From contig NZ_BNAI01000003.1 in the NCBI RefSeq assembly GCF_014653215.1, forward strand, positions 248,001 through 312,000: a stretch of 64,000 nt of DNA. Reading direction: 5' to 3'. Each line of letters opens with the position of its first letter. Positions within the stretch are counted from its first letter, which is position 1. This stretch comes from Pseudolysinimonas yzui (lineage in GTDB: Bacteria > Actinomycetota > Actinomycetes > Actinomycetales > Microbacteriaceae). Position numbers and translations under genes: made by a program. The notes under the pieces were generated by a model. It did not search any database, had not been told where the DNA came from, and worked only from the letters and a program-made list of their open reading frames with translations. This document shows positions 1 through 64,000 of the stretch, one piece after another.

Positions 1-858
1 GCCGACGCGGAGGCGTCCGCGCTCCTCGGCGGGCAGATCGGTGTTGCGCATGACCGGGTTCGCCATCACGCCGGCCGTCCACATGATCGTGTCGGACTCG
101 AACGACTCACCCGTGGAGAGCTCGATCTTGCCGTTGACCGCGCTCGCGAGCTGGGTGTCGAGGTGAACCGTCGCGGCGCGCTGTGCGAGGTTCTTCAGCA
201 CCCAGTGGCTGGTCTTCAGCGACACCTCGGGCATGATGCGGCCCATCGCCTCGACGAGGTGGAAGTGCGTGTCGTCGATCGTGAGGTTCTTGTAGTGCCG
301 CAGCAGGGCCGACGCGTAGGAGCGCAGCTCGCCGAACAGCTCGATGCCGGCGAAGCCGCCGCCGACGACGACGAAGGTCAGCAGGCGGTCCCGCTCGGGG
401 CCGGCCGGCAGATTGGATGCCTTGGCGAAGCAGTCGGCGATGCGGTCGCGGATCGCGATGGCCTCTTCGATGTTCTTGAGACCGATCGCCTCATCGGCGA
501 GACCCGGAATCGGGAAGGTGCGGGTGATCGCACCCGCCGTGACGACGATGGTGTCGTAGTCGACATCCCAGGGGTCTCCGACCGCGGGCGTGACCGTGAC
601 CTTCTTCGCGGCGTGGTCGATCTTGCTGACACTTGCCGTGATGACTGTCGTCTTCTTGAGGTGGCGGCGGTGCGAAACGACCGCGTGACGCGGCTCGATC
701 GACCCGGCGGCGACCTCGGGAAGGAAGGGCTGGTAGGTCATATACGGCAGCGGGTCGACGACCGTGACCTGAGCCTCTCCACGGGCAAGGTGCTTCTGCA
801 GCTTCTTGGCCGTGTAGAAGCCGGCATAGCCACCGCCGACGATCAGGATTTTGCGCAC
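1..858 (-). CDS. ndh: Type II NADH dehydrogenase (NDH-2), C-terminus outside window
   Basis: Single-subunit, non-proton-pumping NADH:quinone oxidoreductase that feeds electrons to menaquinone at the inner face of the membrane. The visible 286 residues open with an FAD-binding Rossmann motif (KILIVGGGYAGF, residues 3-14), and a second dinucleotide motif (FVVVGGGFAGIE, about residue 160) binds NADH. Family features such as the stretch around PYMTYQPFLPEVAAG are clear. The start is GTG at 858, chosen because a GAGGAG Shine-Dalgarno lies about 10 bases upstream and the Rossmann motif begins at once. The gene runs off the left edge, so the C-terminal membrane-association helix is not seen. It is the last gene visible of a minus-strand series. 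Confidence 0.93.
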   Translation of the reverse strand, partial: MRKILIVGGGYAGFYTAKKLQKHLARGEAQVTVVDPLPYMTYQPFLPEVAAGSIEPRHAVVSHRRHLKKTTVITASVSKIDHAAKKVTVTPAVGDPWDVDYDTIVVTAGAITRTFPIPGLADEAIGLKNIEEAIAIRDRIADCFAKASNLPAGPERDRLLTFVVVGGGFAGIELFGELRSYASALLRHYKNLTIDDTHFHLVEAMGRIMPEVSLKTSHWVLKNLAQRAATVHLDTQLASAVNGKIELSTGESFESDTIMWTAGVMANPVMRNTDLPAEERGRLRVG

Positions 859-891
859 GTTACAAGGACTCCTCGCTGGATTACCACCAAT

Positions 892-2109
892 CTACCGCGA
901 ACGCGACGACCGATTTCCCCGCACCGCCCCGACGGCGAGGCCACCGATGACGAACACCATCAGCGCGACCGCGAACAGGGGCGCCCCGACGAGTTGGAGG
1001 CTGACGAGACTCGGCAGCAGGACCCCGGTCGGATCCGGCACCCCGCGGTCGGGCTCGCGCTCCGGTGCCGCGATCGCCTCGGACGGCTCGGGGGTCGGGT
1101 CGGCTCGACGGTTGATGCGCACCCACTCGGCGAGATCACCCATCGGGTTCGCCGTCACCTCGGGCACCGTGGCGGAGACCGCGGCGCTCGCGTCGACGTA
1201 GCCGAACCCATAGGTGAAGTCGGCACCGGCCGGCCCGGTGTCGTGGGCGGTCGCGACGATCCGGTTGATCACGTTCGCGGCGTCGAGGTCCGGATGCGCG
1301 GCCCGCACCAACGCGACCACGCCGGCGACGATCGGCGTCGCGCCGCTCGTCCCCGCCCAGGTGATGTACCGACCGGCCGGGGTGACGCCGACGAGGCGTT
1401 CACTGGGCGCCGCGACCCCGATCGTGATGCCCTGCGCCGACGCGTTCCAGGACGCCTGACCGTTCTCGTCGACCCCGCCGACGGTGAGCACGCCGGGGAT
1501 GGTCGCGGGAGCGCCGACCTCGACCGAACCGCTGCCGCGATTGCCGGCCGCCGCGACCACGACCACGTCGTGCTCGGCGGCGTAGAGGAAGGCGTCGTCC
1601 CAGCTCTCCGGCCAATCGAGGGTGTTGCGCGACAGCGACATGTTGATGACATCCGCCCCGTTGTCGACCGCCCACGTCACGGCGTCGGCGATCTGGCCGT
1701 CGGAGTCGCCGTCGAACCCGACCGAGATGGTGAGCAGGGATGCCTCCGGCGCCGCCCCGATGACACCGGAGGTCGCACCGGTGCCCCGCCCCGCGGCGAG
1801 CGAGGCGACGAGGGTTCCGTGCTCGGGGTTCTCACCGATCGGCCGCTGCCCGTCGGGTGACCCGACGCCCGAGAAGTCGGTTCCCCCGACGACCGCACCC
1901 GCGAGGTCGGCGACCCCACCCGCGACCCCGGTGTCGATGATCGCGATCGTCACGCCGGCTCCGCGGGTCACCGCCCACGCGTCGCGGATTCCGTAGTCGT
2001 CGAGCCAGTACTCGCGGTCGCGCACCGCATCCCCGGGCGTGGCCTGCGCCGCCGGGGCGAACGCCAGAACCGCTGCGGCCGCCAGCACGAGCGCGAGCGC
2101 CCGCCTCAT
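892..2109 (-). CDS. Membrane-anchored subtilisin-like serine protease (S8, mycosin-like layout)
   Basis: Secreted peptidase of 405 residues. Residues 1-23 are a signal peptide ending AQA. The catalytic triad is complete: Asp59 in IIDTGVAG, His97 in EHGTLVAS, Ser255 in GTSGATPIVAG, with the oxyanion Asn190 in AAAGN. A Pro-rich linker follows, then one C-terminal membrane helix (about 375-397) and a basic tail, the layout of mycosins. No ESX/type VII genes are nearby, so a role in such a system is not supported here. The start ATG overlaps the stop of the DUF501 gene by 4 bases, so they are translationally coupled. A longer upstream reading exists but would place the signal peptide internally. 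Confidence 0.9.
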   Translation of the reverse strand: MRRALALVLAAAAVLAFAPAAQATPGDAVRDREYWLDDYGIRDAWAVTRGAGVTIAIIDTGVAGGVADLAGAVVGGTDFSGVGSPDGQRPIGENPEHGTLVASLAAGRGTGATSGVIGAAPEASLLTISVGFDGDSDGQIADAVTWAVDNGADVINMSLSRNTLDWPESWDDAFLYAAEHDVVVVAAAGNRGSGSVEVGAPATIPGVLTVGGVDENGQASWNASAQGITIGVAAPSERLVGVTPAGRYITWAGTSGATPIVAGVVALVRAAHPDLDAANVINRIVATAHDTGPAGADFTYGFGYVDASAAVSATVPEVTANPMGDLAEWVRINRRADPTPEPSEAIAAPEREPDRGVPDPTGVLLPSLVSLQLVGAPLFAVALMVFVIGGLAVGAVRGNRSSRSR

Positions 2110-2639
2110 CGGGGTTCCGACACCGCCCGCAGGGCCGCACCCGGCTCGGCGCACTCGCAGCGCGCCGGCGACCAGGTGCACCGCTCGAGCGCGCGATCGC
2201 CGATCGGGTTCACCCCGGTGCCCGCGGCGAGCGCGTGCCCGGCGAGCGCATGCAGGCACTTCACCCGGTCGGGCATCCCGCCGGCCGAGAACCCGGCGAT
2301 CTCGTCGACGACCTCGATCGTCTCGCGGTCGGCGAGGTAGCTCGCGTGGGCGGCGCGGTAGGCATCCGCCACCTCATCGTCGGCCAGTTCAGCCGCCAGC
2401 TCGCTCATGACCCCCGTCGCCTCGAGGGTCGAGATCGCCGCGGTCGCCGCCGGATGCGACAGGTAGTAGAGAGTGGGGAACGGCGTGCCGTCGGGAAGCC
2501 GCGGGGCCGTCGCGACGACCGTCGGGTTGCCGCACACGCAGCGCGCGGCGATGCCGACGACGCCGCGGGCGGGGCGGCCGAGCTGAGATGAGACGACGGC
2601 GATCTCGGCGGCGGTCGGCTCGGGGAAGGGCGGACGCAT
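2106..2639 (-). CDS. DUF501 family protein
   Basis: A 177-residue protein of the DUF501 family, which is widespread in Actinobacteria and almost always encoded next to eno and the septum-formation initiator; function unknown. Visible features are a Cys pair in the N-terminal third (RCVCGNP, about 33-39), the strongly conserved region LPDGTPFPTLYYLSHP (about 48-63), and further Cys residues in CLHALAGH and at the C-terminus (CTWSPARCEC), suggesting a metal or redox site (inference). It overlaps the upstream gene by one base and the downstream protease by four, so all three are one transcription unit. Confidence 0.88.
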   Translation of the reverse strand: MRPPFPEPTAAEIAVVSSQLGRPARGVVGIAARCVCGNPTVVATAPRLPDGTPFPTLYYLSHPAATAAISTLEATGVMSELAAELADDEVADAYRAAHASYLADRETIEVVDEIAGFSAGGMPDRVKCLHALAGHALAAGTGVNPIGDRALERCTWSPARCECAEPGAALRAVSEPR

Positions 2640-3151
2640 CAGCCGCCCTGCTGCGGGCTCTCGAGCTGCGCGGGAGTCGCATCCGTCAGCCCTGCCTCGT
2701 AGACGGTGGACAGCAGTGCGCGCACCCAGTCGACCTGCGTCGTCTGGATCTCGTCGCTGATCGGCAGGCCGCCCTCGTCGAGACCGTCCTGGTCGTCGCC
2801 GATCACCAGGAAGGTGATGTCGCCCGGATACACGTAGTAGAGCCGGTCGCGCGCTTGCGCCTCGATGTAGGCCGGGTCACTCCAACGGTCGATCTCGGCG
2901 GTCAGATCGTCGACATCCTCCTGGGCGAGCCGCACCGACTCTTCGAGCGCGGCGATCTGCTGACGCTGCTCGACGAAGGTCTTCAGGCTCGGCGCGAGCA
3001 CGACGAGAGCCGCGACGACGAGCAGCAGCATCGAGAGCGCGAACCCCGAGAGCCGGAAGTTGCGCAGCCAGGCGGCCGTGCGGGGCTCCTCGGGCATCGC
3101 GACGGGCACGTTCCGCGTTCGCTCACGCGTCGGTCGCTGCACCCGGGCCAT
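2639..3151 (-). CDS. Septum formation initiator, DivIC/FtsB-like
   Basis: Bitopic cell-division protein of 170 residues. A short basic cytoplasmic segment precedes one membrane helix (about residues 36-57), then a coiled coil (about 58-95, EQRQQIAALEESVRLAQEDV) and the family motif ARDRLYYVYPGD (about 100-111). Proteins of this type link FtsQ/FtsL to the divisome. Eno-divIC-DUF501 is a conserved actinobacterial order. A TAACCT hexamer lies six bases before the ATG, so this gene probably has its own leaderless promoter between it and enolase. Confidence 0.9.
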   Translation of the reverse strand: MARVQRPTRERTRNVPVAMPEEPRTAAWLRNFRLSGFALSMLLLVVAALVVLAPSLKTFVEQRQQIAALEESVRLAQEDVDDLTAEIDRWSDPAYIEAQARDRLYYVYPGDITFLVIGDDQDGLDEGGLPISDEIQTTQVDWVRALLSTVYEAGLTDATPAQLESPQQGG

Positions 3152-3157
3152 ACGTCA

Positions 3158-3163
3158 AGGTTA
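3158..3163 (-). promoter_or_regulatory. Predicted -10 box of a leaderless transcript (DivIC-like gene)
   Basis: On the minus strand TAACCT ends six bases before the ATG at 3151, which would put the first transcribed base at or next to the start codon. No Shine-Dalgarno is present in the six-base gap. Confidence 0.5.
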
Positions 3164-3166
3164 GGT

Positions 3167-3213
3167 CTCTCGGTGGTCGAGCAGCCGCGCAGCGGCGTGT
3201 CGACCACCGAGAG
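3167..3213. terminator. Long hairpin after enolase, REP-like
   Basis: CTCTCGGTGGTCGA (3167-3180) pairs perfectly with TCGACCACCGAGAG (3200-3213), a 14-bp stem with a 19-base GC-rich loop that itself holds GCCGCGCAGCGGC. It begins four bases after the enolase stop codon, so it most likely ends enolase transcription. There is no U-tract. Similar GGTGGTCGA...TCGACCACC palindromes are, from memory, common intergenic repeats in this family of bacteria. Confidence 0.65.
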
Positions 3214-3216
3214 GAA

Positions 3217-5852
<2,636 letters not shown>

Positions 5853-5888
5853 CCCCCTAGTCTGTCGGAGAAGTCAGCCCAGCTCCGG

Positions 5889-6428
5889 TCAGCCCAGCCC
5901 CGGGCAACCGAGTCCCTGCGCGACTCGAGCCCAGTAGCCGACCTGCGCGACGGTCGTGGCGAGCACGACGATCTCGCGTTCGGTGAAGTGCGCGTTCAGC
6001 CGATCCGCCATGTCTCGGGGCACGGCGACCGGGGTCGCCGACAGCACCCGGGCGTACTCGATGGCGAGGCGCTCCGCCGCGTCGAGGGTCGCGACGTCGG
6101 CGGCATCCCGGCGCCCCTGCACGACCGCGAGCTCGTCGTCGGTGAGGTGCTTCTGCCAGTCGCGACCGTTGAAACCGACGCAGAACGGGCAGTCGGTGAC
6201 GGACGAGACGGTCATGCGCACGAGCTTGAGCATCCGCTCGTCGACCCGGCCGACATCGTGGGCGACCAGGGCCTCCATGACGCCCGCGCCGATCGCGGCT
6301 CTCGGGTACCAGGTGAGCAGCCGCGCGACCAGGGTGTCTTCCCCGGAGGCGCGCTTGGCGATCCAGAGCCCGAGCCGCAGCGGAAACGGGATGCGTCGCG
6401 GGGGCGCGATGAACGCGGGCAGAGTCAT
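5889..6428 (-). CDS. Carboxymuconolactone decarboxylase / AhpD-like protein
   Basis: A 179-residue all-helical protein of the CMD/AhpD family. The diagnostic redox motif is present as TDCPFCVGFNG (about residues 90-100), with two Cys two residues apart and a His-less acceptor further on, so a peroxidase or disulfide-reductase type activity is more likely than true decarboxylase activity (inference from the CxxC). The start at 6428 is supported by a G-rich stretch upstream and by the conserved length; longer upstream reading overlaps the next gene. It lies 22 bases after the gamma-carbonic-anhydrase-like gene and is probably cotranscribed with it. Confidence 0.8.
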   Translation of the reverse strand: MTLPAFIAPPRRIPFPLRLGLWIAKRASGEDTLVARLLTWYPRAAIGAGVMEALVAHDVGRVDERMLKLVRMTVSSVTDCPFCVGFNGRDWQKHLTDDELAVVQGRRDAADVATLDAAERLAIEYARVLSATPVAVPRDMADRLNAHFTEREIVVLATTVAQVGYWARVAQGLGCPGLG

Positions 6429-6450
6429 CTGCCCATCTTCACCCCACAGA

Positions 6451-7050
6451 TCAGCCGATGGGGTGGTCGTCGGCGTGGCGAGAGAGGTGCCGCGCGTACC
6501 GCTCGGTGAGCTGCACCATGAGGTCGGGGGTGTCGCGGTCGAGGCCGAACACGTAGCCCGGGAAGTCGAGCTGCAGCTGGCGTGCCCAGATCTCTTCGTG
6601 CTTGTCGGGCGAGAACATCTCGACCGGCGAGCCGACGGCCACCCAGCCGATCGGCACGACCGACTCCGGCGGAAGCTCGGTGCGCAGGTGCACGACGGCG
6701 TTGATGCGCACCTCGCTGCGATCGCCGATGACGGCCCCGTTGAAGATGCGGGCACCCGTGGCGATGAAGACCTCTTCGCCGACCCGGGCACCGGAGATCG
6801 AGGCGAGCGGGCCGACCAGGCAGTGGTCGCCGATGCGGAGCGGATCGGATGAACTCGCCCGCAGCACCGCGTTCTCCATGACGATGACGTGCTCGCCGAG
6901 CACGATCGGCCCGCCCTCGGCGCTGATCACGGCACCGTGCAGCACCTGGCAGTCGGCGCCGATCGTCACGTCACCGCTGACGACGGCTCCCGGCGCGACG
7001 ACGGCGTCGGGATGGATGCGCGGGCTCTGCCCGAGGTGTTCGACGAGCAT
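6451..7050 (-). CDS. Gamma-carbonic-anhydrase-like hexapeptide-repeat protein
   Basis: A 199-residue left-handed beta-helix protein. Residues about 12-135 are hexapeptide repeats of the form [IV]-x-x-[GA]-x-x, for example VVAPGAVVSGDVTIGADC and VFIATGARIFNGAVIGDRS, followed by a C-terminal helix (about 150-190). The family includes gamma-carbonic anhydrases and acyltransferase relatives. The three zinc His of active enzymes are not all in the expected places, so catalysis is uncertain. A TAGGCT hexamer six bases before the ATG suggests a leaderless start; its first three bases are also the stop codon of the upstream gene. Confidence 0.75.
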   Translation of the reverse strand: MLVEHLGQSPRIHPDAVVAPGAVVSGDVTIGADCQVLHGAVISAEGGPIVLGEHVIVMENAVLRASSSDPLRIGDHCLVGPLASISGARVGEEVFIATGARIFNGAVIGDRSEVRINAVVHLRTELPPESVVPIGWVAVGSPVEMFSPDKHEEIWARQLQLDFPGYVFGLDRDTPDLMVQLTERYARHLSRHADDHPIG

Positions 7051-7056
7051 GCGCCG

Positions 7057-7062
7057 AGCCTA
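7057..7062 (-). promoter_or_regulatory. Predicted -10 box of a leaderless transcript
   Basis: Minus-strand TAGGCT ends six bases before the ATG at 7050. The TAG of the hexamer is the stop codon of the membrane-protein gene ending at 7060. Confidence 0.4.
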
Positions 7063-7719
7063 CGCCGCCGACGCCGTGCTGCCGTTGTCGGCGGAGCGGC
7101 GATACTGCGAACGCACGACGACCCGACCGTGGGGCAGCGAGCACGCGACGGCGAACACGATCATGAGGGCCAGGAAGGTCACGCCGGTCCAGACGCGACG
7201 GGGCTCCCAGTCCGCACCGACCGGCAACTCGAATCCGGACGTGAAGGATCCGAGTGCGAAGAGGGTGCCCGCGACGAGGTAGGCGAGGGCGATGACGCCG
7301 GACACGATGCGCAGCCAGAGCGGTCCGCGCCGCGAGAGCGCGTAGCCGCCGAGGATCCCGAACAGCGGCACCGCGACCGCGCCGCCGCCGATGCCGGTCG
7401 TCACGAGCGCCTCGAACCCACCCGGCACGAACAGGGGCGCCGTGAAGAGGAGCGGCGCCGCGGCCAGCCAACGCCACCCCGGGCGCCCTGCCGTGCGGCG
7501 GGCGTAGTCGGCGAGGCCGAGCAGCAGGCCCGCGAGTGCCCCGGGCAGGAGGATCAGCACGAAGGTTCCGACCCAGTCGAACTCCGACCCGCGGCCGGCG
7601 ATCTCCGCCATCCAGCCGCGGAATGAGGCGGCCCAGGCGATGCCGCCGACGGCCCCGAGTGCTGCCGAGGGGAAGGCACCGAGGGTGCGCCAGTCGGGCA
7701 GGTCGATCGTCGCGGGCAT
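7060..7719 (-). CDS. Integral membrane protein, unknown function
   Basis: A 219-residue protein with about six hydrophobic segments (roughly residues 18-36, 52-72, 84-104, 115-133, 145-165 and 180-198) and no recognised family motif. It has few charged residues inside the segments and a short basic C-terminus. Two starts are possible. GTG-free ATG at 7719 is preferred because GGGGAAGG lies about 7 bases upstream; an in-frame ATG at 7761 would add a basic extension but has no ribosome-binding site. It is divergent from the ABC exporter genes. I do not recognise its function. Confidence 0.7.
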   Translation of the reverse strand: MPATIDLPDWRTLGAFPSAALGAVGGIAWAASFRGWMAEIAGRGSEFDWVGTFVLILLPGALAGLLLGLADYARRTAGRPGWRWLAAAPLLFTAPLFVPGGFEALVTTGIGGGAVAVPLFGILGGYALSRRGPLWLRIVSGVIALAYLVAGTLFALGSFTSGFELPVGADWEPRRVWTGVTFLALMIVFAVACSLPHGRVVVRSQYRRSADNGSTASAA

Positions 7720-7812
7720 TGCACGCCTTCCCCGCCGCCCGACGGCGGCGGTCACGCCCATTACTAGCGGCTCGCCCGCCCGCGCGGCAAGAGCAGGGGT
7801 CGTCGTCGGTGT

Positions 7813-7818
7813 TAGGGT
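7813..7818 (+). promoter_or_regulatory. Predicted -10 box of a leaderless transcript (ABC exporter)
   Basis: TAGGGT ends six bases before the ATG at 7825 and there is no Shine-Dalgarno in between. Confidence 0.5.
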
Positions 7819-7824
7819 CTGGGC

Positions 7825-8748
7825 ATGGCCGAGGGTCCCTCAGCATCAGGAATCGTCGCGACCGGGTTGGCCCGGTCGTTCGGATCCGTGCAGGCGGTGC
7901 GCGACGTGACCTTCGAGGCGCGACCCGGCGAGATCACGGCTCTCATCGGCCCGAACGGCTCCGGCAAGACGACGCTGTTGCTCATGCTCGCCTCTCTGCT
8001 CGCGCCGGAACGCGGCGAGATCCGCGTCGCGGGTCACGACCCCGTCGCCGACCCGACCGCGGTGCGCCGGGTCATGGGCTGGATGCCGGACGTGCTCGGA
8101 TCGTGGGCGCCGCTGTCGGTGCGCACGACGCTCGAACTCACGGCTCGGCTCTACGGCATCCCGAAGCAGGTGGCCCGCGACCGGGCCGAGGAGCTCATCG
8201 AACTGGTCGACCTCCTCCCCCTCGCCGACCGGCCGACGCGGGTGCTGTCGCGGGGCCAGAAGCAGCGGCTCAGTCTCGCCCGGGCCCTCGTGCACTCCCC
8301 CGAGGTGTTGCTGCTCGACGAACCGGCGTCGGGTCTCGACCCCGGGGCTCGGGTCGCCCTGCGCAAGCTGCTGCGCCAGCTCGCCGACGGCGGACGCACC
8401 ATCCTGGTCTCGAGCCACGTGCTCGCCGAACTCGAAGAGATGGCCGACGCCGCCGTGTATCTCGACGCCGGGGTGACCGCCAGTGCCGAGCGCATCGCGG
8501 CCGCACGAGCCGCCGGACGCGAGTGGCGCATCCGCTCACTCGACGCCACCGCGTTGCGCGAGGCGCTCGGGTCGACGGCGGCCCGCTGGGAGGGAGCCGA
8601 CGCGATCGTGGCGTTGACCGACGACACGGCCGCAACGCAGCTTCTGGCGCGCCTGGTCGCCGACGGCGTGCCGGTGCTGCTGTTCGCGCCCTCGGTGGGC
8701 GACCTCGAGCAGACCTTCCTCGGGCTGTCGACGGGAGCGTCGTCATGA
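7825..8748 (+). CDS. ABC exporter ATP-binding protein
   Basis: ATPase subunit (307 residues) of a two-gene ABC-2-type exporter. Walker A is GPNGSGKTT (about 43-51), the Q-loop region is followed by the signature LSRGQKQRLSLARAL (about 137-151), Walker B and D-loop are VLLLDEPASGLDP (about 157-169), and the switch His is in VSSHVL (about 193). A C-terminal extension of about 100 residues after the ATPase fold resembles those of drug or lantibiotic-immunity type exporters. The substrate cannot be told. Its stop overlaps the start of the permease gene by four bases. Confidence 0.93.
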   Translation: MAEGPSASGIVATGLARSFGSVQAVRDVTFEARPGEITALIGPNGSGKTTLLLMLASLLAPERGEIRVAGHDPVADPTAVRRVMGWMPDVLGSWAPLSVRTTLELTARLYGIPKQVARDRAEELIELVDLLPLADRPTRVLSRGQKQRLSLARALVHSPEVLLLDEPASGLDPGARVALRKLLRQLADGGRTILVSSHVLAELEEMADAAVYLDAGVTASAERIAAARAAGREWRIRSLDATALREALGSTAARWEGADAIVALTDDTAATQLLARLVADGVPVLLFAPSVGDLEQTFLGLSTGASS

Positions 8749-9827
8749 CCGCGGCGCTCACGGGCATCTGGACGATCGCGTCGATCGAACTGCGACAGCG
8801 GGTGCGCGGATCGGCCTGGTACGTGCTGCTCGGAGTCTTCGTCGCGCTCACGCTCATCGTCACGATCGGCGCGACGCTCGCGCTGAGCTACGCCCCCGAA
8901 CCCGGCAGCGCGCTCTACTCGATCGTCGTCTACTTCGTGCTGCTGCTCGCGACCCTGGTGACCCCCGCCCTCTCGGGCAACGCCATCAACGGCGACCGGG
9001 ATGCCGGCACCCTCGCCACGACGCAGGTCACCCTCGTCTCGACGACGCAGATCGTGCTCGGCAAGTTCCTCGCCGCCTGGCTCTCCTCGCTCGCCTTCCT
9101 GGTCGCGGCGGTGCCGTTCATCGCGTACTCGTTCGTGCTCAGCGAGGTGCCTCCGCTCACGGTCGCCACGTCACTCGGGGTGCTCGTCATCGAGCTGGCC
9201 GTCGTCTCGGCGGTCGGCGTCGGACTGTCGGGGCTGCTGCGCCGACCGCTGTTCTCGGTCGTCGTCACCTACCTCGTCGTGGCGCTCCTGAGCGTCGGAA
9301 CCCTCATCGCGTTCGGCATCGCCGGCACCGCGATCCAGTCGCCCGTGACGGCGACGAACCGTGGCATCGACTGGGCTCAGTACGAGGGCGACGAGGTCGA
9401 GTACGACCCGCAGACCGGGTTGCCCCGGGGCGCCGAATGCACACTCGTCTCGACCTACGAATACAACGCGCCGCGCTTCGACTACGTCTGGTGGCTGCTC
9501 GCGGCGAACCCGTACGTCGTCGTCGCTGATGCCGCGCCGACGGCGTACGACGCGAACGACTACCCGGTCGACGTCTTCGGGTGGATCAAGGCCGGCGTGC
9601 GCGGCGTGCAGCAGGCGCCCGACCTGACGCCGCTGTGGGACGAGTGCGATCCCGAGTCGTGGAACGGCCAGGGCCCCTCGACCCGCGACCTCATCGAGAA
9701 CTCGACACCGAGCTGGTTCGTCGGGCTCGCGATCCACGTCGTGCTGGGCGGTGCCCTGCTGGTCGGCGCGGTCGGGGCGACACGCACCCCCGCGCGACGC
9801 CTGAGTCCCGGCAGCCGGATCGCCTGA
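8745..9827 (+). CDS. ABC exporter permease
   Basis: A 360-residue membrane subunit partnering the upstream ATPase. Hydrophobic segments lie at about residues 20-42, 57-77, 105-130, 138-160, 168-190 and near the C-terminus (about 325-347). A long extracytoplasmic loop (about 200-315) rich in Tyr, Asp and Pro separates the last two helices. The segment ALSGNAINGDRDAGTLATTQ (about 72-90) is characteristic of ABC-2-type permeases. The start at 8745 is set by the ATGA overlap; longer readings run through the ATPase gene and are shadows. Confidence 0.88.
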   Translation: MTAALTGIWTIASIELRQRVRGSAWYVLLGVFVALTLIVTIGATLALSYAPEPGSALYSIVVYFVLLLATLVTPALSGNAINGDRDAGTLATTQVTLVSTTQIVLGKFLAAWLSSLAFLVAAVPFIAYSFVLSEVPPLTVATSLGVLVIELAVVSAVGVGLSGLLRRPLFSVVVTYLVVALLSVGTLIAFGIAGTAIQSPVTATNRGIDWAQYEGDEVEYDPQTGLPRGAECTLVSTYEYNAPRFDYVWWLLAANPYVVVADAAPTAYDANDYPVDVFGWIKAGVRGVQQAPDLTPLWDECDPESWNGQGPSTRDLIENSTPSWFVGLAIHVVLGGALLVGAVGATRTPARRLSPGSRIA

Positions 9828-9848
9828 GCGTCAGGACCCGCACACCGG

Positions 9849-10487
9849 TCAGGCCGACTCGGCGAGCGCCACCCGATCGCGCAGCGACCGCAGGGCACCG
9901 CGCAGCGCGCGTTCGGCATCCAGACCCTGAGCCCGGGCTCCGGCGACGACCGCGAGCAGCTGCGCACCGAGCTCGTCCTCGGTGGCCGGCACCGGCGCCG
10001 GCTCGACGGTGACGCCGACCTTCTCGGCGCGACCGAGCGCCTTGTCGGCGAGGGCGAGCCCGGGCATCCCGGCCGGGATCCCCTCGAGCACGCTCGTGCG
10101 GTGCGCCTTCTCGACCGCCTTGACCGCCTCCCAGGTGGCGACCACGGCATCCGGGGTCTCGGCGATCACGTCACCGAAGACGTGCGGATGCCGCCCCTTC
10201 ATCTTGTGCGTCATGTGCTCGGCGACGTCCTCGAGCGTGAAGCGGCCCGCCTCGGCCGCGATGTCGGCGTGGAACAGCACCTGGTAGAGCACGTCACCGA
10301 GCTCCTCGACCAACTCGTCGTCGTCGCCCGACTCGATCGCCTCGACCAGTTCGGCGCTCTCCTCGACGAGGTACTGCACGAGCGAGGCGTGGGTCTGGTC
10401 GCGATCCCAGGCGCAGCCCCCGGGCGCGCGCAGGCGTTCGAGCGTCGCGATCAGTTCGTCGAGACGAGGATGCGGGGCATCGGTCAT
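9849..10487 (-). CDS. mazG: Nucleoside triphosphate pyrophosphohydrolase MazG
   Basis: Hydrolyses NTPs and dNTPs to monophosphates, a housekeeping or stress function. The 212-residue protein carries the MazG metal-binding motif EESAELVEAIE (about residues 42-52, the ExxE half) and DELVEELGDVLYQVLFHADI (about 57-76, the ExxD half), preceded by the typical GGCAWDRDQTH. It is the short single-domain form. The ATG at 10487 is preceded by GAGGATGG. The MazG gene next to mfd and eno is a conserved actinobacterial arrangement, although here an MFS gene and a protease gene lie between. Confidence 0.93.
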   Translation of the reverse strand: MTDAPHPRLDELIATLERLRAPGGCAWDRDQTHASLVQYLVEESAELVEAIESGDDDELVEELGDVLYQVLFHADIAAEAGRFTLEDVAEHMTHKMKGRHPHVFGDVIAETPDAVVATWEAVKAVEKAHRTSVLEGIPAGMPGLALADKALGRAEKVGVTVEPAPVPATEDELGAQLLAVVAGARAQGLDAERALRGALRSLRDRVALAESA

Positions 10488-10513
10488 GCCGCCATCCTCA
10501 CATCTCGGGAGAG

Positions 10514-11956
10514 TCAGGCGGGTGCGGCTTCCGGCGGCGCCTCGGGTGAGCCCTCGGCCGCGACCAACGGAACGCGCGGCATCGCGATCGCGGCGACCAG
10601 CAAGACGGCGGCGCCGATCGCCCCGCCGAGGAACACCGCACCCGCGGCCGCCTCCATCGTCGACGGAATCGTCTCGTCGCCGCCATTCGCGAGGATGACG
10701 GCGTTCGCGACCGCGCCGAGTGCCGCCGCCCCGATCGACTGCCCGATCGAGCGCGAGAACAGCTGGGTGCCGGTCACGACCCCGCGTTCGCTCCAGTCCA
10801 CGCTGGACTGGGCGGCGACCAGACTGCTGACCGCCGCGAAGCCGAACCCGGCACCGATCAGGAAGCACAACCCGGCGACCACCCAGATCGACGGGCTGAA
10901 GGTCGATAGGGCGAGCCCCGCGGTGCTGACCACCAGCAGAGCCGCGCCCAGGATCGTCGTGGGGCGGAAGCCGAACCGCAGATAGAGGCGACCGGCGATC
11001 GTCGCGGCGAGCGGCCAGCCGATCGTGAGGGCGCCGAGCGCCAGACCGGCCGCGATCGGCTCGGCCCCGGTCGTCACCGTCAGGAAGGTGGGCACATATG
11101 CGGTGAGGCCGATGAGCACCGCGCCGACGCAGAATCCGAGGAGGTTGGTGGTCCACAGCAGACGCCGCGACAACGCCCAGAACGGCAGGATCGGCTCAGC
11201 CGCCCGCCGCTCGACCAGCACGAAGGCGACGAGCAGCAGCGCGCCCGCACCCAGCACCGCGAGGCTTTGCGGCGAATCCCACGCCCATCCGGTGCCGCCC
11301 TGCAGCACGCCCAGAAGCAGCAGCGTCACCGACACGCTCAGCAGTGCCGCCCCCGCGTAGTCGATGCGATGCTGCCGCGGCTCGACCTTCTCCCGGAAGC
11401 GCGACCAGATCATCCAACCGGCGAGGAGGCAGAGCGGGATGTTGATGAAGAAGATGCCGCGCCACAGGTCGAACTGCGCGAAGACGCCGCCCAGGGTCGG
11501 GCCGACCACGGCGGCGATCGCCCACACGCTCGCCATGTAGCCCTGCACCCGGGCGCGTTCCTCGAGCGTGTAGATGTCGCCGACCATCGTGATGACGATC
11601 GGCAGGATCGCTCCGGCGCCGATGCCCTGGATGGCGCGGAAGACGATCAGGCTGGGCATGTCCCAGGCGAACCCGCAGAGGATCGAGCCGAGCAGGAACA
11701 CCGAGATCCCCCACAGGATGAGCGGCTTGCGTCCGAACAGATCGGCCAGCTTCGCGTAGATCGGAACGGTGACCGCCGAGGCGAGCAGGTAGATCGAGAA
11801 CAGCCACGGGAACGACGTGAAGCCCCCGATGTCGGCGACGATCGACGGCACGGCTGTGGCGATCACGGTGGAGTCGATCGCGACGAGACCGGTCGCCAGC
11901 ATCATGGCGAGAAGGAGGGGTCCGCGCTCGGACCGGAAGCCGACGGCAGTGCTCAC
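10514..11956 (-). CDS. MFS drug-efflux transporter, EmrB/QacA (DHA2) type
   Basis: Proton-driven multidrug exporter of 480 residues with about 14 membrane helices. Family motifs are motif A in KLADLFGRKPLILWG (about residues 70-84), the segment FRAIQGIGAGAILP (motif B, about 105-118), and motif C-like GPTLGGVFAQF (about 143-153). The basic linker FREKVEPRQHRIDYAG marks the switch to helix 7. The start is uncertain: GTG at 11956 gives the usual family N-terminus, an ATG at 11983 adds nine residues. It is divergent from the CPBP protease gene, with 59 bases between them. Confidence 0.88.
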   Translation of the reverse strand: MSTAVGFRSERGPLLLAMMLATGLVAIDSTVIATAVPSIVADIGGFTSFPWLFSIYLLASAVTVPIYAKLADLFGRKPLILWGISVFLLGSILCGFAWDMPSLIVFRAIQGIGAGAILPIVITMVGDIYTLEERARVQGYMASVWAIAAVVGPTLGGVFAQFDLWRGIFFINIPLCLLAGWMIWSRFREKVEPRQHRIDYAGAALLSVSVTLLLLGVLQGGTGWAWDSPQSLAVLGAGALLLVAFVLVERRAAEPILPFWALSRRLLWTTNLLGFCVGAVLIGLTAYVPTFLTVTTGAEPIAAGLALGALTIGWPLAATIAGRLYLRFGFRPTTILGAALLVVSTAGLALSTFSPSIWVVAGLCFLIGAGFGFAAVSSLVAAQSSVDWSERGVVTGTQLFSRSIGQSIGAAALGAVANAVILANGGDETIPSTMEAAAGAVFLGGAIGAAVLLVAAIAMPRVPLVAAEGSPEAPPEAAPA

Positions 11957-12015
11957 TCGCCCTAGCCAACCACCACGGCGCACGCCCGCGCTGGCAATTC
12001 GAGGATGATGGGCAG

Positions 12016-12762
12016 GTGGATGCCCCTGCTCTCGCCCTCCTCGGCGTCGTGGTGGGGGTGCTGCTCTGGCGGGCGCTCACCCGCGAGCGTCGTGAATACG
12101 GTCGCTTCAAGCGGCTGCGCTCGACGGTCGCCCGGCAGAAGGTCTACCGGCGCTGGCTGATCGAGGGGGCGCTCGCACTCGGCGGTCTGTCGCTCGCGAC
12201 GATCGTCGGGGCGTGGCCGCAGATCTCCCCGGTGCTCGTCGCCGCCCAGCGCTGGGAACCGATCGCCGCGATGCGCGCGTTCCTCGCCTCCGACGTCGGG
12301 CTCGCCGTGGCGGTTGCGGCTGCCGTCGTCGTGCTCGCGGGACTTGTCGTGCCGGTCGTGCTCCTGCGCCGCTCGCTCGACGAGGCACCGGCGATCGGCG
12401 ACATCCGCGCGCTGCTGCCCCGCACGCGCGGCGAGCTGCCATACGGCGCGGGGCTGTCGGTGAGTGCCGGGGTCTTCGAGGAGCTGCTGTTCCGCCTCGG
12501 CCTGCCGGCGCTGGGGTTCGCGGTGACCGGTGATGCCGTCGTGGCGTTTCTCGGCGCGACCCTGCTCTTCGGGGTGCTGCACGTCTACCAGGGCCCGCTC
12601 GGCATCCTCTTCTCGACCGTGCTCGGGGCGGTCTTCGTGGCGCTCTACCTCGTGACCGGGTCGATCCTCGTGCCGATCGTGCTGCACGTGGTGATCGACC
12701 TGCGGTCGATGGTGCTCATCCCGATCGCCCTCGGCCGCGTCCTCAACCCGCGGGAGGCGTAG
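12016..12762 (+). CDS. CPBP-family intramembrane metalloprotease
   Basis: A 248-residue membrane protein of the CaaX protease/bacteriocin-processing (Abi) family. Four motifs of the family are visible: EEllfR (Glu155, Glu156, Arg160), FxxxH (Phe185, His189) and HxxxD (His224, Asp228), which together form the intramembrane active site. About seven hydrophobic segments are spread over the protein. The start is GTG at 12016. Its last 20 bases overlap the 3' end of the convergent mfd gene. Substrate unknown. Confidence 0.85.
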   Translation: MDAPALALLGVVVGVLLWRALTRERREYGRFKRLRSTVARQKVYRRWLIEGALALGGLSLATIVGAWPQISPVLVAAQRWEPIAAMRAFLASDVGLAVAVAAAVVVLAGLVVPVVLLRRSLDEAPAIGDIRALLPRTRGELPYGAGLSVSAGVFEELLFRLGLPALGFAVTGDAVVAFLGATLLFGVLHVYQGPLGILFSTVLGAVFVALYLVTGSILVPIVLHVVIDLRSMVLIPIALGRVLNPREA

Positions 12763-15700
12763 GAAGGGGCGGGGCGAAGAGAGCGGTGAGCACGCCGTCG
12801 ACCCAGGCGATGAGGTCGGCGTCGGTGCCCTGCGGCAGCGGGATGCTGAGCGCTTTCGCGGCGGCGAACACGCGGGCTCCCGGGTACATGCGCTTGAGCC
12901 GCAACTGCTTCGAGTCGGGCAGCTCGGCGGGGGCGATGCGCAGGTTGCCGCCGACGGCGACCACCTCCGAGAGCCCCGCCTTGATGGCCGCGCGGCGCAG
13001 TCGGGAGATCGCGACCAGGTTCTTCACGGCATCCGGCAGTTCGCCGTAGCGGTCGGCGAGCTCCTCGGCGACCGCGTCGATGGCGTCGTCGGTCGACGCC
13101 GGAGCCGCCGCCGTGGAGAGCTTCTGGTACGCCTCGAGCCGTAGCCGCTCGCTCTCGAGGTACTCCTCGGGGATGCGGGCATCCACCGGCAGCTCGAGGC
13201 GCAACTCGGTCTGCCCTTCGGCGACGTCGCCGCGGAAGGTCGCGACGGCCTCGCCGATCATGCGCAGGTAGAGGTCGAAGCCGACACCGGCGATATGACC
13301 CGACTGCTCGCCGCCGAGCAGGTTGCCGGCACCGCGGATCTCGAGGTCCTTCAGGGCGACCTGCATCCCCGAGCCGAGTTCGGTGTTGGCGGCGATCGTC
13401 TCGAGGCGGTCCTGCGCGACCTCGCCGAGCGGCTTGGCGTCGTCGTAGAGGAAGTACGCGTAGGCGCGCTCCCGTCCGCGGCCGACCCGCCCGCGGATCT
13501 GGTGCAGTTGCGAGAGCCCGTACTTGTCGGCGGCGTCGATGATGAGGGTGTTGGCGTTGGCGATGTCGATGCCGGTCTCGATGATCGTCGTGCTCACCAG
13601 GACATCGAACTTGCGTTCCCAGAAGTCGACGATCACCTGCTCGAGCACGTTCTCGGAGAGCTGCCCGTGGGCGACGGCGATGCGGGCCTCGGGCACGAGG
13701 TCGGCGAGCTGTGCCGCGACGCGGTTGATCGACGAGACGCGGTTGTGCACGAAGAACACCTGACCCTCGCGCAGCAGCTCGCGCCGGATGGCGGCCGCCA
13801 CCTGCTTCTCGTTGTACGGGCCGACGAAGGTGAGGATCGGATGCCGGTCTTCCGGCGGGGTCGCGAGGGTCGACATTTCGCGGATGCCGGTCACCGCCAT
13901 CTCGAGCGTGCGCGGGATCGGCGTCGCGCTCATGGCGAGGATGTCGACGTTGGTCTTCAGCTTCTTCAGCGCGTCCTTGTGCTCGACCCCGAAGCGCTGC
14001 TCCTCGTCGATGACGACGAGCCCGAGATCCTTGAAGCGGATGCCGTCGCTGAGCAGTCGGTGGGTGCCGATGACGACATCCACCGAGCCGTCGGCGAGCC
14101 CCTCGATGGTCTCCTTCGACTCCTTGTCGGTCTGGAACCGGCTGAGCGCACGCAGGTGCACGGGGAAGCCGGCGAAGCGCTCGGCGAAGGTCTCCATGTG
14201 CTGCCGCACGAGCAGCGTCGTCGGCACGAGCATCGCGACCTGCTTGCCGTCCTGCACGGCCTTGAACGCGGCGCGCACGGCGATCTCGGTCTTGCCGTAG
14301 CCGACGTCGCCCGAGATGAGCCGGTCCATCGGGATCGGCCGTTCCATGTCGGCCTTGACGTCGTCGATCGTGATGAGCTGGTCGGGCGTCTCGGCGAAGG
14401 CGAAGGCCTCCTCGAGTTCGCGCTGCCACGGGGTGTCGGGCGGGAAGGCGTGCCCGACACTCGCCATGCGCGCGGAGTAGAGCTTCACCAGTTCGACGGC
14501 GATGTCGCGCACCGCCTTGCGGGCCTTGCCCTTCGCGGCCGCCCAGTCGGATCCGCCCATCTTCGACAGGGCGGGTGCCTCACCGCCGACGTAGCGGGAG
14601 AGCAGATCGAGCTGGTCGGTCGGCACACTGAGCCGGTCGGGCGCGCCGCCGCGTTTGCTCGGCGCGTACTCCAGCACGAGGTACTCGCGTACAACGCGGG
14701 CGTGTTGCGTGCCGAGCGGGCCGCGCGCGGTGCGCTCCCCCGACGCCACCTCGCGCTGGATGAGTTCGACGAACCGGCCGATCCCGTGGGTCTCGTGCAC
14801 GACGTAGTCGCCGGCCTTCAGCTGCAGCGGGTCGACGACGTTCTTGCGGCGGCTCGCCAGCCGCCGGGTGCCGCGCGCGTCGACCGATGCGGCTCGCCCG
14901 TAGAACTCGGCCTCGGAGAGCACGGCGATCTTCTCGTCGGGCAGCGCGAACCCCGCCTCGATCGCGGCCTGCTCCAGCGTGGGCGCCACCCCGGCCTCGG
15001 CGAGCACGTCACCCGCACGTTCCACGAGGCCCGCGCCGGCTGCGGTCACCGTCACGTTCCAGCCATCGCGCACGAGACCCGCGACGTAGTCGACGGCGCC
15101 CTCGACCTGACCGGCGAAGCTCGGGATGACGGTGCCCGGGATGCGCACGACCTCGTCGGCGTCGGAGTCGAACGGGCTGAACGTCCACCAGGTGCGCGGC
15201 CTCGCCGCCGCGCGCAGCTGGGAGACGGTGAGGAAGTCGCCGCGGTCGAGGCTGATCGGCGCCTTCGCCCCCGCCGTCGCCGCGCTCCAGGCCGCCTCGA
15301 GGAACTCGCGGTTGGTCTCCGCGAGGCTCAGCGCCCGGGTGGCGACGCGTTCCGGGCTGAGGATCGCCACCGCGGCATCCTCGGGCAGCAGGTCGGTGAC
15401 CGGCACCAGTTCGCCGACGAGCGCGGGGGCGAGACTCTCCATCCCCTCGACCGGGATGCCTTCGGCGATCTTCGCCAGCATCCCCTCGAGACTCGGGAAC
15501 TCGCGCTCCATCTCCCGGGCGCGCTGCCGCACCGCGTCGGTGAGCAGCAGTTCGCGGCTCGGCAGCAGGTCGACGGAGGTCAGATCGTCGGGCAGCGAAC
15601 GCTGATCGGCGACCGAGAAGAAGCGCAGTTGCTCGATCTCGTCGCCGAAGAAGTCAGCGCGCACCGGATGTTCGGCATCCGGCGGGAAGACGTCGAGGAT

Positions 15701-16252
15701 GCCGCCGCGCACCGCGAACTCGCCGCGTCGGGTGACGAGGTCGACTCGGGCGTAGGCCAGCTCGGCGAGCTTCAGGGACAGGCCGGGGAGGTCGTAACCG
15801 CGCCCGCCGCGGGTGAGTTCGAGCGACGGGACGTCGGCGAGGCCGGGCACGACGGGCTGCAACGCGGCACGCACGCTGGCGACGACGACGAGGTGGCCAC
15901 GACGGGCGGCGTCCCACCGCGCGATCTCGCGCAGGGTGCGCAGGCGTCGTCCCACCGTCTCGGCGCTCGGGCTCAGGCGCTCGTGCGGCAGGGTCTCCCA
16001 CGCCGGGAAGTCGAGCACCGTCGCGTCGGGCAGGTAGGCGTGCAGCGACCCGGTGATCGCCTCGGCCTCACGGCTCGTCGCGGTGACGGCGAGCACCGCC
16101 TGCGCCGGTCCCCGGGCGTCGAGCAGCGCGGCGATGACCGGCACACGCAGCCCCTCGACGAGGGAGAAGTCGGCGTCGGTTCCGCTCAGTTTCAGGGCGG
16201 TCTGGAGCGCGCGGGCATGCGCCAACCTCGGAATCACGGCATGCAGACCCAC
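12743..16252 (-). CDS. mfd: Transcription-repair coupling factor
   Basis: Superfamily 2 DNA translocase that removes RNA polymerase stalled at lesions and recruits UvrA. 1169 residues, the usual length. An N-terminal UvrB-like region (about 1-350), the CarD/RNA-polymerase interaction domain (about 490-570, PLQLKAGDYVVHETHGIGRF), helicase motifs with Walker A GDVGYGKTE (about 645) and DEEQ (about 750), motif VI QIRGRVGRGRERAY, and a C-terminal TRCF domain are all present. The start is GTG at 16252; a TAAGCT hexamer seven bases upstream suggests a leaderless message. The large plus-strand frames through this gene are shadows. Confidence 0.97.
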   Translation of the reverse strand: MGLHAVIPRLAHARALQTALKLSGTDADFSLVEGLRVPVIAALLDARGPAQAVLAVTATSREAEAITGSLHAYLPDATVLDFPAWETLPHERLSPSAETVGRRLRTLREIARWDAARRGHLVVVASVRAALQPVVPGLADVPSLELTRGGRGYDLPGLSLKLAELAYARVDLVTRRGEFAVRGGILDVFPPDAEHPVRADFFGDEIEQLRFFSVADQRSLPDDLTSVDLLPSRELLLTDAVRQRAREMEREFPSLEGMLAKIAEGIPVEGMESLAPALVGELVPVTDLLPEDAAVAILSPERVATRALSLAETNREFLEAAWSAATAGAKAPISLDRGDFLTVSQLRAAARPRTWWTFSPFDSDADEVVRIPGTVIPSFAGQVEGAVDYVAGLVRDGWNVTVTAAGAGLVERAGDVLAEAGVAPTLEQAAIEAGFALPDEKIAVLSEAEFYGRAASVDARGTRRLASRRKNVVDPLQLKAGDYVVHETHGIGRFVELIQREVASGERTARGPLGTQHARVVREYLVLEYAPSKRGGAPDRLSVPTDQLDLLSRYVGGEAPALSKMGGSDWAAAKGKARKAVRDIAVELVKLYSARMASVGHAFPPDTPWQRELEEAFAFAETPDQLITIDDVKADMERPIPMDRLISGDVGYGKTEIAVRAAFKAVQDGKQVAMLVPTTLLVRQHMETFAERFAGFPVHLRALSRFQTDKESKETIEGLADGSVDVVIGTHRLLSDGIRFKDLGLVVIDEEQRFGVEHKDALKKLKTNVDILAMSATPIPRTLEMAVTGIREMSTLATPPEDRHPILTFVGPYNEKQVAAAIRRELLREGQVFFVHNRVSSINRVAAQLADLVPEARIAVAHGQLSENVLEQVIVDFWERKFDVLVSTTIIETGIDIANANTLIIDAADKYGLSQLHQIRGRVGRGRERAYAYFLYDDAKPLGEVAQDRLETIAANTELGSGMQVALKDLEIRGAGNLLGGEQSGHIAGVGFDLYLRMIGEAVATFRGDVAEGQTELRLELPVDARIPEEYLESERLRLEAYQKLSTAAAPASTDDAIDAVAEELADRYGELPDAVKNLVAISRLRRAAIKAGLSEVVAVGGNLRIAPAELPDSKQLRLKRMYPGARVFAAAKALSIPLPQGTDADLIAWVDGVLTALFAPPLPTPPAG

Positions 16253-16259
16253 TCGTTCG

Positions 16260-16265
16260 AGCTTA
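16260..16265 (-). promoter_or_regulatory. Predicted -10 box of a leaderless transcript (mfd)
   Basis: Minus-strand TAAGCT ends seven bases before the GTG start at 16252, with no Shine-Dalgarno in the gap. Confidence 0.4.
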
Positions 16266-16277
16266 GGCGGGCGAGGA

Positions 16278-19200
16278 TCACATCGCCGCGAGTGCCGCGA
16301 TCTCAGCACCGCTCAGCACGCGGCCGTAGAAGCGCACCTCGTCGATCGCGCCGTTCACATAGTCGGTGCGGACGCCGTTCCACTTGGCGGCGCCGACGAT
16401 GGTGGGCCCGAAGGCGGTCCACGAGGTCGGTGCCGTGGCCGTCCCCTGCGACACGCCGTTGACGTAGAGCTGCATCGTGCCCGCCGTCTTGTTGTAAACA
16501 CCGGCGACGTGATACCAGGTGCCCGTCACAAGCGTCGCCGCACCGTCGATGGTGACGAACGCGCTCGAGGTCGAGTCGCCGCCGGTCTGCGCGAAGCGGA
16601 ACTTGCCCGCACCGTTGGTTCCGATGAAGAAGGGGCTGACATTGGTGCCGTCGATGGAAGCCAGCGTCTGGTAGCCCGCGGTGTTGTTGAACTTGACCCA
16701 GGCGGCGACGGTGTAGCTCTCGCTCGTCTCGATCACGCGCTGGTTGCCCGACGTCAGCGCCCAGCTGTTGGTCGCGCCCGATAGGTTCAGCGCGGACCCC
16801 AGCCCGGATTTGCTGACCGCCCACGTGGCGCCCGCTTGCAGGGTGAGCGAGTTGAGGTTGCCCGAACTGTCGGCGGCCGTGGCACCGAAGCCTTCATTGA
16901 AGGCCCAGATGGCGCCGGGCGAACGGGCAACGTTCGCGTTCGTCGCAATGTGCTGGTTGCCGACGTTGTCGGTGACGACGTAGCGGTACATGTAGCACGT
17001 GCCGCTCCCGCTCACCGTGTCGGTGAAGGGCGAGGTCGGGCTGGTGCCGCCGGACACGGTCGCGAAGCTGCCGAAGGTGCCGCAGGTTCCGCCGTTCTGA
17101 GTTGCCGTCGCGCGTTGCAGCAATCGGCTCGCAATGCCGGAACCGCTCTCGGTTCCCGTCGTGAACGAGACCGAGATCGTGGTGCCGCTGTAGATGCCGT
17201 TGAGGTAGCTGACCGTGCCCGCGGCCGGCGCCGTGTTGTCGGCCACGAACGTCAGGTTCGACGCGGTGGATGCCGTGCCGGCGTTGTTCGTCGCCGTCAC
17301 CGTACGCGTGCCCGGAGCCGCCGGGGCGCCACTCCAGGAGTAGGTGTTCACGCCGAGAGCGCCGGGCGTGGACGTCCAGTTCGTGCCCGCCGCCTGGTAT
17401 GCCCAGCTCGCGATGCCCGACTGAGCGTCAGTCGAGGTGCCGGTGACGACGAACGAGCCCGATGCCGCACCGGAGTTGTAGTAGACGGTGGAGCCCGAGC
17501 CGCTCCAGTAGGAGTTGACCGGCGACGAGATCGCGAGGGTCGGCGTCGACGGGGCGGTGTCGTCGACCTTGATGTCGCCGCTCGTGTAGGTCGTCGTGTT
17601 GCCGAGCGTGTCCGAGACCGTGTACTGGTACCGGTAGCAAGCGCCCGTAGTGACGGTGTCGGCCCTCGGCGACGTCGGGTCGGTCCCACCGGTCACCAGC
17701 GCGTAGCTGCCGAAGGTGCCACACGTTCCGGTGGTCAGCGTCGCTGTGGCGCGGGTCAGCGTGCGGCCGGTGGTCAAGAGTCCGCTCGAGTCGGTGCCCG
17801 CGCTGAACCCGATGCTGAGGTTGGGCGACGTCGAGTAGCGCGACCCGGTGCCGACGAGTCCGGTCGCGTCGACCGAGCCGCCGGTCGGGCCGGTCGTGTC
17901 GGATGCACCGGACGTACCCAGCTGGTAATGGTTCGTCACCGTCCCCGCGGGGAGCACGCTCGTGTAGACCGCGACCTCGTCGAGGGTTCCCGCGAAGTAG
18001 TTGGCCCCGAAACCCAGCCGGCCGAAGTTGAGCGTCGACTGCGCGTTGAGCAATCCAGTGTTTCCCGTCGTCGTGCCGACGAGCGCACCGTCCACATAGA
18101 GCGCGAGCGCGCCCGTCGACTGGGTGCGGGTGAAGACGACGTGGTGCCACCGGTTGTCGTTGTAGGTGGCGGGCGACGCGACGCTGATCTCGGGCAGCCC
18201 GACGCCCGCGACGATCTTGCCCGCGCACATCGAGACCCCGAAGTCCTGCGCCCCACCGGCGAGGTCGGCGTCGACCAGTCCGGCGCCGTGCCACCACTGG
18301 GTGCACGGGGTCTGCCCGTAGACCTCGCCGACGAAGTTCTGCGAGGACTTGACCCAGAACTCGATCGAGAAGTCGGCGGCGATCTGTCGAGCCGCGGTCG
18401 CGTAGTCGTTGATCCCGTCGAACTGCACCGCGGTGTCGAGGTCGTTGGGCAGAGCGCCGGTCACCCCCGGTGTCGGAGCGTTGAAGAAGGTGCCGTCGTT
18501 GTTGGCGACGCCCTTGTCATCCATGACCCCGGCGGTGCTGGCATCGCCGAGCCGCCACCGGCTGAGCTGCCCGGCCGTGTCGACCACCGCTCCCCGATAG
18601 TCGACCTTGGCGACACTCGCGCTCGTCGTGATCGATTGATTGCCGACGGCATCCGTCACCACGTAGCGGTAGATGTAACACATCGCGTTCACGACCTGGC
18701 TGTCGACGTACGGTGACGTCGGCGAGGTGGACCCGATATCGATGAAGTTCGAGTACGTGCTGCCGCAGGTGCCGCTGTTGTTGGCCGCCTGCGAACGCTG
18801 CAACTGTCGAGTAGCCACGCCGGCGCCGGCGTCCGTGCCGGTCGTGAAGGTCAGCGTCACCGACTTGCCGGGCTGGTTGCCGTCAAGGTAGCTGAGCGAG
18901 CCGAGGGGCGGTGCGGTCGTGTCGTTGGTGAAGGTCAGGTTGGTGACCGCTGTGTTGCCGATCACATCACGCCCGGTGACGGCGACCGTGGGGGTGCTGG
19001 CCGTCGCCGCGCCCCACGCAAACGGGTTGGAGACGTACGGCCCGCCCGCCGGAGCGGAGACGGTCGACGGGGTGTGGGTCCACCCAGTCGTCGTGCCACC
19101 CAGTGCACCGGTCTGGCTCGAGGCCGGTCCCGTGCCGCCGTCGGTGACGGTGTTGGTCACCGTGAACGATCCCACGGTGGATCCGCGGTAGTAGACGGTC

Positions 19201-19739
19201 GAACCGACGAGAGCCGCCCCGCCGCTGACGTTGCTCAGCGAGAGGGCATTGACCGGCGGAGTCGTATCGACGGTGACGACGGCGCTCATGGCGCTCTCGG
19301 TGCCGCGCCAGTTCGTGGCGAACACCGGCGTCACCGTGTATCGCCAGGTACCCGCGGGAACCGAGCTCTCGATGCAGCTCGTCGCCGTCACCACACCTGT
19401 GCACGCGCTGAGGATCGTCTGCAGAGCGAGCGTCGACGAGTTGTACCGGCGGATCTCGTATCCGGTCACCGCCGCCCCGTTGGCCAGGGTCGACGCCGAC
19501 CAGCTCACGGTGACATTCGCGCCGCTCGCGGTCGCGGTCGGCGTCGCACCGGCGCTCACCGAGGTCGCGAGGGCCGAGCCGGCACTCCCCGCCGTGACGG
19601 CGACGAGCCAGTACGACCACGCAGCGCCGCCGACGAGCACGAGCAGGGCGGCGGCGCACATCATGAGGAGCGCGCGCTTCCACCGGGCCGGCGCAGAGAG
19701 GTGCCGGGCCCGGGGTGCGGAGAGCGCGGCTGTCGTCAT
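16278..19739 (-). CDS. Large secreted LamG/FN3 repeat protein
   Basis: Surface or secreted adhesin-like protein, 1153 residues, rich in Ser, Thr and Gly. A basic N-terminus and one hydrophobic segment (about 22-48) end with AAWSYW, the same aromatic box seen in the small proteins encoded upstream. Then come an FN3-like domain (about 55-145), alternating Ig-like repeats, and two LamG (concanavalin-A-like) domains (about 393-593 and 945-1150). One repeat type occurs three times, each with GTCG.....F and a C-terminal Y.Y.V(T/S)D.(V/L)GN signature and a Cys pair. No sortase signal or C-terminal anchor is visible, so it is either held by its N-terminal helix or released. Its ATG overlaps the preceding gene by four bases. 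Ligand unknown; LamG domains often bind glycans. Confidence 0.82.
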   Translation of the reverse strand: MTTAALSAPRARHLSAPARWKRALLMMCAAALLVLVGGAAWSYWLVAVTAGSAGSALATSVSAGATPTATASGANVTVSWSASTLANGAAVTGYEIRRYNSSTLALQTILSACTGVVTATSCIESSVPAGTWRYTVTPVFATNWRGTESAMSAVVTVDTTPPVNALSLSNVSGGAALVGSTVYYRGSTVGSFTVTNTVTDGGTGPASSQTGALGGTTTGWTHTPSTVSAPAGGPYVSNPFAWGAATASTPTVAVTGRDVIGNTAVTNLTFTNDTTAPPLGSLSYLDGNQPGKSVTLTFTTGTDAGAGVATRQLQRSQAANNSGTCGSTYSNFIDIGSTSPTSPYVDSQVVNAMCYIYRYVVTDAVGNQSITTSASVAKVDYRGAVVDTAGQLSRWRLGDASTAGVMDDKGVANNDGTFFNAPTPGVTGALPNDLDTAVQFDGINDYATAARQIAADFSIEFWVKSSQNFVGEVYGQTPCTQWWHGAGLVDADLAGGAQDFGVSMCAGKIVAGVGLPEISVASPATYNDNRWHHVVFTRTQSTGALALYVDGALVGTTTGNTGLLNAQSTLNFGRLGFGANYFAGTLDEVAVYTSVLPAGTVTNHYQLGTSGASDTTGPTGGSVDATGLVGTGSRYSTSPNLSIGFSAGTDSSGLLTTGRTLTRATATLTTGTCGTFGSYALVTGGTDPTSPRADTVTTGACYRYQYTVSDTLGNTTTYTSGDIKVDDTAPSTPTLAISSPVNSYWSGSGSTVYYNSGAASGSFVVTGTSTDAQSGIASWAYQAAGTNWTSTPGALGVNTYSWSGAPAAPGTRTVTATNNAGTASTASNLTFVADNTAPAAGTVSYLNGIYSGTTISVSFTTGTESGSGIASRLLQRATATQNGGTCGTFGSFATVSGGTSPTSPFTDTVSGSGTCYMYRYVVTDNVGNQHIATNANVARSPGAIWAFNEGFGATAADSSGNLNSLTLQAGATWAVSKSGLGSALNLSGATNSWALTSGNQRVIETSESYTVAAWVKFNNTAGYQTLASIDGTNVSPFFIGTNGAGKFRFAQTGGDSTSSAFVTIDGAATLVTGTWYHVAGVYNKTAGTMQLYVNGVSQGTATAPTSWTAFGPTIVGAAKWNGVRTDYVNGAIDEVRFYGRVLSGAEIAALAAM

Positions 19740-20233
19740 GCGCTCACCAGATAGACCGTGAACGTGGCGCCTTGACAGGCGTTGGCGGCGGATGTCGACA
19801 TCCCGATCGCGTTCGGCAGGGTGATGCCCAGCGAGCCGTTGACCAGGCCCACCCGGGCCGGGATCGTCCACCCGCTGCCGCCGTTGGTCTGCGTCGAGAA
19901 GCTCAGGACGGCGACGTTGCAGCTGCTGTGGCCGGCGTCGACGGCGAAGCCTCCCGTGCCGCTGGCCGTGTCGAGGCTGAGCGAGTTGATGCGCACCGCG
20001 GTGTCGTTCGTGTTGGTCGCCGTCAGGACGACGTGGGCGGTGGCGCCGGGGCGAAGGTTGGCCGGCGGCGTGCCGACCGTGAGGGTGACGGGCACGACGT
20101 CACCGGTCGCGCTGGTGCCGGTGCCGTTCCCGGTGCCGCCCCAGTAGGCGAGGGCGATGCCTCCCACCGGCAGCACGACAAGTGCGAACGCGGCGCAGGC
20201 ACCGAGGATCGCGAGACGGCGACGGCGGATCAT
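19736..20233 (-). CDS. Small secreted AYW-box protein (paralogue 2)
   Basis: A 165-residue exported protein. A basic start and hydrophobic segment (about 8-29) end ALAYW, followed by a Gly/Thr-rich stretch (GGTGNGTGTSATGD). The rest looks like one beta-sandwich: TATNTNDTAVRINSLSLD (about 72-89) and a C-terminal strand ACQGATFTVYL. Two Cys remain in the mature part (in SSCNVA and NACQGA), probably a disulfide. The same plan is seen in the proteins encoded at 20230 and 20846. It resembles the signal-peptide style of SipW-dependent (TasA/camelysin-like) proteins, but no dedicated signal peptidase is in the window. Coupled by 4-base overlaps on both sides. Confidence 0.72.
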   Translation of the reverse strand: MIRRRRLAILGACAAFALVVLPVGGIALAYWGGTGNGTGTSATGDVVPVTLTVGTPPANLRPGATAHVVLTATNTNDTAVRINSLSLDTASGTGGFAVDAGHSSCNVAVLSFSTQTNGGSGWTIPARVGLVNGSLGITLPNAIGMSTSAANACQGATFTVYLVSA

Positions 20234-20748
20234 TCGACGATCCTCCCGACTGCCGAATAGGCGAGGGCGAACGAGGCGGCCTTGCAGCCGTCCTGATTGC
20301 GCGCGGTGTCGAGCATCAGCACTTGCGGCCAGTCGTCACTCGGAACGCCGAGTTCTGCGAGGGACGTCGTCGTCCCCGCGGGGACGACGAGTTCGCCGGC
20401 TCCCGCGATCTGTTTCACCGCGAAGTCCTCGACGCTGCACGGAAGCGACTCCGTGGCGTTCGGCGCGTCCACCCCGTCGACCTCCACGCGAAGTTCGGTC
20501 ACCACGAGGTCGGTGTCCAGTGGATTCGAGATGCTGAGGTTCAGGGGGGCAGACCCTCCGGGGAAGAACGGTTCAGCCAGATCGCCGCTGATCGAGAACG
20601 AAGGCGAGGGCCGATCGGCGACGGCGTCTGCGTTCCCACCGAACGAGAACGAGCGCGTCACGATCGCCCACGTCAGTGCGGCCCCGATGACGAGGCCGAC
20701 GACGAGCATCCCGATGGCGATCAGCCAGCGGCGTCGGGGGGTGACCAT
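20230..20748 (-). CDS. Small membrane-tethered paralogue (paralogue 3)
   Basis: A 172-residue protein with a hydrophobic segment at about 8-30 and no obvious cleavage site, so it is probably anchored. The outside part has a short linker, then the same fold signature as its neighbours: LSISNPLDTDLVVTELRVEV (about 70-88), a Cys in SLPCSVEDF, and the C-terminal motif NQDGCKAASFALAY. This motif is nearly identical to that of the first gene of the operon (NQDGCKNATVNLVY). It overlaps the downstream AYW-box gene by four bases, and a hairpin lies upstream between it and the first gene. Confidence 0.7.
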   Translation of the reverse strand: MVTPRRRWLIAIGMLVVGLVIGAALTWAIVTRSFSFGGNADAVADRPSPSFSISGDLAEPFFPGGSAPLNLSISNPLDTDLVVTELRVEVDGVDAPNATESLPCSVEDFAVKQIAGAGELVVPAGTTTSLAELGVPSDDWPQVLMLDTARNQDGCKAASFALAYSAVGRIVE

Positions 20749-20759
20749 GTGCTGCCTCC

Positions 20760-20786
20760 CTTCGCCCCTCGAAACTCAAGGCGAAG
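20760..20786. terminator. Second hairpin in the surface operon
   Basis: CTTCGCC (20760-20766) pairs with GGCGAAG (20780-20786) across 13 bases. It lies between the coupled downstream genes and the stronger hairpin at 20801-20830. No U-tract, so its role is uncertain. Confidence 0.35.
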
Positions 20787-20800
20787 CGGTACGCGGCTGA

Positions 20801-20830
20801 GCGGTGGAGTGACGACCGTCACCCCACCGC
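20801..20830. terminator. Strong intra-operon hairpin, possible partial terminator or mRNA stabiliser
   Basis: GCGGTGGAGTGAC (20801-20813) and GTCACCCCACCGC (20818-20830) form a 13-bp stem with one mismatch and a 4-base loop. It starts 16 bases after the stop of the first small surface-protein gene. It may reduce transcription of the three genes beyond it, so that the first product is made in excess, or protect the first message from decay (both inference). Confidence 0.55.
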
Positions 20831-20845
20831 TTCAGCGACCGACGA

Positions 20846-21334
20846 TCAGTTGGACGTGTAGACCAGGTTGACCGTGGCGTTCTTGCAGCCGTCCTGGTTC
20901 TCGGCTGCCTCGTTCACGAACGCGATGGTGGCTCCCGACCAGGAGCCCACGCCGCTGCCCGAGGGCACGTTCGCGTTGACGGTCATCGTCGCGTTGGCGA
21001 TGACGTAGTCGTCGGCTTCGCAACCCACGGCCGGCTCGCCCAGCGCGTCGACAACGCTGTCGATGCTGACGGTGACCGACGCGACGAAGACCGACCCGTC
21101 GTTCGGGTTGTTGAAGTTGCCGCTCAGCGTCTGCGGAGCCACCCCCGGCTCGAGATCCGTGAGGACGCTCGTCTGAACGACGGTGATCGGCGTGTTGGTG
21201 CCGGTGTCAGCCGACCCGGTACCCGACCCGGAGTTGGTCCAGTACGCGTAGGCGGCTCCAGCGCCACCCAGAACGATCGCGGTGACGATGCCGGCGGCGA
21301 GAAGGCGCTTCTTGTTCCCCTTGTTGGCGCTCAT
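20846..21334 (-). CDS. Small secreted AYW-box protein (paralogue 1, first gene of operon)
   Basis: A 162-residue exported protein. Its start (MSANKGNKKR) is basic, a hydrophobic segment spans about 10-30, and AYAYW follows with a likely cleavage after AYA; a SGSGTGSADTGTNTP linker comes next. The mature part has SGNFNNPNDGSVFVASVTVS (about 70-89), one Cys in VGCEADDYV and one in the C-terminal motif NQDGCKNATVNLVY, suggesting a disulfide-closed beta-sandwich. AGAGGTAG precedes the ATG at a good distance. The hairpin after this gene separates it from the rest of the operon and it may be the abundant subunit. Function unknown; TasA/camelysin-like matrix protein is the nearest idea. Confidence 0.72.
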   Translation of the reverse strand: MSANKGNKKRLLAAGIVTAIVLGGAGAAYAYWTNSGSGTGSADTGTNTPITVVQTSVLTDLEPGVAPQTLSGNFNNPNDGSVFVASVTVSIDSVVDALGEPAVGCEADDYVIANATMTVNANVPSGSGVGSWSGATIAFVNEAAENQDGCKNATVNLVYTSN

Positions 21335-21463
21335 TGCAGACTACCTCTTCAGTTACAGGGGAAGCCTGCGGCCCAGCTCGCGCGAGCCCCCCCGAGTCGC
21401 GCGACCGTTCTATGAGCTGAAGCTAATCATCGGCGTTCAGGCTCCACCAGTGCCAGAAGTAGG

Positions 21464-21479
21464 GACAGACCGATCTGTC
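21464..21479. terminator. Short hairpin at the end of pth
   Basis: GACAGA (21464-21469) pairs with TCTGTC (21474-21479) across a 4-base loop. It overlaps the last base of the pth stop codon and could end that operon. There is no U-tract. Confidence 0.35.
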
Positions 21480-22090
21480 TATCCCTTGTCCCCCGTCGGC
21501 TCGGGGGCCCCACGCGGCGCGTGCCAGCGTTGCTGAGCGGCGAGGAGGCCGTCGGTGAGGATCTGCTCGGTCGCGTCGGCGGCATCCGAGATGAGACTCG
21601 GCAGCGCCTCACGCTCCGCCTTCGCGAACGGCGACAGCACGTAGTCTGCGGGATCCTGACGGCCCGGCGGGCGACCGATCCCGACCCGTACGCGCACGAA
21701 ATCGGGCCCGGCGACGGCGATGATGTCGCGAACGCCGTTGTGGCCGCCCGGGCCGCCCCCGGTCTTCAGGCGCACGGTGTCGAACGGCAGGTCGAGCTCA
21801 TCGTGGACGACGATGAGCTTCGAGGCGTCGAGGGAGTAGAACTTCAACAGCGCCGCGACGGGTCGACCCGACACGTTCATGAAGGTCGACGGGACGGCCA
21901 GTGCGATGCGGTCTCCGCCGGGGCGCACTCGAGCCTCCCCGACGGTCGCGCCCGCCTTGTGGACCTTGAGCGTCGTGCCGAGGCGCGAGGCCAGCTCGGC
22001 CACGACCATCTGGCCGACGTTGTGACGATGGCCGGCGTAGCCGGGCCCGGGATTCCCGAGCCCGACCACGAGCCAGCGATCGTCGGCCAT
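21479..22090 (-). CDS. pth: Peptidyl-tRNA hydrolase
   Basis: Releases tRNA from peptidyl-tRNA that has dropped off the ribosome. 203 residues, slightly long at the C-terminus. The family motifs are GLGNPGPGYAGHRHNVG (about residues 10-26, with the catalytic His23 or neighbouring His and Asn), STFMNVSGRPV (about 68-78) and the signature VHDELDLPFDTVRLKTGGGPGGHNG (about 94-118), with the catalytic Asp. It follows rplY by 11 bases, the conserved rplY-pth pair of Actinobacteria. Confidence 0.97.
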   Translation of the reverse strand: MADDRWLVVGLGNPGPGYAGHRHNVGQMVVAELASRLGTTLKVHKAGATVGEARVRPGGDRIALAVPSTFMNVSGRPVAALLKFYSLDASKLIVVHDELDLPFDTVRLKTGGGPGGHNGVRDIIAVAGPDFVRVRVGIGRPPGRQDPADYVLSPFAKAEREALPSLISDAADATEQILTDGLLAAQQRWHAPRGAPEPTGDKG

Positions 22091-22101
22091 GCCGGGTGGC
22101 G

Positions 22102-22767
22102 TTACTCGGCGGCCTCGGCGGCCGCGGCGTCGCCCTCGGCCGACTCGGCGGCTTCACCCTCCGCGGCCTCGCCTTCGGCGGCGACCTCTTCGGCCTCGCC
22201 GAGGTCGACCTGGGCCTCGCCCGTGATGCCGACGATCAGCACCTCGGGGTCGGTGACCAGCGTCGCGCCGGCAGGCAGCTTGACGTCCTTCGCCAGGATG
22301 TGGCTGCCCTCGGTGAGGCCCTCGATGCTGACCGTGATGCTCTCGGGGATGTGGGTCGCCTCGACCTCGAGCGAGATCGTGGTCGAGTCGAGGTTGACGC
22401 TCGTCTCGGGAGCCGACTCGCCTTCGAGGTGCACCGGCACGTCGACCGTGACCTTCTCGCCGGCACGCACGACGATGAGGTCGAGGTGCTCGATGACCTG
22501 GTGCACCGGGTCCTTCTGCACATCCTTGACGAGCGCGAGCTGGCTCTTGCCGCCGATCTGCAGGTCGAGCACCTGGTTCGCCTTGCGGATGATGAGCGCG
22601 GTCTCGTGACCCGGCAGAGCCACGTGCTGCGGCTCGGTTCCGTGACCGTAGATCACGGCCGGGATCTTGCCGGCGGCGCGCAGCCGGCGGGCGAAGCCCT
22701 TACCGAATTCGGTGCGCACCTCGACGGTGAGTTTGTTGTCCTGTGCAGGCTTGGTGTTGTCAGCCAC
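22102..22767 (-). CDS. rplY: 50S ribosomal protein L25/Ctc
   Basis: Binds 5S rRNA in the large ribosomal subunit. 221 residues of the long Ctc form: an N-terminal L25 domain (about 1-95, with RTEFGKGFARRLRAAGKIPAV), a beta-rich C-terminal domain (about 100-185), and an acidic Glu/Ala repeat tail (about 188-221) that is low complexity and typical of actinobacterial members. The start is GTG at 22767, with GGAG about 9 bases upstream. First gene of the rplY-pth unit. Confidence 0.96.
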   Translation of the reverse strand: MADNTKPAQDNKLTVEVRTEFGKGFARRLRAAGKIPAVIYGHGTEPQHVALPGHETALIIRKANQVLDLQIGGKSQLALVKDVQKDPVHQVIEHLDLIVVRAGEKVTVDVPVHLEGESAPETSVNLDSTTISLEVEATHIPESITVSIEGLTEGSHILAKDVKLPAGATLVTDPEVLIVGITGEAQVDLGEAEEVAAEGEAAEGEAAESAEGDAAAAEAAE

Positions 22768-22786
22768 GGGTGTACTCCTGGATTCC

Positions 22787-22800
22787 GGGGCCTTCGCCCC
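22787..22800. promoter_or_regulatory. Small leader hairpin upstream of rplY
   Basis: GGGGC, four loop bases and GCCCC form a tight stem-loop 20 bases ahead of the rplY start, so it is probably in the leader. A regulatory role is not shown by the sequence alone. The rest of the 181-base gap between rplY and the next gene holds nothing I recognise. Confidence 0.3.
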
Positions 22801-22948
22801 ACTGTGTCGGATTCAACTCGAACGCACGAAAGCGCGAGGAAGACGTAAGGCCCGCCCACCGCGTCGATCACGGCCCCGCAATGCGGATGCCCTCGCCGAA
22901 GTTCAGGTGCCCATGTTACAGGCACCGGGCGGAACGGACACCCCGGGG

Positions 22949-23797
22949 TCAGAGGACCGCGGACTCCTCGATCACCTCGTCGCGCCCGCGCACCGCCCCG
23001 CCGATCGCGGCGGCGAGAAAAGTGGCGCCGGCGATCATCACCAGACCGTAGGCGGCGGGGAGTCGTCCCGGGAACGACGGCGGAAGCGGCAGTAGCGCCG
23101 CGAAGAGCACGAACCCGGTGATGAACACGATCGTGGCGGGCAGGATGACGCCGATCGACGACCAGCGCAGCAGCAACCCGGCGAGCCCGGCGAGCACTCC
23201 CGCGACGACGGCGATCGCGGCCGAGACGGCGTCGTACCGCAACAGCTGGAAGATCTGCTGCACGAAGGTCCCGCCGGCGACCAGCAGCAACGCCGACGCG
23301 CCGACCAACGTCACGGCGCTCAGCGACGACGACACGGCGACGGCCTTCGGGCTCGACGGCCCGGCGAGCCGACGCGAGCGGATGCCGAGGGCGGCTCCGA
23401 CGAGGAAGGCGCCGACGACGAGCGCGGTGCCCGAGAAGTAGAACATCGTGGCGCCGTCGCCGAATGCCGGGTCGACCTTCGACAGCATCCGGGTGATCTG
23501 GAAGACCGGGCTGAAGATCCCGCCCGCGAACGGGTTACCGAACGGCACCACGAGGGCGAGCAGCCCGAGCAGCCCGTGGATGGCGCCGACGACGAGCGCA
23601 CCGACCCAGTGGATCGCCACCGACAGCGCCGCACAGCCGACGATGCTCGCGCCGACGAAGCCGAGCGCCAGCCCGGCCGGGTCGGGCTCGAACCGCGCGG
23701 CGAGCGCGGCGTGGGCGGTCGCGCCGACCCAGCTCACGACGAGTCCGACCACCGTGGCGGAGGCCGCCACGAGAAGGCTGACGAATGGTCGCACCAC
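22949..23797 (-). CDS. Polytopic membrane protein, unknown function
   Basis: A 282-residue protein with about seven to eight hydrophobic helices (for example about 5-25, 42-62, 70-90, 118-140, 155-178, 186-205, 212-236 and 250-268). No transporter signature is recognised. The segment GNPFAGGIFSPVFQITRMLSKVDP between helices 3 and 4 is hydrophilic and probably a loop. The start is GTG at 23797, with TAGGCT six bases before it (leaderless). It is downstream of and parallel to gluconokinase by a 19-base gap only at the stop side, so the two are separate units or one operon read from 24311. Confidence 0.7.
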   Translation of the reverse strand: MVRPFVSLLVAASATVVGLVVSWVGATAHAALAARFEPDPAGLALGFVGASIVGCAALSVAIHWVGALVVGAIHGLLGLLALVVPFGNPFAGGIFSPVFQITRMLSKVDPAFGDGATMFYFSGTALVVGAFLVGAALGIRSRRLAGPSSPKAVAVSSSLSAVTLVGASALLLVAGGTFVQQIFQLLRYDAVSAAIAVVAGVLAGLAGLLLRWSSIGVILPATIVFITGFVLFAALLPLPPSFPGRLPAAYGLVMIAGATFLAAAIGGAVRGRDEVIEESAVL

Positions 23798-23803
23798 GGC
23801 GTC

Positions 23804-23809
23804 AGCCTA
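23804..23809 (-). promoter_or_regulatory. Predicted -10 box of a leaderless transcript
   Basis: Minus-strand TAGGCT ends six bases before the GTG at 23797, within the 19-base gap after gluconokinase. Confidence 0.45.
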
Positions 23810-23816
23810 TCGGGGC

Positions 23817-24311
23817 TCAGCCGCGCGACCCGAGGCGATCGACGACCAGCTCGACGATCTCGTCGGGTTGCAGCGCGACGTCGACGGGGATCGCGTCCTC
23901 ATCGGCGGACGGTTCCTCGAGGGTCGCCAGCTGGGACTCGAGCAGCGACGGCGGCATGAAGTGACCGTCGCGCTGCGCCATCCGCGCCGCCAGAAGTTCA
24001 GGCGATCCGTGCAGGTAGACGAGCACGAGATCCGGTGCTGCGGCGCGCAATCGGTCCCGATAGCTGCGCTTCAGCGCGGAACAGGTGATGACGACGGGTC
24101 GATCGAGTTCGGCGGCGATCCGGTCGAGCCAGGGGGCGCGGTCGGCGTCGGTGAGCGGGATGCCGGCCGCCATCTTGGCGACGTTGGCGGGTGGATGCAG
24201 GTCGTCGCCCTCCACGAACGGAAGGCCGAGCGTCTCGGCGAGGCCGCGACCGATCGTGGACTTGCCGGTGCCGGAGACACCCATGACGACAAGGGCGCGT
24301 CGGAAGGACAT
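23817..24311 (-). CDS. gntK: Gluconokinase
   Basis: Phosphorylates gluconate to 6-phosphogluconate, the substrate of the enzyme encoded next door. 164 residues, typical of the short P-loop gluconokinases. Walker A is GVSGTGKST (about residues 11-19), the substrate region is EGDDLHPPANVAKMAAGIPLTD (about 34-55), and the lid region includes CSALKRSYRDRLR. The gene is back to back with gndA with only 23 bases between the two start codons. A TACCGT hexamer sits seven bases before the ATG. Confidence 0.93.
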   Translation of the reverse strand: MSFRRALVVMGVSGTGKSTIGRGLAETLGLPFVEGDDLHPPANVAKMAAGIPLTDADRAPWLDRIAAELDRPVVITCSALKRSYRDRLRAAAPDLVLVYLHGSPELLAARMAQRDGHFMPPSLLESQLATLEEPSADEDAIPVDVALQPDEIVELVVDRLGSRG

Positions 24312-24318
24312 CCCGCCA

Positions 24319-24328
24319 ACGGTAGCCT
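24319..24328. promoter_or_regulatory. Interlocked divergent -10 boxes of gntK and gndA
   Basis: The ten bases ACGGTAGCCT hold TAGCCT on the plus strand (24323-24328, six bases before the gndA GTG) and TACCGT on the minus strand (24319-24324, seven bases before the gntK ATG). The two hexamers share the central TA. Each gene would be leaderless and each -35 region would lie inside the other gene. Confidence 0.55.
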
Positions 24329-24334
24329 GATCCG

Positions 24335-25789
24335 GTGAATTCCCCGTCTGCTGCCACCGCCAACATCGGAGTCGTCGGCCTCGCCGTCATGGGCTCCAAC
24401 CTCGCCCGCAACCTCGCCAGCCGCGAGGGCAACACCGTCGCGATCTTCAACCGCTCCCCCGAGAAGACCGATGCGCTGGTCGCCGAGCATCCCGAGGCGA
24501 ACTTCGTCGCGACGAAGTCGTACGCCGAGTTCGCCGCCGCCCTGCAGAAGCCGCGCGCGGCGCTCATCATGGTGCAGGCCGGCAAGGGCACGGATGCCGT
24601 CATCGACGAACTGGTGAAGGTGTTCGAGCCGGGCGACATCATCGTCGACGGCGGCAACGCCCTCTTCACCGACACCATCCGCCGCGAAGCCGCCGTGCGC
24701 GCCACCGGCATCAACTTCGTGGGCGCCGGCATCTCCGGTGGTGAGGAAGGCGCGCTCAACGGCCCGTCGATCATGCCCGGCGGATCCGACGAATCCTGGG
24801 TCACCCTCGGCCCCATCCTGAAATCCATCGCCGCGATCGCCGAAGGCGAGCCCTGCGTCACCCACGTCGGCCACGACGGCGCCGGCCACTTCGTGAAGAT
24901 GATCCACAACGGCATCGAGTACGCCGACATGCAGCTCATCGCCGAGGCCTACGACCTCATCCGCCGCGGCACCGGTAAGACGCCCGCTGAGATCGCCGAC
25001 ATCTTCGCCGAATGGAACCGCGGCGAACTCGAGTCCTACCTCATCGAGATCACGGCCGAGGTGCTGCGCCAGGTCGACGCCGAAACCGGCAAGCCCCTCG
25101 TCGACGTCATCCTCGACCAGGCCGGCTCGAAGGGCACCGGCGTCTGGACCGTGCAGACCGCGCTCGACCTCGGCATCCCGGTCTCCGGCATCGCCGAAGC
25201 CGTGTTCGCCCGCTCGCTCTCGTCGAAGCCGCTGCAGCGCGCCGCCGCCGGCAACCTGCCCGGCCCGGAGGTGCACCCCGTCGCGGATGCCGACGCCTTC
25301 ATCGACGACGTGCGCCAGGCGCTCTACGCCTCGAAGATCGTCGCCTACAGCCAGGGTTTCGACGCGATCGTCGCCGGTGCCGAACAGTACGGCTGGAACA
25401 TCCAGAAGGGCGAGATCGCCAAGATCTGGCGCGGCGGCTGCATCATCCGCGCGTCGTTCCTCAACCGCATCACCGAGAGCTACGCCGACGACCCGGGGCT
25501 GGTGAGCCTCATCACCGCCCCGTTCTTCCGCGGCGTCGTCACCCGCACCCACGACGCCTGGCGTCGCGTCGTCGCCGCGGCCGCGGTGTCCGGCATCCCG
25601 GCTCCCGCGTTCTCGTCGTCGCTGTCCTACTACGACGGTCTGCGCGCCGAGCGGCTGCCCGCCGCCCTCGTGCAGGGGCAGCGCGACTTCTTCGGCGCCC
25701 ACACCTACCAGCGCGTCGACAAGGAGGGGACGTTCCACACCCTCTGGTCGGGCGACCGCTCCGAGGTTTCGGCGACCGACTCGCACTGA
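24335..25789 (+). CDS. gndA: 6-Phosphogluconate dehydrogenase, decarboxylating (NADP)
   Basis: Oxidises 6-phosphogluconate to ribulose 5-phosphate and CO2, giving NADPH. 484 residues, the long homodimeric form. The NADP-binding motif is GVVGLAVMGSNLARNLA (about 9-25), the signature ISGGEEGALNGPSIMPGG (about 130-147) and the catalytic region HVGHDGAGHFVKMIHNGIEYADMQ (about 175-198, with the Lys and Glu) are intact. GTG start with no Shine-Dalgarno, TAGCCT six bases upstream. It forms a functional pair with gluconokinase. Confidence 0.97.
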   Translation: MNSPSAATANIGVVGLAVMGSNLARNLASREGNTVAIFNRSPEKTDALVAEHPEANFVATKSYAEFAAALQKPRAALIMVQAGKGTDAVIDELVKVFEPGDIIVDGGNALFTDTIRREAAVRATGINFVGAGISGGEEGALNGPSIMPGGSDESWVTLGPILKSIAAIAEGEPCVTHVGHDGAGHFVKMIHNGIEYADMQLIAEAYDLIRRGTGKTPAEIADIFAEWNRGELESYLIEITAEVLRQVDAETGKPLVDVILDQAGSKGTGVWTVQTALDLGIPVSGIAEAVFARSLSSKPLQRAAAGNLPGPEVHPVADADAFIDDVRQALYASKIVAYSQGFDAIVAGAEQYGWNIQKGEIAKIWRGGCIIRASFLNRITESYADDPGLVSLITAPFFRGVVTRTHDAWRRVVAAAAVSGIPAPAFSSSLSYYDGLRAERLPAALVQGQRDFFGAHTYQRVDKEGTFHTLWSGDRSEVSATDSH

Positions 25790-25833
25790 CGTCTCTCGGG
25801 GGGTCGCCACCGGATGGCTCGTGCGAGTCAAGA

Positions 25834-25852
25834 GCGGGGACCCCTACCCCGC
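25834..25852. terminator. GC-rich hairpin between gndA and the chromate transporter gene
   Basis: GCGGGG (25834-25839) and CCCCGC (25847-25852) can pair across 7 bases, ahead of the stronger hairpin at 25868. Confidence 0.4.
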
Positions 25853-25867
25853 GCGCTGGAGCACAGA

Positions 25868-25891
25868 GCGAAGGCCATTTCTGGCCTTCGC
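25868..25891. terminator. Bidirectional terminator for gndA and the convergent chromate transporter gene
   Basis: GCGAAGGCCA (25868-25877) pairs perfectly with TGGCCTTCGC (25882-25891) around a TTTC loop. It is centred in the 153-base gap between two convergent genes, so it can serve both. Confidence 0.75.
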
Positions 25892-25942
25892 CGCGACGCC
25901 AGCGCCGGCGGCTGTCCCGGTCGACGGTCAGCGAGGTGCAGC

Positions 25943-27151
25943 TCAGAGGAATTCGAGGAGGATGCCGGCGGCGGCTCCGAGGAGGACGACCGACCAGGGC
26001 GGGGACTTTGCGACGGTGAGGAGCACGAAGCAGGCGACCGCGAGGGCGAAGGTGGCGGGGTCGACGATCGCGCTCGTGAAGACCGGGTCGTAGAGGGCGG
26101 CGGCCAGGATGCCCACGACCGCGGCGCTCGCGCCCCTGATGAAGCCTTGAGCCCGGGGGCGGGTGCGCAGGGCGCTCCAGAACGGCAACACGCCGATCAA
26201 GATGAGAAAGCCCGGCAGGAAGATCCCGGCGAGAGCGAGTGCGGCCCCCGCGATTCCGCCCGGTCCGGGTTCGGCGAGCGCGCCGAGGTAGCCGGCGAAG
26301 GTGAACAGCGGCCCCGGCACGGCCTGCGCCGCGGAGTAGCCGGCCAGGAACTCGTCGGATCCGACCCAGCCCGGCCCGACGACCTCGGCTTCGAGTAGCG
26401 GCAGCACGACGTGCCCCCCGCCGAAGACGAGAGCGCCCGAGCGCACGAAGGAGTCGAACAGCGTGAGTGCGGGTGAGCGCACCAGGGCCGCGAGCACCGG
26501 CAGCCCGGCCAGCAGCACCGCGAAGCCGGCGAGCGCGGTGACGCCGACCCAGCGCGGGATCGGGAAGCGCAGCTCCGCACCCGACGCATCGGCCGGCGCC
26601 CGGCACAGCAGAACTCCTGCGACCGCGCCGACGAGGATCGCCGCCACCTGGCCGACCGGGCCGGCGAACGCGACGACGATCACCAGCGCGGCAACGGCGA
26701 TGGCCGCGCGGCGCCGATCGGGGGTCAGGGTGCGCGCCATCCCGACCACCGCCTGGGCGACGATCGCGACGGCCACGACCTTGAGCCCGGCGAGCGCTCC
26801 CTCGGCGACCGGGCCCTCGAACCAGGCGACCCCGAACGCGAACAGCACGAGCAGAACGGCCGACGGCAGCGTGAACGCCGTGAAGGCGGCGAGCGCCCCG
26901 AGCGGCCCGGCGCGGAGCAGGCCGAGGACGAACCCGACCTGGCTCGACGACGGACCCGGCAGGAACTGGCTCACCGCGACGAGTTCGCCGTAGCCCCGTT
27001 CGTCGATCCAGCGTCGCCGCTCGACGAACTCGGTGCGGAAGTAGCCCAGATGGGCGATCGGCCCACCGAACGACGTGAGCCCGAGCTTCAGGAACGCGGC
27101 GAAGACCTCGGCGACCCCGCCCGGCTGAGGGGAATCACGGGAGGGGCTCAC
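25943..27151 (-). CDS. chrA: Chromate efflux transporter, two-domain ChrA type
   Basis: CHR-family membrane transporter of 402 residues made of two related halves. The first half has the diagnostic GLTSFGGPIAHLGYFRTEFV (about residues 20-39) and QFLPGPSSSQVGFVLG (about 60-75); the second has SGALVFGGGHVVLPLLEAEVV (about 230-250) and SAAQAVPGPLFTFAGYLG (about 263-280). Roughly ten to twelve hydrophobic segments. It exports chromate (or a similar oxyanion). The start is GTG at 27151; longer frames upstream overlap the next gene in antisense. Divergent from a small membrane-protein gene. Confidence 0.92.
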   Translation of the reverse strand: MSPSRDSPQPGGVAEVFAAFLKLGLTSFGGPIAHLGYFRTEFVERRRWIDERGYGELVAVSQFLPGPSSSQVGFVLGLLRAGPLGALAAFTAFTLPSAVLLVLFAFGVAWFEGPVAEGALAGLKVVAVAIVAQAVVGMARTLTPDRRRAAIAVAALVIVVAFAGPVGQVAAILVGAVAGVLLCRAPADASGAELRFPIPRWVGVTALAGFAVLLAGLPVLAALVRSPALTLFDSFVRSGALVFGGGHVVLPLLEAEVVGPGWVGSDEFLAGYSAAQAVPGPLFTFAGYLGALAEPGPGGIAGAALALAGIFLPGFLILIGVLPFWSALRTRPRAQGFIRGASAAVVGILAAALYDPVFTSAIVDPATFALAVACFVLLTVAKSPPWSVVLLGAAAGILLEFL

Positions 27152-27196
27152 CGCCGCATCGTACCGACGGCCGACAACGGGTGGTTGAGTAGAGCG

Positions 27197-27529
27197 ATGT
27201 CGCACGACGAAGATCCCCCGGAACTGCGCGGCTACGTTCCGAACGACGACCGGCCGTTGCGGCATCCGGCCACCCTGCGCATCATGCGCGTCGTCATCGT
27301 GCTGGGGGTCATCGGACTCGTCGTGCCGAGCCTGTACGCGACGATCGCGCTGCAGGCCCGCACCGCGGCGGCGCTCTGCGACCGCGCGACGGCGGCCGGC
27401 ACCATCGACGCCGAACCGGTCACCCGCTTCGAACTGCTCGGCCCGGCCGGTCCCTCCTGGTACTGCTACGCGCGCGACTTCGGCGGTCGCGAGCTGCTGA
27501 TCGGGTCGCTCGGCCTCATCCCCGGGTGA
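27197..27529 (+). CDS. Small single-pass membrane protein, unknown function
   Basis: A 110-residue protein with an acidic/hydrophilic start (MSHDEDPPELRGYVPNDD), one hydrophobic helix (about 30-55) and an exterior C-terminal part with two Cys (ALCDRA and WYCYARDF) that may form a disulfide. No family recognised. The ATG at 27197 is chosen because the upstream extension has no coding character. It lies 45 bases from the divergent chromate transporter. Confidence 0.6.
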   Translation: MSHDEDPPELRGYVPNDDRPLRHPATLRIMRVVIVLGVIGLVVPSLYATIALQARTAAALCDRATAAGTIDAEPVTRFELLGPAGPSWYCYARDFGGRELLIGSLGLIPG

Positions 27530-27585
27530 CACCGCGCGTTTCGCGACTCTCGGGCTCTGCCCAGGCTCTGGTCAGACCCATCTGT

Positions 27586-27591
27586 TAGCCT
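27586..27591 (+). promoter_or_regulatory. Predicted -10 box upstream of the lysozyme-like gene
   Basis: TAGCCT ends nine bases before the ATG at 27601. The short gap leaves little or no leader; the GGCGG in it is a weak ribosome-binding candidate. Confidence 0.4.
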
Positions 27592-27600
27592 CCCCGGCGG

Positions 27601-28260
27601 ATGACTTCTGCCACGAAACTGCCTTCTCGCGTGACCAACCTTCGTGCCCTCGGTGCGACGGCGGGTTCGTTCATCCTTCTCGGCGGCATCGCCATGTATC
27701 CCCTGGCCGCCCCGCCTTCGCTCGCCGAGCAGCGGGCCGAGTACGCCGCTCAATACGCCCAGGACTTCGCCGTGCCGGCTGCTCATGCCGCCAGCGCCGC
27801 GGCGACCACGCCGGCGATCGCCCGCGACGCCTTCGGCTCGACGCCCGGCCCCGAGACCTTCATCGCCGGCGGCACCAACCACGACTGGGCCAAGCTCGTG
27901 CTGCTCTACGCCGGCTGGCCGATCACCGACAGCAACGTCACCGTGATCACGCGGTGGATGCGGCAGGAGAACGGCCCCGACGACTGGTACCGCCGCAATA
28001 ACCCCCTGAACATCGGCATGGGCGGCTTCGCCTCGTATTCGAGTCTCGACGAGTCGGCACGGGTCGTCGCGAAGGCCCTCACCACGAGCGGCGGCTACCG
28101 CGAGATCGCGGCCGGTTTCGCGGCATCCGCCGACACCGCGACCATCGAATACGCGATCTGGGCCTCACCGTGGGCCGGCGGCCACTACGCGTGGGGCGGC
28201 CACTGGCACTACACGCCGGTGGAAGTCGTCACGGCTCCGGCGAGCGCCTGGGGGCGCTGA
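27601..28260 (+). CDS. Secreted lysozyme-like protein (predicted)
   Basis: A 219-residue exported protein: basic start, one hydrophobic segment (about 17-40), an Ala-rich linker, then a globular domain from about 85. The domain has a Trp-Met-x-x-Glu-Asn signature (RWMRQENG, about 119-126), then RRNNPLNIG (about 132-140), a Ser/Tyr-rich GFASYSSLDES and a C-terminal YAIWASPWAGGHY with repeated aromatic residues. This pattern resembles the lysozyme-like/muramidase-type domains known from actinobacteria and their phages, with the Glu as candidate catalytic residue (inference). No cell-wall anchor is visible. Confidence 0.6.
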   Translation: MTSATKLPSRVTNLRALGATAGSFILLGGIAMYPLAAPPSLAEQRAEYAAQYAQDFAVPAAHAASAAATTPAIARDAFGSTPGPETFIAGGTNHDWAKLVLLYAGWPITDSNVTVITRWMRQENGPDDWYRRNNPLNIGMGGFASYSSLDESARVVAKALTTSGGYREIAAGFAASADTATIEYAIWASPWAGGHYAWGGHWHYTPVEVVTAPASAWGR

Positions 28261-28263
28261 CCG

Positions 28264-29241
28264 CTACGCGGCGCCGTCGAACATCGAGGTGACCGACCCG
28301 TCGTCGAACACCTCGTGGATGGCGCGGGCGAGCAGCGGGGCGATCGGCAGCACCGTCAGCCGATCCCAGCGCTTCTCGTCGGGAATCGGCAGGGTGTCGG
28401 TGACGACCACCGAGTCGATGAACTCGCTCTGCAGGATCTCGACGGCGGGGTCGGAGAAGATGGCGTGCGTCGCCGCGACGACGACGCCGAGCGCACCCTG
28501 CTTCTTGAGGGCCTCAGCAGCTTTGACGATCGTGCGTCCGGTGTCGATCATGTCGTCGACGAGCAGGCACACCCGGCCCTCCACCTCGCCGACGATCTCG
28601 TGCACGCTCACCTGGTTGGCCACCCGTGGGTCGCGGCGCTTGTGGATGATCGCGAGCGGGGCGCCGAGCTTGTCGCTCCAGATGTCGGCCACTCGCACCC
28701 GGCCCATGTCGGGGCTCACGACGGTCAGCGTCACGGGGTCGAGTTTCGACCGGAAGTGCTCGAGCAGCACGGGCATCGCGAAGAGGTGATCGACGGGGCC
28801 GTCGAAGAAGCCCTGGATCTGCGCGGCGTGCAGGTCGACGCTCATGATGCGGTCGGCGCCGGCTGCCTTGAACAGGTCGGCGACCAGGCGGGCCGAGATC
28901 GGCTCCCGGCCGCGGCCCTTCTTGTCTTGGCGAGCGTACGGATAGAACGGCGCGACGACCGTGATGCGCTTCGCGCTCGCGCGCTTGGCCGCGTCGATCA
29001 TGATGAGCTGCTCCATGAACCACTCGTTGATCGGCGACGTGTGCGACTGGATGACGAAGACGTCCGCACCGCGGATGCTGTCGCCGTAGCGGGCGTAGAT
29101 CTCGCCGTTCGCGAAGGTGCGGGCTTCGGTCGGGACGAGCTCGGAATCGAGTTCCTCGGCGATGTCTTCGGCGAGCTGCGGGTGGGCCCGACCGCTCACG
29201 ATGACCAGTCTCTTCTCACCGGTGATCTTGATGGCCGACAC
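28264..29241 (-). CDS. prs: Ribose-phosphate pyrophosphokinase
   Basis: Makes PRPP from ribose 5-phosphate and ATP for nucleotide, His and Trp synthesis. 325 residues. It shows the N-terminal SGRAHPQLAEDIAEEL, the ATP flexible loop PYARQDKKGRGREPISARL (about 105-123), the divalent-cation signature DLHAAQIQGFFD (about 135-146) and the PRPP loop VDDMIDTGRTI (about 225-235). GTG start with CAGGAG about six bases upstream. It follows glmU by 38 bases, the conserved glmU-prs pair. Confidence 0.97.
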   Translation of the reverse strand: MSAIKITGEKRLVIVSGRAHPQLAEDIAEELDSELVPTEARTFANGEIYARYGDSIRGADVFVIQSHTSPINEWFMEQLIMIDAAKRASAKRITVVAPFYPYARQDKKGRGREPISARLVADLFKAAGADRIMSVDLHAAQIQGFFDGPVDHLFAMPVLLEHFRSKLDPVTLTVVSPDMGRVRVADIWSDKLGAPLAIIHKRRDPRVANQVSVHEIVGEVEGRVCLLVDDMIDTGRTIVKAAEALKKQGALGVVVAATHAIFSDPAVEILQSEFIDSVVVTDTLPIPDEKRWDRLTVLPIAPLLARAIHEVFDDGSVTSMFDGAA

Positions 29242-29279
29242 GCCTGGCTCCTGCCCCTTTGGATCTCCAGCTTAGAGGG

Positions 29280-30695
29280 TCAGTCCTGGGCGTCGGCGGC
29301 GGTCTGGGCCGCCGCCTGGTGGCGTGCCGTCCAGCCCTCGACGAACTTCAACTGCGCCACGCTCACCGCGAGCGCGCCGGGCGGCACGTCGCGCCGCACG
29401 ACGGTGCCGGCTCCGACGGTGGCGTCGTCGCCGATCGTCACCGGGGCGACGAACGAGTTGTGCGTGCCGGTGTGCACGTGCGAGCCGATCGTCGTGGGGT
29501 GCTTGTTCACGCCGTCGTAGTTGGCGGTGATCGCGCCGGCGCCGATGTTGGTGCCTTCGCCGATCGTCGCGTCGCCGATGTAGGACAGATGCGGCACCTT
29601 CGACCCGGCGCCGATCTTCGCGTTCTTGGTCTCGACGTAGGTGCCGATCTTGCCGCCCTCGCCGAGCTCGGTTCCCGGCCGGAGGTAGGCGAACGGCCCG
29701 ACCGTGGCGTTCTTGCCGATCACCGCGAGGGTCGCGTCGGTGCGTTTCACGACCGCATCCTCGCCGACCTCGCAGTCGAGCAGCGTCGTGTCGGGCCCGA
29801 TGCGCGCGCCGCGGGCGATCGTCGTCGCCCCGGAGATGTGCGTGTTCGGCAGGAGTTCGACATCCTCGGCCAGGGTCGCGCGCAGATCGATCCAGGTACT
29901 GCCCGGGTCATGCACCGTCACGCCGGCGAGCTGCCAGCCGCGGACGATCATGGCGTTGAGCCGGGCGGCGGCGCGGGCGAGCTGCACCCGGTCGTTGATG
30001 CCCTCGACCACCCAGGCGTCGCGGGCGGGCACGGCCTCGACGGCCTCGCCGGCCTCGTGCAGGAGGCCGACGACATCGGTGAGGTAGCGCTCGCCCTGGG
30101 CGTTGTGGGTCGCGAGTTGCGGCAGCTGCGCGCGCAGTGACGCAGCCGTGAACACGTAGGTTCCCGAGTTGACCTCCGCGATCGCCCGCTCCTCGTCGCT
30201 CGCGTCACCATGCTCGACGATGCGGAGGAGGGCGCCGTCGGCATCCCGCACGATGCGACCGTAACCGGTCGCGTCATCGACGATCGCCGACAGCAGTGTC
30301 GCGGCGGCGGTCGCGCGACGGTGGGCCTCGAGCAGCCCGGCGATCGTGTCGGCGTCGAGCAGCGGAACGTCGCCGGAGATGACGACGACGTCGCCGTCGA
30401 AGTCGTCGGGCAGCGCCGCGAGGGCGACCTCGACGGCCCGTCCGGTGCCGGGGATGTCGTCTTGGTCGACGACGTGGGCTTCGGGAAGGAACTCGGCGAC
30501 CGCGGCGGCGACGAGGTCGCGCTCGTGACGCACCACCGTGACGACATGCGCGGCCGACAACTCCCGCGCGGTGGCGAGCACGTGCCCGAGCAGCGGCACG
30601 CCGGCCAGGTCGTGCAGCACCTTGGGCCTGGATGACTTCATCCGCGTGCCCTGTCCGGCGGCAAGGACGACGATGGCGAGCCGTGAATCGGTCAT
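29280..30695 (-). CDS. glmU: Bifunctional UDP-GlcNAc pyrophosphorylase / glucosamine-1-phosphate acetyltransferase
   Basis: Catalyses the last two steps to UDP-N-acetylglucosamine for peptidoglycan. 471 residues. The uridyltransferase domain starts with VLAAGQGTRMKSSRPKVLH (about 10-28); the left-handed beta-helix acetyltransferase domain covers about 255-455 with hexapeptide repeats and the segment GAGAITANYDGVNKHPT (about 380-396), whose His is catalytic in the family. First gene of the glmU-prs unit. Confidence 0.97.
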   Translation of the reverse strand: MTDSRLAIVVLAAGQGTRMKSSRPKVLHDLAGVPLLGHVLATARELSAAHVVTVVRHERDLVAAAVAEFLPEAHVVDQDDIPGTGRAVEVALAALPDDFDGDVVVISGDVPLLDADTIAGLLEAHRRATAAATLLSAIVDDATGYGRIVRDADGALLRIVEHGDASDEERAIAEVNSGTYVFTAASLRAQLPQLATHNAQGERYLTDVVGLLHEAGEAVEAVPARDAWVVEGINDRVQLARAAARLNAMIVRGWQLAGVTVHDPGSTWIDLRATLAEDVELLPNTHISGATTIARGARIGPDTTLLDCEVGEDAVVKRTDATLAVIGKNATVGPFAYLRPGTELGEGGKIGTYVETKNAKIGAGSKVPHLSYIGDATIGEGTNIGAGAITANYDGVNKHPTTIGSHVHTGTHNSFVAPVTIGDDATVGAGTVVRRDVPPGALAVSVAQLKFVEGWTARHQAAAQTAADAQD

Positions 30696-30752
30696 GGCCC
30701 CATTCTCTCCCGCAGCCAGCGCGCCACGGCGCGAAACTGCCAGGCTGAGTCA

Positions 30753-31553
30753 ATGCCTTCGACTCGCCCCGTGCGCCTCGCCGTCCAGATCGCCCCCCAA
30801 CACGCGCCCTACGAGAAGATCCGCGACACCGCGGCCGAGCTCGAAGAGCTGGGCGTCGACATCCTCTTCAACTGGGATCACTTCTTTCCCCTGAGCGGCG
30901 AACGCGACGGCCTCCACTTCGAGTCCTGGACGATGCTGGCCGCCCTCGCCGAGCAGACCTCGCGGGTCGAGCTCGGCGCCCTCGTCAACTGCAACAGCTA
31001 TCGCAACCCTCACCTGCAAGCCGACATGGCCCGCACGATCGACCACATCTCCGCACACGGCACCGGCACGGGCCGGTTCATCTTCGGCACCGGGTCGGGC
31101 TGGTTCGAGCGCGACTACGACGAGTACGGGTACGAGTTCGGCACCGTGGGGAGCCGGCTGGATGCCCTCGCCCGCGACCTGCCCGTCATCGAGGAGCGCT
31201 GGGGCAAGCTCAACCCGGCGCCGACGCGGGAGATCCCGATCCTGATCGGAGGCGGCGGCGAGAGGAAGACCCTCCGCATCGTCGCCCAGCACGCCGACAT
31301 CTGGCACAGCTTCAGCGACGCCCCCACCCTGGAACGCAAGCTGGGGATTCTCGCGACGCACGGTGACGCTGTGGGGCGCGACGTCTCCGAGATCGAGATC
31401 TCGGTCGAAGTCAGCCGCAAGACGCACGCCGAAGCCGAGGAGTTGCACACCCTCGGGGGGACCCTCTTCACGGTCGGCATCTCCGGACCGCACTACGACC
31501 TCGCGAAGGTCGGCGACTGGCTCGCCTGGCGGGACGCTCTCAACGCCCCCTAG
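30753..31553 (+). CDS. LLM-class (F420- or FMN-dependent) oxidoreductase
   Basis: A 266-residue luciferase-like TIM-barrel flavoprotein. Typical features are the N-terminal LAVQIAPQHAPYEKIRDTA, NWDHFFPLSGERDGLHFESW (about 46-64), the GTGSGWFERDYDEYGYEF segment (about 113-130) that shapes the cofactor pocket, and PILIGGGGERKTLRIVA (about 165-180). Many such actinobacterial enzymes use F420; the cofactor and substrate here are not determined. It is divergent from glmU (57-base gap) and converges on the TetR gene with a 4-base overlap. It marks the left edge of the accessory region. Confidence 0.85.
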   Translation: MPSTRPVRLAVQIAPQHAPYEKIRDTAAELEELGVDILFNWDHFFPLSGERDGLHFESWTMLAALAEQTSRVELGALVNCNSYRNPHLQADMARTIDHISAHGTGTGRFIFGTGSGWFERDYDEYGYEFGTVGSRLDALARDLPVIEERWGKLNPAPTREIPILIGGGGERKTLRIVAQHADIWHSFSDAPTLERKLGILATHGDAVGRDVSEIEISVEVSRKTHAEAEELHTLGGTLFTVGISGPHYDLAKVGDWLAWRDALNAP

Positions 31554-32200
31554 CCACCGAGCGCCACCGGCCATTCCTCACCGTCGACGGCGGAACCCGC
31601 GACCGCGACGGTGGCGACAACGAGCGCGGTCAAACGGTCGACGAACTGTGCTGATGACTCAGGCTGTCCGGTGAAGAACTCAACACCGTAGATGATCCGC
31701 ACGACGCACTCGGCGAAGACCGTGCGGCCGACCGCCTCCACGGCGGCGCGTCGACCGGGGATGCGCTCCATCAGTCCGCGGATGGCGGCTCGCGACTCCA
31801 AGCCGCCTCGACGCCGCAGCTCTTCGTCCACCGAGGCGCGGATGATGACGGCACGAAGAAGACCTTCATGCGCCTGGAACACGTTGAGCATCGCCTCCAC
31901 CGCGTGGCGCGCGGCGGTCTCGAGGCCATCCTCGGGCCGCACGGTGCTGACCACGCGGGCCTGCGTCGCCGCGACGCGCTCCATCCCATACTCGTAGACC
32001 GCGTAGAAGAGGCCCACTTTGCCGTCGACTCTGGCGTAGAGCGACGGGGCGGAGATGCCGCAGCGACGACACACCTCCGAGACCGTCAGCGCGTCCCAGC
32101 CACCCGACACGAGCAGGTCGAGACCGGTATCGAGAACGCGCTGCCAGCTCTCGCGGGTGCGATCCTGCCGGGGAGGACGCACGGACGGTGAGGTCGGCAT
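31550..32200 (-). CDS. TetR-family transcriptional regulator
   Basis: Repressor of 216 residues. The N-terminal helix-turn-helix is LTVSEVCRRCGISAPSLYARVDGK (about 37-60); the rest is a helical ligand-binding domain with no recognisable ligand signature. Start choice: the ATG at 32200 gives the usual short lead before the HTH; an ATG at 32218 adds six residues and neither has a clear ribosome-binding site. It follows the FAD monooxygenase gene at 32244 in the same direction, and probably responds to that enzyme's substrate or product (inference). Confidence 0.8.
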   Translation of the reverse strand: MPTSPSVRPPRQDRTRESWQRVLDTGLDLLVSGGWDALTVSEVCRRCGISAPSLYARVDGKVGLFYAVYEYGMERVAATQARVVSTVRPEDGLETAARHAVEAMLNVFQAHEGLLRAVIIRASVDEELRRRGGLESRAAIRGLMERIPGRRAAVEAVGRTVFAECVVRIIYGVEFFTGQPESSAQFVDRLTALVVATVAVAGSAVDGEEWPVALGG

Positions 32201-32243
32201 CCTGCGATCATCTCGCATCCGACCCCGCCGCCCGGCTTCCGGT

Positions 32244-33449
32244 TCACGCGTTCGCGAGAGTCTCAGCCCCCATCTCCTGCAACTGGTCGACGATCTCTTG
32301 CGGGCTGCGGTCACCGACCTGCTTCTGCAGCATGTCGGTGCGATCGAGCATGAAGTCGCGCAGCGGGCGGAGGGGCCGCGGGATGTGATGGAACGCCTTA
32401 CCGAGGATGTAGGCCTGTTGCACCTGCGATGTCGTGTGGGGGATGCGACGTCGGTCGTACTCGAGAAGCGCCTCCTCGACGGCCGGCGTCGATGCGAGGT
32501 CGACGTGCTTCAGCAGCTTGGCGAGGGTGTAGCCGTCGCCGATCGCCATCCCCGCTCCGTATGCGGCGTACGGCGAGGTGGCATGAGCCGCATCTCCGGC
32601 CAGGGTGACGCGCCCGCGAGACCAGCGCGTGAGCGGCTTTCGGTCGCGAATGGCCCAGCGCTGAGTGTTCTCGTGCTTCGTCGCGGCTATGAGATCGGTC
32701 AGCGCCGCTCCGAAGTCCCGGGCGAGTTCGCTCGCGTGGGCGTGCAGATCTGTGGGTGCCGGCTTCTCGGGGTCCCAGGCCTCGAGCACCCACCACTGGT
32801 AGCCGTCCCGTCCGTGGTCGCGGATCGCCGAATAGCTGCCCTGCACCCGCCGGGTGTGGGCGATGACGGCTTCGTTGCGCTCGGCGCTCTCCGGCATCTC
32901 GGTGGTGTAGCCGCCGATGACCTGAAGTCGGTGCTCGCGCTTGGGTGAGGCGCCCCAGAGGTGGGTCCGCACGACGGAGTCGATCCCGTCGGCTCCGATC
33001 AGGACGGGGGTCTGCACCGTCGACCCGTCGGCGAACGTGAGTTGGACCCCGTCGCCGTGATCGCGGATGCCGGTCACCGTGCGGTTGACCTGGATGATGC
33101 CGTCGGGCATCGCGCCGAGCATCCGTTCGTACAGCACCGGGCGCAGCATGCCGATGAACCCTCCCTGATAGCGCGCGATGACGTCGTCGGGCAGGTGGGT
33201 TTCGGCCCGCACATGCCCGGTGTAGGCGTTGCGGAACGTCGTGTGGCACGGCGCCCCGAGGTCGACGGTGTCGACGCCCATCTCTTCGAGCGCGCGGATC
33301 GGCGGCGGCCAGAGGTTCAGGATGATGCCCGCCGGGCGGGCTTCGGGGTAGCGCTCATAGATGCGCACCTCGTGTCCCACGGTGTGGAGCGCCAGCGCGG
33401 TAGCCATGCCGGCGGGGCCGCAGCCCAGGACGGCGATCGGGTCGGTCAT
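32244..33449 (-). CDS. FAD-dependent aromatic-ring monooxygenase (clade 1)
   Basis: Flavin hydroxylase of the p-hydroxybenzoate-hydroxylase fold, 401 residues. FAD-binding GxGxxG is VLGCGPAGMATAL (about 6-18), the DG motif is LIGADGIDSVVR (about 153-164) and the GD motif is RVTLAGDAAHATSPYAAYGAGM (about 276-297). Expected to hydroxylate a phenolic or pyridone ring using NAD(P)H and O2. GAGGAAT precedes the ATG. It is divergent from a LysR gene, with an inverted repeat in the 157-base gap. It belongs to another clade than the two 376-residue monooxygenases further right. Confidence 0.88.
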   Translation of the reverse strand: MTDPIAVLGCGPAGMATALALHTVGHEVRIYERYPEARPAGIILNLWPPPIRALEEMGVDTVDLGAPCHTTFRNAYTGHVRAETHLPDDVIARYQGGFIGMLRPVLYERMLGAMPDGIIQVNRTVTGIRDHGDGVQLTFADGSTVQTPVLIGADGIDSVVRTHLWGASPKREHRLQVIGGYTTEMPESAERNEAVIAHTRRVQGSYSAIRDHGRDGYQWWVLEAWDPEKPAPTDLHAHASELARDFGAALTDLIAATKHENTQRWAIRDRKPLTRWSRGRVTLAGDAAHATSPYAAYGAGMAIGDGYTLAKLLKHVDLASTPAVEEALLEYDRRRIPHTTSQVQQAYILGKAFHHIPRPLRPLRDFMLDRTDMLQKQVGDRSPQEIVDQLQEMGAETLANA

Positions 33450-33520
33450 CGTGATTCCTCTTCCTTGAGGTCGGGCGCCGGCTATTCCGGCTGCCGTCAC
33501 GGTAAGACCACGATCAATTT

Positions 33521-33551
33521 CTGTATACCCTTTACAGTTACTACCAGGTAT
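33521..33551. promoter_or_regulatory. Candidate LysR-type operator between monooxygenase and LysR genes
   Basis: Two overlapping inverted repeats are visible in an AT-richer patch: CTGTA-N7-TACAG (33521-33537) and ATACC-N17-GGTAT (33525-33551). The first fits the dyad type bound by LysR proteins (T-N11-A core). It is centred about 70 bases from each start codon. Confidence 0.5.
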
Positions 33552-33606
33552 CGCCACCCGAGGGGCCCCGTAGAATCAAGGCGACGACACGCTGGAGTGC
33601 CCCGAC

Positions 33607-34545
33607 ATGACCGACCTGCGGAACATCGACGCCAACCTTGTCGTCGTGCTGGACGCGATTCTGACGGAACGCAGCCTCACCCGCGCCGGCGAAGCGATCG
33701 GCATGACCCAGCCCGCGGTCAGCGGCGCGCTGAGCAAGCTGCGCAAGCTCGTCGACGACCCGCTGCTGGTACGCAACGGTCGCACCTTCGACCTCACCCC
33801 CAAGGCGAAGGAACTCCAGCCCCTGGTCAGCGACGCGCTCAAGGAGATCGGGCGCACCTTCAACCTCCGGCCGGAGTTCGACCCGCTCACGAGCGACCGG
33901 AGGTTTCGTCTGTGGGCGTCCGACTACGTCCTCGCGACGATGACCGGCACGCTGCTGAGGATCCTCGAGGAGGAGGCCCCGGGCACGTCGGTGGAGTTCG
34001 GCACGCTGACCGACACGCAGGTGACCCCGATCGATCTGCTGCGCACCGACGTCGTCGTCACGTCGGCGAATCGGGGGATCCCCGGCAAGCGTCAGGCGCT
34101 GTTCTCGGACAGTTTCGTGTGCATCATCAGCACGACCCATCCGCGTCTGTCGCGCGGCCACCTGACGTTGAACGATCTCGCGGATCTCCCCTTTGTGCGG
34201 GTCGACTTCGGCGAGGGGATCGTCACCATTCCCGACGATGCGCTCGCCGCGGCCGGCGTCGACCCCCAGATCGCCATGACGGTTCCCGGCTTTCTCTCCG
34301 TGCCGTTCATGGTGCAAGGCAGCGACATGTGGGGGATGGTTCAGGCTCGGGTGGCGGAGCTGTACGCCGAGCAGCTCGGGTTGATGATCGTCGACACCCC
34401 GGTTCCGCGTTCGAACCTGATCGAGGCCGCGTTCTGGCACCCGTCGAAGACGAGCGACCCGGCGCTGCGGTGGCTCGTCGCCATCCTGCGGAAGACGGCC
34501 GAGCGCGTCGAGTTCGCGGCCGAGGATGACCTCGTCGCGTTGTGA
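33607..34545 (+). CDS. LysR-family regulator, NodD/LinR-like
   Basis: DNA-binding regulator of 312 residues. The HTH (about 10-70) includes RSLTRAGEAIGMTQPAVSGALSKLRKLVDDPLLVR; LRNIDANLVVVLDAIL at the very start is typical of the NodD/NahR/LinR branch, whose members sense aromatic compounds. The effector-binding domain spans about 95-300. It is divergent from the monooxygenase at 32244 and probably controls it through the dyad at 33521-33551. Confidence 0.88.
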   Translation: MTDLRNIDANLVVVLDAILTERSLTRAGEAIGMTQPAVSGALSKLRKLVDDPLLVRNGRTFDLTPKAKELQPLVSDALKEIGRTFNLRPEFDPLTSDRRFRLWASDYVLATMTGTLLRILEEEAPGTSVEFGTLTDTQVTPIDLLRTDVVVTSANRGIPGKRQALFSDSFVCIISTTHPRLSRGHLTLNDLADLPFVRVDFGEGIVTIPDDALAAAGVDPQIAMTVPGFLSVPFMVQGSDMWGMVQARVAELYAEQLGLMIVDTPVPRSNLIEAAFWHPSKTSDPALRWLVAILRKTAERVEFAAEDDLVAL

Positions 34546-34555
34546 GCCCCGGTTC

Positions 34556-35344
34556 TCAGCGCTCCCGTGGGCGCACGGCGTCCGAGAGGAACGTCGCGGC
34601 GCCCGACAGGTACTGACCGCCGTCGACGGAGATCTCGGCACCGGTGACGAACGAGGCGGCATCCGACAGCAGGAAGACGACCACGCCGGCGACCTCGATC
34701 GGCTCTCCGCCTCGACCGAGGGGCGAGATGGCGGTATTCGCGTCGAGGAACGACGCGGGAGCGCTCGCGGTCATCTCGGTACGGATGTAGCCGGGATGCA
34801 CGGCGTTGACTCGGATCCCGCGCGGGCCGAGCTCGGTCACCGCTGTGTGCGTGAGTCCGCGCAGAGCCCACTTGCTGGTCGTGTGCGCGGCCGTGTAGTG
34901 ACCGGTCAGCCCGGCGGCCGACCCGACGTTGACGATGGAGGCGCCCTGCCCCATGAGGGGAAGAAGCGCCTGGATGCCGAGCATCGCGCCCGTCACGTTG
35001 ACCGCGAGAACGTGGTCCCACTCGGCCCGGTCCACCTCGCCGATGCGGACGCGGTGGGTGATCCCGGCGTTGTTCACGAGCCCCTTCACGCGTCGGCGAC
35101 CGAGGTGTGTGGCGAGGGCAGCCCAGTCCGACTCGGAGGTGACGTCGAGTCGGCGGTACTCGACGGTGCCAGGGAGCGCGGCGGCAGCCGCGAGCAATTC
35201 GGGCGCCGCTTCGCGTACGTCGGCCGCAACCACGTGAGCGCCGTTCTCGGCCAGGAGCAACGCTTCCTCAGCCCCCTGCCCGCCTGCCGCACCGGTCACC
35301 ACGAAGACCTCGCCGGTCAAGCCGGGAAGGCGGATCTCACTCAT
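34556..35344 (-). CDS. SDR-family protein with His in place of the catalytic Tyr
   Basis: A 262-residue Rossmann oxidoreductase. Cofactor motif VTGAAGGQGAEEAL (about 16-29), NNAG at 91-94 and the active-site Ser142 in GSAAG are present. The YxxxK motif is not: the sequence reads TAAHTTSKWAL, so His154 stands where Tyr is expected and Lys158 is kept; Tyr150 is close by. It may use a different acid/base or may be non-reductive. Its ATG overlaps the stop of the FAD monooxygenase gene by four bases, so the two products are made together and presumably act in sequence. Confidence 0.82.
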   Translation of the reverse strand: MSEIRLPGLTGEVFVVTGAAGGQGAEEALLLAENGAHVVAADVREAAPELLAAAAALPGTVEYRRLDVTSESDWAALATHLGRRRVKGLVNNAGITHRVRIGEVDRAEWDHVLAVNVTGAMLGIQALLPLMGQGASIVNVGSAAGLTGHYTAAHTTSKWALRGLTHTAVTELGPRGIRVNAVHPGYIRTEMTASAPASFLDANTAISPLGRGGEPIEVAGVVVFLLSDAASFVTGAEISVDGGQYLSGAATFLSDAVRPRER

Positions 35345-36471
35345 GCGGGAGTGACCAGCGCCTGGAGCGACTCGAACATGACGCGCGGCGCGTCGGCGTC
35401 GGGCGTTCCCGGGTGCTGCTCCCACTTCGCCAGCAGCAGCGATGCGTCGACGACGCCCTTGATTCGCGGGATGCGCCGCTCGTAGAACTCGGCGAACTGC
35501 TGCTCCAGGTCGCCCTCCTGCGTGACGTACTCGGCGAGGATGAGCGAGTCTTCGACACACTGCGCCGCACCCTGGGCGATCAGCGGAGGCACGGCGTGGA
35601 CGGCCTCGCCGAGCGCGATGACACGGCCCTGGTGCCACGGCGCGTCGACGAAGATCCACTCGATCTCCTGGAAGTTGAGGAAAGTGGAGGCGTTGATCGA
35701 TTCCCGCAAGGCGTCGAAGTCGCCGTGGTAGTTCGCCATCAGCCGTTTGACCTCCTCCCAGTCCGCCAGTCCGTTCTGGGGTCGTTCGGGTCGGCACAGA
35801 ACGAAGACGTAGCACTGGGTCGCGCTGACCGGGGTGTAACCCACCTTGTAGGCGCCGCCGTCATCCTCGAAGGGGAACGCGATGCCGCCCGTCATCTCGG
35901 GCTTACGGTCGGTGACCGCACGCCAGATCCCCAGACCACTCGAGGCGCGTTCCGCGCTGATGCCGAGTTTGGGCCGCGTCTGAGACCGGATGCCGTCCGC
36001 GACGATGACGAGATCCCAGAACTCGGTCGCGCCATCCGACAGCAGGGTCGACACCTCATTGCCGTGGTTCTCGAAGGAGACCAACTCGCGACCCAACCGG
36101 ATCTCGACCCCCAAAGACTCGGCCCTGTGCACCAGGATCTCGTGCACGTCCGGCCGGAGCGCGCCGAGTGTCGCGGGAAGGTCGGGCCCGCCCGTGCGCG
36201 GGGTCGGCACCTCGGCCATCACGCGACCGTCGGCGAAGTACAGGGTGAGGGCGTCCTCGGCGAAGCCCTTCGCAAGCAACTCGTCGAGGACGCCGAGCTC
36301 TTGGAACACCTTGAGCGCATTGCCCTGAATGGTCAGGCCGTGCCCGACCCGCGCCCATGCGGGGGCGCGGTCGACCAGCGTGACGCGCTTGACTCCGCGC
36401 TGGGCCAGCGCGATCGCTGCGGTGAGGCCGGTGAAGCCGCCGCCGACAATGAGCACCGAACGAACAGACAT
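35341..36471 (-). CDS. FAD-dependent aromatic-ring monooxygenase (clade 2, copy A)
   Basis: A 376-residue flavin hydroxylase. FAD motif LIVGGGFTGLTAAIAL (about 7-22), DG motif VIVADGIRSQTR (about 155-166). In the GD motif the sequence is RVIALGEAVHAVPP, so the Asp that touches the FAD ribityl chain is Glu. It is a close paralogue of the enzyme encoded at 47520 (same length; both have GIWRA, QGNAL and TGGPD at matching places). Upstream by 118 bases lies a LysR gene read in the same direction. It leads the monooxygenase-SDR operon. Confidence 0.87.
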   Translation of the reverse strand: MSVRSVLIVGGGFTGLTAAIALAQRGVKRVTLVDRAPAWARVGHGLTIQGNALKVFQELGVLDELLAKGFAEDALTLYFADGRVMAEVPTPRTGGPDLPATLGALRPDVHEILVHRAESLGVEIRLGRELVSFENHGNEVSTLLSDGATEFWDLVIVADGIRSQTRPKLGISAERASSGLGIWRAVTDRKPEMTGGIAFPFEDDGGAYKVGYTPVSATQCYVFVLCRPERPQNGLADWEEVKRLMANYHGDFDALRESINASTFLNFQEIEWIFVDAPWHQGRVIALGEAVHAVPPLIAQGAAQCVEDSLILAEYVTQEGDLEQQFAEFYERRIPRIKGVVDASLLLAKWEQHPGTPDADAPRVMFESLQALVTPA

Positions 36472-36589
36472 CGCACCGACTCCTCAGACCGGACGCACCC
36501 TCGCGTCTCGCCTCGACGCTATTGCCGGAGGATGGCGGGTGCCACCGACGAGCGCGATGCCAGGCATCGCTCACACTTCGGTTCGGGGG

Positions 36590-37516
36590 CTACGGGGCGA
36601 CTGCCGGCGTGCCCGCAGCCAGTGCGGCCACGATGGTCTCCCGCACCCACGCGTGAGCGGGGTCGTGGGTGTGCGCGGGGTGCCACCACAGTCGCTGGAT
36701 CAGCTCGACCGCCGGGAACGGGGTCGGGATGGCGACGGTCTCGGTCACCGCTCCCAGCCGATCGACGAGCCGCCGGGGAACGACCCCGATGAGATCCGTT
36801 CCGGCGACGATCGGCGGGATGGGCAGCATCGACGAGGTCGTGACCCGCACGTCGAAGGTGAGATCGAGTTCTCTCATCCGACGCTCCGGCGGCGGGACGA
36901 TCGTGCGACCGAAGTCGCACCGCACGTGGGGCAATCGCAGAAAGTCCTCCATCGAGATCTTCCCGGACTGCACGGCAGGGTTGTCGCGCGCGGCGACGAC
37001 GACGTACTCGTCCCGATACAACTCGACGCTCTCACCCTCGAACCCGATCCCGGCCGGGGCCACGATGAAGTCGTGAGCCAGCAGCTCGCGGTCGGCATCG
37101 AACGGGTCGGCCGGGATGCGCTTGAGGTCGAGTTTGACGCCCCGTGCGGCACGCAGGATCGTGAAGTAGGGGCGCAGCTCGAGCGCCGCGTCGTCGGTGA
37201 TCTGGAACGAGATCCGACGATCGGCGGCGTCGGGGTCGAAACCTCCGTCGATGCCGAGCGCCCGCTCGATCAGCGGAATCGTCACCTGCACTTGGGGCAG
37301 CAGTTGGCGAGCCAGCGGGGTCAGCTCGTAGTCGCGCCCGACGCGAACGAGGAGTTCGTCCTCGAACTGGGTGCGGAGGCGACCGAGAGCGGACGACATC
37401 GTCGACTGCCCGATGCCGATGCGCTCCCCCGCCCGTGTCACGTTCGCCTCTTCGAGAAGAGCACGGAGCGCGACCAGCAGATTGAGGTCTGGTTCGCCAC
37501 CGCTCACGCGATGCAT
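36590..37516 (-). CDS. LysR-family regulator, NodD/LinR-like
   Basis: A 308-residue LysR regulator. HTH with ANVTRAGERIGIGQSTMSSALGRLRTQFEDELLVR (about 22-57), preceded by the short NodD/LinR-type lead DLNLLVALRALL. The C-terminal domain ends with IQRLWWHPAHTHDPAHAWVRE, like its counterpart at 33607. ATG at 37516, 89 bases from the divergent extradiol dioxygenase, so it probably controls that gene and possibly the monooxygenase downstream of itself. Confidence 0.87.
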   Translation of the reverse strand: MHRVSGGEPDLNLLVALRALLEEANVTRAGERIGIGQSTMSSALGRLRTQFEDELLVRVGRDYELTPLARQLLPQVQVTIPLIERALGIDGGFDPDAADRRISFQITDDAALELRPYFTILRAARGVKLDLKRIPADPFDADRELLAHDFIVAPAGIGFEGESVELYRDEYVVVAARDNPAVQSGKISMEDFLRLPHVRCDFGRTIVPPPERRMRELDLTFDVRVTTSSMLPIPPIVAGTDLIGVVPRRLVDRLGAVTETVAIPTPFPAVELIQRLWWHPAHTHDPAHAWVRETIVAALAAGTPAVAP

Positions 37517-37605
37517 GGTATCCCGGCAATCGCTGGTCGGTCTCGAATCGCCCGTCGTACATTCAGGTCGGCGTGACACGCCACTGTCCTGATGAAAGGT
37601 CGACG

Positions 37606-38541
37606 ATGACTCAACGACTGGTCTCGCACCTGCGTTACGCGGCACTCGCAATGCCCAACTTCGACGAGGAACTCGAGTTCTTCACCCAGCACTGGGGCCT
37701 CACCGAAACGCACCGCGACGGGGACACCGCCTACCTGGCCGCCGAAGGTTCACCCGAGCCCTACATCGTGCGTCTTCGCCGCGACGACAAGCGCATCGAC
37801 CTGGTGTCGTTCGGCACGAAGGACCGCGAGGACCTGCTGAAGCTCGCGGACAAGCTTCGTGCCGAGGACGTCCAGTTCGTCCACGAACCGCGCGAGCTGA
37901 CCCAACCCGGCGGAGGTTTCGGATTCCGGGTCTTCGACGGAGACGGGCGAGTGCTCGAGTTCTCGACCGAGGTCACGCTTCGCGAATCTCGCAAGATCCG
38001 GGAACGCGAGCCGATTCCGGTGAAGTTGTCGCACACCGTCTTCAACTCGGCCAATCTCAACGAGAGCGCTCAGTGGTACGTCGATCACCTCGACTTCACC
38101 ATCTCGGATTCGCTCGTTCTGCCCGACGGCAGCGAGCTCATGCACTTCCTGCGCTGCAACTCGACGCATCACTCGATTGCGATCGCCAAGGGTCCCCACC
38201 ACTCGCTGCACCACATGTCGTTCGAGATGCGCGGCATCGAGGAGTGGATGCGCGGTGCCGGCAAGATCCTCCGGGCCGGAACGCGCATGATCTGGGGACC
38301 GGGCCGTCACAACGCAGGCGACAACACCTTCGCGTACTTCCTGTCACCCGCGAAGAACACGATCGAGTACACGACCGAGCTGCAGATCCTCGACGAGGAC
38401 ACCTGGCACCCGTCTCGCCTCGACATCAGCCAACTGTCGACCCAGGATCAGTGGGGGACGGCATCCGAGATGAGCGAGCTCATCGCCCGGGAATCGTTCA
38501 ACGACATCGACAAGGGCCTCTTCGTGGCCCCGCCGGTCTAG
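37606..38541 (+). CDS. Extradiol ring-cleavage dioxygenase, VOC fold (copy A)
   Basis: A 311-residue type I extradiol dioxygenase with two VOC domains (about 5-125 and 138-260). The Fe(II) ligands expected of the family are visible in domain 2: His143 (KLSHTVF), His202 or His203 (SLHHMSFEM) and Glu254 (TIEYTTEL); His235 and Tyr256 fill the usual second-sphere places. It should cleave a catechol-like ring next to its two hydroxyls. ATG at 37606 with AAAGG 6 bases upstream. First of a plus-strand series with the RpiB-fold and MDR genes. Confidence 0.87.
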   Translation: MTQRLVSHLRYAALAMPNFDEELEFFTQHWGLTETHRDGDTAYLAAEGSPEPYIVRLRRDDKRIDLVSFGTKDREDLLKLADKLRAEDVQFVHEPRELTQPGGGFGFRVFDGDGRVLEFSTEVTLRESRKIREREPIPVKLSHTVFNSANLNESAQWYVDHLDFTISDSLVLPDGSELMHFLRCNSTHHSIAIAKGPHHSLHHMSFEMRGIEEWMRGAGKILRAGTRMIWGPGRHNAGDNTFAYFLSPAKNTIEYTTELQILDEDTWHPSRLDISQLSTQDQWGTASEMSELIARESFNDIDKGLFVAPPV

Positions 38542-38572
38542 CCACCCCCGCCACTTCTGGGAGTCTGAGAAC

Positions 38573-39097
38573 ATGCGCATTCACCTCGCCGCCAACTTCG
38601 GCGGATATGCCCTCGCCCGGGCGCTCGAAGCGCGCGCGATCGCTGCCGGTCATGACGTCGTCTGGCACGGTTCAGCCGAGCCCGATCCCGACGACGACTA
38701 CCCCATCTACGCGGTGCGCGTCGGGAAGGCAGTCGTCGAAGATCAGGATGCCGCCGTCGACGCTTTCGGGGTGCTCGTCGTCGACGACGTTCTGGCCGGC
38801 GTTGTGGCCGCCAACAAGGTCAACGGTGCTCGCGCCGTCCACGCACCGTCGTCGGCCGTCGCGATAGCCGCTCGTCGCGGCGTCGATGCCAACGTGCTCG
38901 TCCTCGAAGACATCGCGTATGAGCCGTCGGCCTGGGAGGCCCTCGCGGTGTTCATGTCGACGAGCATGGAGCACAAGGTCGCGCCCGCTCGGCGCATCCT
39001 GCAGATCGAGGAATACGAGAACTCGGGCACGATCGAGGGGTGGGCGATTCAGCTGCACCCCGTGCAGGAGTCACGCGTCTACCCGCCGGAATCCTGA
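38573..39097 (+). CDS. RpiB/LacAB-fold protein lacking the isomerase active site
   Basis: A 174-residue protein aligned over its length with ribose-5-phosphate isomerase B: GHDVVWHG, DDYPIYAVRVGKAVV, AANKVNGARAVHA and ANVLVLEDIA all match family landmarks. The catalytic residues do not. The N-terminal Asp-His pair is Asn8-Phe9, the catalytic Cys position is Val70 and the following Thr is Asp72. The fold is thus kept but isomerase chemistry cannot be. It is 31 bases behind the dioxygenase, and 12 bases ahead of the MDR gene, so it belongs to the ring-cleavage operon. Role unknown. Confidence 0.8.
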   Translation: MRIHLAANFGGYALARALEARAIAAGHDVVWHGSAEPDPDDDYPIYAVRVGKAVVEDQDAAVDAFGVLVVDDVLAGVVAANKVNGARAVHAPSSAVAIAARRGVDANVLVLEDIAYEPSAWEALAVFMSTSMEHKVAPARRILQIEEYENSGTIEGWAIQLHPVQESRVYPPES

Positions 39098-39109
39098 CAT
39101 CACTCCGGG

Positions 39110-40024
39110 ATGAGTCACGCAGCGCTGTACCACCGCACGGGGACACCCGACGTCCTCGTCGTCGAGGACGTCGGCGACATCGAGCCGGGTGCCGGTGAAG
39201 TCGCCGTCCGGGTGCGGGCGGCCGGTCTGAATCCCGTCGACGCGAAGCTGCGGAGCGGATTCATCCCGTCGGATGCCCCGTTCCCCCGCCGCATCGGCTC
39301 CGACCTCGCCGGAACGGTCGAGGCCGTCGGCCCGGGGGCCGCGTACGCCGACGGCACGCCGATCGCGGTCGGCGACGAGGTCTTCGGGCGCGCGGCGGGT
39401 TCGATCGCCGAGCGCGTCGTCGCGCTCGCCTCCGAGCTCGCCCGGCGACCCGAGCGATTGGCAGGAGAGGTGGCCGGCGGACTGAACGTGGCGGGCCTCA
39501 CCGCGGTGTCGTGTCTTGCGACCGCGCCGATCGGGCCGGGTGACACGGTGCTCGTCGGCGGAGCCACCGGAGCCGTGGGCCTCCTCGTGTGCCAGTTGGC
39601 GCGGGCGGAGGGCGCGACGGTCTTCGGCACTGCAGCGCCGCGGAACCACGACTTCCTCCGCGCAATCGGGGTCCAGCCCGTCGCGTACGGCGCCGGACTC
39701 GCGGAGCGGGTCGCCCCGCTCGGCCGCGTCACGGCGGTGATCGACTGCCACGGTCGGGAGGCGCTCGACGCGGGCGTCGCCCTCGGGGTGCCGGTCGACC
39801 GCATGGTGGCGATCGCCGCCTACGCCGCGCTCGACGAGCTCGGCGTTCTCAACGTCGAGCGGGCCGCCCGCACGACCGCCAACCTCGCGAAACTGGGCGA
39901 GGCGATCGCGGACGGCCGACTCGTCTTCCCGGTGGCTGCCACGTTTACCCTCGACGAGGTCGCCGCCGCGTTCCGCGCGCTCGAGTCCTCCCACCAGCCG
40001 GGCAAGATCGTCCTGCTGCCCTGA
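39110..40024 (+). CDS. Medium-chain dehydrogenase/reductase (quinone-oxidoreductase-like)
   Basis: A 304-residue MDR protein, probably zinc-free. N-terminal GroES-like domain (about 1-120, with AAGLNPVDAKLRSG and GSDLAGTVEAVGPG), then a Rossmann domain with VLVGGATGAVGLLVCQLA (about 144-161) for NADPH. No structural zinc Cys cluster is seen. It may reduce an enone or quinone intermediate of the pathway. It converges on the aldehyde dehydrogenase gene with 13 bases between the stops. Confidence 0.85.
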   Translation: MSHAALYHRTGTPDVLVVEDVGDIEPGAGEVAVRVRAAGLNPVDAKLRSGFIPSDAPFPRRIGSDLAGTVEAVGPGAAYADGTPIAVGDEVFGRAAGSIAERVVALASELARRPERLAGEVAGGLNVAGLTAVSCLATAPIGPGDTVLVGGATGAVGLLVCQLARAEGATVFGTAAPRNHDFLRAIGVQPVAYGAGLAERVAPLGRVTAVIDCHGREALDAGVALGVPVDRMVAIAAYAALDELGVLNVERAARTTANLAKLGEAIADGRLVFPVAATFTLDEVAAAFRALESSHQPGKIVLLP

Positions 40025-40037
40025 GTGGCGGCGACCG

Positions 40038-41414
40038 TCAGCCTTTCCAGATGGTCTTGAGGTTGCAGAACTCGCGGATGCCGGCGGCGGCGAGCTCCCG
40101 CCCGACACCGGAATCCTTCACGCCGCCGAAAGGCAGCTCCGGGTACGAGATCGTCATTCCGTTCACGAACACCGCACCGGCGTCGAGGTTCTGGATGAAC
40201 CACTCCTCGTCGTCGGCATCGTTCGTCCAGACCGCGGAGCTGAGGCCGAAGGTGGTGCCGTTGGCGATCGCCAGCGCCTCCTCGCGGTCGGCGACCCGGT
40301 AGACCGAGGCCACCGGGCCGAAGGCCTCCTCCCGGTAGATCCGCATCGCCGGGGTGATGCCGTCGAGCACCGTCGGCGTATAGAACCATCCCGCGCGGTC
40401 CGGCACGGTGCCGCCGGTGACGGCGGTCGCGCCCTGGGCGACGGCATCCGCCACCAGCCCGGCGAGCTCGTCGCGGCCCGACCGGGTCGCGAGCGGACCG
40501 ACATCCGTCGTCTCGTCGAGCGGGTCGCCGACCGTGAGCGCCGCGACCTTCTCGGTGAAGAGGCGCACGAAGTCGTCGTAGACGTCGGTGTGCACGATGA
40601 ACCGTTTCGCGGCGATGCACGACTGACCGTTGTTCTGGTTCCGCGCCGTGACGGCGACGGTTGCGGCCTTCTCGAGGTCGGCGCTCGGCAGCACGATGAA
40701 GGGGTCGGACCCCCCGAGTTCGAGAACGACGTGTTTCACCTCGGAGCCGGCGATCGACCCGAGGGAACGTCCGGCGGGTTCGGAGCCGGTCAGCGTCGCG
40801 GCCTTGACGCGGGGGTCGCGGAGCACGCGCTCGACCCCGGATGCCGGAATGAGCAGAGTGTGGAAGGCGCCGGTCGGGAAGCCGCCGCGCTCGAAGAGCG
40901 TGTCGAGGTAGAGCGCCGACTGCGGCACGTTGGAGGCGTGCTTGAGCAGGCCCGTGTTGCCCGCCATCAGGGCCGGGGCAGCGAAGCGCAAGACTTGCCA
41001 GAGCGGGTAGTTCCAGGGCATGACCGCGAGCACGACACCGATCGGGGCGTATCGGGTGCCCGCCGCGGAGGCGTTGACCGCCGACGGATCGGCGAGCGCC
41101 TCGGGTGCCAGGAACTCTTCGGCGTGATCGGCGTAGAAGCGCATGCCCTTCGCGCTCTTGCGCACCTCGGCGCGAGCCCCCGCGATCGGGCGGCCCATCT
41201 CGATCGTGATGAGACGCGCGAGCTCCTCGACCTCGTCGTCGAGTAGCTGGGCCGCGGCCCGCATCCACTCCGCGCGCTGGGCGAACGTCGTCGCGCGCAG
41301 GGCGTGGAATGCGGCGTCCGCGGCTGCGATCCGGCGCTCCACCTCGGCGTCGCTGTGGGGCTCGAACGTCTGCTCGGTCTCGCCCGTGAACGGGTTGATC
41401 GTCGCGATGGCCAT
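40038..41414 (-). CDS. NAD(P)-dependent aldehyde dehydrogenase, succinate-semialdehyde-dehydrogenase-like
   Basis: A 458-residue aldehyde dehydrogenase. The oxyanion Asn is at 134 (MPWNYPLWQ), the general base Glu232 in LELGGSDPFI, and the nucleophile Cys266 in NNGQSCIAAKRF. The NQNNGQSC surroundings are typical of the GabD1/Sad-like branch that oxidises succinate semialdehyde and related short aldehydes. GAGGAG precedes the ATG. Divergent from a GntR gene (127-base gap); as last step it would turn an aldehyde from the pathway into an acid. Confidence 0.88.
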   Translation of the reverse strand: MAIATINPFTGETEQTFEPHSDAEVERRIAAADAAFHALRATTFAQRAEWMRAAAQLLDDEVEELARLITIEMGRPIAGARAEVRKSAKGMRFYADHAEEFLAPEALADPSAVNASAAGTRYAPIGVVLAVMPWNYPLWQVLRFAAPALMAGNTGLLKHASNVPQSALYLDTLFERGGFPTGAFHTLLIPASGVERVLRDPRVKAATLTGSEPAGRSLGSIAGSEVKHVVLELGGSDPFIVLPSADLEKAATVAVTARNQNNGQSCIAAKRFIVHTDVYDDFVRLFTEKVAALTVGDPLDETTDVGPLATRSGRDELAGLVADAVAQGATAVTGGTVPDRAGWFYTPTVLDGITPAMRIYREEAFGPVASVYRVADREEALAIANGTTFGLSSAVWTNDADDEEWFIQNLDAGAVFVNGMTISYPELPFGGVKDSGVGRELAAAGIREFCNLKTIWKG

Positions 41415-41520
41415 GCGCTGCTCCTCGTCGAGTGAAGAAGTGACTCGACGAGACTACGTGGCGCGAAGGGGCGCCACAGCCGATAGCTGGCATACCCGCT
41501 GCGCTCTCGTCACGACGCTC

Positions 41521-41534
41521 GATATTTGATATTC
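41521..41534. promoter_or_regulatory. AT-rich dyad, candidate GntR operator
   Basis: GATATTTGATATTC contains ATAT-TTG-ATAT and lies 7 bases before the GntR start codon, in the gap shared with the aldehyde dehydrogenase gene. It stands out from the GC-rich surroundings. It may be an autoregulatory site, a -10 region, or both. Confidence 0.4.
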
Positions 41535-41541
41535 CTGGCAG

Positions 41542-42249
41542 ATGACCATTCACCGCCCGGCCCGCATGGCCGATCAGGTCACCCGCGTCCTGCGCGATCG
41601 GATCGTCGACGGCACCCTTCCCGCGGGCTCCCGCATCGATATCGGCGAGACCGCGAACGAACTCGGTGTCAGCCCGACGCCCGTGCGCGAGGCGCTCGTG
41701 CAGCTCGAGTCGCTCGGACTGCTGACCCGCGAGCCGTACCGCGGCGCCGTCGTCGTGGGCATCGACCTGAACCGCCTCGAGGAGGTCACGGCGCTCCGCA
41801 TCGACCTCGAGGGTCGTGCCGCCGAACTCGGCGTCCCGCGGCTCAGTGACGCCGACCTCGAACGGATGCGGGAGGTGCTCGGGCAGCTGGAACGCGGCTC
41901 CGACGACGCGGCCTTCTCGTTGGGACTGTTCAACGAACTCAACCGCGAGTTCCACTCGGTGATCTATCGCGCGAGCGATTCGCCGACCCTCGTGCGACTC
42001 ATCGACCTGCTGGGCGCCGAAGCCGATCGCATGCGACTCCATGTCGACGTCCGCGCCCCGTTCGCTGAGGCGTTCCACCGGCAGATCCTCGCCGGCTGCG
42101 AGCGCCGGGACGCGCCCGCGGTGGCGGCCGCGACGCGCCAGCACCTCCTCGAGGCGTACATCGCGATGCGTCATGGCGACGACACGATCTCCCCCGGGAT
42201 CCTCGCGGATGTGCTCAGCAGCACCGGAACCGAGGCCCGCCATGGGTAG
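41542..42249 (+). CDS. GntR-family regulator, FCD type
   Basis: A 235-residue regulator with an N-terminal winged helix (about 8-75, with ELGVSPTPVREALVQLESLGL) and a C-terminal FCD domain (about 85-220) that binds small carboxylates, with His residues in the pattern NREFHSVIYR and QHLLEAY. It overlaps the next gene by eight bases and is divergent from the aldehyde dehydrogenase gene; it likely controls both sides. Confidence 0.88.
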   Translation: MTIHRPARMADQVTRVLRDRIVDGTLPAGSRIDIGETANELGVSPTPVREALVQLESLGLLTREPYRGAVVVGIDLNRLEEVTALRIDLEGRAAELGVPRLSDADLERMREVLGQLERGSDDAAFSLGLFNELNREFHSVIYRASDSPTLVRLIDLLGAEADRMRLHVDVRAPFAEAFHRQILAGCERRDAPAVAAATRQHLLEAYIAMRHGDDTISPGILADVLSSTGTEARHG

Positions 42250-43249
42250 CGAGGGATTCGTCGCAGAACCTGCGACCCGCTTTCTCACCGACAGCGATGT
42301 CGCGGCACTCGCCGACTGGGACAGCGCCATCGCGGCGTTGCGCGCCGCGTATGCGCGCGCGGACGAGCCCACCGCCACTCCGGAACGGTCGGTGGCCGTG
42401 ACGGCGACGGGGTGGCAGCGCACGATGCCGTCGGCGCCACCAGGTGCACGGTTCGCGGGATCGAAGACGATCACCGCGTCGATCGCGACCGGCCTCGTGA
42501 GCTACCTGATCACCCTCTTCGACCAGAACGACGCTCGCCTCGCTGCGCTGATCGACGGCAACCGCCTCACGGGCATCCGCACGGCGGCGACCGCCGCCGC
42601 CGCGCTCACGGCTCTCCTGCCGCGCCAGCCGATCGTCGCCGCCGTGGTGGGATCCGGGTTCGAAGCCCGCGCTCAGGTGCGGGCGGCATCGCGCGTCGCC
42701 GATCTCTCCTCGGTGCGGGTCAGCAGCCCCACCGCCGCCAACCGGGAGCGCTTCGCGACCGAGCTCGCGGCCGAGCTGGGACTCCCCGTCGTCGCCGTCG
42801 ACTCCGCCGAAGCGGCGGTGCGAGACGCCGATCTCGTGCTGTGCGCCGCACGCTCGCGCGACGAGACCCCGACCGTGTTCGCCGAATGGGTCGCCGACGA
42901 CGCGACGATCGTCTCGGTCGGCTCGACGACCCCCGCCCAGAGGGAACTCGACCCGGCGCTCATCGGCCGAGCCGGCCTCGTCGTCGCCGATGCCCTCGCC
43001 GAGGTGCTGCACGACTCGGGCGACATGATCGCGGCGCGCGCCGCGGGGTTCGATCCCGACGTGGTCACGGTGTCCCTCCACGACCTCCTCGGCGGCCGCG
43101 TGTGCCGGCCGGCGTCGGGGATCGCCATCTACAAGTCCACCGGCTCGGGATTCCAAGACCTCGTGATCGCCGAACTGCTCTACGAGCGCGCCGTCGAACG
43201 GGGCCTCGGCACACCGCTCCCGGTCGGCATCCTCACCATCCGCAAGTAA
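42242..43249 (+). CDS. Ornithine cyclodeaminase/mu-crystallin family protein
   Basis: A 335-residue NAD(P)-binding protein of the OCD/mu-crystallin family. The substrate region RFAGSKTITA (about 77-87, Lys) and GNRLTGIRTAATAAAAL (about 108-125), and the Rossmann motif VVGSGFEARAQVRA (about 136-149) are present. Family members deaminate amino acids or reduce cyclic imines, or bind metabolites. Its ATG overlaps the GntR stop region by eight bases. In a pathway with a nitrogen ring it could handle an imino or amino acid (inference). Confidence 0.83.
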   Translation: MGSEGFVAEPATRFLTDSDVAALADWDSAIAALRAAYARADEPTATPERSVAVTATGWQRTMPSAPPGARFAGSKTITASIATGLVSYLITLFDQNDARLAALIDGNRLTGIRTAATAAAALTALLPRQPIVAAVVGSGFEARAQVRAASRVADLSSVRVSSPTAANRERFATELAAELGLPVVAVDSAEAAVRDADLVLCAARSRDETPTVFAEWVADDATIVSVGSTTPAQRELDPALIGRAGLVVADALAEVLHDSGDMIAARAAGFDPDVVTVSLHDLLGGRVCRPASGIAIYKSTGSGFQDLVIAELLYERAVERGLGTPLPVGILTIRK

Positions 43250-43281
43250 CCCACCTCACCGACACGACCCCAGGAAGAACC

Positions 43282-44301
43282 ATGGCCAGCTACCAGAAGT
43301 CCGAGGCCCGCGAGTGGGCGCGGGAGCGCCTCATCGGTGCCGTCAACTGCACGATCCCGTCGTTCACCACCGACCTCACCGCGATCAACGAGACCGGCAT
43401 CCGGCACGACATCCAGCTGGCGAAGGAGCACGGCTTCCTCGGCACCCTCGGCGTCTCGGAGGTCAGCATCACCCTGCCCGAGTACCTCGAATTCCTCGCG
43501 ATCTCGAAAGACGAGGGTGGCGACGGCTTCGTCGTCGTTCATCACGCGAGCTGGAGCACTCTCGAGCAGAACATCGAGGCCGTCAGGGGCGCGGAGGCGG
43601 CGGGGGCCGACCTCGTTCTGCTGTCCTACCCGCCGAACTTCTACCCGCAGAGCGAGCAGGAGATCTACGACTACACGAAGGCGGTCTGCGACGCGACGAA
43701 TCTCGCGGTGATCCTCTTCCCGATGCTCCTCTGGGGATTCAGCCAGCGCATCCACCCCTCCGACATCCCGACGCGCCTCATCCGCCGACTCCTCGACGAC
43801 GTGCCGAACATCGCCGTCATCAAAGCCGAGGGCGGCTTCCCGAGCATCATGGGGATCATCGAAGCCCACCGGGTGTTCGGCGACGAGGTCGTCATCTCCT
43901 GCCCGATCGAGGGCGAGCTGCTGCCGCTCGGCCAGCTCATCCCGATTCAGCTCTCGGCGACGAGCGACCACGAGTTCTGGGGTGCGACGATTCCGCAGGC
44001 GATGAGACTGCTGGACGACGGCAGGTTCGCCGAGGTCACCGAGCTCTACTGGAAGATGCACCCGGCGAGAAAGGCGAAGGCCGCGATCGCACAGCAACTG
44101 AACGGTGGAGCATTCATCAACCGGCAGCTCTGGAAGTTCCAGGGCTGGCTGCAGGGCTACAACGGCGGGCCGTTGCGTCTGCCCACCCAGCGCATCCACG
44201 ACCCGCAGATGGGCGCGCTCAAGAAGGGGCTCATCGACTCCGGGTACGAGCCGACGAGCGATCCGTTCAGCGCCTTCTTCGTGGGGCGCAACCCCGTCTG
44301 A
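43282..44301 (+). CDS. DHDPS/NAL-family aldolase or hydratase-aldolase
   Basis: A 339-residue TIM-barrel Schiff-base enzyme. The catalytic Lys is Lys181 in NIAVIKAEGG. The usual GTTGE loop is altered (GTLGVSEVSIT, about 54-64), and the acid/base Tyr of DapA and NanA falls on Phe147 (VILFPML). Closest known roles are aldolases cleaving pyruvate-type products, for example hydratase-aldolases of aromatic pathways, but the substrate is unknown. ATG at 43282 with CAGGAAG upstream. Follows the OCD-like gene by 32 bases. Confidence 0.8.
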   Translation: MASYQKSEAREWARERLIGAVNCTIPSFTTDLTAINETGIRHDIQLAKEHGFLGTLGVSEVSITLPEYLEFLAISKDEGGDGFVVVHHASWSTLEQNIEAVRGAEAAGADLVLLSYPPNFYPQSEQEIYDYTKAVCDATNLAVILFPMLLWGFSQRIHPSDIPTRLIRRLLDDVPNIAVIKAEGGFPSIMGIIEAHRVFGDEVVISCPIEGELLPLGQLIPIQLSATSDHEFWGATIPQAMRLLDDGRFAEVTELYWKMHPARKAKAAIAQQLNGGAFINRQLWKFQGWLQGYNGGPLRLPTQRIHDPQMGALKKGLIDSGYEPTSDPFSAFFVGRNPV

Positions 44302-44385
44302 TCCGATGCCTCCCATGCGCAAGAGCCCTGCCGCGGCGGGCGCGACGTGATTCAGGATGGGGCAACGAGCAAAGGAGCCGCCGCG

Positions 44386-45153
44386 ATGCGATTCGTCGAC
44401 CTGTCCATGCCCCTCGACGATGTGACCCCCGTCGACCCGGCCTTCCTCAGACCGAAGATCGAATACAAGAACCACCTCGACACCGTCGAGGAGATGCGCG
44501 CGATGTACGGCATCCGGCCCGACCAGCTTCCGGAAGGTCAAGGCCTCGCGGCTGAGAACCTCACCCTCACGACGCACTCCGGAACCCACGTCGACGCCCC
44601 CTGGCACTACCACCCGACGATGAACAACGGCGAGCGCGCCTGGACGATCGACGAGGTTCCGCTCGACTGGTTCTTCCGCCCCGGCGTGAAACTCGACCTG
44701 CGCCACCTCCCCAGCGGTCACCTCGTGACACCCGCCGAGATCGATGCCGCTCTCGCCGAGATCGGGCACGAGTTGCAGCCTCTCGATATCGTGCTCGTCC
44801 ATACGGTCGCGGCGGATGCCTACGGCCGCGACGACTACATCGATACGGGGATCGGGTTCGGCCGCGAGGCGACCCTGCACCTCACCGGCAAGGGGGTGCG
44901 CGTGGTCGGCACGGACGCCTGGAGTTGGGACCTGCCGGTGAGCCTCAACCGGCAGCTCTTCGAGCAGACCGGCGACCCGTCGGTCGTCTGGGAAGGCCAC
45001 AAGGCCGGCGCCGAGGTGGGGTACTGCCAGATCGAGAAGCTGCAGAACCTCGGCGACCTGCCCGCCACGGGCTTCACCGTCGCGTGCTTCCCCGCAAAGG
45101 TGCGGGGCGCATCCGCGGGGTGGACCCGAGCCGTCGCGATCTTCGACCACTGA
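44386..45153 (+). CDS. Metal-dependent cyclase-family hydrolase (kynurenine-formamidase-like)
   Basis: A 255-residue member of the cyclase (Pfam Cyclase) family. It has the metal motif HxGTHxDxPxH: His64, His68, Asp70 and His74, with additional ligands expected from the His/Glu pairs downstream. The family includes kynurenine formamidase, isatin hydrolase and related amidases that open amide or lactam bonds. ATG at 44386 is preceded by AAAGGAG; earlier starts lack one. It is followed after 138 bases by the alpha/beta hydrolase gene. Confidence 0.85.
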   Translation: MRFVDLSMPLDDVTPVDPAFLRPKIEYKNHLDTVEEMRAMYGIRPDQLPEGQGLAAENLTLTTHSGTHVDAPWHYHPTMNNGERAWTIDEVPLDWFFRPGVKLDLRHLPSGHLVTPAEIDAALAEIGHELQPLDIVLVHTVAADAYGRDDYIDTGIGFGREATLHLTGKGVRVVGTDAWSWDLPVSLNRQLFEQTGDPSVVWEGHKAGAEVGYCQIEKLQNLGDLPATGFTVACFPAKVRGASAGWTRAVAIFDH

Positions 45154-45291
45154 CCCGACTCGACCCGATCCGCGTATCAGCGAGAGCGATGACGGGGATC
45201 GGCAGGACCACCTTCCACCCTGAGGCCTCGCCTCCGTAGCGTGTGAACGCGCGACGGTGCGAGCCGCGACGCAGCGAGCGGAGATCCCACA

Positions 45292-46461
45292 ATGTTCATG
45301 TACTTCCCCACCAACTACGTCTGGAGCATGGCCGCCGTCGGCGCGCTCAACAACGGCGGTTTCATCGACGAGGTCGACCGGGCCTGCAAGCCCGTACTCG
45401 AGGCCTCGCAGAACGGCGACGACGTCGGCACCGAACTGCTCTACGACTCGTGGGCGGCGGTAGCCGACCGGCTCATCGCCTCGGCCGACGCGGATGTCAC
45501 CCTGGGCCGAGTGATCAATGCCGGCGACAAGCTCTACCGCGCGAGCCTCTACACCTCGATGGCCGAGCGGCTCCAGTCGCCGCAGTGGGAGGGGCGCCGC
45601 GCCGCGTACCAGAAGTCGATCGACCTGCTGCTGCGCCACATCGAGCTCTCCGGCAGCCCCGTCACGACCCTCGAGGTCCCCTACGAAGACACCAGTCTTC
45701 CGGCGTACTTCCACCCCGCCGACCCGGCCGCCGTGCCCGCGGGCACGAAGTCGCCGGTCATCATCCTCTGGAACGGGCTCGACTCGACGAAGGAGATGAT
45801 GTACTACTCCAGCTACCCGCAGATGCTCGCCCGGCGGGGCATCGCGACCCTGATGGTCGACACCCCCGGATCCGGTGAGGCGTTGCGGATGCGCGGCCTC
45901 ACTTCGCGGTACGACACCGAGGTCTGGGCGGCGGCGTGCGTCGACTACCTGGAGACGCGGGACGACATCGACCCGAAGGCGATCGGCATCACCGGCTGGT
46001 CGCTCGGCGGCTACTACGCGCCCCGCGCCGCAGCCTTCGAGAAGCGCATCGCCCTCGTCGTCGCCTGGGGGGCCAACCACGACTGGGCCGAAGTGCAGCA
46101 ACGTCGGCTGCAGCGCGAAGGCGAGAACCCGGTTCCGCACTACTGGAACCACGTGCAGTGGGTCTTCGGCGCCTCCTCGATGGACGACTTCATCGAGAAG
46201 ACCAAGAACATGAGTCTCGACGGGGTGGTCGAGAAGATCACCGTTCCGTTCCTCATCACCCACGGCGCGAACGACCGGCAGATCCCGGTCGCCTACGCGC
46301 ACCGGTCGGCCGAGCAGGCGGTGAACTCGCCCAAGCTCGAGTTGCGCATCTTCGACGAGCCCGAGGGCGGCACGGAGCACATCTCGATCGACAACATGCC
46401 CTACGTCGCCGCATTCGTCGCCGACTGGGTCGCCGAGACCTTCGCCGAACTGCGGCGCTGA
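45292..46461 (+). CDS. Alpha/beta hydrolase, C-C-bond hydrolase type (DHPON-hydrolase-like)
   Basis: A 389-residue hydrolase with a helical N-terminal part (about 1-145) and an alpha/beta domain. The triad is Ser237 in GWSLGG, Asp328 in HGANDRQIP and His363 in GGTEHIS. Length, N-terminal helical domain and motifs resemble the 2,6-dihydroxypseudooxynicotine hydrolase / FrsA-like group, which cleaves C-C bonds next to a carbonyl on hydroxylated rings. So it may act on a diketone or ring-cleavage product here. A strong terminator follows, shared with the convergent gene. Confidence 0.85.
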   Translation: MFMYFPTNYVWSMAAVGALNNGGFIDEVDRACKPVLEASQNGDDVGTELLYDSWAAVADRLIASADADVTLGRVINAGDKLYRASLYTSMAERLQSPQWEGRRAAYQKSIDLLLRHIELSGSPVTTLEVPYEDTSLPAYFHPADPAAVPAGTKSPVIILWNGLDSTKEMMYYSSYPQMLARRGIATLMVDTPGSGEALRMRGLTSRYDTEVWAAACVDYLETRDDIDPKAIGITGWSLGGYYAPRAAAFEKRIALVVAWGANHDWAEVQQRRLQREGENPVPHYWNHVQWVFGASSMDDFIEKTKNMSLDGVVEKITVPFLITHGANDRQIPVAYAHRSAEQAVNSPKLELRIFDEPEGGTEHISIDNMPYVAAFVADWVAETFAELRR

Positions 46462-46470
46462 CGCGTCAGA

Positions 46471-46508
46471 ACGGATCCGGGGACGCCACCACGCACCCCC
46501 GGATCCGT
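46471..46508. terminator. Bidirectional terminator between convergent catabolic genes
   Basis: ACGGATCCGGGG (46471-46482) pairs perfectly with CCCCGGATCCGT (46497-46508), a 12-bp stem with a 14-base loop, centred between the hydrolase stop and the FAH-family stop. Confidence 0.75.
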
Positions 46509-46527
46509 GGACCTGGTGACTGCTCGG

Positions 46528-47523
46528 CTACCCCGCCGCGCGGGTGCGCGCCCGTGAGCGCGGCCGGGCCGGCGGGATGGCCGGGGTGACCCGCGACTCG
46601 CCGAGCACGTTGCGGATCTCACCGAGGCGCTCCACCCGGATGACGACCTCGTCGCCCGGAACCAGCGGAGCCGGCACGAGTTCGCCGGCGCGACCCCAGA
46701 GCTCGGCGAGGCACCCGCGCCCGGCGGTGCCCGAACCCAGCACGTCACCCGGAACGACCCGTGTGTCGCGGCTCGCGTAGGCGACAAGCTCCGCGAAGGG
46801 CCACCCCATGTTGCTGAGCAGGTCGGTACCGATCGTGACGCCGTTGACGAGAACCTCGACCTCGAGCTGCAGGAACCCTTCGGCATCGACCAGGTCGGCG
46901 ACCTCGTCGGCCGTCACGAGCACCGGGCCGAGAGTGGTCGCGAAGTCCTTGCCCTTGGCCGGCCCCAGCTTCACCGCCATCTCACGGAACTGCACGTCGC
47001 GCGCCGACCAGTCGTTCATGATCGTGTAGCCGAAGATGTGGGCCCCGGCTTCGTCCGGCGCGAGGTGCGCGCCGTCGCGGCCCGGCACAGCGCCGATGAC
47101 GGCGGCGACTTCGAGTTCGAAGTCCCGCTTCACCGACGCGGCCGGAAAGATGACCGGGTCACCGGTGGCGATCACGGAGTGCGGGTTGGTGAAGTAGAAG
47201 GTCGGGAACTCGTACCATTCCGCCGGAATGTTGCCGGTGCCGTCAGGCCCGGCCGTCATCCCTTCGACGTGTTCCTCGAAGGTCACGAAGTCACGGATCG
47301 TCGCGGGGCGCAGCGGCGGCAGCAGGGTGACGTCATCGAGGCGCACGGCCGCGTCGGTCAGCCCGGCTTCGACGTCGGCACCGATCTCGAGTGCCCGCGT
47401 GAGACCTGCCTCGAGAAGCTGCTGGATGCCGACGCCGGCCGGTAGCTCGCCGAGACGCTCGCCGACCATCACCCCTTCGTGCACGGCAGGGTCGCCGGGC
47501 TGACGCCAGCGCGCGAACCTCAC
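46528..47523 (-). CDS. Fumarylacetoacetate-hydrolase-family enzyme (HpaG/MhpD-like)
   Basis: A 331-residue FAH-fold enzyme. Metal ligands fit the family: Glu residues of DFELEVAAVIG (about 135-145) and Asp of MNDWSARDVQ (about 168-177), with the GPAKGKDFATTLGPVLVT stretch of the substrate loop. In meta-cleavage pathways such enzymes hydrate, isomerise or decarboxylate 2-hydroxy-dienoates. The start is GTG at 47523, overlapping the stop of the monooxygenase gene by four bases, so it is cotranslated with it. Reads further upstream are shadows. Confidence 0.87.
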   Translation of the reverse strand: MRFARWRQPGDPAVHEGVMVGERLGELPAGVGIQQLLEAGLTRALEIGADVEAGLTDAAVRLDDVTLLPPLRPATIRDFVTFEEHVEGMTAGPDGTGNIPAEWYEFPTFYFTNPHSVIATGDPVIFPAASVKRDFELEVAAVIGAVPGRDGAHLAPDEAGAHIFGYTIMNDWSARDVQFREMAVKLGPAKGKDFATTLGPVLVTADEVADLVDAEGFLQLEVEVLVNGVTIGTDLLSNMGWPFAELVAYASRDTRVVPGDVLGSGTAGRGCLAELWGRAGELVPAPLVPGDEVVIRVERLGEIRNVLGESRVTPAIPPARPRSRARTRAAG

Positions 47524-48650
47524 GCGGGTACGCTCGCGAGCTCGGCGATCCGACCGATGAGCCCGGGAACATCCCCTTGCTCGTGGTTGAGCTGCCACCG
47601 CCCGAGCTGCAGGGACGCCTCGACGATCGTGCGCGCGCGCTCAAGCCGCCGGCGGGTGAACTCCTCCCACACCGCATCGTCGACCGTCGACTCCCGGGCG
47701 AGGATCTCGCACAGCACGAGCGCATCCTCGGTCGCCTGCGCCCCGCCTTGAGCGATGGTCGGCGGGCAGCTGTGGGCGGCGTCGCCGATCAGCACCACGC
47801 GACCGCGGTTCCAGGGGCCGTCGATGAGGTGTGAGGTGAACCAGGTGTAGTTCACTCGGGAGTCGGCGCCGAGGCTGTCGCGGATCTGGTTCCACGGCCC
47901 GCCGTAGGCGCGAGTGGCATCGCGCATGATCTCGACCGACTGCTCAGGGGTGAGCCCCGAGCGATCCTGCTTGTCTTCGACGAGGTAGGCGTACATCATG
48001 TCTTCACTCGTCGGGCAGTAGCCCGCGATGTACATCGGTCCGCCGTAGTAGAGGTCGGTGCTCGTGACCTCGGCGGGCCGCGGCACGAACGCTCGCCAGA
48101 TGCCCATGCCGGTGGGTTCCGGCTTGACGTCGATTCCCACCATCGAACGCACCGCCGAGTTGATGCCGTCGGCACCGATCAGCAGGTCGACCCGATCCGT
48201 CGTGCCGTCACTGAGCTTGATGTCGACGCCGTCCGCATCCTGGGTGAGCGATTCGATGGTGCGCCCGAAGTGCACGCGCGCTCCCAACTCGGTGGCTCGA
48301 TCGAGCATGATCTGCGCGAGGTCGGGGCGGAACATGCCGGCAGCGGCGGGGAAGTCGGGGCCGCCGGTGCGCGCATCGGGGATGGTTGCGATGACGGTGG
48401 CGTCGGGCCCGGGAGCGCGGAGGGTCAGCACGTCCTGCGACCAACACTGCTTCTGCACCTCGTCCCAGATCCCGAGCCGGGCGAAGCTCCGCAGGGCGTT
48501 GCCCTGAAGAGTGATGCCCGACCCGAGAGCGGTCAGCTCCGGCTTGATCTCGTAGACATCGACGTCGACGCCGTCTTCTGCCAAGAGGATGGCGGCGGCA
48601 AGGCCGGCCATACCGGCTCCGGCGATGGCGACGCGCTGCACTGCGCTCAT
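47520..48650 (-). CDS. FAD-dependent aromatic-ring monooxygenase (clade 2, copy B)
   Basis: A 376-residue flavin hydroxylase. FAD motif AIAGAGMAGLAAAILL (about 8-23), DG motif LIGADGINSAVR (about 157-168) and an intact GD motif RVVLIGDAAHSCPPTIAQGG (about 286-305). It is paralogous to the gene at 35341, with the same length. GATACCCCATG context at the start; the ATG at 48650 opens directly into the FAD motif. It is the middle gene of a minus-strand operon cyclase-monooxygenase-FAH, opposite an extradiol dioxygenase. Likely hydroxylates the ring that the dioxygenase then opens. Confidence 0.88.
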   Translation of the reverse strand: MSAVQRVAIAGAGMAGLAAAILLAEDGVDVDVYEIKPELTALGSGITLQGNALRSFARLGIWDEVQKQCWSQDVLTLRAPGPDATVIATIPDARTGGPDFPAAAGMFRPDLAQIMLDRATELGARVHFGRTIESLTQDADGVDIKLSDGTTDRVDLLIGADGINSAVRSMVGIDVKPEPTGMGIWRAFVPRPAEVTSTDLYYGGPMYIAGYCPTSEDMMYAYLVEDKQDRSGLTPEQSVEIMRDATRAYGGPWNQIRDSLGADSRVNYTWFTSHLIDGPWNRGRVVLIGDAAHSCPPTIAQGGAQATEDALVLCEILARESTVDDAVWEEFTRRRLERARTIVEASLQLGRWQLNHEQGDVPGLIGRIAELASVPA

Positions 48651-48677
48651 GGGGTATCCCTTCGGTGGTGGGTGCCG

Positions 48678-49646
48678 CTACTTGACGGCGATGGGGTTGA
48701 CAGGTGAACCGACCGCGCCGGTGATGCGCAGCGGCGGAGCAGTGAGCAGGAAGTCCCAGCGGCCGTCGCCCGCACAATCGGCGGCCAGCTGATCGAAGTC
48801 CCACATCTCCCCGATGGTCAACCCCATGTTCGGGATGACCACCTGGTGGAGGGGCTGGAAGGCCTCGTCGAACTCGTTGGGCCGCACTTCGAAGCCCCAG
48901 GTGTCGGTCGCCACCGCAGCGACTTCCTTCGCGTGCAGCCAGCGGGCGGTCGTGAAGGACAGTCCCGCGCTCGGGCCGCCGGCGTACCCGTTCCAGCCCT
49001 CGCGTTTGGCGCGGGCCAGTCGGCCGGTGCGCACCAGCAGGATGTCGCCGCGGCCGACGCGCGCGCTCTCCCCCTGCGCCGCGATCGTCGCCTCGAGGTC
49101 GTCGACCGTGATCGGGTAGCCGTCCTCGAGCTCACCGTCGGCGCTCAGGTGACGCGCGACATCGAGCAGCACGCCGCGCCCGACGAGCTGGGATGCCATG
49201 TGCTCGATGCCGGTGACGAGGTCGCCTTCGCTCGTGACGACCTGCTCGGAGCGGCGGCCGTTCCATGCCATCCCGTGGTCGAAGATGTGGCCCAAGCCGT
49301 CCCACTGGGTCGAGCACTGCAGGGGCATCGCGATGACGTCATCCGCACCGCCGATGCCATGCGGAAATCCCTGATTGCCGAGCGCCGCGTCGACCCCCGT
49401 GTCGGTCATCGTGTGCACCGGGTTGGTGCGACGGCGCCAGCCGGTCTGCGGGCCGTCGGTGTCGAACGCCTGGGAGAGCGAGAAGGTCACGCCGCGGCGC
49501 ACGAGGCCGGCGGCCTCGATGCGCTTGGTCTCGTCGAGAAAGTTGAGGGTTCCCAGAACGTCGTCGGGTCCCCAACGGCCCCAGTTGCGCACGTCGCGGA
49601 CGACGCGCGCGATCTCGCCCTCGGCATCCGAGCGGTCCAGGGTCAT
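48678..49646 (-). CDS. Cyclase-family metal-dependent hydrolase, QWD variant
   Basis: A 322-residue cyclase-family protein of the longer branch. In the metal motif the first two positions are Ser112 and Gln114 instead of His (CSTQWDGLGH), with Asp116 and His120 kept, the pattern of the long subfamily. Later motifs are VLLDVARHL, GDILLVRTG and ATDTWGFEVRP. It likely hydrolyses an amide, lactone or thio-type bond of a pathway product. First gene of the operon that continues with the monooxygenase and FAH genes (27-base gap). Divergent from the C23O gene with a palindrome between. Confidence 0.83.
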   Translation of the reverse strand: MTLDRSDAEGEIARVVRDVRNWGRWGPDDVLGTLNFLDETKRIEAAGLVRRGVTFSLSQAFDTDGPQTGWRRRTNPVHTMTDTGVDAALGNQGFPHGIGGADDVIAMPLQCSTQWDGLGHIFDHGMAWNGRRSEQVVTSEGDLVTGIEHMASQLVGRGVLLDVARHLSADGELEDGYPITVDDLEATIAAQGESARVGRGDILLVRTGRLARAKREGWNGYAGGPSAGLSFTTARWLHAKEVAAVATDTWGFEVRPNEFDEAFQPLHQVVIPNMGLTIGEMWDFDQLAADCAGDGRWDFLLTAPPLRITGAVGSPVNPIAVK

Positions 49647-49748
49647 CGAGTTCTCCTCCCCGGGGACCTCGCTGCGTTGCAAGCTACCGGGACTCCAGTG
49701 TCGATCTGGGTCGCCGCTTCCGGGAAGGCGCATTGGATGATGCCGACT

Positions 49749-49763
49749 ATCGGTGTCACCGAT
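49749..49763. promoter_or_regulatory. Perfect palindrome, candidate operator
   Basis: ATCGGTG-T-CACCGAT is a perfect 7-1-7 palindrome in the 243-base gap between the divergent cyclase and C23O genes. A further half site ATCGGT lies 11 bases to the right (49776-49781). No regulator gene is adjacent; the binding protein is unknown. Confidence 0.5.
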
Positions 49764-49889
49764 GGTCCACCTGAGTATCGGTCTGAGGGATTCCAGGCAT
49801 CGACGCCTCCGCGTTCCCCGGCACTCGATCCCGCGCGACAGTGGAGCCGACCGGGCACGGAGCCCGTCGCCGCGACCAGAGGATCGAAG

Positions 49890-50918
49890 ATGATCAAGTT
49901 GCTGTCCCACCTCGCCCACATCGAGATCACCTCTCCCGATGTCGAGGCGAGTGCGAAGTTCTACGAAGAGCAGGTCGGCCTGCGGGTTTTCGCCCGCGAA
50001 GGCGGCAAGGTGTACCTCCGCTGCTGGGGTGACTACTACAACTACTCCCTCGTCATCGCCCCGGGTGAGCAGCCCGCGCTGGGCGCGATGGCCTGGCGCA
50101 CCTCGAGCCCTGAGGCGCTCGAGGAGGCGGCGAAGCGCATCGCCGCCGAAGGCATCGAGGTGCAGTGGTCGGATGACCGCCTGAGCCTCGGCAGGAGTTT
50201 CCGCTTCGTCGGCCCCTACGGCCACACGATGGAGCTGTTCTGGGACGTCGAGAAGTTCCACGGCACCGGCGACCAGGCCTCGATCTACCCCGACCGCCCG
50301 GAGCGACGCAGTCGGCACGCGGTCGCGCCGCGCCAGCTCGACCATGTGACCGTAGCCGCCAGCGACGTGCGCGGGATGGCCGACTGGTACAGCCGGGTTC
50401 TCGGCTTCCGCATCATGGCGTACACGGTGCTCGAAGAGGCACCGGTCACGGTCTTCACGGTCGTCACGACGAACGAGAAGTCGCACGACCTCGGCATCGT
50501 GCTCGATGGCTCGAAGACCCCAGGCCGGATCAACCACTACGCGTTCTGGGTGGACACCCGCGAGGACCTCCTCCAGGCGGCCGATGTGCTGATGGAGAAC
50601 GGCACGAACATCGAGTACGGCCCGAGCATCCACGGCATCGGCGAGCAGAACTTCCTCTACTTCCGCGACCCGTCGACCATGCGTATCGAGGTCAACACGG
50701 GCGGCTACCGCAACTACGTGCCCGACTGGGAGCCGAACGTGTGGAAGCCCTCGCAGGGCCCGAACAACTTCTACCGCAACTCGTCGATGCCGATGTCGAT
50801 GACCGAGTCGTTCCCGCCCGCTGACCTGCCGTCGGCGACCGAGGAAGGCATCCACCCCGACACCCGTGAGGCGCTGCTCGGAAACATGAACCCCTACTCG
50901 GAGCACGGGCGCGGCTAG
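49890..50918 (+). CDS. Catechol-2,3-dioxygenase-like extradiol dioxygenase (copy B)
   Basis: A 342-residue VOC-fold extradiol dioxygenase. Fe(II) ligands are His152 (QLDHVTVA), His216 (RINHYAFW) and Glu267 (MRIEVNTGG); the conserved His248 in SIHGIGEQNFLYFRD and Tyr273 in GGYRNY complete the active site. The C-terminal tail (VWKPSQGPNNFYRN...MTESFP) matches catechol 2,3-dioxygenases of Gram-positives. It should open a catechol-type ring in the meta position. The ATG at 49890 is preceded by AGAGGATCGAAG. Followed after 147 bases by the importer genes in the same direction. Confidence 0.92.
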   Translation: MIKLLSHLAHIEITSPDVEASAKFYEEQVGLRVFAREGGKVYLRCWGDYYNYSLVIAPGEQPALGAMAWRTSSPEALEEAAKRIAAEGIEVQWSDDRLSLGRSFRFVGPYGHTMELFWDVEKFHGTGDQASIYPDRPERRSRHAVAPRQLDHVTVAASDVRGMADWYSRVLGFRIMAYTVLEEAPVTVFTVVTTNEKSHDLGIVLDGSKTPGRINHYAFWVDTREDLLQAADVLMENGTNIEYGPSIHGIGEQNFLYFRDPSTMRIEVNTGGYRNYVPDWEPNVWKPSQGPNNFYRNSSMPMSMTESFPPADLPSATEEGIHPDTREALLGNMNPYSEHGRG

Positions 50919-51065
50919 CCCACGGGTATCGACCAGGCCGATTGCTGCTATCGCGGATCGGGCTTTCCAAAGGGCACAACGAGCGGCACCCTGGGCCGTG
51001 ATCGCCCTGCACCCATGAAAGAGCGAGAGAGGCCTCCGGGCCACGTCGTCAAAGGAGACAACACC

Positions 51066-52226
51066 ATGCATCGTCAACCCCTGTTGCGTCGGGCCCTCGT
51101 GGCCGCCGCGTCAGCGACCATCGCGCTTCTCGCGCTGGCCGCCTGCACCACACCGGAACCCACCGAGACCGACCCGGGTGCCGGAGGCACCGACTCGGCG
51201 GCGCTGCTCGCCGAGGTCTACGCCGGAACCTTCCAGGCTCCCCCGACCGAGCCGGTCGAGCTCGTCGAGGGCCTGTCGCTCTGGCACGTCTCGTGTGGTG
51301 AGGCCAGCCCGACCTGCTCCACCCCCGCCGCCGCGACCCTGGCCGCCGCTGACGCGGTCGGCTGGGATGCCACCCTCTGCGACGGCAAGCTCAACCCCGA
51401 AGGCTGGGGCACCTGCGTCCGTCAGGGAATCGCCGCGGGCGTCGACGTGATCAGCCTCATCGGCGTCGACTGCGCGCCCATCGCGGGTCCGCTCACCGAG
51501 GCCGCCGAGGCGGGCATCATCACGATCGGCGTCGGAGCCAAGGACTGCGACCAGACCGGCGGTGAAGCCCTCTACTCGGCCGTGACCACCTACCTGCCCG
51601 ACACCTCGTACGACGAGTGGTGGCTCAACGTCGGCGCGACGCAGGCCAAGTGGATCGTCGGCCAGAACGACGGTGCCGCCCAGGCGCTTCAGATCATCTT
51701 CCCCGACCCGGCGTTCGGCCCGATCATGGCCGCCGGCTTCGAGGAGGAGATGGCCAAGCACGAGGACAGCTCCATCGTCGCGACGCTCGAGATCACCAAC
51801 GCCGACTTCGCCGGTGGCACCTTGGTGTCGAAGTTCTCGACCGCGCTGCTCCAGAACCCCGACATCAACTCGATCGTGGTTCCGATCGACGGATGGTTCC
51901 TCGCCGGACTCGCCCAGGCGATCGAGGCGTCGGGCCGCTCCGACGAACTCGCCGTGATCGGCGTGTTCGGTTCCATCCCGACCTTCGGCCTGATCGCCGA
52001 AGGCACCGGACAGGACGCAACCGTCACCTGGCCGAGCGAATGGGATGGCTACTCGGTGATCGACACGACCCTGCGGGTCCTGGCCGAGCAGGAGATCCTG
52101 CCGACCGGTCTTGGAATCCAGGTGGTCGACGCGGAGCACAACCTCCCCGCACCCGGCACGCCGTTCAGTTTCGAACCTGCCGTCGACTTCCGCGCCGCCT
52201 ACCTGGCTGCCTGGGGTCTCGAATAA
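51066..52226 (+). CDS. ABC importer substrate-binding lipoprotein, ribose-type, Cys-rich
   Basis: A 386-residue lipoprotein with lipobox LALAAC (Cys27). The fold is that of ribose/xylose-type binding proteins (type I): GVDVISLIG, AAEAGIITIGVG and NPDINSIVVPIDGWFLAGLAQAIEA fit the family. Unusual is a set of six further Cys in the N-terminal lobe (Cys77, 84, 105, 117, 136, 161), an even number suited to three disulfides. AAAGGAGA precedes the ATG. Placed behind the ring-cleaving dioxygenase, so the ligand is more likely the aromatic growth substrate or a glycoside of it than ribose (inference). Confidence 0.87.
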   Translation: MHRQPLLRRALVAAASATIALLALAACTTPEPTETDPGAGGTDSAALLAEVYAGTFQAPPTEPVELVEGLSLWHVSCGEASPTCSTPAAATLAAADAVGWDATLCDGKLNPEGWGTCVRQGIAAGVDVISLIGVDCAPIAGPLTEAAEAGIITIGVGAKDCDQTGGEALYSAVTTYLPDTSYDEWWLNVGATQAKWIVGQNDGAAQALQIIFPDPAFGPIMAAGFEEEMAKHEDSSIVATLEITNADFAGGTLVSKFSTALLQNPDINSIVVPIDGWFLAGLAQAIEASGRSDELAVIGVFGSIPTFGLIAEGTGQDATVTWPSEWDGYSVIDTTLRVLAEQEILPTGLGIQVVDAEHNLPAPGTPFSFEPAVDFRAAYLAAWGLE

Positions 52227-52229
52227 CCC

Positions 52230-53759
52230 ATGACGGTCCTGCCAGCGCTCGAAGCCTCCGGCGTCGTGAAGACGTTCGGCGGGACCGTCGCCCTTGCCGA
52301 CGCGCACCTGCGCGTCGGCAAGGGCACCATCCACGCCCTGCTCGGCGGCAACGGTTCGGGCAAGTCGACGCTCATCAAGTGCCTCGCCGGCGTGTACCGG
52401 GCCGACTCCGGCCGGATCGTCGTGCACGGTGAGGAACGAGCGGCGGCCGATCAGACGCCCGCAGTCGCCCGGCGCTCCGGACTGCACTTCGTGCACCAAG
52501 ACCTCGGGCTCTTTCCCCAGCTCAGCATCGCCGAGAACATCGCCCTCGACCGGGGGTACCCGACCGCACGGGTGCTCGGTGGTGTGCGCTGGTCCCGCCT
52601 CGAAGCCGATACCGCGGCCCTGCTCGAGCGTTTCGAGATCGCCGCGTCTCCTCGCACTCCGGTCGCGGCTTTGCGACCGAGCCAGCGCAGCCTGGTCGCC
52701 ATCGCCCGCGCGCTCGCGGATGCCGGTGACGACGCCATCCTGATGCTCGACGAGCCGACGGCCACCCTCGCCGAACACGAATCGCAGGAACTGCTCGCCG
52801 CGTTGCGCAAGCGAGCCAATCGCGGCCAGACCATCGTGCTGGTCAGTCACCGCTTCCCCGAGGTCCAGGGGGTCGCCGACGATGTGACGGTCTTCCGCGA
52901 CGGCCGCGTCGCCGCGACCGACGCCATGAGCGAGATGCCCATCGACCGCCTCGTGGCCGCCATGACGGGCGGCGCGGAGTTGCCTCATCCCGAGCGCACG
53001 GCCGTGCGAGCCGGGTCGGCCGAACGGTTGCGGATCACCGGGCTCCACGCCGGAGCACTCCGCGGAGTCGATCTCACCCTGGCCGCCGGCGAGATCGTCG
53101 GACTCGCCGGACTCGGTGGCTCGGGACGATCGAGCCTTCTGCGCACCGTCTTCGGGCGGCTCCCCATCCGCGCCGGGTCCATGGAACTCGATGGCGCTCC
53201 GTACTCGCCCCATTCCGCCGCGCAGGCGATGGCTCTCGACGTGGCTCTCGTTCCGGAGGATCGGCTCGGCGAGGCCGCGTTCCTCGACCTGTCGGTGCGC
53301 GAGAACACGAGCATCACGGTGCTGAAGCGGTTCTGGCGGCGCCTGGCGATCTCACCGTCCGCGGAGCGGAGCTCGGCGGAGGCCCTGGTCGCCGCGTTCG
53401 GGATTCGGACGCCGGGGATCGAGACACCCCTCGGCTCGCTCTCGGGCGGCAACCAGCAGAAGGCGATCCTCGCCCGGTGGCTGCAGCGGGCGCCGAAACT
53501 GCTGCTGCTCGACGAGCCGAGTCAGGGTGTCGATGTCGTCGCCCGTTCCGAGATCTCGGCGCATGTCGTCGCGGCCGCCGATGCCGGTGCCGGCGTGATC
53601 GTCGCCTCGTCCGACCTCGACGAGCTGTTCGCCTTGACGCACCGCATCGTCGTGCTTCGTGCGGGCCGCATCGTCGCCGATCTCACGACCTCGAGCACCA
53701 CCCGCGACGAGGTCGCCCATTTGTCCATGCTCGATTCCGAGGAAGGGATCCCCACATGA
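52230..53759 (+). CDS. ABC importer ATPase, RbsA/XylG-type tandem domains
   Basis: A 509-residue protein with two ATPase domains. First: Walker A GGNGSGKST (about 40-48), a degenerate signature LRPSQRSLVAIARAL, Walker B ILMLDEPTATL. Second: P-loop region GLAGLGGSGRSSLL is degenerate, the signature LSGGNQQKAILARWL is intact, Walker B is LLLLDEPSQGVD. This asymmetry is normal for RbsA-like proteins. The gene starts three bases after the binding-protein stop and overlaps the permease start by four bases. Confidence 0.93.
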   Translation: MTVLPALEASGVVKTFGGTVALADAHLRVGKGTIHALLGGNGSGKSTLIKCLAGVYRADSGRIVVHGEERAAADQTPAVARRSGLHFVHQDLGLFPQLSIAENIALDRGYPTARVLGGVRWSRLEADTAALLERFEIAASPRTPVAALRPSQRSLVAIARALADAGDDAILMLDEPTATLAEHESQELLAALRKRANRGQTIVLVSHRFPEVQGVADDVTVFRDGRVAATDAMSEMPIDRLVAAMTGGAELPHPERTAVRAGSAERLRITGLHAGALRGVDLTLAAGEIVGLAGLGGSGRSSLLRTVFGRLPIRAGSMELDGAPYSPHSAAQAMALDVALVPEDRLGEAAFLDLSVRENTSITVLKRFWRRLAISPSAERSSAEALVAAFGIRTPGIETPLGSLSGGNQQKAILARWLQRAPKLLLLDEPSQGVDVVARSEISAHVVAAADAGAGVIVASSDLDELFALTHRIVVLRAGRIVADLTTSSTTRDEVAHLSMLDSEEGIPT

Positions 53760-54736
53760 GCCAGCCCGTCACTTCGCGACGCACCCCCGTGGCCGAATGG
53801 GGCGAGCGCCTCGGCCTGCCGATTCTGCTCGCCGTCATCGTGCTGTTCTTCTCGGTGTTCCCCGCGAGCAGCCGCGCCTTCTTCTCGGTCGCCAACCTCA
53901 CGATCGTGCTCGCAAATCAGTCGATCATCATGCTCGTCGCGATCGCCCTGATGTTCCCGCTGATCGCCGGCCACTTCGACTTCTCGGTCGGCGCGATGAC
54001 GGTGCTGGCCGCCGTGGTCTGCGCCGGGACGAACGCGCAGATGGGCCTTCCCATCGCGGTCAGCATCCTGCTCGCGATCGGCGTGGGGCTCGCCGTGGGT
54101 CTGGCGAACGGAGTCCTGGTGGCTCGGCTCGGCTTGAACTCGTTCGTGTCGACGCTGGGCGCCGCGACCCTCATCGGCGGCCTCATCCAGTGGTACACCG
54201 CCGGGCAGGCGATCATCGGCATCGACCCCGCGCTGCTGCAGTTCGGGTCGCGTCAATGGCTCGGCGTGCCGCGAGTGCTGTTCATCGTCATCGTCGTCGG
54301 CTTCGCGGCCTGGTACATCCTCGGCCACACCCCCTTTGGGCGATCCCTGTATGCGATCGGGTCGAACCCCCGCTCCGCGGATCTGGTGGGCCTGCCGCGG
54401 ATGCGCTACACCCTGTTCGCCTTCGCGATGTCGGGCCTCATCGCGGGGATCGCCGGCGTCGCCCTGACGGCGCGGACCGGAGGGGCCAACCCCGATGGGG
54501 GCACCTTCCTGCTGTTCCCCGCACTCGCAGCCGTCTTCCTCGGGGCGACGGCGATCATCCCGGGCCGGTTCAACGTCGTCGGCACCGTGATCGGCGTGCT
54601 CTTCGTCGCGGTGAGTGTGAGCGGGCTGACGCTCGCGGGGGCGCAGAGCTGGGTCGACGCGGTGTTCAACGGCGCGGCGCTGATCATCGCCGTGTTCGTC
54701 TCGAGTGTCCTGCGAAAGCGGCGCGCCGGATCCTAG
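53756..54736 (+). CDS. ABC importer permease, RbsC/XylH-type
   Basis: A 326-residue membrane subunit with about eight to ten helices. The EAA-like region of the family is seen in GRSLYAIGSNPRSADLVGLP (about 199-218), and NSFVSTLGAATLIGG (about 127-141) and GATAIIPGRFNVVGTVIGVL (about 262-281) are typical of ribose-type permeases. Completes the importer. Its stop overlaps the stop of the convergent esterase gene by four bases, and no terminator is visible there. Confidence 0.93.
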   Translation: MSQPVTSRRTPVAEWGERLGLPILLAVIVLFFSVFPASSRAFFSVANLTIVLANQSIIMLVAIALMFPLIAGHFDFSVGAMTVLAAVVCAGTNAQMGLPIAVSILLAIGVGLAVGLANGVLVARLGLNSFVSTLGAATLIGGLIQWYTAGQAIIGIDPALLQFGSRQWLGVPRVLFIVIVVGFAAWYILGHTPFGRSLYAIGSNPRSADLVGLPRMRYTLFAFAMSGLIAGIAGVALTARTGGANPDGGTFLLFPALAAVFLGATAIIPGRFNVVGTVIGVLFVAVSVSGLTLAGAQSWVDAVFNGAALIIAVFVSSVLRKRRAGS

Positions 54737-55908
54737 GGTTTCGCGCCGACGACGGAGCGCAGTGCGTCGATGATGTGCGTCGCCCGCACGTCGTCGATCG
54801 CCTCCATCTGGGTGGTAAGGAACGCGAAGCCGACCTTCGCAGCCCGGTCGGCGAAGGCCACCTGACCGCCCGCGCCGTCGTGACCGAAGGATGCCTCGCC
54901 GAGGTACCGCCGCGCCTCGGCGTCGAGCTGGAACCCCATCGCCCACCGCGGCCAGGGCGGCGGTGACGGGAAGACCGGTTCCCCCTCGCTCTGCACGACG
55001 AGGGCTCGATCGAGCGTCGCGTCATCCAGCACGCGCACCCCGTCGGTGTCGGTCACCGTCGAGGACCAGATCGCGGCGAGCGCCCGGGCCGTGGCGATGC
55101 CGCCGGCCCCGGGGATCTCCGCGGCGCGCACCGCCGGGTCGTTGAAGCCCTCGGCTTCCCCGACGAGGGTGCGCGGCAACGCGCCTCCCAGCGTCAGCGC
55201 GCGGGCGTTCCAGTCGATACCGGGCATCGGGTCGGCGTTCTGCTGCCCGACGAGCCGGGCGAGGCTGGCGCCGACCCGGAGGTGAGCCACCCGATGCGCC
55301 TCGGCAGCCGGGAGCCCGATCCAGGCGTCGGCGTGCAGCGGCGCGGCGAGCGTGCGCGCCAGGTACTCGCCGACGTGCATCCCGGTGATCCGGCGGATCA
55401 CCTCGCCGATCAGCCAGCCGTGGGTGATCGCGTGATAGGCGTACCCCGTTCCCGGCTGCCACAGCGGCTCCTGCCGAGCGAGAGCATCCGTGATCCTGCC
55501 CCAGTCAGCGAGGTCGGCGGTGATGAAGTCCTCGCGAGGCGCGGAGAGACCCGACCGGTGGGAGAGGATGTGGCGCACGAGCACGCCGCCCTTCCCCGCC
55601 TGCGCGAACTCGGGCCAGTACCGGGCGACGGGCGCGTCGTAGTCGAGGCGGCCCTCCTGCACCAGCCGCGCGGCGAGCACCGACATGATCCCTTTGCTGC
55701 ACGAGAAGATCACCGTCGCGGTGTCGTCCCGCCAGGGCGAGCCGTCGCGGGCGTCGGCGATGCCGCCCCACAGGTCGACGACCGTCGCGCCGCGATGTCG
55801 CACGGCGAGCGCCGCTCCCATCTGCGGAAGCCCCGCGAAGGCCGCCACGAAGGCGTCGCGCACTCCCTCGAAGCCCGGGGCGATCTCGCCGTGGATCGCC
55901 ACCGTCAT
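54733..55908 (-). CDS. Serine esterase, beta-lactamase-fold (EstB-like)
   Basis: A 391-residue cytoplasmic hydrolase of the class C beta-lactamase/esterase family (no signal peptide). The nucleophile motif SxxK is SCSKG (about 69-73), and the second motif is YAYHAITHG (about 158-166) with Tyr in place. Such enzymes remove acyl groups from sugars or other substrates. The ATG overlaps the stop of the glycosidase gene by four bases, so de-esterification of the imported saccharide is a reasonable guess (inference). Last gene of the carbohydrate operon. Confidence 0.85.
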   Translation of the reverse strand: MTVAIHGEIAPGFEGVRDAFVAAFAGLPQMGAALAVRHRGATVVDLWGGIADARDGSPWRDDTATVIFSCSKGIMSVLAARLVQEGRLDYDAPVARYWPEFAQAGKGGVLVRHILSHRSGLSAPREDFITADLADWGRITDALARQEPLWQPGTGYAYHAITHGWLIGEVIRRITGMHVGEYLARTLAAPLHADAWIGLPAAEAHRVAHLRVGASLARLVGQQNADPMPGIDWNARALTLGGALPRTLVGEAEGFNDPAVRAAEIPGAGGIATARALAAIWSSTVTDTDGVRVLDDATLDRALVVQSEGEPVFPSPPPWPRWAMGFQLDAEARRYLGEASFGHDGAGGQVAFADRAAKVGFAFLTTQMEAIDDVRATHIIDALRSVVGAKP

Positions 55909-56870
55909 CGAGCAACCTCGCGTTCCGCGTCGACCACCAGCGTCTCCCCCGCCCAGCTCAGGGGCAGCGGGTCGGACAACCTGCCGACGAACTCGCCGTC
56001 GCTGCCGATGTTCTCGAAGGCCAGCAGCATCCACTGCCCCGCCCGATCGCGGATCGCCCGGCCGCTGTAGTGCCGCTCGTCGAGCAGTCGGGTCGCCTCC
56101 CCGACCGGATAGCCGGCCGGGCCGGGCGCATCCGCGACCCAGATGCCCCCGCGTTCCCCTCTCGCGGCGCGCTCCCCCGCGAGGTGCGGGGTGTCACACG
56201 AGAACAGCAGCAGGGCGCGGCCGTCGATCTCGAGGTGCTGTGGAACCTCGAGGTGCATGAAACCCGCCCCCGGCGCGCTCGCCGGCGCGCGCACCGTCCA
56301 GGTCATCAGGTCGGCGGAGGTCGCGAGGCCGATGACGCCGCGGTCGACGAGATCGCCGTCGGCGCTGCGCGCGGTGACGAGCATCCGCCACTCGTCGCCC
56401 ACCCGGAACACCCACGGATCACGCCACGCCTCCTCGCGCCAGGTGCCCGCGTCGAGGGTCTCGTACCACCGGGGGTCGGCGACGACGATCGGCCCGGGCG
56501 CCTTGACCCAGGTGTGCAGGTCGCGCGAGGTCGCGACGCCGATCGTCTCGATGTTGGCGACGGAGTCGGCGGCGAGGAATCGCGAGCCGGTGTAGAACAT
56601 CCGCCACACCCCGTCGTCGCCGCGCACCACCGAGCCCGTCCAGGTCGCCGAGCCGTCGAACCCGTAGGCGTCGCCGGGTCCGAGCACGGGGCCGTGGTCC
56701 TGCCAGGTGCACAGGTCGTCCGAGCTCGCGTGCCCGATGCGGGCGTGCCGGTGCCGCAGGTCGGGGTCGCCGAGTGACCGTGAGGCGTAGAGGTAGTAGA
56801 GGTGGAACCGCTCGCCGTCGTCGGCCAGCCAGAAGTCCCAGACCCAGTGGTCGGCGTGGACGAAGCTCAT
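55905..56870 (-). CDS. Glycoside hydrolase, five-bladed beta-propeller (GH43/GH32/GH68-like)
   Basis: A 321-residue cytoplasmic protein with the repeats of a five-bladed propeller. It opens HADHWVWDFWLADDGERFHLYY, with Asp in the nucleophile-like position of clan GH-J/F; later blades have GSVVRGDDGVWRMFYTGS, REEAWRDPWVFRVGDEW (Arg-Asp-Pro, the transition-state stabiliser region) and MHLEVPQHLEIDGRALLLFS (candidate acid Glu). Substrate is likely an imported oligosaccharide such as a fructoside or arabinoside. The stop overlaps the esterase start by four bases. Confidence 0.83.
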   Translation of the reverse strand: MSFVHADHWVWDFWLADDGERFHLYYLYASRSLGDPDLRHRHARIGHASSDDLCTWQDHGPVLGPGDAYGFDGSATWTGSVVRGDDGVWRMFYTGSRFLAADSVANIETIGVATSRDLHTWVKAPGPIVVADPRWYETLDAGTWREEAWRDPWVFRVGDEWRMLVTARSADGDLVDRGVIGLATSADLMTWTVRAPASAPGAGFMHLEVPQHLEIDGRALLLFSCDTPHLAGERAARGERGGIWVADAPGPAGYPVGEATRLLDERHYSGRAIRDRAGQWMLLAFENIGSDGEFVGRLSDPLPLSWAGETLVVDAEREVAR

Positions 56871-56920
56871 GGTCGGTGTCTCGTTTCGTGGTTCGTTCGG
56901 CGCGAGCGCCGGCGTCGGCG

Positions 56921-57745
56921 TCAGCCCTTGACGGCGCCCTGCAAGAGGGCCTTGATGAACTGGCGCTGGAAGATCAGGAACACCACGATCGCCGGGGTGA
57001 TGATGATGAGCGCGCCGGCGTTGAGGAGCGGGATGCTCGCGTAGTACTGCCCCTGGAAGAAGGTCAGCGCGCCGGCGACCGTGCGGTCGAGCGGATCCTG
57101 GATGAGGGCGACCGGCAGGATGAACTGGTTCCAGGTCCACAGGAACAGCAGGATCGCGAGCGCCGCGAGGGCGGGGCCGGCGAGCGGGATCTGGATGCGA
57201 CGGAACTCCTGCCACACCGTCGCGCCATCCACCCGCGCCGCCTCGGAGAGTTCGGTCGGCACCCCGACGAAGTGCGCCCGCATCCAGGCGACGCTGAACG
57301 GCATGAACAGGCCGATGAGGGTGAGCCCGACGGCCCACGGGGTGTTCAGAAGGCCGAGCGACTTCATGTGGTAGTAGATCGGGATGATGAGCGACTCGAA
57401 CGGGATCGTGAGGCCCGCGACGAACAACAGCAGCAGGAAGCGGCTGCCGCGGATGCGCAGGTTGCCGAGCGCGTAGCCCGCCATGGTCGCGATGAGCAGG
57501 CTCGCCGGTACGACGATGAGTACGATCACGAGGCTCGAGCGCATGAGCTGCCAGACGTGCCCCGCCTCGAACGCCGTCACGAAGTTCTGCCACTGCGGGT
57601 CGCTCGGCCAGACCAGGCCGGTGGGGTTGCGGTCGGCCGGCTGGAGGGCGGCCGAGAGCATGCTGACCAGCGGCAGCACGGTCACGAGGAGCACGACGAT
57701 GAGCACGATCCGGCCGACGACCGCCTCGGTGCGATTGCCGATCAC
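56921..57745 (-). CDS. Carbohydrate ABC importer permease, MalG-type
   Basis: A 274-residue membrane subunit with six helices. The EAA loop is ELSEAARVDGATVWQEFRRIQIPLAGPAL (about 180-208). GTG start at 57745, overlapping the stop of the MalF-type gene by four bases; GGAG precedes it. A 50-base gap separates it from the glycosidase gene downstream. Confidence 0.93.
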   Translation of the reverse strand: MIGNRTEAVVGRIVLIVVLLVTVLPLVSMLSAALQPADRNPTGLVWPSDPQWQNFVTAFEAGHVWQLMRSSLVIVLIVVPASLLIATMAGYALGNLRIRGSRFLLLLFVAGLTIPFESLIIPIYYHMKSLGLLNTPWAVGLTLIGLFMPFSVAWMRAHFVGVPTELSEAARVDGATVWQEFRRIQIPLAGPALAALAILLFLWTWNQFILPVALIQDPLDRTVAGALTFFQGQYYASIPLLNAGALIIITPAIVVFLIFQRQFIKALLQGAVKG

Positions 57746-58722
57746 GAGCTCTCCTTCGACAGGCGCTGGATCGGGATGACGACGATCAGCACGAGTGCCA
57801 TGAGCACGATGCCGAACGCCGAGGCGAGCCCGACGTCGCTCTGGGTGAATCCGATGCGGAAGATCGACAGCCCGGGAACCAGGGTCGCCCGACCCGGTCC
57901 GCCCTGGGTCGAGGTGTAGATGATGTCGAAGCTGCTGAGCGCGGCGATCACGGTGATGGTGATGAGCACCGCGATCTGCTGACGCAGCCCCGGGATCGTG
58001 ATGGTGATGAACTCCCGGAACCAGCCGGCCCCGTCGAGTCGCACCGCCTCGTAGAGCGAGGCGTCGATCTTGCTGATGCCGGTGAGCAGCAGCACGGTGC
58101 ACAGGCCGGTCAGCACCCACGATCCGATGAGCCCCACCGCGGGGAGGGCGGTGCCGTAGTCGGCGAGCCACGGCCGGGTGATGCCGCCGAGACCGACGGC
58201 GGAGAGGATCTGATTGACCGTTCCGGTCTGCGCGTACATCCACGACCAGGCGATGCCGGCGGCAGCGAGCGGGATGATCTGCGGCAGGAAGAGGATCGTC
58301 TGCGAGACCGTCGAGAAGACGCCCGCCCGGATGTTGCGGATGAGCGTCGCGAGCACCAGGCCGGTGCCGACCGGGATGACCGTGAAGAAGATCACCAGCA
58401 CGAAGGCGTTGCGGATGGCGGACAGCATCTCGCGGTCGGTGAACACCCGCAGGTAGTTGTCGACGCCGACCCAGGTCGAGGCGCCGACCCCGTTCCAGTC
58501 GTAGAACGAGTACTGCACGCCCTGGATGAACGGGACGAGCACGAAGAAGCCGTAGGCGGCGAGGGCCGGTGCGATCATCAGCACGCCGGCGAGGGGTCCC
58601 CGCCGGGTCGCCTTGCGAGCGACCCGGCGAGGGGCAACCGCGGACGTCGCCGGAGGTGAGTCCGCATCGCCGCCCGAGTGGGACACCGCCCCGATGGCGC
58701 CGCCGCGGTTGCCGGCAGACAT
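57742..58722 (-). CDS. Carbohydrate ABC importer permease, MalF-type
   Basis: A 326-residue membrane subunit with a Ser/Gly-rich and basic N-terminal tail (about 1-42) before six helices. The EAA loop is DASLYEAVRLDGAGWFREFITITIPGLRQQI (about 222-252). Its start shares one base with the stop of the substrate-binding-protein gene (TGATG), so expression is coupled. Confidence 0.93.
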   Translation of the reverse strand: MSAGNRGGAIGAVSHSGGDADSPPATSAVAPRRVARKATRRGPLAGVLMIAPALAAYGFFVLVPFIQGVQYSFYDWNGVGASTWVGVDNYLRVFTDREMLSAIRNAFVLVIFFTVIPVGTGLVLATLIRNIRAGVFSTVSQTILFLPQIIPLAAAGIAWSWMYAQTGTVNQILSAVGLGGITRPWLADYGTALPAVGLIGSWVLTGLCTVLLLTGISKIDASLYEAVRLDGAGWFREFITITIPGLRQQIAVLITITVIAALSSFDIIYTSTQGGPGRATLVPGLSIFRIGFTQSDVGLASAFGIVLMALVLIVVIPIQRLSKESS

Positions 58723-60071
58723 CAGCCGCCGATCTCTTGCTCGTAGAACGCCTGGACGCGCTCGACGAACTCCTGTCCGGTGATCTGACCGGTCACGAGC
58801 AACTGGGATTCGGGGATGATCGAGCCGGCGTAGATGCCGGCCGTGGTGTTGGCCATGAAGTCGACCTGACCGTTCTCGGCACCGATCGTGGCGCTCATCT
58901 CCAGCGCCTTCTCGATGAGCGAACCGGGCTCGACGTCGGGCAGCGGCAGCGACGGGTCGCCACCGGGCGAAGCGCCGGTCACGTCGACGATGATCTGCCG
59001 GGCGACCGGATCGGTGTGGATCCAGTTGAGGAAGTACACGATCTCGTTGAGGTTGTCCGAGCCCGCGGCGACGGAGAACGAGTTCGCGGCCCCCATCGCG
59101 ACGTGATCGCCGCCTTCCTCGACCGGCGGCACGAGGAAGAAGGTCACGTCGTCACCGAGCGCCTCCTGGTACCCGGCTGCCGCCCAGTTGCCGTTGAAGG
59201 TGAACAGGCCTTCGCCCTCCGAGAAGCGGGTCACAAAGGTGAAGTAGTCGATCGCGTTGATGTCCGACGGGAAGTAGCCGGCATCCGCCCACTCCCGCAC
59301 CAGCTCCGCGCCTTCGACGGTGCCGGGCTGGTCGTAGCTGGCGCCCGGCTCGTTGAACATCCACGACATGAACTCGTCCTTGTCGACGAACTGGTTCATC
59401 GCGGCCTGCACCACGAAGTTCACGACGCCGTCGGAGTCACCCGCCATGATCGGCAGCACCCCGGCATCCTTCGCGATCTGCATCTGCTCTTCGAACTCCG
59501 CCATGGTCTCCGGCGGGGCGTCGATTCCCAGCTCGTCGGCGAGGGCCAGGTTCATGAAGATGCCGGTCACCGAGTAGCCCAGACCGAGCTGGTAGAGCGA
59601 TCCGGAACCGCGCACGCCGTCATCCGTCATGCGCAACGGTGCGAGCTGCGACGCCGGCCAGGCGTCCCAGCCGTAGGCGTCGAAGTACGGGTCGAGGTTG
59701 GCGAGCAGGCCGTCCTTGACCGTGTCGCCGATGGTGGGGAGACGGATGAGGTCGGGCGGGTTGTCACTGGCCAGCAGGCGCGGCGCGTTCGCGGTGAGGT
59801 TCTGGAACGTGTCGCGGGTGATCTCGAAGGTGACGTTCGGGTGCTGCTCGGTGAACGCCGCCGCGAGCTCGTCGGTGACCGGGAAGCCGGTCTCGTCGGC
59901 GATGGTCAGGACGACCTCTTCGTCGGTGAGCTCGGTGCTCACGTCGACGCTTTCGGTCGGTCCCGCGGTGCCGCCGGGGGCGCAGCCCGCGAGGGTGAGG
60001 CCGGCGACCGCGATGAGTGCTGCGGCGGCGACCGGCGAGCGCCCGAAGCGGGCACGTCGGAGTGTTGCCAT
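58722..60071 (-). CDS. Carbohydrate ABC importer substrate-binding lipoprotein, MalE-type
   Basis: A 449-residue lipoprotein with lipobox LAGC (Cys30), of the extracellular solute-binding family 1. Two-lobed features include FTEQHPNVTFEITRDTFQNL (about 70-90), LANLDPYFDAYGWDAWPAS and FTFNGNWAAAGYQEAL (about 285-300). AAAGGAG precedes the ATG at 60071. First gene of the operon with permeases, glycosidase and esterase. No ATPase is encoded here, so a shared MsiK-type ATPase is probably used, as usual in Actinobacteria. Confidence 0.92.
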   Translation of the reverse strand: MATLRRARFGRSPVAAAALIAVAGLTLAGCAPGGTAGPTESVDVSTELTDEEVVLTIADETGFPVTDELAAAFTEQHPNVTFEITRDTFQNLTANAPRLLASDNPPDLIRLPTIGDTVKDGLLANLDPYFDAYGWDAWPASQLAPLRMTDDGVRGSGSLYQLGLGYSVTGIFMNLALADELGIDAPPETMAEFEEQMQIAKDAGVLPIMAGDSDGVVNFVVQAAMNQFVDKDEFMSWMFNEPGASYDQPGTVEGAELVREWADAGYFPSDINAIDYFTFVTRFSEGEGLFTFNGNWAAAGYQEALGDDVTFFLVPPVEEGGDHVAMGAANSFSVAAGSDNLNEIVYFLNWIHTDPVARQIIVDVTGASPGGDPSLPLPDVEPGSLIEKALEMSATIGAENGQVDFMANTTAGIYAGSIIPESQLLVTGQITGQEFVERVQAFYEQEIGG

Positions 60072-60106
60072 GTCTGACTCCTTTGTCGTTCGTGTCGGTA
60101 CAGGGG

Positions 60107-60124
60107 TGCTAAATGGTTTCAGCA
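60107..60124. promoter_or_regulatory. Candidate LacI operator 1
   Basis: TGCTAAATGGTTTCAGCA has matching ends (GCT...AGC) and a partly symmetric centre. It is 36 bases upstream of the binding-protein start, where repressor binding would block the operon. Confidence 0.5.
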
Positions 60125-60158
60125 CCCTCATCATTCGCCGTCGCGGTCGATTCTGTCA

Positions 60159-60176
60159 AGCTGAATCGAATTAGCT
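60159..60176. promoter_or_regulatory. Candidate LacI operator 2
   Basis: AGCTGAATCGAATTAGCT is symmetric at 14 of 18 positions around a central CG, the pattern of LacI sites. It shares GCT-N10-AGC with the site at 60107 and lies 56 bases before the LacI start; the spacing between the two centres is 52 bases. Confidence 0.55.
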
Positions 60177-60231
60177 GCCAAGCTCTCACTGGTTCAATGA
60201 TCCGTGACGACGGAGCTGGCGGGAGGGTGAG

Positions 60232-61257
60232 ATGGCACAGAAGCGGGTGACGCTGGCGGATGTCGCGCGCCGAGCCGGCCTGTCGACGTCTGCCGCCTCG
60301 ATGATCCTCAACGGCCGGCCCGACACCCGCCTCTCCCAGGACGCCCACGACCGGGTCAACGCGGCGGCCGCCGAACTCGGCTACCGGCCCAACATCGCCG
60401 CGCGCGGGCTGCGCACCGACAAGACGCACACCATCGGCTTCGTCTCCGACCTCGTCGCGAGCACCCGATTCGCGAGCGGGCTGATCAAGGGCGCCCTCGA
60501 GGCGGCCGAGAAGGCCGAGCACGTGGTGCTCGTCGCCGAGACCGGCGGCGAGCCCCGGCGTGAAGAGGAGGCGATCGCCGCGCTGCTGGACCGCCAGGTC
60601 GACGGGATCATCTTCGCGACGATGCGGGCGAGGGAGCTCTTCGTGCCGGAGCTTCCGAGCGCGACGACGGCCGTCATGCTCAACGCGACGAACCCCCGGT
60701 ACACCGACTCGGTGCTCCCCGACGAGCTGGTCGGCGGCCGGGCCGCCGTCGAACTGCTGCTCGCGGCCGGCCATCGTGACGGCATCGCCCTGATCGGCCA
60801 GAGCGATGCCGCCGAACGCGACGTCTTCCGGTCGGAGACCGTGTCGCGACGGGTCGCCGGCATCCGCGAGACCCTGCGCGAGAACGACCTGCGGTTCGTC
60901 GCCGAAGAGTCGATCTGGCTCTGGGAGCCCGAGAACGGCTACGAGGCCACCCTGCGGCTCCTGACCGCGGACCCCGGCATCCGGGCACTCATCTGCATGA
61001 ACGACCGCCTGGCCTTCGGCGCCTACCAGGCGGCCGCCGAACTCGGTCGCCGCATTCCGGCCGACCTCTCGATCGTGTCGTTCGACAACGACGAGATCGC
61101 CGCCTACCTGCGCCCCGGGCTCACCACCGTCGCACTCCCCCATGAGGAGATGGGGCGCCGGGCCGTCGAGATCCTGCTCACCGGCGAGCCCTCCGGTCAG
61201 ACGCTGGTGCCGATGCCGGTCATCGTGCGGGACTCGATCGCTCCGCCCGGGGAGTAG
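60232..61257 (+). CDS. LacI-family repressor
   Basis: A 341-residue regulator with N-terminal HTH (about 4-25, VTLADVARRAGLSTSAASMIL), hinge GYRPNIAARGLRT, and a sugar-binding domain (about 62-335) with typical SFDNDEIAAYLRPGLTTV near the C-terminus. GGGAGGG precedes the ATG. Divergent from the importer operon with two LacI-like dyads in the 160-base gap, so it likely represses the operon and itself until a sugar arrives. Confidence 0.92.
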   Translation: MAQKRVTLADVARRAGLSTSAASMILNGRPDTRLSQDAHDRVNAAAAELGYRPNIAARGLRTDKTHTIGFVSDLVASTRFASGLIKGALEAAEKAEHVVLVAETGGEPRREEEAIAALLDRQVDGIIFATMRARELFVPELPSATTAVMLNATNPRYTDSVLPDELVGGRAAVELLLAAGHRDGIALIGQSDAAERDVFRSETVSRRVAGIRETLRENDLRFVAEESIWLWEPENGYEATLRLLTADPGIRALICMNDRLAFGAYQAAAELGRRIPADLSIVSFDNDEIAAYLRPGLTTVALPHEEMGRRAVEILLTGEPSGQTLVPMPVIVRDSIAPPGE

Positions 61258-61309
61258 CCCGCCGGAACGGTGATCGGAATCGCTTCGACGCCCCCCGCCG
61301 TGAGGTGGG

Positions 61310-61325
61310 ACATGTGATGTATGCT
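61310..61325 (+). promoter_or_regulatory. Promoter and overlapping dyad upstream of the enolase-superfamily gene
   Basis: ACAT-GTG-ATGT (61310-61320) is a short dyad that runs into a -10 candidate TATGCT (61320-61325). Its size fits sites of FCD-type GntR regulators, and such a regulator is encoded downstream at 62557. Start codon follows about 44 bases later. Confidence 0.4.
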
Positions 61326-61368
61326 GTTTGCGGCTGCGATCGGCGCGCCGAGGACCGTCGAAGGTGAC

Positions 61369-62529
61369 ATGAAGATCACGGGGTACCGCATCCTGCGTTC
61401 CTTCCACGACTGGGGGCGCCCGGTCGGCGACGTCAACGGCTACATCGAGTCGGGCCTCACCCCGGTGCCGGTCGTCCTGGTCGACACCGACGACGGCCTC
61501 ACCGGGGTCGGCATGGGTTCCGATCACGACATCGACCGCATCTTCCCCGCGATCGAAGGCGAAGACCCGCGATCGGTCAGCGCGCTCTACGACCGGATGC
61601 TCGCGCAGGTCTTCAAGGCTGGTCACTCGGGTGCGACCTTCGGAGGCATCGGCACGCTCGACATGGCTCTGTGGGATCTCAAGGCCAAGGCGGCGGGCGA
61701 ACCCCTGTGGCGGCTGCTGGGCGGGCGCGACCGGTTCGTCGCCGGCTACGCCTCGGGTCTCGACATCGCCCTCGACGACGACCGGCTCGCGGCCTGGTAC
61801 GCCACGATGGCCGCACGCGGCTTCACGAGCGGCAAGCTCAAGGGCGGCCGCGACATCCCCGCCGACATCCGCCGGCTCGGCATCATCGCCGACGCCCTCC
61901 GCGTCAACACCCCGAACCCGGCGCTCATGCTCGACGCCAACGAGTCGTGGAACCTCAAGCAGGCGGTTCGGCACGTGAGCGCGGTCGAGGCGGTGCACGA
62001 CCTCACCTGGATCGAGGAGCCGCTGCGCCGCTGGGACGCCGGCGGCCATGCCCGGCTCACACGATCGATCCGGGCGGCCGTGGCCACCGGCGAGAACCTG
62101 ACCGGGCTCGAGCAGTACGGTCCCCTCTTCGACGCCGGTGCCGTCGACGTGGTACAGGCCGGCAGCGTCTGGGGGATCACGCACTTCCTGCGCGTCGCCT
62201 ACGCCGCGCACAGTCGCGACCTGCCGATGAGCCCCGTCGGACTCACCGGCAACAACGCGGTGGCGCACGCGGCCGCCGCCATCCCCAACCACCTCTCGGC
62301 CGAGGTGCAAGACCTCGGCGCACCGTTCGGCATCACGGTCGATCAGGAGTTCGCCGACGGCGGCATCGTGCTCGGCGACACCCCGGGGGCGGGGGTGTCG
62401 ATCGACGAGGCGGCGATCCAGAAGCGCACCGCCGCCGCCGACTGGCTCGTCACCGAAGGTCCGCACGTACGGCCGAAACGGGCGGGGCTGCAACTGGTGG
62501 CCGACCCTCCGCCCGCCCTTCTGGGCTGA
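61369..62529 (+). CDS. Enolase-superfamily (MR/MLE) sugar-acid dehydratase-like enzyme
   Basis: A 386-residue enzyme of the mandelate racemase/muconate cycloisomerase group. Lys156-x-Lys158 (GKLKGG) is the base pair on strand 2, and the metal ligands are Asp189 (LMLDANESW), Glu216 (WIEEPL) and Glu242 (ATGENL). The His of the usual His/Asp dyad is not evident (MSPVGLTGN region). Related enzymes dehydrate sugar acids. ATG at 61369 chosen for its AAGGTG site; an upstream ATG at 61321 has none. Followed by its likely GntR regulator after 27 bases. Confidence 0.87.
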   Translation: MKITGYRILRSFHDWGRPVGDVNGYIESGLTPVPVVLVDTDDGLTGVGMGSDHDIDRIFPAIEGEDPRSVSALYDRMLAQVFKAGHSGATFGGIGTLDMALWDLKAKAAGEPLWRLLGGRDRFVAGYASGLDIALDDDRLAAWYATMAARGFTSGKLKGGRDIPADIRRLGIIADALRVNTPNPALMLDANESWNLKQAVRHVSAVEAVHDLTWIEEPLRRWDAGGHARLTRSIRAAVATGENLTGLEQYGPLFDAGAVDVVQAGSVWGITHFLRVAYAAHSRDLPMSPVGLTGNNAVAHAAAAIPNHLSAEVQDLGAPFGITVDQEFADGGIVLGDTPGAGVSIDEAAIQKRTAAADWLVTEGPHVRPKRAGLQLVADPPPALLG

Positions 62530-62543
62530 CCGATCGCGCGCCC

Positions 62544-62549
62544 TACACT
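62544..62549 (+). promoter_or_regulatory. Predicted -10 box of a leaderless transcript (GntR gene)
   Basis: TACACT ends seven bases before the ATG at 62557, with no Shine-Dalgarno in the gap. Confidence 0.45.
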
Positions 62550-62556
62550 GAATCGC

Positions 62557-63327
62557 ATGACCGAAGCGGCCGGCGCGGGCGACGGGCGACGCCCCGTGCT
62601 CGTCGCGTCTGCCGGTCGCGTCCCGCCCGCCCGGCTGGGCGTCGCGGTCGTCGCCGACCTCGTCGCCGCGATCATCACCGGCGTTCTCGAGCCCGGCGAG
62701 GTGTTGCCGCCCGAAGGCGAACTCAGCCAGCAATTCGGCGTCTCGCGCACCGTCATCCGGGAGTCCGTCAAGCGGATCGAAGAGAAGGGTCTGGTTGTGG
62801 TGGCGCAGGGGCGCGGCACGACCGTCAACCCCCCGAGCATGTGGAACGTGCTCGACCCCGTCGTGCTGTCGGCGATGGTCGATCACGACGACTCGCTCGG
62901 CGTGCTCGATGAGCTCTCGATCGTGCGCGGCAGCCTCGAGGCCTCGATGGCTCGGGCCGCCGCCGCGAGCCAGACCCCGGAACGAACCGCCGCACTGCAG
63001 GCCGCGTTCGACGACACGCGCCACCGCATCGACGACTTCGAGGCGTACAACCAGGCCGACGCCGACTTCCACTACCTGATCATGGAGCAGTCGGGAAACC
63101 GTCTCGCCGCCAACATCACCCGCATCCTGTTCGCCCGCGCGCGGGAGAGCGCCCGCTTCATCGGCACCCCGGGACCGGAAGCGTTGCGCGTCACCCTCGA
63201 CGAACACCAGGCGATCCTCGAAGCGATCACGCGCGGCGACGGTGAGGCCGCCGCTCAGGCGATGCGCGACCACATCGCGAAAGCCTGGGCTCGCCGCCGG
63301 CCGACGAATCCCCGCACCGGCGCCTGA
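62557..63327 (+). CDS. GntR-family regulator, FadR/FCD type
   Basis: A 256-residue regulator. Winged helix with LPPEGELSQQFGVSRTVIRESVKRIEEKGLV (about 48-78); the FCD domain (about 105-240) has DADFHYLIMEQ and the His residues of its metal or ligand site. FCD regulators respond to organic or sugar acids, which fits the sugar-acid enzyme next door. A TACACT hexamer near the ATG suggests its own leaderless promoter. Confidence 0.9.
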   Translation: MTEAAGAGDGRRPVLVASAGRVPPARLGVAVVADLVAAIITGVLEPGEVLPPEGELSQQFGVSRTVIRESVKRIEEKGLVVVAQGRGTTVNPPSMWNVLDPVVLSAMVDHDDSLGVLDELSIVRGSLEASMARAAAASQTPERTAALQAAFDDTRHRIDDFEAYNQADADFHYLIMEQSGNRLAANITRILFARARESARFIGTPGPEALRVTLDEHQAILEAITRGDGEAAAQAMRDHIAKAWARRRPTNPRTGA

Positions 63328-63335
63328 CCGACTGC

Positions 63336-63406
63336 TCCGCCCCCAGGATTCGAACCTGGACCTAACGGCTCCAAAGGCCGTCGTGCTGCCGTTACACCAA
63401 GGCGGA
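63336..63406 (-). tRNA. tRNA-Gln (anticodon TTG)
   Basis: The minus strand folds as a full cloverleaf of 71 bases without encoded CCA. Acceptor TCCGCCT pairs with GGGCGGA, the anticodon arm is ACGGC-CTTTGGA-GCCGT with anticodon TTG, and the T arm is CCAGG-TTCGAAT-CCTGG. Its 3' end points to the left, toward the accessory region. Confidence 0.95.
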
Positions 63407-63457
63407 TCGCGTTCCCGCGGTGCGGGGCGCCGATCTAGCTTGCCAGGCTCGGCGCGC

Positions 63458-63463
63458 AATACT
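63458..63463 (+). promoter_or_regulatory. Possible -10 box of a leaderless transcript (MarR gene)
   Basis: AATACT ends six bases before the GTG at 63470. It departs from TANNNT at the first positions, so support is weaker than at the other sites. Confidence 0.3.
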
Positions 63464-63469
63464 GGACGG

Positions 63470-63961
63470 GTGCCCGCTTCCGACGAGGTCGACCGCATCG
63501 TCGACGCGTGGTCGCGCGAACGTCCCGACATCGACTTCACGCCGTTGCAGGTGCTGTCGCGGGTCGACCGCCTCGCCCGCCACCTCGATCGGTCGCGTCG
63601 TTCGGCGTTCACCTCCTCGGGTCTCGAGCCGTGGGAGTTCGACGTGCTCGCGGCGCTGCGCCGCGCGGGTGACGCCGCCCAGCTGAGCCCGAAGGCGCTC
63701 CTGCAGCAGACCCTCGTCTCGAGCGGCACGATGACGAACCGCATCGACCGGCTCGTCGATCGCGGGCTCGTCGAACGCCACACCGACCCGCACGACGGTC
63801 GCGGAGTGCTCGTCGTGATGACCGACGCCGGGCGGCGGCAGGTGGATGCCGCGATCTCGGTGCTCGTCGCCGAGGAGGCCGAGATGCTCGCGGGCCTGTC
63901 GAAGGCCGACCAGGAGCGGCTGAGCGGCCTGTTGCGGAAGCTCAGCCTCGACTTCGACTAG
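63470..63961 (+). CDS. MarR-family regulator
   Basis: A 163-residue winged-helix regulator. HTH region about 55-105, with SSGLEPWEFDVLAALRRAG, LLQQTLVSSGTMTNRIDRLVDRGLV and the wing DPHDGRGVLVVMTDAGR. GTG start at 63470. It sits three bases before a further start codon, so it may control the gene that follows. Confidence 0.9.
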   Translation: MPASDEVDRIVDAWSRERPDIDFTPLQVLSRVDRLARHLDRSRRSAFTSSGLEPWEFDVLAALRRAGDAAQLSPKALLQQTLVSSGTMTNRIDRLVDRGLVERHTDPHDGRGVLVVMTDAGRRQVDAAISVLVAEEAEMLAGLSKADQERLSGLLRKLSLDFD

Positions 63962-63963
63962 CC

Positions 63964-64000
63964 ATGCCTGTCGCCGAAGATCTCGACGCGCCTCCCCGGG
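63964..64000 (+). CDS. Start of a further gene, cut by the window end
   Basis: An ATG three bases after the MarR stop opens a frame reading MPVAEDLDAPPR to the end of the window. Too short to identify. Its closeness to the MarR gene suggests an operon; no ribosome-binding site is obvious. Confidence 0.35.
   Translation, partial: MPVAEDLDAPPR

Follow-up and report, generated by a model that had tools for sequence, protein, structure and literature searches.

A four-gene actinobacterial set proposed to build a surface fibre or scaffold carrying an interchangeable binding protein

Gene order and sequence features of the four-gene set

The window analysed here, a 64,000-nucleotide stretch of a Microbacteriaceae-type genome, contains four minus-strand genes between pth and mfd, three of them encoding small proteins (g1, g2 and g3) and the last a large LamG protein (Table 1). 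The original prediction had described all four genes as coupled or close, and this was borne out by 4-nt overlaps (ATGA) at g2/g3 and at g3/LamG and by a g1-g2 spacing of 97 nt. We placed the start of the LamG protein at the ATG at 19739, not at 19871, the 5' limit of the longest open reading frame. The GC content of the module (66-71%) matched that of the neighbouring genes, and recent transfer, as judged from base composition, was therefore unsupported.

Table 1 Features of the four-gene set
Feature	Coordinates	Strand	Description
g1	20846..21334	(-)	162 aa; proposed major subunit
g2	20230..20748	(-)	172 aa; proposed membrane-anchored base
g3	19736..20233	(-)	165 aa; proposed adaptor or second subunit
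LamG protein	16278..19739	(-)	1153 aa; proposed displayed adhesin
GC-rich hairpin	20800..20831	(-)	~15 nt past the g1 stop, AGCGGTGGGGTGACGGTCGTCACTCCACCGCT; no T-tract

The 100-nt gap after g1 gave a hairpin folding z of -4.87, and a strong hairpin was found 3' of g1 in 55% of loci compared with 11% for control genes (p 1.5e-18). A consensus scan of 16000-22200 found neither T-tract intrinsic terminators nor sigma-70-like promoters. The hairpin is proposed to act as a stabiliser or partial terminator that would lower g2-g3-LamG expression relative to g1, and it fits g1 being more abundant; because of the hairpin and of its first position, g1 is probably the abundant subunit.

The hydrophobic segment of g1 closes with GGAGAAYAYW, for which we infer a cut site between GGAGAAYA and YW, leaving a Gly/Thr-rich mature N-terminus followed by a predicted Ig-like beta-sandwich. 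Its Asn motif is NNPNDG, and it carries C105, C150 and NQDGCKNATVNLVY. The corresponding features of g2 are SNPLDTD, C104, C155 and NQDGCKAASFALAY, with an ordinary N-terminal TM helix from which the aromatic box is absent, while g3 combines the box GGIALAYW with TNTNDT, two Cys and ACQGATFTVYL. When g1 was used as a query against its own genome, the only matches were g2 (E 8.8e-8) and g3 (E 1.5e-5), and profile-profile comparison gave probabilities of 99.35% for g1-g2 and 99.32% for g1-g3. Judged by sequence, the three small proteins represent separate lineages of a single family with two conserved Cys, and their similarity is beyond chance. The three small paralogues with an Asn-rich motif and two Cys that had been predicted were thereby recovered, with profile comparisons above 99.3% and all features located. 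No Pfam or NCBIfam model covered the family at cut-off, and a sequence search of solved structures returned no match below E 0.15.

The LamG protein carries the box GGAAWSYW, two Laminin_G_3 stretches and FN3/Ig-like repeats (read by eye), and inspection found no C-terminal TM or LPxTG. It shares large size, repeated stalk domains and binding domains with the fibrillar adhesins, or FA-like proteins (PMC9210967). In contrast to fibrillar adhesins, it has no recognised cell-wall anchor, and the linked small proteins are candidates for anchoring it; in the fibrillar adhesin study itself, an anchor was found in only about half of the positive training proteins (PMC9210967).

Predicted folds and comparison with known systems

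AF2 predicted confident Ig-like beta-sandwiches for g1, with residues ~50-162 forming a block of pLDDT 88-98, and for the g2 domain, with pLDDT mostly >90. Unrelated folds, which would have spoken against a common structure, were not what the predictions gave, since g1 and g2 have the same kind of predicted sandwich and g3 is related to them by sequence. Foldseek matches were weak: for g1 they included the donor-strand proteins Caf1M (E 0.028) and the TasA fibre, the latter at rank 3 (E 0.051 for g1 and 0.094 for g2) with unrelated Ig-like proteins alongside, and WxLIP was among the top weak matches for both g1 and g2. VIA-align found no match with Z of at least 8 for either protein. Mean conservation in g1 was 0.81 for the box and 0.69 for the stretch 33-46, both above every predicted strand region, and despite this conservation both had low AF2 confidence, as expected for a strand that becomes ordered only on polymerisation. 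Signal peptidase recognition could alternatively account for the conserved g1 N-terminus.

The likeness to TasA/camelysin that had been suggested earlier held for the style of the signal box, whereas no homology of the folded domain was detected. Against PF12389 (camelysin/TasA), g1 scored 17.3 bits (E 0.0045), below the 22.5 cut-off, and one of 32 g1-family members matched at E 0.01, with none in the g2 or g3 sets. Alignment of g1 by hhalign to seven PF12389-type proteins from the same bacterial family reached 95.5%, over 54 columns, only with the signal included, and gave 5.9% for mature g1, a value from a small set with which remote homology is possible. We did not class g1-g3 as camelysins or TasA because the Pfam cut-off was missed and the mature domain had no profile match.

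What is common to these proteins and the TasA/TapA/SipW and CalY/camelysin filaments is the use of small beta-sandwich subunits that are exported and carry an aromatic box of the SipW type, together with several related subunits, one of them proposed as major, and a shared mature N-terminus. The operon here differs in having no SipW, in including a giant adhesin and a paralogue with a TM anchor, and in its two conserved Cys. The TasA donor strand comprises residues 28-38, which immediately follow the signal peptide (PMC9674648), and the TapA N-terminus is like that of TasA (AFHDI vs AFNDI; PMC10151520). The donor-strand residues of TasA are spaced hydrophobics (F29, I32, F39), whereas g1 is Gly/Thr-rich after YW. 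Archaeal threads or bundling pili and chaperone-usher pili likewise share the Ig-like/jelly-roll sandwich, the N-terminal donor strand being here only proposed. Unlike chaperone-usher pili, the set has no usher or periplasmic chaperone, and its weak fold matches are shared with unrelated Ig-like proteins. The WxL/WxLIP complexes of Firmicutes are also multi-gene surface sets of small beta-sandwich and larger exported proteins, with a weak fold match; a Pfam search found no WxL or DUF916-type sequence match in the proteins studied here.

The export box, SipW and recurrence of the set

An aromatic box after a hydrophobic segment occurred in three of the 61 called genes in the window, namely g1, g3 and LamG, which are the two small proteins and the large one for which it had been foreseen. 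It had also been stated correctly that the window has no SipW or sortase; a sortase is encoded elsewhere in the genome, and a genome search found two SipW-type peptidases, neither in the operon. Genes close to SipW carried the same A-[YFL]-W box in 17 of 20 SipW loci, in a by-eye, after-the-fact count whose SipW hits were taken from the top of the list and which is softer than a per-gene test. The first per-gene test, with one regular expression, found the box in 18/83 genes near SipW and 11/78 far from it, with no clear difference; in this test some boxed genes lay 2-2.5 kb off, in the gap between the bins or beyond them, the counts were diluted by mis-called frames, and the pattern missed boxes in L155.

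TIGR04089 (exp_by_SipW_III) and TIGR04088 (cognate_SipW) proteins of Actinobacteria have a GG...SLAYW-type box in common with our proteins. The SipW-linked boxed proteins L045 and L049, which match TIGR04089, adjoin SipW, whereas g1-g3 do not and match neither model: searches with TIGR04088/04089/04090 gave no match in g1, g2, g3 or LamG (E up to 1) and none in the 32 members of the g1 alignment (E up to 0.01). SipW was present in 25/31 g1 carriers and 237/369 non-carriers (p 0.08, all hits) and in 20/26 strong carriers (p 0.29); it was nearby in 3/80 named-genome loci, and several carriers, some with near-complete genomes, had no detectable SipW. Co-occurrence thus gave SipW dependence no significant support. 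The SipW link originally drawn is half supported: the box resembles those on SipW-adjacent genes, yet the association with SipW presence is not significant.

Relatives of g1 were found in 31/400 genomes of the same bacterial family, covering 19/85 genera, the five weakest of the 31 carriers resembling SipW-operon proteins, and family relatives are present in scores of Actinomycetota genomes. For named genomes, 80 of 150 loci were kept; the commonest arrangement was g1-g2-g3 (25 loci), and there were 16 with g1-g2 and 24 with other sets of at least two copies. Some modules are limited to g1 plus g2 or to g1 plus g3, and some loci have several g1 copies. The gene order recurred in other genera, contrary to what a lack of co-occurrence in related genomes would predict, and the flanking genes differed from genus to genus, with the set at unrelated chromosomal sites in many genera and families. 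In a sister type, an element like a sorting signal is present at the N-terminus of the anchored copy. A programmed frameshift joining the giant protein and the anchored copy in this sister type was set aside because the gene overlap varies between loci.

At other loci, g1-g2-g3 is followed by a large Ig/FN3 protein with a differing tip. Domain searches of ten large proteins gave LamG, ice-binding (4), ricin-B, RCC1 and propeller tips; since these examples were selected for variety, the frequencies of tip types are no estimates. The large protein was boxed in 53/73 loci, compared with 13/526 other large genes (OR 105, Fisher test using only the last of three versions of the box pattern), and p-values throughout are optimistic because the loci are phylogenetically non-independent. 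No box was detected on the large neighbour in the remaining 20/73 loci.

Proposed assembly and rival explanations

The set most likely builds a surface fibre or scaffold carrying an interchangeable binding protein, and our best reading, by analogy, is a hetero-oligomeric surface scaffold with a variable adhesin that would work like TasA/TapA. The more specific model, a surface-display assembly in which donor strands link a short fibre or scaffold presenting the LamG adhesin, we regard as evenly poised. Cleavage of g1, g3 and the LamG protein between A and YW, by either a SipW-type signal peptidase or ordinary SPase I, would give all three mature proteins an aromatic, Gly/Thr-rich N-terminus of one kind, and this N-terminus would enter the sandwich of the next subunit as a donor strand. 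Both g1 and g3 would donate and accept strands, the LamG protein, at the tip end, would donate only, and g2, which lacks the box and is anchored in the membrane, would accept only and form the base. The cell would thus display on its surface a short fibre or scaffold, whose LamG adhesin, with no wall anchor of its own, may bind carbohydrate or matrix. The predicted roles of an abundant subunit, two accessory ones and a large adhesin gain partial support, the hairpin after g1, the uncleaved g2 anchor and the variable binding domains of the large protein being consistent with them.

A small stoichiometric g1-g2-g3 complex at the membrane or wall might instead hold the adhesin in a WxL/WxLIP-like manner without any fibre, a reading that deserves to be taken seriously though we consider it rather unlikely. 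It would agree with the TM anchor of g2, with an adhesin that lacks its own wall-sorting signal, with WxLIP among the top weak Foldseek matches and with modules reduced to g1 and g2 or g1 and g3. However, the hairpin suggests g1 in excess, a simple complex needs no strongly conserved mature g1 N-terminus, and the WxLIP matches were no stronger than others. That g1-g3 are not structural parts but serve the giant protein as chaperones in export or as assembly factors, like TapA and CapP in Bacillus filament assembly, appears improbable: the linkage with a giant secreted protein is conserved and there are precedents in TapA, a chaperone by strand donation (PMC10151520), and CapP (PMC13082335), but two of the three carry a box-type, cleavable-looking export signal and would not stay in the membrane, a single chaperone role would not call for three paralogues that each have conserved features of their own, and some loci have several g1 copies. 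Most doubtful is that these are independent secreted neighbours with no joint structure, whose aromatic box is a lineage-typical signal-peptide style. The box does occur on unrelated SipW-adjacent proteins and on 13/526 other large genes, yet the genes stay together across many genera and families although their chromosomal positions are unrelated, they overlap by ATGA in the window, and the three lineages retain their order.

For the fibre or scaffold reading, we tentatively suggest that these sets form an unnamed actinobacterial class of surface fibres, with polarity set by the capacity to donate or accept strands and with exchangeable tips for glycans, ice and other ligands. These results indicate a widespread, unannotated surface system of Actinomycetota and a candidate way of holding giant adhesins without a wall anchor on the cell, and they offer a second Gram-positive lineage for testing donor-strand filament assembly. 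The tips are exchangeable and at several loci include ice-binding domains, which suggests that the system is a modular device for display.

Organization of the four-gene operon

The four genes are flanked by pth/rplY and mfd (flanking genes named by eye) in a 3.08-Mb genome of 98% completeness, in which the window corresponds to C3:248001-312000, and ATGA overlaps join g2 to g3 and g3 to the LamG gene. The longest mfd ORF, starting from a GTG at 16309, runs into the end of the LamG gene, and by eye the real mfd start is probably further in. Checking the encoded proteins confirmed the features named in the original prediction. Three hydrophobic segments end in the aromatic boxes AYAYW, ALAYW and AAWSYW; the small proteins g1, g2 and g3 have two Cys apiece and among them the strand motifs NPND, NPLD and TNTND; and g1 shares its NQDGCK C-terminus with g2.

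Locations of the operon and of SipW-related features
Feature	Location	Strand	Remark
g1	20846-21334	minus	
g2	20230-20748	minus	
g3	19736-20233	minus	
LamG protein gene	16278-19739	minus	
Start of longest mfd ORF and end of LamG gene	16231-16309		
SipW-type peptidase	C1:519967		above TIGR02228 cut-off; outside window
SipW-type peptidase with C-terminal LamG fusion	C1:196848		just under TIGR02228 cut-off; outside window
SipW-like signal peptidase-LamG fusion	L009:7892-9232		own genome, C1 ~196 kb; adjoins camelysin-like 202-aa gene
TasA-like gene, SipW-type peptidase, LPxTG-like small protein and large exported protein in a row	L010:8255-11900		own genome, C1 ~520 kb; ahead of proS-like gene
SipW-type peptidase genes and g1-g2-g3	L127:6869-9703		Nocardioides halotolerans

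A hairpin 3' of the g1 stop codon in the window gave a z of -4.87 against 200 dinucleotide shuffles. Counting hairpins with a score of at least 30 within 75 nt of the stop codon across 80 loci, we found them after 55% of g1 genes versus 7% of g2 and 11% of control genes (Fisher p = 1.5e-18, which is optimistic since the loci are related), with stem sequences differing from lineage to lineage. The hairpin lacks a T-tract and so could act in stabilisation or in partial termination, and it supports the prediction that g1 would be in excess of g2-g3-LamG.

A small-protein family conserved as a unit

Searching the own genome with g1 returned only g2 and g3, and a tree of homologues from the family genomes resolved g1-like, g2-like and g3-like groups, whose profiles matched one another at 99.3% in profile comparison. 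Cys105 and Cys150 of g1 were invariant in 32 sequences. Relatives of g1 were found in 31 of 400 family genomes (19 of 85 genera), although the five weakest of these matches look like proteins of SipW operons and not like true g1, and four of the five have a SipW-type gene nearby; a stricter profile found relatives in 12/396 genomes of a phylum-wide sample. Scanning a species-genome collection yielded 150 relatives, and the best 80 loci, which were kept, came from Arthrobacter, Nocardioides, Kribbella, Cryobacterium, Promicromonospora, Amycolatopsis, Kutzneria, Solirubrobacterales and others, as well as a small number of Chloroflexi bins, possibly the result of mis-binning. Their copy order was g1-g2-g3 at 25 loci, g1-g2 at 16, g1 alone at 15 and other sets at 24, several loci being cut by contig ends. 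By eye, the flanks varied with genus (for instance aldolase and glyoxalase; clpP and aldo-keto reductase; rpsA; pth/mfd), indicating that the gene set moves as a unit.

A sister type occurred at L041, L042, L043, L065, L066, L068-L072, L120, L126 and L137, where the last gene encodes C-x(1-4)-L-x-x-TG near the N-terminus. After this motif come a TM segment and a stretch rich in Arg, then another hydrophobic segment and a domain like that of g1. This N-terminal element, seen in 17 ORFs (some from the same genome taken twice), looks by its sequence like a sorting signal of the sortase kind, but placed at the wrong end of the protein; our literature search found no paper on an N-terminal sorting signal.

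Relation to SipW, TasA and sortase systems

The genome encodes two SipW-type peptidases in all, both outside the window. The module's box (A-[YFL]-W) also lay on a gene near SipW at 17 of 20 SipW loci from the family (counted by eye), and TIGR04089 members include two SipW-linked proteins bearing a GG...SLAYW box, marking the box as a SipW-type signal. It lines up with WA|AF of the TasA precursor. SipW presence was nevertheless only weakly linked to the module: it was detected in 25/31 module carriers versus 237/369 non-carriers (p = 0.08), or in 20/26 when only strong carriers were counted (p = 0.29). The two systems are most plainly linked in N. halotolerans, where a pair of SipW-type peptidase genes lies immediately upstream of g1-g2-g3. 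SipW was not found at E 1e-5 in carriers G198, G239, G284 and G288 (97-100% complete), where ordinary SPase I may be sufficient or a SipW-type enzyme may have been missed.

The originally proposed SipW/TasA likeness holds for the signal but, so far, not for the domain. No Pfam/NCBIfam family covers the g1/g2/g3 group; camelysin gave one match, below the Pfam cut-off, among 32 g1-type members, and neither the g2 nor the g3 set gave any; and mature g1 did not match in a profile comparison with seven PF12389-type proteins of the bacterial family. We therefore did not class the group as TasA/camelysin. Nor does the operon look like a sortase-built pilus, since its four proteins have no LPxTG; one sortase is encoded elsewhere in the genome. 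A few full-text searches of open-licence papers found no literature on the operon, which is weak evidence that none exists.

A candidate polar scaffold with exchangeable tips

AF2 confidently predicted a seven-strand sandwich for g1 residues ~50-162, and a sandwich preceded by a TM helix for g2. The best Foldseek matches were weak, Caf1M, WxLIP, TasA fibre and FaeE among them, and VIA-align gave only generic Ig-like matches. The stretch after the box, g1 33-46, was poorly ordered in the AF2 monomer, and its conservation (0.69) exceeded that of any strand region, being surpassed only by the box (0.81) and QDGCK (0.76). The corresponding stretch of TasA, residues 28-38, is its donor strand (PMC9674648), and the N-terminus of TapA is nearly identical to that of TasA (PMC10151520). 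By analogy with these, g1 and g3 would both donate and accept a strand, the LamG protein would only donate and g2 would only accept. The outcome would be a scaffold that is polar and based on the membrane, carrying the adhesin at its far end.

Large genes (>250 codons) just downstream of the set carried the box at 53/73 loci versus 13/526 other large genes of the same loci. In the window and in ten further examples picked for variety, the tips were LamG (window, L116), Ice_binding (PF11999; L099, L103, L137, L144), ricin-B lectin (L083), RCC1 (L075) or beta-propeller (L087), and the L091 and L127 proteins had Ig-like repeats alone. The four Ice_binding proteins are a possible ice-adhesion version of the module. 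The original reading of a multi-component surface structure is supported in outline. A display device would be expected to take this form, pairing small proteins that are conserved as a set with a tip that can be exchanged.
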